A stretch of DNA of 7,479 bases from DRGV01 sp018903055 [NCBI: bacterium] (GTDB lineage: Bacteria; UBP18; UBA7526), in the NCBI GenBank assembly GCA_018903055.1, contig JAHIPW010000136.1, positions 1 through 7,479 of the forward strand. Direction: 5' to 3'. The position numbers were made by a program, and so were the translations under genes. Positions 1-7,479 of the stretch are shown here, in pieces (within the stretch, counting starts at the first letter, position 1; each line of letters opens with the position of its first letter). A model generated the notes under the pieces. It did no database searches and was not told the DNA's origin. It saw only the letters and a list, made by a program, of their open reading frames with translations.

Positions 1-380
1 GCCTTAGGATAAAGATCGGCCCTCTTTATCTTCAAATAGTCCATCCATTTAAAATACTCTTTGGTATATCTCTCTGCTACCTCTCTCACCAGAGCCTTTA
101 CATCTGATTTCTGATATCTGATATCTGATTTCTTAAGTTCTCTTGCTTTGGCAATTATCTTATCATCCACATCCGTGATATTCTGAACATACTTTACCTT
201 ATAGCCTTTATACTTTAAATAGCGATAGATGACGTCAAAGGCCACATAGCATCTTGCATGGCCCAGATGGCAGTCATCATAGACCGTCACCCCACAGACA
301 TACATTCCCACTCTGCCCTTCTTTAGGGGTAAGAACCTTTCTTTCTTTCCGGTGAGGGTATTATAAACCTTAAGAGTCAT
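1..380 (-). CDS. cysS: Cysteinyl-tRNA synthetase, N-terminal part (partial, 3' end outside window)
   Basis: This class I aminoacyl-tRNA synthetase charges tRNA-Cys with cysteine in the cytosol. 126 codons are visible before the window edge, and no stop is reached. The N-terminus has the expected start followed by [11 protein letters not shown]. The zinc-binding [15 protein letters not shown] segment at about residues 29-43 carries the HIGH-type nucleotide-binding motif as HLGH, and [16 protein letters not shown] follows at about residues 64-79, as in the family. The ATG at 380-378 has an AAGGAAG Shine-Dalgarno sequence at 393-387, six bases upstream, and lies 22 bp after the membrane-protein gene. 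Oddly, residues of about 84-93 ([10 protein letters not shown]) are encoded by four tandem AAATCAG/ATATCAG heptamers, apparently lengthening a loop after the first catalytic half-domain. Identity is clear; only the effect of the repeat is uncertain. Confidence 0.95.
104..131. repeat. Four-unit heptamer tandem array inside cysS
   Basis: On the plus strand four contiguous 7-bp units read CTGATTT, CTGATAT, CTGATAT, CTGATTT; on the coding strand they read AAATCAG or ATATCAG. The array lies within the cysS reading frame. Neither unit contains TAA, TAG or TGA in any cyclic frame, so the frame stays open through it. Related ATCAG-containing units reappear in the gap at 2398-2490. Confidence 0.9.
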
Positions 381-402
381 TATTTTCTTCCTTATTTAAA
401 GT

Positions 403-822
403 CTATCTTTTTATGTGCTTTCGCTTAGTCAGGCGCTCTCCTAAATATCCGCCTAAAGTACAGGATGGAAGAATAGTTAATACAGCATATAAGTCTATCG
501 GTCGCCAGGTAGTATTTATGACTATTGGCCAGTAGCTTAGAATTACTAGTAATATCCCTAATGTTAAACCATATAACCAGCCACGCCTTCGCATAATCCA
601 GCCTGCCCAAAGACCACCCAGCAAGGCGGTAGGGGCGTAATGAATAATTAAAGTAGAGATTTGCATCGCAGTTCGTGGTGTTAAATTAATTTTTAAAAGA
701 ATGTGATGGAAATTAAAGGCGGCGTGACCAAAAAATAGCTTAGCAGTTCCAACAGTAATTATTCCTCCCCCGATTATTGCTAACAAAAATTTACTAATTT
801 TTATTAAGGTTTTCTTTTGCAT
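403..822 (-). CDS. Small four-helix integral membrane protein (TIGR04086/YrzE-like appearance)
   Basis: This is a 139-residue basic-tailed membrane protein of unassigned function. Four hydrophobic segments are visible at about residues 8-29, 55-77, 80-102 and 109-130. Helices 2-3 carry GGLWAGWIMRRRGWLYGLTLG and the end carries GGYLGERLTKRK. This small-residue-rich, RRRG-containing pattern recalls small TIGR04086/YrzE-type membrane proteins, but the match is impressionistic. I chose the ATG at 822-820 because AAGGGAG (834-828) sits five bases upstream. A TTG at 858-856 would add 12 lysine-rich residues but has no usable ribosome binding site, and the purine-rich run that would encode them is better explained as the Shine-Dalgarno region. 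The gene begins 39 bp after the primase-like gene and ends 22 bp before cysS, consistent with co-transcription. Confidence 0.6.
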   Translation of the reverse strand: MQKKTLIKISKFLLAIIGGGIITVGTAKLFFGHAAFNFHHILLKINLTPRTAMQISTLIIHYAPTALLGGLWAGWIMRRRGWLYGLTLGILLVILSYWPIVINTTWRPIDLYAVLTILPSCTLGGYLGERLTKRKHIKR

Positions 823-861
823 GTCGGCTCCCTTCTTCTTTCCCTTCCTTTTTGCCAACTT

Positions 862-2364
862 CTAATCTATTCTCTTACGTCTCGAAGCCAAGGCCTCCAG
901 TCTATGCCCACAGTCTGGCTGGCCGCCAGCCGCCAGCCGCCAGCCGCCAGCCGCCAGAGGCGAGCCTCGCCCAAAAGGGCGGGAGGCGAGCTTCGCCCCG
1001 ATGGGCGAGGGACAGAAGCCTCTTCTCTGATGATGCCGGCAGGTAAAATCCTCCAAATCATCAACGCCGGTCTGAATCATCCCGCAATAGACCCGGGCCC
1101 AGAAGTCAGCCCGCGTGACAGAATCGTATTTCTCCCAATCGATCATCCATCCATAATCCTTCTGGTAGTAGGAGTGGATGAGTCCGGCAATATGCTTCGG
1201 ATGCCATCCCAGGCAAAGGAAAGCGCGGCAAAAGTGAAGGATATTGGTAGGAACAAGGAGAGCCGGACAGGGTGACCGGAGGATATGGCGAAGACAAGGA
1301 GGTAAGGATTCCCAATCGATTCTTTTATCATAATCTTTTAAGTATCTCTTTCTGTCAAACTCCTGATGAAATTTATAAAGTTTAGAGTCTTTATAATCCT
1401 CTAAGACTCTTCCCCAGCCCCGGGAGGCATCGGGGATAACAGTACTTACCTCCTTAGCATATTCTATTGCCTTCTTATAATCGCGTCGGATTTCAAAGAC
1501 CTTCCGGTAGGATAGTCTATTTCTGGGAACTACCATATAGACCGGGGTCGCTTCAGAGACCTCCTTGCCTGCCCGATGGGGATTAATCTTATGCTTCTGG
1601 TGGGCAGAAAAAGAGAGGCGAATGGTGCGCATGAAAAGTGGATCCCCATACTGGGTAAGGTCCAGTGAGATGCCCTCCCGTGGATGATGATTAGTGCCGG
1701 GAGCGGTATCAGAGATAGTAACGGGCAAAGGACTTGACTTCTTTGTCTCTGCCATGAAACGGTGGCAGAGGAATTCCATGAGGCGCCCTATAGCGCTATA
1801 GGCCTTCCCGGGTTTTAAAGGAATCGGCCCTTGACGCTTAATGTCACTGGGAACCAGGGTGCGGTATTTCTCCTTGAGTGTGGGATTTAGATGACCGACC
1901 TTCTCTAACTCCTTATGCACTGGAGAGGTAAAGGGAATACAGGAAACAAAGTGATATCCAGAGGTCGTGGTATTATTAATGTGGGGGATATGGTATTCCT
2001 CAAGAACCCTTTCGATGGTAGAATAGATGGGCTCCATCTTTTCAAAACTACCTAGTTGATCGGTATAGAGCCCAGCTAAAGAATCGAGGTTAAAGTATTC
2101 TATATCCAGAATAGCCAGGGTAGCTTTCTTATCCCAGACCGCCCGAAAGAGGTCCAATCCCTTCTCTAAAAGGCGCACCATATCTCTATTATCCACGACC
2201 ATTATGGGAAAGGAGTATCCTTCCCGCTGCAAGGCCTCTCCCGAACCTACTAAGTACTCGCAAGCGAAGGAGGAAGAGTCATTAAATCTTCCTCCACAAT
2301 ATTGGGCTAATCTCTCCCTGATATGGGAATGACGATAGTATTCAACCCGGTTCTTCATACTCAT
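862..2364 (-). CDS. Archaeo-eukaryotic primase (PriS-like) fused to PriL-like Fe-S domain, copy A, with repeat insertion
   Basis: This 500-residue protein is a paralog of the upstream gene at 2636-4045. I infer an AEP-type primase or primase-polymerase. The catalytic part shows motif I at D87-I-E89 (AILDIEYFN), motif II at S135-G-Y-H138-F and motif III at D235 followed by R246, R249 and FSAHQKHK (252-259). The C-terminal part resembles the primase large-subunit Fe-S domain: PPC at C357, a hydrophobic LGWHPKHIAGLI helix, then C442-x8-C451 and C485. Between C451 and C485 lie 33 residues, against four between the matching cysteines of the paralog; residues 453-481 come from a GC-rich repeat block, so the fourth ligand survives but is displaced. 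The first ATG (2364) has AGGA eleven bases upstream. The ATG at 2358 aligns better with the paralog's start and is an alternative. No helicase domain is present. The substrate and cellular role are unknown. Confidence 0.75.
   Translation of the reverse strand: MSMKNRVEYYRHSHIRERLAQYCGGRFNDSSSFACEYLVGSGEALQREGYSFPIMVVDNRDMVRLLEKGLDLFRAVWDKKATLAILDIEYFNLDSLAGLYTDQLGSFEKMEPIYSTIERVLEEYHIPHINNTTTSGYHFVSCIPFTSPVHKELEKVGHLNPTLKEKYRTLVPSDIKRQGPIPLKPGKAYSAIGRLMEFLCHRFMAETKKSSPLPVTISDTAPGTNHHPREGISLDLTQYGDPLFMRTIRLSFSAHQKHKINPHRAGKEVSEATPVYMVVPRNRLSYRKVFEIRRDYKKAIEYAKEVSTVIPDASRGWGRVLEDYKDSKLYKFHQEFDRKRYLKDYDKRIDWESLPPCLRHILRSPCPALLVPTNILHFCRAFLCLGWHPKHIAGLIHSYYQKDYGWMIDWEKYDSVTRADFWARVYCGMIQTGVDDLEDFTCRHHQRRGFCPSPIGAKLASRPFGRGSPLAAGGWRLAAGGQPDCGHRLEALASRRKRID
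922..956. repeat. Heptamer tandem array GCCGCCA x5
   Basis: Five perfect, contiguous copies of GCCGCCA (plus strand; TGGCGGC on the coding strand). No cyclic frame of this unit contains a stop codon. It forms the 3' coding side of the 87-bp block and encodes the GGWRLAAGG-type stretch. Confidence 0.95.
957..1008. repeat. Palindromic repeat unit with three potential hairpins
   Basis: Two related near-palindromes, GGCGAGCCTCGCCC at 959-972 and GGCGAGCTTCGCCCC at 985-999, form an imperfect direct repeat. Between and after them are GCCC-AAAA-GGGC (969-980) and TCGCCC-CGAT-GGGCGA (993-1008), each a perfect small hairpin. There is no trailing T-run and the block lies inside a reading frame, so it is not read as a terminator. 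Confidence 0.8.
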
Positions 2365-2397
2365 TTGATTTTAAATCCTAAGCAAGTTAAAAAGCAT

Positions 2398-2490
2398 ATC
2401 AGGATACCAGAACATCAGAAAATTTTTCTTTAAAGTTTGATACCCTGATATTTTGATATCCTTCCTACTGATATCCTGATCTTCTGATTT
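2398..2490. repeat. Interrupted ATCAG octamer repeats in inverted arrangement
   Basis: Left side: ATCAGGATACCAG at 2398-2410, followed by further CAGAACATCAGAAA units. Right side: CTGATATCCTGAT at 2468-2480, which is the reverse complement of the left 13-mer with one mismatch, followed by CTTCTGATTT to 2490. Additional CTGATATT and TTGATATC units lie at about 2444-2460. On the minus strand the right side reads AAATCAG, AAGATCAG, GATATCAG, the same vocabulary as the heptamers inside cysS. Confidence 0.75.
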
Positions 2491-2520
2491 ACTATTTCTT
2501 GGTCATTTGGATTTTGCCTG

Positions 2521-2536
2521 CCTGTCGGCAGACAGG
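2521..2536. repeat. Perfect hairpin CCTGTC-GGCA-GACAGG
   Basis: A six-base stem with a four-base loop, preceded by TGCCTG, which extends alternative pairings. Translated across on the minus strand it gives the peptide CLPTGRQ, a string I recall from many short hypothetical proteins of environmental genomes. That supports a dispersed palindromic repeat rather than a site unique to this locus. No T-run follows on either strand. Confidence 0.75.
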
Positions 2537-2553
2537 AACATTCGTGTTTGTTT

Positions 2554-2583
2554 ACCCCGTTGATAATTTCATATCTACGGGGT
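2554..2583. repeat. 30-bp palindrome with ACCCCGT/ACGGGGT arms
   Basis: The outer seven bases ACCCCGT (2554-2560) and ACGGGGT (2577-2583) are perfectly complementary. After one mismatched pair, GATA and TATC add four more pairs around a six-base loop. The flanks are AT-rich, and on the transcribed strand the hairpin is followed by AAACAAACAC rather than a T-run, so it is better read as an inserted palindromic element than as an intrinsic terminator. Confidence 0.8.
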
Positions 2584-2635
2584 TTAGTATTTAGTTTTTC
2601 GGATTTAGAGTTTAAAGAGGTTTCGGCAAAATCCC

Positions 2636-4045
2636 TCATTTCTTGTAGAAGTTATAGTCTGCAAGATTGAAACCGCAGGAAGGTTGCCAGCAGTAGCCCT
2701 TCTCCTGGTGGGAGAGACAGTTTAAATCCTTCTCCCCATCCAACCCAGTAGCCAAGAGACCAGCAAAGAGGCGCACATAGAAATTAGCACGAGAGGTAGC
2801 ATCGTATCTCATCCAGATATTGCCCCAGCCGTAATCCCTCTCAAACTTAGAGCGGATGAGCCCGGCAATATGTTTGGGATGCCAGCCCAACTTCATAAGC
2901 ACCCGAGTTAAGAGTTGGATATTGGTAGGTTTTAAGAGATGGTCATTGGGAAACTTCAGGCAGTGATTAACACAAGGAGGTAATAAATTATAATTAAAAG
3001 CATCGTAGGTTCGATTCCAAACTTCAGGAGGATCGTGCTCCTCTTGGGCAAAGGCCAGATGGAAATGATAGAGGGGAGCGGCCTGATAGGCCTCAATCAG
3101 CTTCTCAAAGCCCGAGGAGCATTCGGGAATTTTGGTTTCCACTTGAGCGGCATAATCTGCCGCTTTTTGAAAATTAAAGCGCATCTGGAAGAGATCATCA
3201 AGGCCTAAATCCCCTCTGGGAAGGGCAACCTGAATCGGGAAATGGCGGGCTAAATCCTCACCTGCCTTATGCCTCTCTACTTTATGTTTTTGATAACTGG
3301 AAAAGGGGCAACGAATATCGCGCATATAGAGAGGATCACCATACATAGAGAGGTCAATAGATATCGCCTCCCGTCCCAACCTTCCCCGTCCGATGGCAAC
3401 ATCAGTAGTCACCACTGGTAGGGAACGGGAACCAGCTGCTTCCTGGAGTATGAGGTGAGTAAGATACTCCATAAGCCTCCCCATTCCCTCAAAGGCCTTA
3501 CCATGACGATAGGAGACATAGCGCGGCCTCCGAGGGCCAGAAGAAGCATACTTCCCTTTCAGGGAAGGAGGGATCTTCCCCAGTCCCTCCAGTTTCAATT
3601 CTGTCTTTGTTCTTCTACTCGCCCGGGTAGAGAAATGGTATCCCTGTCCGGTCATAATGACCAGGGGATTAATCCCAAACCTTGAGAAGACCTTTAGGAT
3701 AGCCTGATAGAGCGGCCCCAATTTCTCAAAGGTCTTCCGGGGATGGGCATATGGCTCACCAGGAAAATCGATGTTAAAATACTCTATATCGAGTATCCCT
3801 AAAGTACTCTCCCGATCCCAGTTGGAACGAAAGATGTCCAGGCCCTTCTCTAAGATCCAGAGGAAGCCCTTTTTGGGAAGAGAAACAAAACCCTCGGGAT
3901 AGGCCTTCTCCCACTGCAGGGACTCTCCATAGCCAACCAGATACTCCGCAGTAAAAGATTGAGGATCACCAGCAAAGCCCCCACAGTACTGGGCAATCCT
4001 TTCTCTTACCCTCGGATCGCGATAGAATTCGACTTGATTGCGCAT
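2636..4045 (-). CDS. Archaeo-eukaryotic primase (PriS-like) fused to PriL-like Fe-S domain, copy B
   Basis: This 469-residue protein is the intact reference copy of the pair; both begin with an M-x-N-x-VE(Y/F)YR pattern and align along their whole length. Motif I is D86-I-E88 in GILDIEYFN. Motif II is GQGYH137F, lacking the Ser that precedes Gly in copy A. Motif III is D231 with R242, R245 and FSSYQKHK (248-255). These fit the metal-binding and nucleotide-binding positions of AEP primases. The C-terminal part has PPC (C358), LGWHPKHIAGLI, then C443-x8-C452-x4-C457, closely matching the cysteine layout of archaeal PriL Fe-S domains. The ATG at 4045 has AAGG about eight bases upstream and follows the DUF2934 gene by 20 bp. 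Likely activity is primer or short-chain synthesis; biological role (replication, repair, element-borne or defence) cannot be decided here. Confidence 0.78.
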   Translation of the reverse strand: MRNQVEFYRDPRVRERIAQYCGGFAGDPQSFTAEYLVGYGESLQWEKAYPEGFVSLPKKGFLWILEKGLDIFRSNWDRESTLGILDIEYFNIDFPGEPYAHPRKTFEKLGPLYQAILKVFSRFGINPLVIMTGQGYHFSTRASRRTKTELKLEGLGKIPPSLKGKYASSGPRRPRYVSYRHGKAFEGMGRLMEYLTHLILQEAAGSRSLPVVTTDVAIGRGRLGREAISIDLSMYGDPLYMRDIRCPFSSYQKHKVERHKAGEDLARHFPIQVALPRGDLGLDDLFQMRFNFQKAADYAAQVETKIPECSSGFEKLIEAYQAAPLYHFHLAFAQEEHDPPEVWNRTYDAFNYNLLPPCVNHCLKFPNDHLLKPTNIQLLTRVLMKLGWHPKHIAGLIRSKFERDYGWGNIWMRYDATSRANFYVRLFAGLLATGLDGEKDLNCLSHQEKGYCWQPSCGFNLADYNFYKK

Positions 4046-4065
4046 TAGAAACCTTGATTCCCGGA

Positions 4066-4278
4066 TTACTTCTCTTTCTTCACGGCGTATTGAGAGTCAA
4101 CAATCTTTTCTGCCTTAAGCCAATCCTCAAAGTCGTGGCCGTGCCTCCGGCCCCGGGCAACGAAGAACTCATGAGCTAACTTAACTATCTTCTCCCACTT
4201 CTCCCGAGGAGAAATCTCTGGCTTGGTCTCCTCCTTCTTTTCCTTCTTCTTCCTTCCTCCCATCTTTCTTCTTACCAT
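4066..4278 (-). CDS. Small DUF2934-like basic protein
   Basis: This 70-residue protein has no assigned function. The first 20 residues are Lys/Arg-rich (RRK, GGRKKKEKKEE), resembling a nucleic-acid-binding or disordered tail. Residues of about 27-60 read EKWEKIVKLAHEFFVARG, then HGHDFEDWLKAE, matching the DUF2934 pattern: an AY-like helix, then RG, a G-H/S-D-x-x-DW turn and xAE. I chose the ATG at 4278-4276 because a strong AGGAGG (4293-4288) lies nine bases upstream; a GTG at 4284-4282 would be only about three bases from it. The gene starts 77 bp after glgA, past a heptamer array and a hairpin, and ends 20 bp before the first primase-like gene, suggesting that it is co-expressed with the primases. 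Confidence 0.72.
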   Translation of the reverse strand: MVRRKMGGRKKKEKKEETKPEISPREKWEKIVKLAHEFFVARGRRHGHDFEDWLKAEKIVDSQYAVKKEK

Positions 4279-4284
4279 CTTCAC

Positions 4285-4293
4285 TCACCTCCT
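4285..4293 (-). promoter_or_regulatory. Strong Shine-Dalgarno AGGAGGTGA that fixes the DUF2934 start
   Basis: AGGAGG at 4293-4288 is nine bases from the ATG at 4278 and only about three from the GTG at 4284, so it favours the ATG. A perfect hairpin at 4300-4314 lies seven bases upstream of it. Confidence 0.8.
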
Positions 4294-4299
4294 CTCTAT

Positions 4300-4314
4300 C
4301 CCGACTACGTCGGG
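4300..4314. repeat. Perfect hairpin CCCGAC-TAC-GTCGGG upstream of DUF2934 gene
   Basis: A six-base stem with a three-base loop lies between the heptamer array and the ribosome binding site. The transcribed strand continues ATAGAGAGG, with no T-run, so it is not a typical intrinsic terminator. It could be a dispersed palindrome or a stability or processing element in a glgA-DUF2934 transcript. Confidence 0.7.
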
Positions 4315-4322
4315 CAAGTTAC

Positions 4323-4378
4323 ATTGAACAATGAACATTGAACATTGACTATTGACTATTGACTATTGACTATTGACT
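4323..4378. repeat. Eight-unit heptamer array that provides the glgA stop codon
   Basis: On the plus strand, ATTGAAC (4323), AATGAAC (4330) and ATTGAAC (4337) are followed by five perfect ATTGACT units (4344-4378). The coding strand reads AGTCAAT repeats. Because 7 is not a multiple of 3, every reading frame meets TAG within three units; glgA enters at 4378 and stops at 4358-4356, giving the tail residues SIVNSQ. Confidence 0.93.
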
Positions 4379-5840
4379 TGGAGTGCACCTCTTCAACCTT
4401 AAGATACTTCTGGTATAGGGTAAGATAATGCCGGGCTGAGTTTGTCCAAGAAAAATCCTCCCTCATACCAGTCTTTACTAAATTCCTCCAGAGCCTCTTT
4501 TGGCTATAGAAATAGAGGGCCCGTTCTACTGCTTTTAAGAGGGCTTGCGAAGAATATTCTCTAAAGACTATCCCGTTTCCCTTTCCGGTGGCGGGATCGA
4601 AGTCACTAACTGTGTCAATCAACCCTCCCGTTGCCCGGACAATGGGAACCGTCCCGTAGCGAAGGCTTATTAATTGACCCAGACCACAGGGTTCGTAGCG
4701 GGAGGGCATGAGGAAGGCGTCGCTACCCGCATATATTCTCTTAGAGAGTGGGGCATCGAACTTCAGATTAATCCCTATCTTTCCCGGGTACTTTTTAGAC
4801 AATTCCTGAAAGAGGCGATGATATCTTTCGTCACCTGTCCCCAGAATCACCAGCTGAATCTTCTCTTCCATCAATCCTTTTAGAGCCTTAAGCGTGATGT
4901 CTAACCCTTTCTGATCTGCTAAGCGGGTAATCATACCTATAAGGAATATCTCCGGGTCTTCTTCCAGGCCCTGCTCCTGCTGGAGGGCGCTTTTATTTAT
5001 TCTTTTTTTCCAGATACTTTTCACGCTATATCTTGCCTTTAGTTCTCTATCGGTCTTGGGGTTCCAGTAATGGTAGTCCAGGCCATTTATTATTCCATAG
5101 AGATCTTTTTGGCGTTTCTTTAAAACACCATCCAGGCCACAACCGAACTCCGGGGTCTGAATCTCCTGAGCATAGTGGGGGCTAACCGTAGTCAGGGCAT
5201 GGCTATAGATAATCCCCCCTTTGAGAAAATTTACTTTCCCCCAGAATTCAAGCCCCTCTATATTATACTCTGACCAATCCAGGCCGGTTAAGGGGAAGTG
5301 CTCTTTGGGGAAGAGGCCCTGATAGGCCAGATTGTGGATGGTAAGGATACTCCTGGTGCGGGAATAAAAGGGATCATTTCGATATAAGGTCTTGAGATAG
5401 ACCGGGACCAGAGCGGTCTGCCAATCATGACAATGGATGATATCTGGCTTCAAGCCTATTCTCTTGAAGAATTCCAGACTCACCCTTTGAAAGAATATGA
5501 AGCGTAGATCGTTATCTGGATAGTCGCCTTCCTTAGTAGTATAGAGCTCCGACCGGGCAAAGAACCTTTCGCATTCTACGAAATAAACCAGATGTTCGGG
5601 GAAGGGCTCATGGGAAAAGATGTTAGCCTTTATCGTCTCGCCACCGAGTGAGACCGCCAGATCCTTAATGATCAATTTCATCTTGAAACGCTGGCGGTCG
5701 ATGGCTTTATAGAGAGGCATAATACTTCTTACTTGAAGACCCAGTTGAACTAATGTCCAGGGCAAAGAGCCACAGACATCGGCCAGCCCGCCGGTCTTGG
5801 CATAGGGTAGCATCTCTGGAGTAATAAAGAGAATATTCAT
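4356..5840 (-). CDS. glgA: Glycogen synthase, ADP-glucose type (GT5)
   Basis: This enzyme transfers glucose from ADP-glucose to the non-reducing end of an alpha-1,4-glucan in the cytosol. The 494-residue length is normal. The N-terminal GT5 catalytic domain opens with the ADP-glucose-binding KTGGLADV motif (K15-V22). IHCHDWQTALVPVYLK surrounds H138, and TIHNLAYQG follows at about 167-175. The C-terminal Rossmann half carries ITRLADQKGL (R306, K311), LGTGD (333-337) and PSRYEPCGLGQL (E383) followed by TGGLIDTV. The ATG at 5840 is preceded by AAGGTG and lies 32 bp after glgC, its substrate supplier. The family's usual end is near the YLTLYQKYL helix at about 472-480; the final residues SIVNSQ come from a heptamer repeat that also supplies the stop codon, so the native C-terminus has probably been replaced or extended slightly. 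Function should be unaffected. Confidence 0.96.
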   Translation of the reverse strand: MNILFITPEMLPYAKTGGLADVCGSLPWTLVQLGLQVRSIMPLYKAIDRQRFKMKLIIKDLAVSLGGETIKANIFSHEPFPEHLVYFVECERFFARSELYTTKEGDYPDNDLRFIFFQRVSLEFFKRIGLKPDIIHCHDWQTALVPVYLKTLYRNDPFYSRTRSILTIHNLAYQGLFPKEHFPLTGLDWSEYNIEGLEFWGKVNFLKGGIIYSHALTTVSPHYAQEIQTPEFGCGLDGVLKKRQKDLYGIINGLDYHYWNPKTDRELKARYSVKSIWKKRINKSALQQEQGLEEDPEIFLIGMITRLADQKGLDITLKALKGLMEEKIQLVILGTGDERYHRLFQELSKKYPGKIGINLKFDAPLSKRIYAGSDAFLMPSRYEPCGLGQLISLRYGTVPIVRATGGLIDTVSDFDPATGKGNGIVFREYSSQALLKAVERALYFYSQKRLWRNLVKTGMREDFSWTNSARHYLTLYQKYLKVEEVHSKSIVNSQ

Positions 5841-5872
5841 CCCGCACCTTTTTTATAATTTATGGGATTCAT

Positions 5873-7090
5873 CTATTTAAAGGCCTCCTGAAGGACGACA
5901 ACAATCCCTTTTTCCGTAACCGGAAATCTCTTCCGGTCCTCTTCCAGATTGTATCCTATGGCCAGCTCCTCAGGGATGGAGGTGAACTTGTCGATTATTG
6001 CTCGTCTTATCTTTGCCTTCCGACCAATCTTCACCCCCTCCATCAGAATGGATTCCCATACCTGGGCATACTCCTCTACCCTTACTCCGGGCGAAAGGAT
6101 ACTCCTTTCCACCAGGCCACCGCTTATGATGCAGCCCTGGGAGACGAGAGAGTCCAGGGCCAGACCCTTTCTTTCCCCATCCGCAAAAACCGTCTTGGCG
6201 GGGGGGAACTGCTCCAGATAAGTACGGATGGGCCAATCCTGATCATAGAGATTAAAAATAGGGCTGACCGAGACCAGATCCATATTCGCTTCCCAGTAAG
6301 CATCGATACTTCCTATGTCCCGCCAGTAAAGAGGCTCTTTATTCTTTCCCGTAAAAGGATAGGCAAATACCCTGTCCTTTCCTATCATGGCCGGAATAAT
6401 ATCCTTGCCAAAATCATGGCTACTCTTTGCTTCCTTAGCATCCTCCAGGAGGATTTCTTTTAGTTTTTTCTTTCTGAAGACATAGATCCCCATGGAGGCT
6501 AAAGAGAAGGAGGGAGAATCCTTTATGGTCTTAGGCCTTTCTGGCTTCTCCTGGAAAGAGACCACCAGCCCGTTCTCAGCCAACTCCATAATGCCCAACT
6601 CTTTAGCGCTCTCTACCGGAACCGGTATCGCCCCGATGGTTAGATCCGCCTTCTTTTCCCGATGATACCTGAGCATCGGGCGATAATCCATCTTGTAGAC
6701 ATGGTCTCCCGCCAGAATGAGGACCTCCTGCGCCCCCTCTATCTCTATGGTAAAGAGATTCTGATAAAGGGCATCGGCCGTACCAAGATACCAATCTTCA
6801 CCGACTCTCTGCTGGGCGGGTAGTATCTCTATAAACTCCCCTACCTCCCGCTTAAATAGATTCCATCCCGATTGAATATGGCGATCAAGGGAAAGGGCTT
6901 TATACTGGGTTAAGACATAGATCCTTCTTAGTCCAGAATTGAGGCAGTTGGAGAGAGTAAAGTCTATTACCCGGTAACTTCCCCCGAAGGGAACAGCGGG
7001 CTTGGTACGATACTTAGTCAGGGGATAGAGCCTCTCACCCTTGCCTCCCGCCATAATAAAAGTCAGGGTATTTTTGTTTACATCAAGCAT
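5873..7090 (-). CDS. glgC: Glucose-1-phosphate adenylyltransferase (ADP-glucose pyrophosphorylase)
   Basis: The enzyme makes ADP-glucose from ATP and glucose-1-phosphate, usually the regulated step of glycogen synthesis. The 405-residue protein has the nucleotidyltransferase signature AGGKGERLYPLT (14-25), KPAVPFGGSYRVIDF (30-44), the GTADALYQN loop (103-111), the metal-binding D129 in LAGDHVYKMDY, the sugar-phosphate Lys182 in FQEKP, and D258 in YWRDIGSIDAYWEANMDL. The C-terminal 100 residues show the left-handed beta-helix pattern of repeated I/V/G turns (for example RSILSPGVRVEEYAQVWESIL). I chose the ATG at 7090 over an upstream in-frame start at 7147 because it has GGAGGGAG a few bases upstream and begins exactly at the family N-terminus. 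It overlaps the branching-enzyme gene by 8 nt, suggesting translational coupling. Allosteric effectors cannot be told from sequence. Confidence 0.97.
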   Translation of the reverse strand: MLDVNKNTLTFIMAGGKGERLYPLTKYRTKPAVPFGGSYRVIDFTLSNCLNSGLRRIYVLTQYKALSLDRHIQSGWNLFKREVGEFIEILPAQQRVGEDWYLGTADALYQNLFTIEIEGAQEVLILAGDHVYKMDYRPMLRYHREKKADLTIGAIPVPVESAKELGIMELAENGLVVSFQEKPERPKTIKDSPSFSLASMGIYVFRKKKLKEILLEDAKEAKSSHDFGKDIIPAMIGKDRVFAYPFTGKNKEPLYWRDIGSIDAYWEANMDLVSVSPIFNLYDQDWPIRTYLEQFPPAKTVFADGERKGLALDSLVSQGCIISGGLVERSILSPGVRVEEYAQVWESILMEGVKIGRKAKIRRAIIDKFTSIPEELAIGYNLEEDRKRFPVTEKGIVVVLQEAFK

Positions 7091-7479
7091 TATTCTCCCT
7101 CCACCAATCAGGATCAATCTCCTCAAAGATATTGTCTCTTTTCTCACATTCTATCAAAAAAGAGAGTTCAGATTTGCTCACTGGTCTACCTTTTAACAAT
7201 CCCTTTATCATCTTATATATTCTCTGAAAGTCCTCATAGTGTCTGCTGGCCCTAATCTCGGCATAGTCCCGGGCGCTCAAGGTAGAGATTAAGAAGGGCC
7301 AATCCGAGCTTTCTAAGAGAAGAAGTTCCCGGGCCATTTGTTTCAGGAGGCGTTCTTTGAGATGGTGAGAAAAAGACCTCGACTTATAAACAATTTCCTT
7401 CATCTCCTTCTCCGCCTGATAGATATACTTCCAGACCCACTTCGTCAATTGATTGAACCAGATCCAGTGGAATCCCCCC
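7083..7479 (-). CDS. GH57 1,4-alpha-glucan branching enzyme, C-terminal part (partial, 5' end outside window)
   Basis: The last 131 residues of a protein whose reading frame stays open to the window edge. The sequence FHWIWFNQLTKWVWKYIYQAEKEM, then ARELLLLESSDWPFLIST, ARDYAEIRASRHYEDFQRIYKMI and finally EKRDNIFEEIDPDWW matches the C-terminal DUF1957 domain of GH57 branching enzymes, in which the helical SSDWPFLI segment and the closing DNIFPEID-like motif are characteristic. The enzyme cuts alpha-1,4 links and rejoins them as alpha-1,6 branches. The catalytic barrel lies upstream of this window, so catalytic residues cannot be checked, and a related GH57 amylase or glucanotransferase is a weaker alternative. 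The TTG at 7448 is internal, not a start. The gene ends in TGA at 7085-7083, inside the first codons of glgC, placing all glycogen-building enzymes in one unit. Confidence 0.86.
   Translation of the reverse strand, partial: GGFHWIWFNQLTKWVWKYIYQAEKEMKEIVYKSRSFSHHLKERLLKQMARELLLLESSDWPFLISTLSARDYAEIRASRHYEDFQRIYKMIKGLLKGRPVSKSELSFLIECEKRDNIFEEIDPDWWRENNA
7095..7102 (-). promoter_or_regulatory. Shine-Dalgarno GGAGGGAG that fixes the glgC start
   Basis: This near-consensus site lies inside the end of the branching-enzyme coding sequence, four bases upstream of the ATG at 7090 (seven from the GGAGG core). It decides against the longer reading frame beginning at 7147. Confidence 0.85.

What the first reader, a model, noticed from the sequence alone, without database searches (positions are those of the whole stretch)
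862..4045. Tandem divergent pair of single-chain PriS+PriL-like primases in a bacterial locus
Seen: two adjacent genes encode full-length paralogs sharing LDIEYFN, GYHF, D-L-x-x-YGDPL-x-MR-x-IR-x-x-FS-x-x-QKHK, and a C-terminal PPC...LGWHPKHIAGLI...C-x8-C region with a fourth Cys. Known: archaeo-eukaryotic primases use acidic motif I, a His motif II and an Asp motif III, and archaeal PriL ends in a four-cysteine Fe-S domain beginning with PPC and closing with C-x8-C-x(n)-C. Inference: both proteins fuse a catalytic PriS-like domain to a PriL-type Fe-S domain in one chain. Two copies in tandem, without a helicase, phage or plasmid genes nearby, are unusual in bacteria and may form a heterodimer or a two-component priming or repair system.
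Basis: partly seen in the sequence, partly recalled or inferred. Interest (0 to 1): 0.82.

Follow-up and report, generated by a model that had tools for sequence, protein, structure and literature searches.

The report
Unrecognised archaeal-style DNA primases in bacteria
Two neighbouring genes in an uncultured bacterium encode related proteins that look like an archaeal or human DNA primase squeezed into one chain; relatives sit in the chromosomes of other bacteria, often beside a gene resembling a DNA-repair nuclease, which hints at a bacterial DNA repair system worth testing.

Summary
Genes B (2636-4045) and A (862-2364) are 42% identical full-length paralogs with the quoted motifs. The N-terminal half carries the catalytic residues of archaeo-eukaryotic primases (AEPs), invariant in 25 of 25 aligned relatives; a low-confidence model (pLDDT 50.9) ranks AEP chains first, but sequence profiles alone do not reach PriS. 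The C-terminal half resembles the Fe-S domain of archaeal PriL: hhalign score 28.9 against a maximum of 18.7 in 300 shuffles, and cysteine spacing close to solved S. solfataricus PriL; Pfam's PriL model stays below cut-off. The family occurs in 19 of 386 sampled bacterial genomes; with B as query no phage and no credible plasmid relative appeared. In 8 of 14 genomes outside the window's lineage and Elusimicrobia, the next gene is an endonuclease IV-like TIM barrel. dnaG matched in 22 of 22 genomes tested, Ku in 1 of 22. Best reading: an accessory primase-polymerase with a PriL-type Fe-S domain, probably filling or repriming gaps in DNA repair. A-type and B-type copies are old paralogs, both also present, unlinked, in 6 Elusimicrobia-group genomes. 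Heterodimer formation is untested.

The parts
2636..4045 (-). Gene B: 469-aa single-chain AEP plus PriL-type Fe-S protein
   Evidence: ORF; relatives; alignments
862..2364 (-). Gene A: 500-aa paralog (42% identical to B), A type
   Evidence: ORF; A-type grouping
3116..3838 (-). B catalytic core, residues about 70-310 (boundaries approximate)
   Evidence: top structural rows span model residues about 76-305; model of low confidence
3782..3790 (-). B motif I, D86-x-E88
   Evidence: invariant in 25 of 25 and 18 of 18 rows
3635..3652 (-). B motif II, T132-GQGY-H137
   Evidence: G135 and H137 invariant in 25 of 25 and 18 of 18 rows
3287..3355 (-). B motif III, D231 to K253 (R242, R245, S249 between)
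   Evidence: invariant in 25 of 25 rows; in register with a recalled PriS consensus, not significant alone
2636..3040 (-). B C-terminal domain, residues 336-469, PriL-type Fe-S domain
   Evidence: hhalign; PF04104 below cut-off; solved PriL spacing
2972..2974 (-). B Cys1 (C358, LPPC)
   Evidence: 25 of 25 rows
2690..2719 (-). B Cys2-x8-Cys3 (C443, C452)
   Evidence: both Cys in 25 of 25 rows; same x8 spacing in S. solfataricus PriL 5of3_B
2675..2677 (-). B Cys4 (C457)
   Evidence: nearly invariant in the 25 rows
922..1008 (-). In-frame 87-nt insertion in gene A between Cys3 and Cys4, with GCCGCCA heptads and inverted repeats
   Evidence: absent from the L001 copy; repeats
4066..4284 (-). DUF2934 small gene 20 bp upstream of B; same order in L001
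   Evidence: PF11154 E 4.2e-9; L001 7775-7990; dN/dS 0.148 over 68 codons

Best explanation
A and B belong to a bacterial chromosomal family of single-chain primase-polymerases that I could not match to a described family: an AEP catalytic domain (DxE, H, D metal and nucleotide site) followed by a PriL-type four-cysteine Fe-S domain. They are unlikely to be the replicative primase, since DnaG is present. Most likely the AEP domain binds a gapped or primed single-strand region and adds nucleotides, filling or repriming gaps left by damage processing, while the Fe-S domain helps position template and initiating nucleotide as in PriL. In many lineages the gene lies in a likely operon with an endonuclease IV-like phosphodiesterase that would make or clean the gap; the parallel is the mycobacterial LigC/Prim-PolC pathway, which works best in vitro with EndoIV. 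In the window's lineage there are two paralogs and no such neighbour; A and B may work together. Shown: motifs, cysteine pattern, distribution, gene linkage, selection on the UBP18 pair, presence of DnaG. Inferred: the fold of the catalytic half (low-confidence model), cluster binding, activity, repair role, A-B cooperation.
For: D86, E88, G135, H137, D231, R242, R245, S249 and K253 invariant in 25 of 25 aligned relatives. The first 19 structural rows are AEPs: 15 entries titled as LigD PolDom, CAPP, Prim-PolC or a primase catalytic subunit, and 4 chains of pol alpha-primase complexes that I take to be Pri1 from their residue numbering; best Z 8.6, 8.5, 8.2. C-terminal domain against a PriL consensus: score 28.9, E 1.8e-4, 0 of 300 shuffles as high, maximum 18.7. 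S. solfataricus PriL has C-x8-C-x3-C. Endonuclease IV-like gene next downstream, same strand, in 8 of 14 genomes, 6 of 10 family codes; PF01261 in 6 of 6 scanned; 8 of 9 E. coli Nfo zinc ligands identical in 6 of 6 aligned, and the ninth His motif present in 8 of 8 linked members. dnaG match in 22 of 22 genomes, 20 of them with the family; Ku in 1 of 22. dN/dS 0.159 and 0.118. LigC/Prim-PolC excision repair most efficient in vitro with EndoIV: PMC5663958, passages read. Control for weak Pfam results: PolpTN2, a characterised AEP-PriL fusion, also gets no PF01896, PF04104 or PriCT match at E 1.
Against: Mean pLDDT 50.9 and 56.8 for the two models. Foldseek's first row was an engineered protein, and no row reached E 0.001. 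No PF01896 match; a recalled PriS consensus is not significant (3 of 150 shuffles as high; motifs I-II alone 57 of 150). PF04104 is below its cut-off in 20 of 20 genomes, silent even at E 10 in 14 of them, and 3 of its 7 matches lie outside the family. hhalign's own probability for the PriL match is 18.5% with the full alignment and 48% with the domain. The domain model matched nothing convincing. The neighbour gene is closer to MJ1311 and sugar epimerases than to Nfo, misses the nfo cut-off, is absent from the window's genome at E 1e-15, and the Elusimicrobia members have Asn at the first His site and did not fit the DxH pattern searched. In the mycobacterial study Prim-PolC itself bound LigC1, and EndoIV bound LigC; no ligase was looked for here. 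Glycogen genes lie beside the A/B pair or the EndoIV-like gene in three lineages.
Confidence: 0.52

Rival explanations
1. An AEP-PriL enzyme that acts as a second, specialised primase for replication restart or special replication conditions. The EndoIV-like neighbour is incidental.
For: PriL-type Fe-S domain, whose known role is in primer synthesis; A-type and B-type copies both kept in UBP18 and in 6 Elusimicrobia-group genomes; no EndoIV-like gene at E 1e-15 in the window's own genome; a RecG helicase gene lies near the copy in L072 and a partial DnaE-like gene in L060.
Against: dnaG matched in 22 of 22 genomes; EndoIV-like gene adjacent in 8 of 14 genomes. Replication genes near the family were not surveyed systematically.
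Confidence: 0.24
2. A metabolic pair: the TIM barrel is a sugar epimerase or CbiR-like phosphodiesterase, and the AEP-like protein has been recruited for nucleotidyl transfer outside DNA.
For: PDB profile search ranks MJ1311 first and D-tagatose epimerases next; CbiR is the best NCBIfam hit in 4 of 6 scanned neighbours, sugar epimerases in the other 2, all below cut-off; glgC and glgA upstream in the window, glgA upstream of the EndoIV-like gene in Elusimicrobia, alpha-glucan phosphorylase downstream in G023.
Against: Other neighbours differ: hisS and aspS in L062 (by eye also hisS in L063-L065), chromate transporter genes in L069 and L070. The AEP residues and Fe-S cysteines are kept. Eight of nine EndoIV zinc ligands align, more than simple epimerases need (recalled).
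Confidence: 0.13
3. Domesticated remnant of a plasmid or phage primase of the PolpTN2 or PrimPol-PV1 kind, without a dedicated cellular role.
For: Fused PriS-PriL architecture is known from the pTN2 plasmid and a Bacillus provirus (PMC3973330, passages).
Against: With B as query, no match in 50,697 phage records and 3 noise matches in 72,556 plasmid records; with A3, 46 viral-contig stretches matched a pattern and none was confirmed. Purifying selection in UBP18.
Confidence: 0.06
4. A and B only resemble AEPs and PriL by coincidence of motifs.
For: Low-confidence models; no Pfam match above cut-off in 18 of 18 members or the further relatives scanned.
Against: Two halves of one protein each resemble a primase part by different methods.
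Confidence: 0.05

Closest known systems
PolpTN2 of Thermococcus nautili plasmid pTN2 (fused PriS-like plus PriL-like primase)
   Same: AEP domain and PriL-like four-Cys domain in one chain; the one hhalign segment pairs VDID/TGGG of PolpTN2 with LDIE/TGQG of this family (E 0.086, not significant alone).
   Different: 922-aa frame running to the end of the record against about 470 aa; PriCT-1 and winged-helix domains reported for PolpTN2 (PMC5862659, passages) were not seen here, though the Pfam scan also misses PriCT-1 in PolpTN2 itself; archaeal plasmid against bacterial chromosome.
Archaeal/eukaryotic replicative primase PriS-PriL
   Same: AEP motifs I-III; Fe-S domain with PPC...C-x8-C; cysteines of Gerd_ePriL 252, 334, 343, 388 (PMC12770985, passage) against B 358, 443, 452, 457.
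   Different: One chain, not two; no PF01896 match; Cys4 much nearer Cys3 than in Gerd_ePriL; host has DnaG.
Bacterial Prim-Pols: LigD PolDom and mycobacterial Prim-PolC
   Same: Closest solved folds to the model; the LigC/Prim-PolC pathway works with EndoIV in excision repair (PMC5663958, passages).
   Different: Ku in 1 of 22 genomes; ligase neighbours were not searched; PolDom and Prim-PolC have no PriL-type domain (recalled).
Nanoarchaeum equitans and Bacillus provirus phBC6A51 fused primases
   Same: Named as the other reported PriS-PriL fusions (PMC3973330, passage).
   Different: Not compared: the accession I tried for phBC6A51 is not held, and the N. equitans protein was not fetched.
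MJ1311 / endonuclease IV / CbiR TIM barrels (for the neighbouring gene)
   Same: PF01261 in 6 of 6 scanned; best solved match MJ1311, E 3.7e-38; zinc-ligand pattern of Nfo.
   Different: Below the TIGR00587 nfo and CbiR cut-offs.

Membership tests
AEP (Prim-Pol) superfamily | Motif I D-x-D/E | tested here: met
   D86 and E88 invariant in 25 of 25 and 18 of 18 rows; pattern found by script in 34 of 35 proteins, not in L059:3135-4475
AEP (Prim-Pol) superfamily | Motif II histidine | tested here: met
   H137 invariant in 25 of 25 and 18 of 18 rows; the two divergent L059 proteins were not in these alignments
AEP (Prim-Pol) superfamily | Motif III aspartate with following basic residues | tested here: met
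   D231, R242, R245, S249, K253 invariant in 25 of 25 rows; script pattern found in 34 of 35 proteins, not in L059:1575-3134
AEP (Prim-Pol) superfamily | AEP catalytic fold | tested here: inconclusive
   Supportive: first 19 rows AEPs, top Z 8.6; but model pLDDT 50.9 and no Foldseek row at E 0.001 or better
AEP (Prim-Pol) superfamily | Primase or polymerase activity | not testable with these tools
   needs purified protein
PriS (PF01896) | Profile match to DNA_primase_S | tested here: not met
   none at E 1 in G000 or in 18 of 18 members; recalled PriS consensus equalled by 3 of 150 shuffles. PolpTN2 fails the same scan
PriL Fe-S domain (PF04104) | Four cysteines, C-x about 80-C-x8-C-x(n)-C | tested here: met
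   C358, C443, C452, C457 in B; C1-C3 in 25 of 25 rows; 24 of 35 proteins fit C-x8-C-x3-5-C strictly; of the other 11, window A, L066 and L069 have changed spacing, and 6 Elusimicrobia A-type and 2 L059 proteins lack it; PriL 5of3_B has C-x8-C-x3-C
PriL Fe-S domain (PF04104) | Profile match over the curated cut-off | tested here: not met
   best 16.5 bits against 22.4; 0 of 20 genomes over the cut-off. PolpTN2 gets no match at all
PriL Fe-S domain (PF04104) | Sequence similarity along the domain | tested here: met
   hhalign score 28.9, E 1.8e-4, 0 of 300 shuffles as high; probability only 48%.
PriL Fe-S domain (PF04104) | Same fold | tested here: inconclusive
   domain model pLDDT 56.8, no convincing match
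PriL Fe-S domain (PF04104) | Bound 4Fe-4S cluster | not testable with these tools
   needs spectroscopy
PrimPol-PV1 / PolpTN2-like | Encoded by mobile elements | tested here: not met
   B found no phage record and only noise in plasmids; no viral contig confirmed with A3; contexts of all relatives were not searched for mobile genes
PrimPol-PV1 / PolpTN2-like | PriCT-1 or PriCT-2 domain | tested here: inconclusive
   no PriCT match in 18 of 18 members at E 1, but the same scan misses the reported PriCT-1 of PolpTN2
LigD/Ku end joining | Ku partner | tested here: not met
   Ku in 1 of 22 genomes, G260
Endonuclease IV (neighbour gene) | Nine zinc ligands | tested here: inconclusive
   8 of 9 identical in 6 of 6 rows; H69 sits 3 columns off; His motif present in 8 of 8 linked members; Asn there in 4 of 4 Elusimicrobia members the script found
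Endonuclease IV (neighbour gene) | TIGR00587 nfo cut-off | tested here: not met
   best 34.2 bits against 129.65

The most novel reading that the evidence does not exclude
Bacteria possess a chromosomal, archaeal-style two-protein primase. An ancestral single-chain PriS-PriL enzyme duplicated long ago and the two copies specialised: B keeps catalysis plus the Fe-S domain, and A is drifting to a catalytic-only partner (in Elusimicrobia its Fe-S cysteines are gone). This re-enacts, or preserves the state before, the PriS/PriL division of labour. With an endonuclease IV-like nuclease it forms a self-contained excision and resynthesis repair system.
Probability: 0.2. Interest if true: 0.88.

Novelty: new variant of a known kind. 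Interest (0 to 1): 0.72.

Why it matters
Textbook bacteria prime with DnaG, and one large survey describes its bacterial AEPs as nearly exclusively mobile-element genes (PMC5862659, abstract and passages). A chromosomal AEP with a PriL-type Fe-S domain in unrelated bacterial lineages would add a cellular branch to the primase tree, bear on how PriS and PriL arose, and give a compact bacterial model for the debated role of the PriL Fe-S cluster. The linked endonuclease IV-like gene makes a repair function directly testable. A and B had no match above a cut-off in Pfam or NCBIfam and none at E 0.1 in PHROGs or PADLOC, so such proteins are probably annotated as hypothetical (inference).

Tried and rejected
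Ideas rejected. Replacement of DnaG: dnaG matched in 22 of 22 genomes, 21 over the cut-off; in G002 only in pieces below it. Ku-linked end joining: Ku in 1 of 22, G260, which is also one of the eight genomes with the linked EndoIV-like gene. Mobile-element primase: no support; the Sinorhizobium plasmid matches (E 0.4) showed no AEP-like frame, and frames there look flagellar by eye. Pfam RPE65, Terminase_5, HTH_IclR and similar weak hits: below cut-off and scattered. PDB profile searches with the family: nothing relevant. BFVD structure search: no row at E 0.001; one phage protein named as a TOTE conflict primase at rank 14, E 0.11. Fe-S domain model: no PriL in the rows returned, which is no evidence against. 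Catalytic half against a recalled PriS consensus: best local match in register at motif III but not significant. The first pTN2 frame I took for PolpTN2 was the wrong gene; the right frame is L078:10248-13013.

Mended on checking. It also called the PriCT test failed, but the control PolpTN2 fails it too. The odds of the repair reading went from 0.55 to 0.52 and of the restart rival from 0.22 to 0.24 for the first of these; the coincidence rival went from 0.04 to 0.05 for the hhalign probabilities now told.

Limits. G096, G236 and G364 show the same contigs and nearly the same coordinates as G066, G068 and G065, and G002 the same as G060: I take them to be the same genomes. G042 (E 7e-4, 49 residues) is treated as noise. 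One search scored at most four candidates a genome, so divergent extra copies may be missed. Rows L062, L063, L065 and L067 were used a few residues short at the C-terminus, after the last Cys. The six Elusimicrobia A-type rows and two L059 rows are not in the 25-row alignment. In one search the PF04104 stretches of L001 B and L062, read without gaps, put Cys1 on profile position 111 like the consensus; the window B stretch, read the same way, gives about 120, so the register is not uniform.

Full report
Observation. The window holds, on the minus strand, the end of a glucan branching enzyme gene (7083-7478), glgC (5873-7147), glgA (4356-5840), a DUF2934 gene (4066-4284), B (2636-4045), A (862-2364), a TIGR04086 membrane protein gene (403-858) and the start of cysS (3-380). 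A close relative, UBP18 bacterium UBA7526 (L001), has the same order DUF2934-B-A, with B and A overlapping by 4 bp. Between the two, dN/dS is 0.148, 0.118 and 0.159 for DUF2934, B and A. The window's A carries an 87-nt in-frame insertion (922-1008) between its third and fourth cysteines that L001 lacks.

Catalytic half. In 25 relatives, all B-like except the two UBP18 A proteins, D86, E88, G135, H137, D231, R242, R245, S249 and K253 are invariant. In another set of 18 that includes five Elusimicrobia A-type rows, D86, E88, T132, G135, H137, D231, R242, R245, S249, Q252 and K253 are invariant. This is the motif I (DxE), II (H) and III (D, then basic residues) pattern of archaeo-eukaryotic primases (pattern recalled). 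A template-free AlphaFold2 model of B is poor (pLDDT 50.9, nine sequences). Foldseek gave an engineered protein first and LigD PolDom second (E 0.033), none at E 0.001. VIA-align 2, over 996 chains that Foldseek had ranked, put AEPs in rows 1-19: LigD PolDom Z 8.6, 8.5 and 8.2 (rmsd 3.5-3.7 over 145-147 residues), human Pri1 7.1, CAPP 7.0, Prim-PolC 6.8, yeast primase 6.5; four of these rows are chains of pol alpha-primase complexes that I take to be Pri1 by residue numbering; P. abyssi PriS is row 26, Z 6.0. Sequence profiles do not reach PriS: no PF01896 match, and a recalled PriS consensus (E 1.5e-32 to PF01896) aligned in register at motif III, but 3 of 150 shuffles scored as high. As a control, PolpTN2, a characterised fused AEP-PriL enzyme, also gets no PF01896 or PF04104 match at E 1. 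I call the family an AEP on motifs and fold ranking, and not a PriS.

C-terminal half. Pfam's PriL model matches B only weakly (E 0.058). Over 20 genomes searched to E 10, 6 had a match, none over the cut-off; of the 7 matches, 4 fall in this family, including the best three (best 16.5 bits). Against the family's C-terminal alignment it scores 28.9 (E 1.8e-4, probability 48%); 300 shuffles average 11.2, s.d. 2.1, maximum 18.7; LPPC, the second and the third cysteines fall in register. With the full alignment E is 0.0013 and probability 18.5%. Letters of solved structures agree: S. solfataricus PriL (5of3_B) has C-x8-C-x3-C followed by NPLQLY, B has C443-x8-C452-x4-C457 followed by FNLADY; P. 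abyssi PriL has C-x10-C-x5-C and then NPLTYY. An Asgard PriL has cysteines at 252, 334, 343 and 388 (PMC12770985, passage). A separate model of this domain (pLDDT 56.8) matched nothing convincing.

Distribution. A relatives search found the family in 19 of 386 bacterial genomes, the window's own included, and 16 of 326 genera. In the phylum-level group of G061 (Elusimicrobia) 8 of 16 genomes have it. tblastn with B found nothing in 50,697 phage records and three noise matches in 72,556 plasmid records; a viral-contig scan with A3 matched 46 stretches by pattern and confirmed none. dnaG matched in 22 of 22 genomes tested, 20 of them bearing the family, 21 over the cut-off.

Two old paralogs. 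Six of the eight Elusimicrobia-group genomes with the family hold a second copy on another contig; G062 and G064 have one match each, G064's partial. The second copies share TxSGxH and DITQY with the window's A and lack the C-terminal cysteines. In a 35-row tree the A-type rows, with one G232 row, group at 85/99. Without three long-branch rows (two L059, L069) the eight A-type rows are one side of a branch at 100/99; the root is not inferred. So the A/B split is probably older than the separation of the UBP18 and Elusimicrobia copies, or was spread by transfer. Of the 14 other genomes, 11 show one match.

Neighbouring nuclease-like gene. Of those 14 genomes, 8 (G023, G139, G156, G260, G275, G282, G360, G401; 6 of 10 family codes) have, next downstream on the same strand and at -4 to 66 bp, a gene for a TIM barrel of about 280 residues. 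Six of six scanned are PF01261 (E 1e-29 to 2e-42). In seven aligned, nine candidate metal ligands are invariant. Aligned with E. coli endonuclease IV, H109, E145, D179, H182, H216, D229, H231 and E261 are identical in 6 of 6 rows; H69 falls three columns off, and the corresponding His motif is present in 8 of 8 linked members. That these nine bind zinc in Nfo is recalled. The closest solved structure is MJ1311 (3wqo, E 3.7e-38), then ketose epimerases (about 1e-17), with endonuclease IV entries at 4e-7 and weaker; nfo and CbiR cut-offs are not met. The library held no paper naming MJ1311. At E 1e-15, 18 of 23 genomes had a match of any kind; G000, G002, G003, G034 and G077 had none. Elusimicrobia members (E 1e-63 to 1e-76) follow glgA in the three loci where the upstream gene could be read (L091, L092, L093), in G096 and G364 about 5 kb from the A-type copy; those checked have Asn at the first His site and did not fit the DxH pattern.

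Mechanism. The best-supported reading is an accessory AEP that fills or reprimes gaps, with a PriL-type Fe-S domain for template and nucleotide positioning, working in many lineages with an EndoIV-like phosphodiesterase. The parallel is the mycobacterial LigC/Prim-PolC pathway, most efficient in vitro with EndoIV, although there Prim-PolC itself bound LigC1 (PMC5663958, passages). Shown: motifs, cysteines, linkage, selection in UBP18, DnaG. Inferred: cluster, activity, substrate, partner contact. Other neighbours vary: hisS-aspS in L062, RecG near L072, part of a DnaE-like gene in L060, chromate transporters. Glycogen genes beside the window pair, the Elusimicrobia EndoIV-like gene and the G023 pair keep a metabolic rival alive.

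Known or new. Fused PriS-PriL enzymes are in print for pTN2, N. equitans and provirus phBC6A51 (PMC3973330, passages); the PrimPol-PV1 survey calls its bacterial AEPs nearly exclusively mobile-element genes (PMC5862659, outline and passages). Searches of the open library for AEP with PriL and fusion (20 of 43 listed), AEP with Elusimicrobia or candidate phyla (15 of 476 listed), AEP with endonuclease IV (2 of 2), and PriL/PriS with bacterial phyla (12 of 14) listed no title or abstract start that describes this family (listings read, passages of five papers opened). Subscription journals are mostly not held. I file it as a new variant of a known kind.

Noticed in passing
L108:154-3084 (G000:C142, the window's own genome): dnaG is one 976-aa frame with an in-frame insert between FHCFG and CGIGGN of the zinc-ribbon motif; by its ends an intein, and the middle gives weak hits to intein-containing proteins (NF045703 E 1.7e-9, below cut-off). 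G002 has dnaG in pieces that would fit the same insert.
   Followed up: partly
window 102-133, 922-957, 4321-4378: Tandem repeats with a 7-bp unit, each with a different unit (ATCTGAT, GCCGCCA, ACATTGA/ATTGACT), inside or at the ends of coding regions (cysS, gene A, glgA).
   Followed up: partly
window 922-1008: In-frame 87-nt insert in gene A, heptad repeats plus inverted repeats, moves the Cys3-Cys4 spacing from 4 to 33 residues; whether A's cluster survives is unknown.
   Followed up: partly
L059:1575-4475 (G232): Two adjacent, very divergent relatives without the C-terminal cysteines (one with SGKGYHF), next to a small histone-fold protein at 4786-5076 (PF00808 just over its cut-off, E 2.4e-4), in a bacterial genome that also has a full B-like copy.
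   Followed up: partly
L058:8434-8922 (G232): HhH-GPD base-excision repair glycosylase-like gene two genes downstream of the B-like copy (PF00730 E 5.5e-11).
   Followed up: no
L069:4498-5697 and L070:8058-9359: Chromate efflux transporter genes beside family members in two genomes of different family codes.
   Followed up: no
L077:4796-10752 (Elusimicrobia A-type locus): The A-type copy follows a PhoH2-like gene and a PHP gene resembling nucleoside bisphosphate phosphatase, and precedes a Clp ATPase gene; similar order by eye in other Elusimicrobia loci.
   Followed up: no
G034:C12:62272-63315 and 71572-72621; G292:C213, C259: Extra DnaG-like matches in other frames beside the normal dnaG, possibly mobile-element genes.
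   Followed up: no
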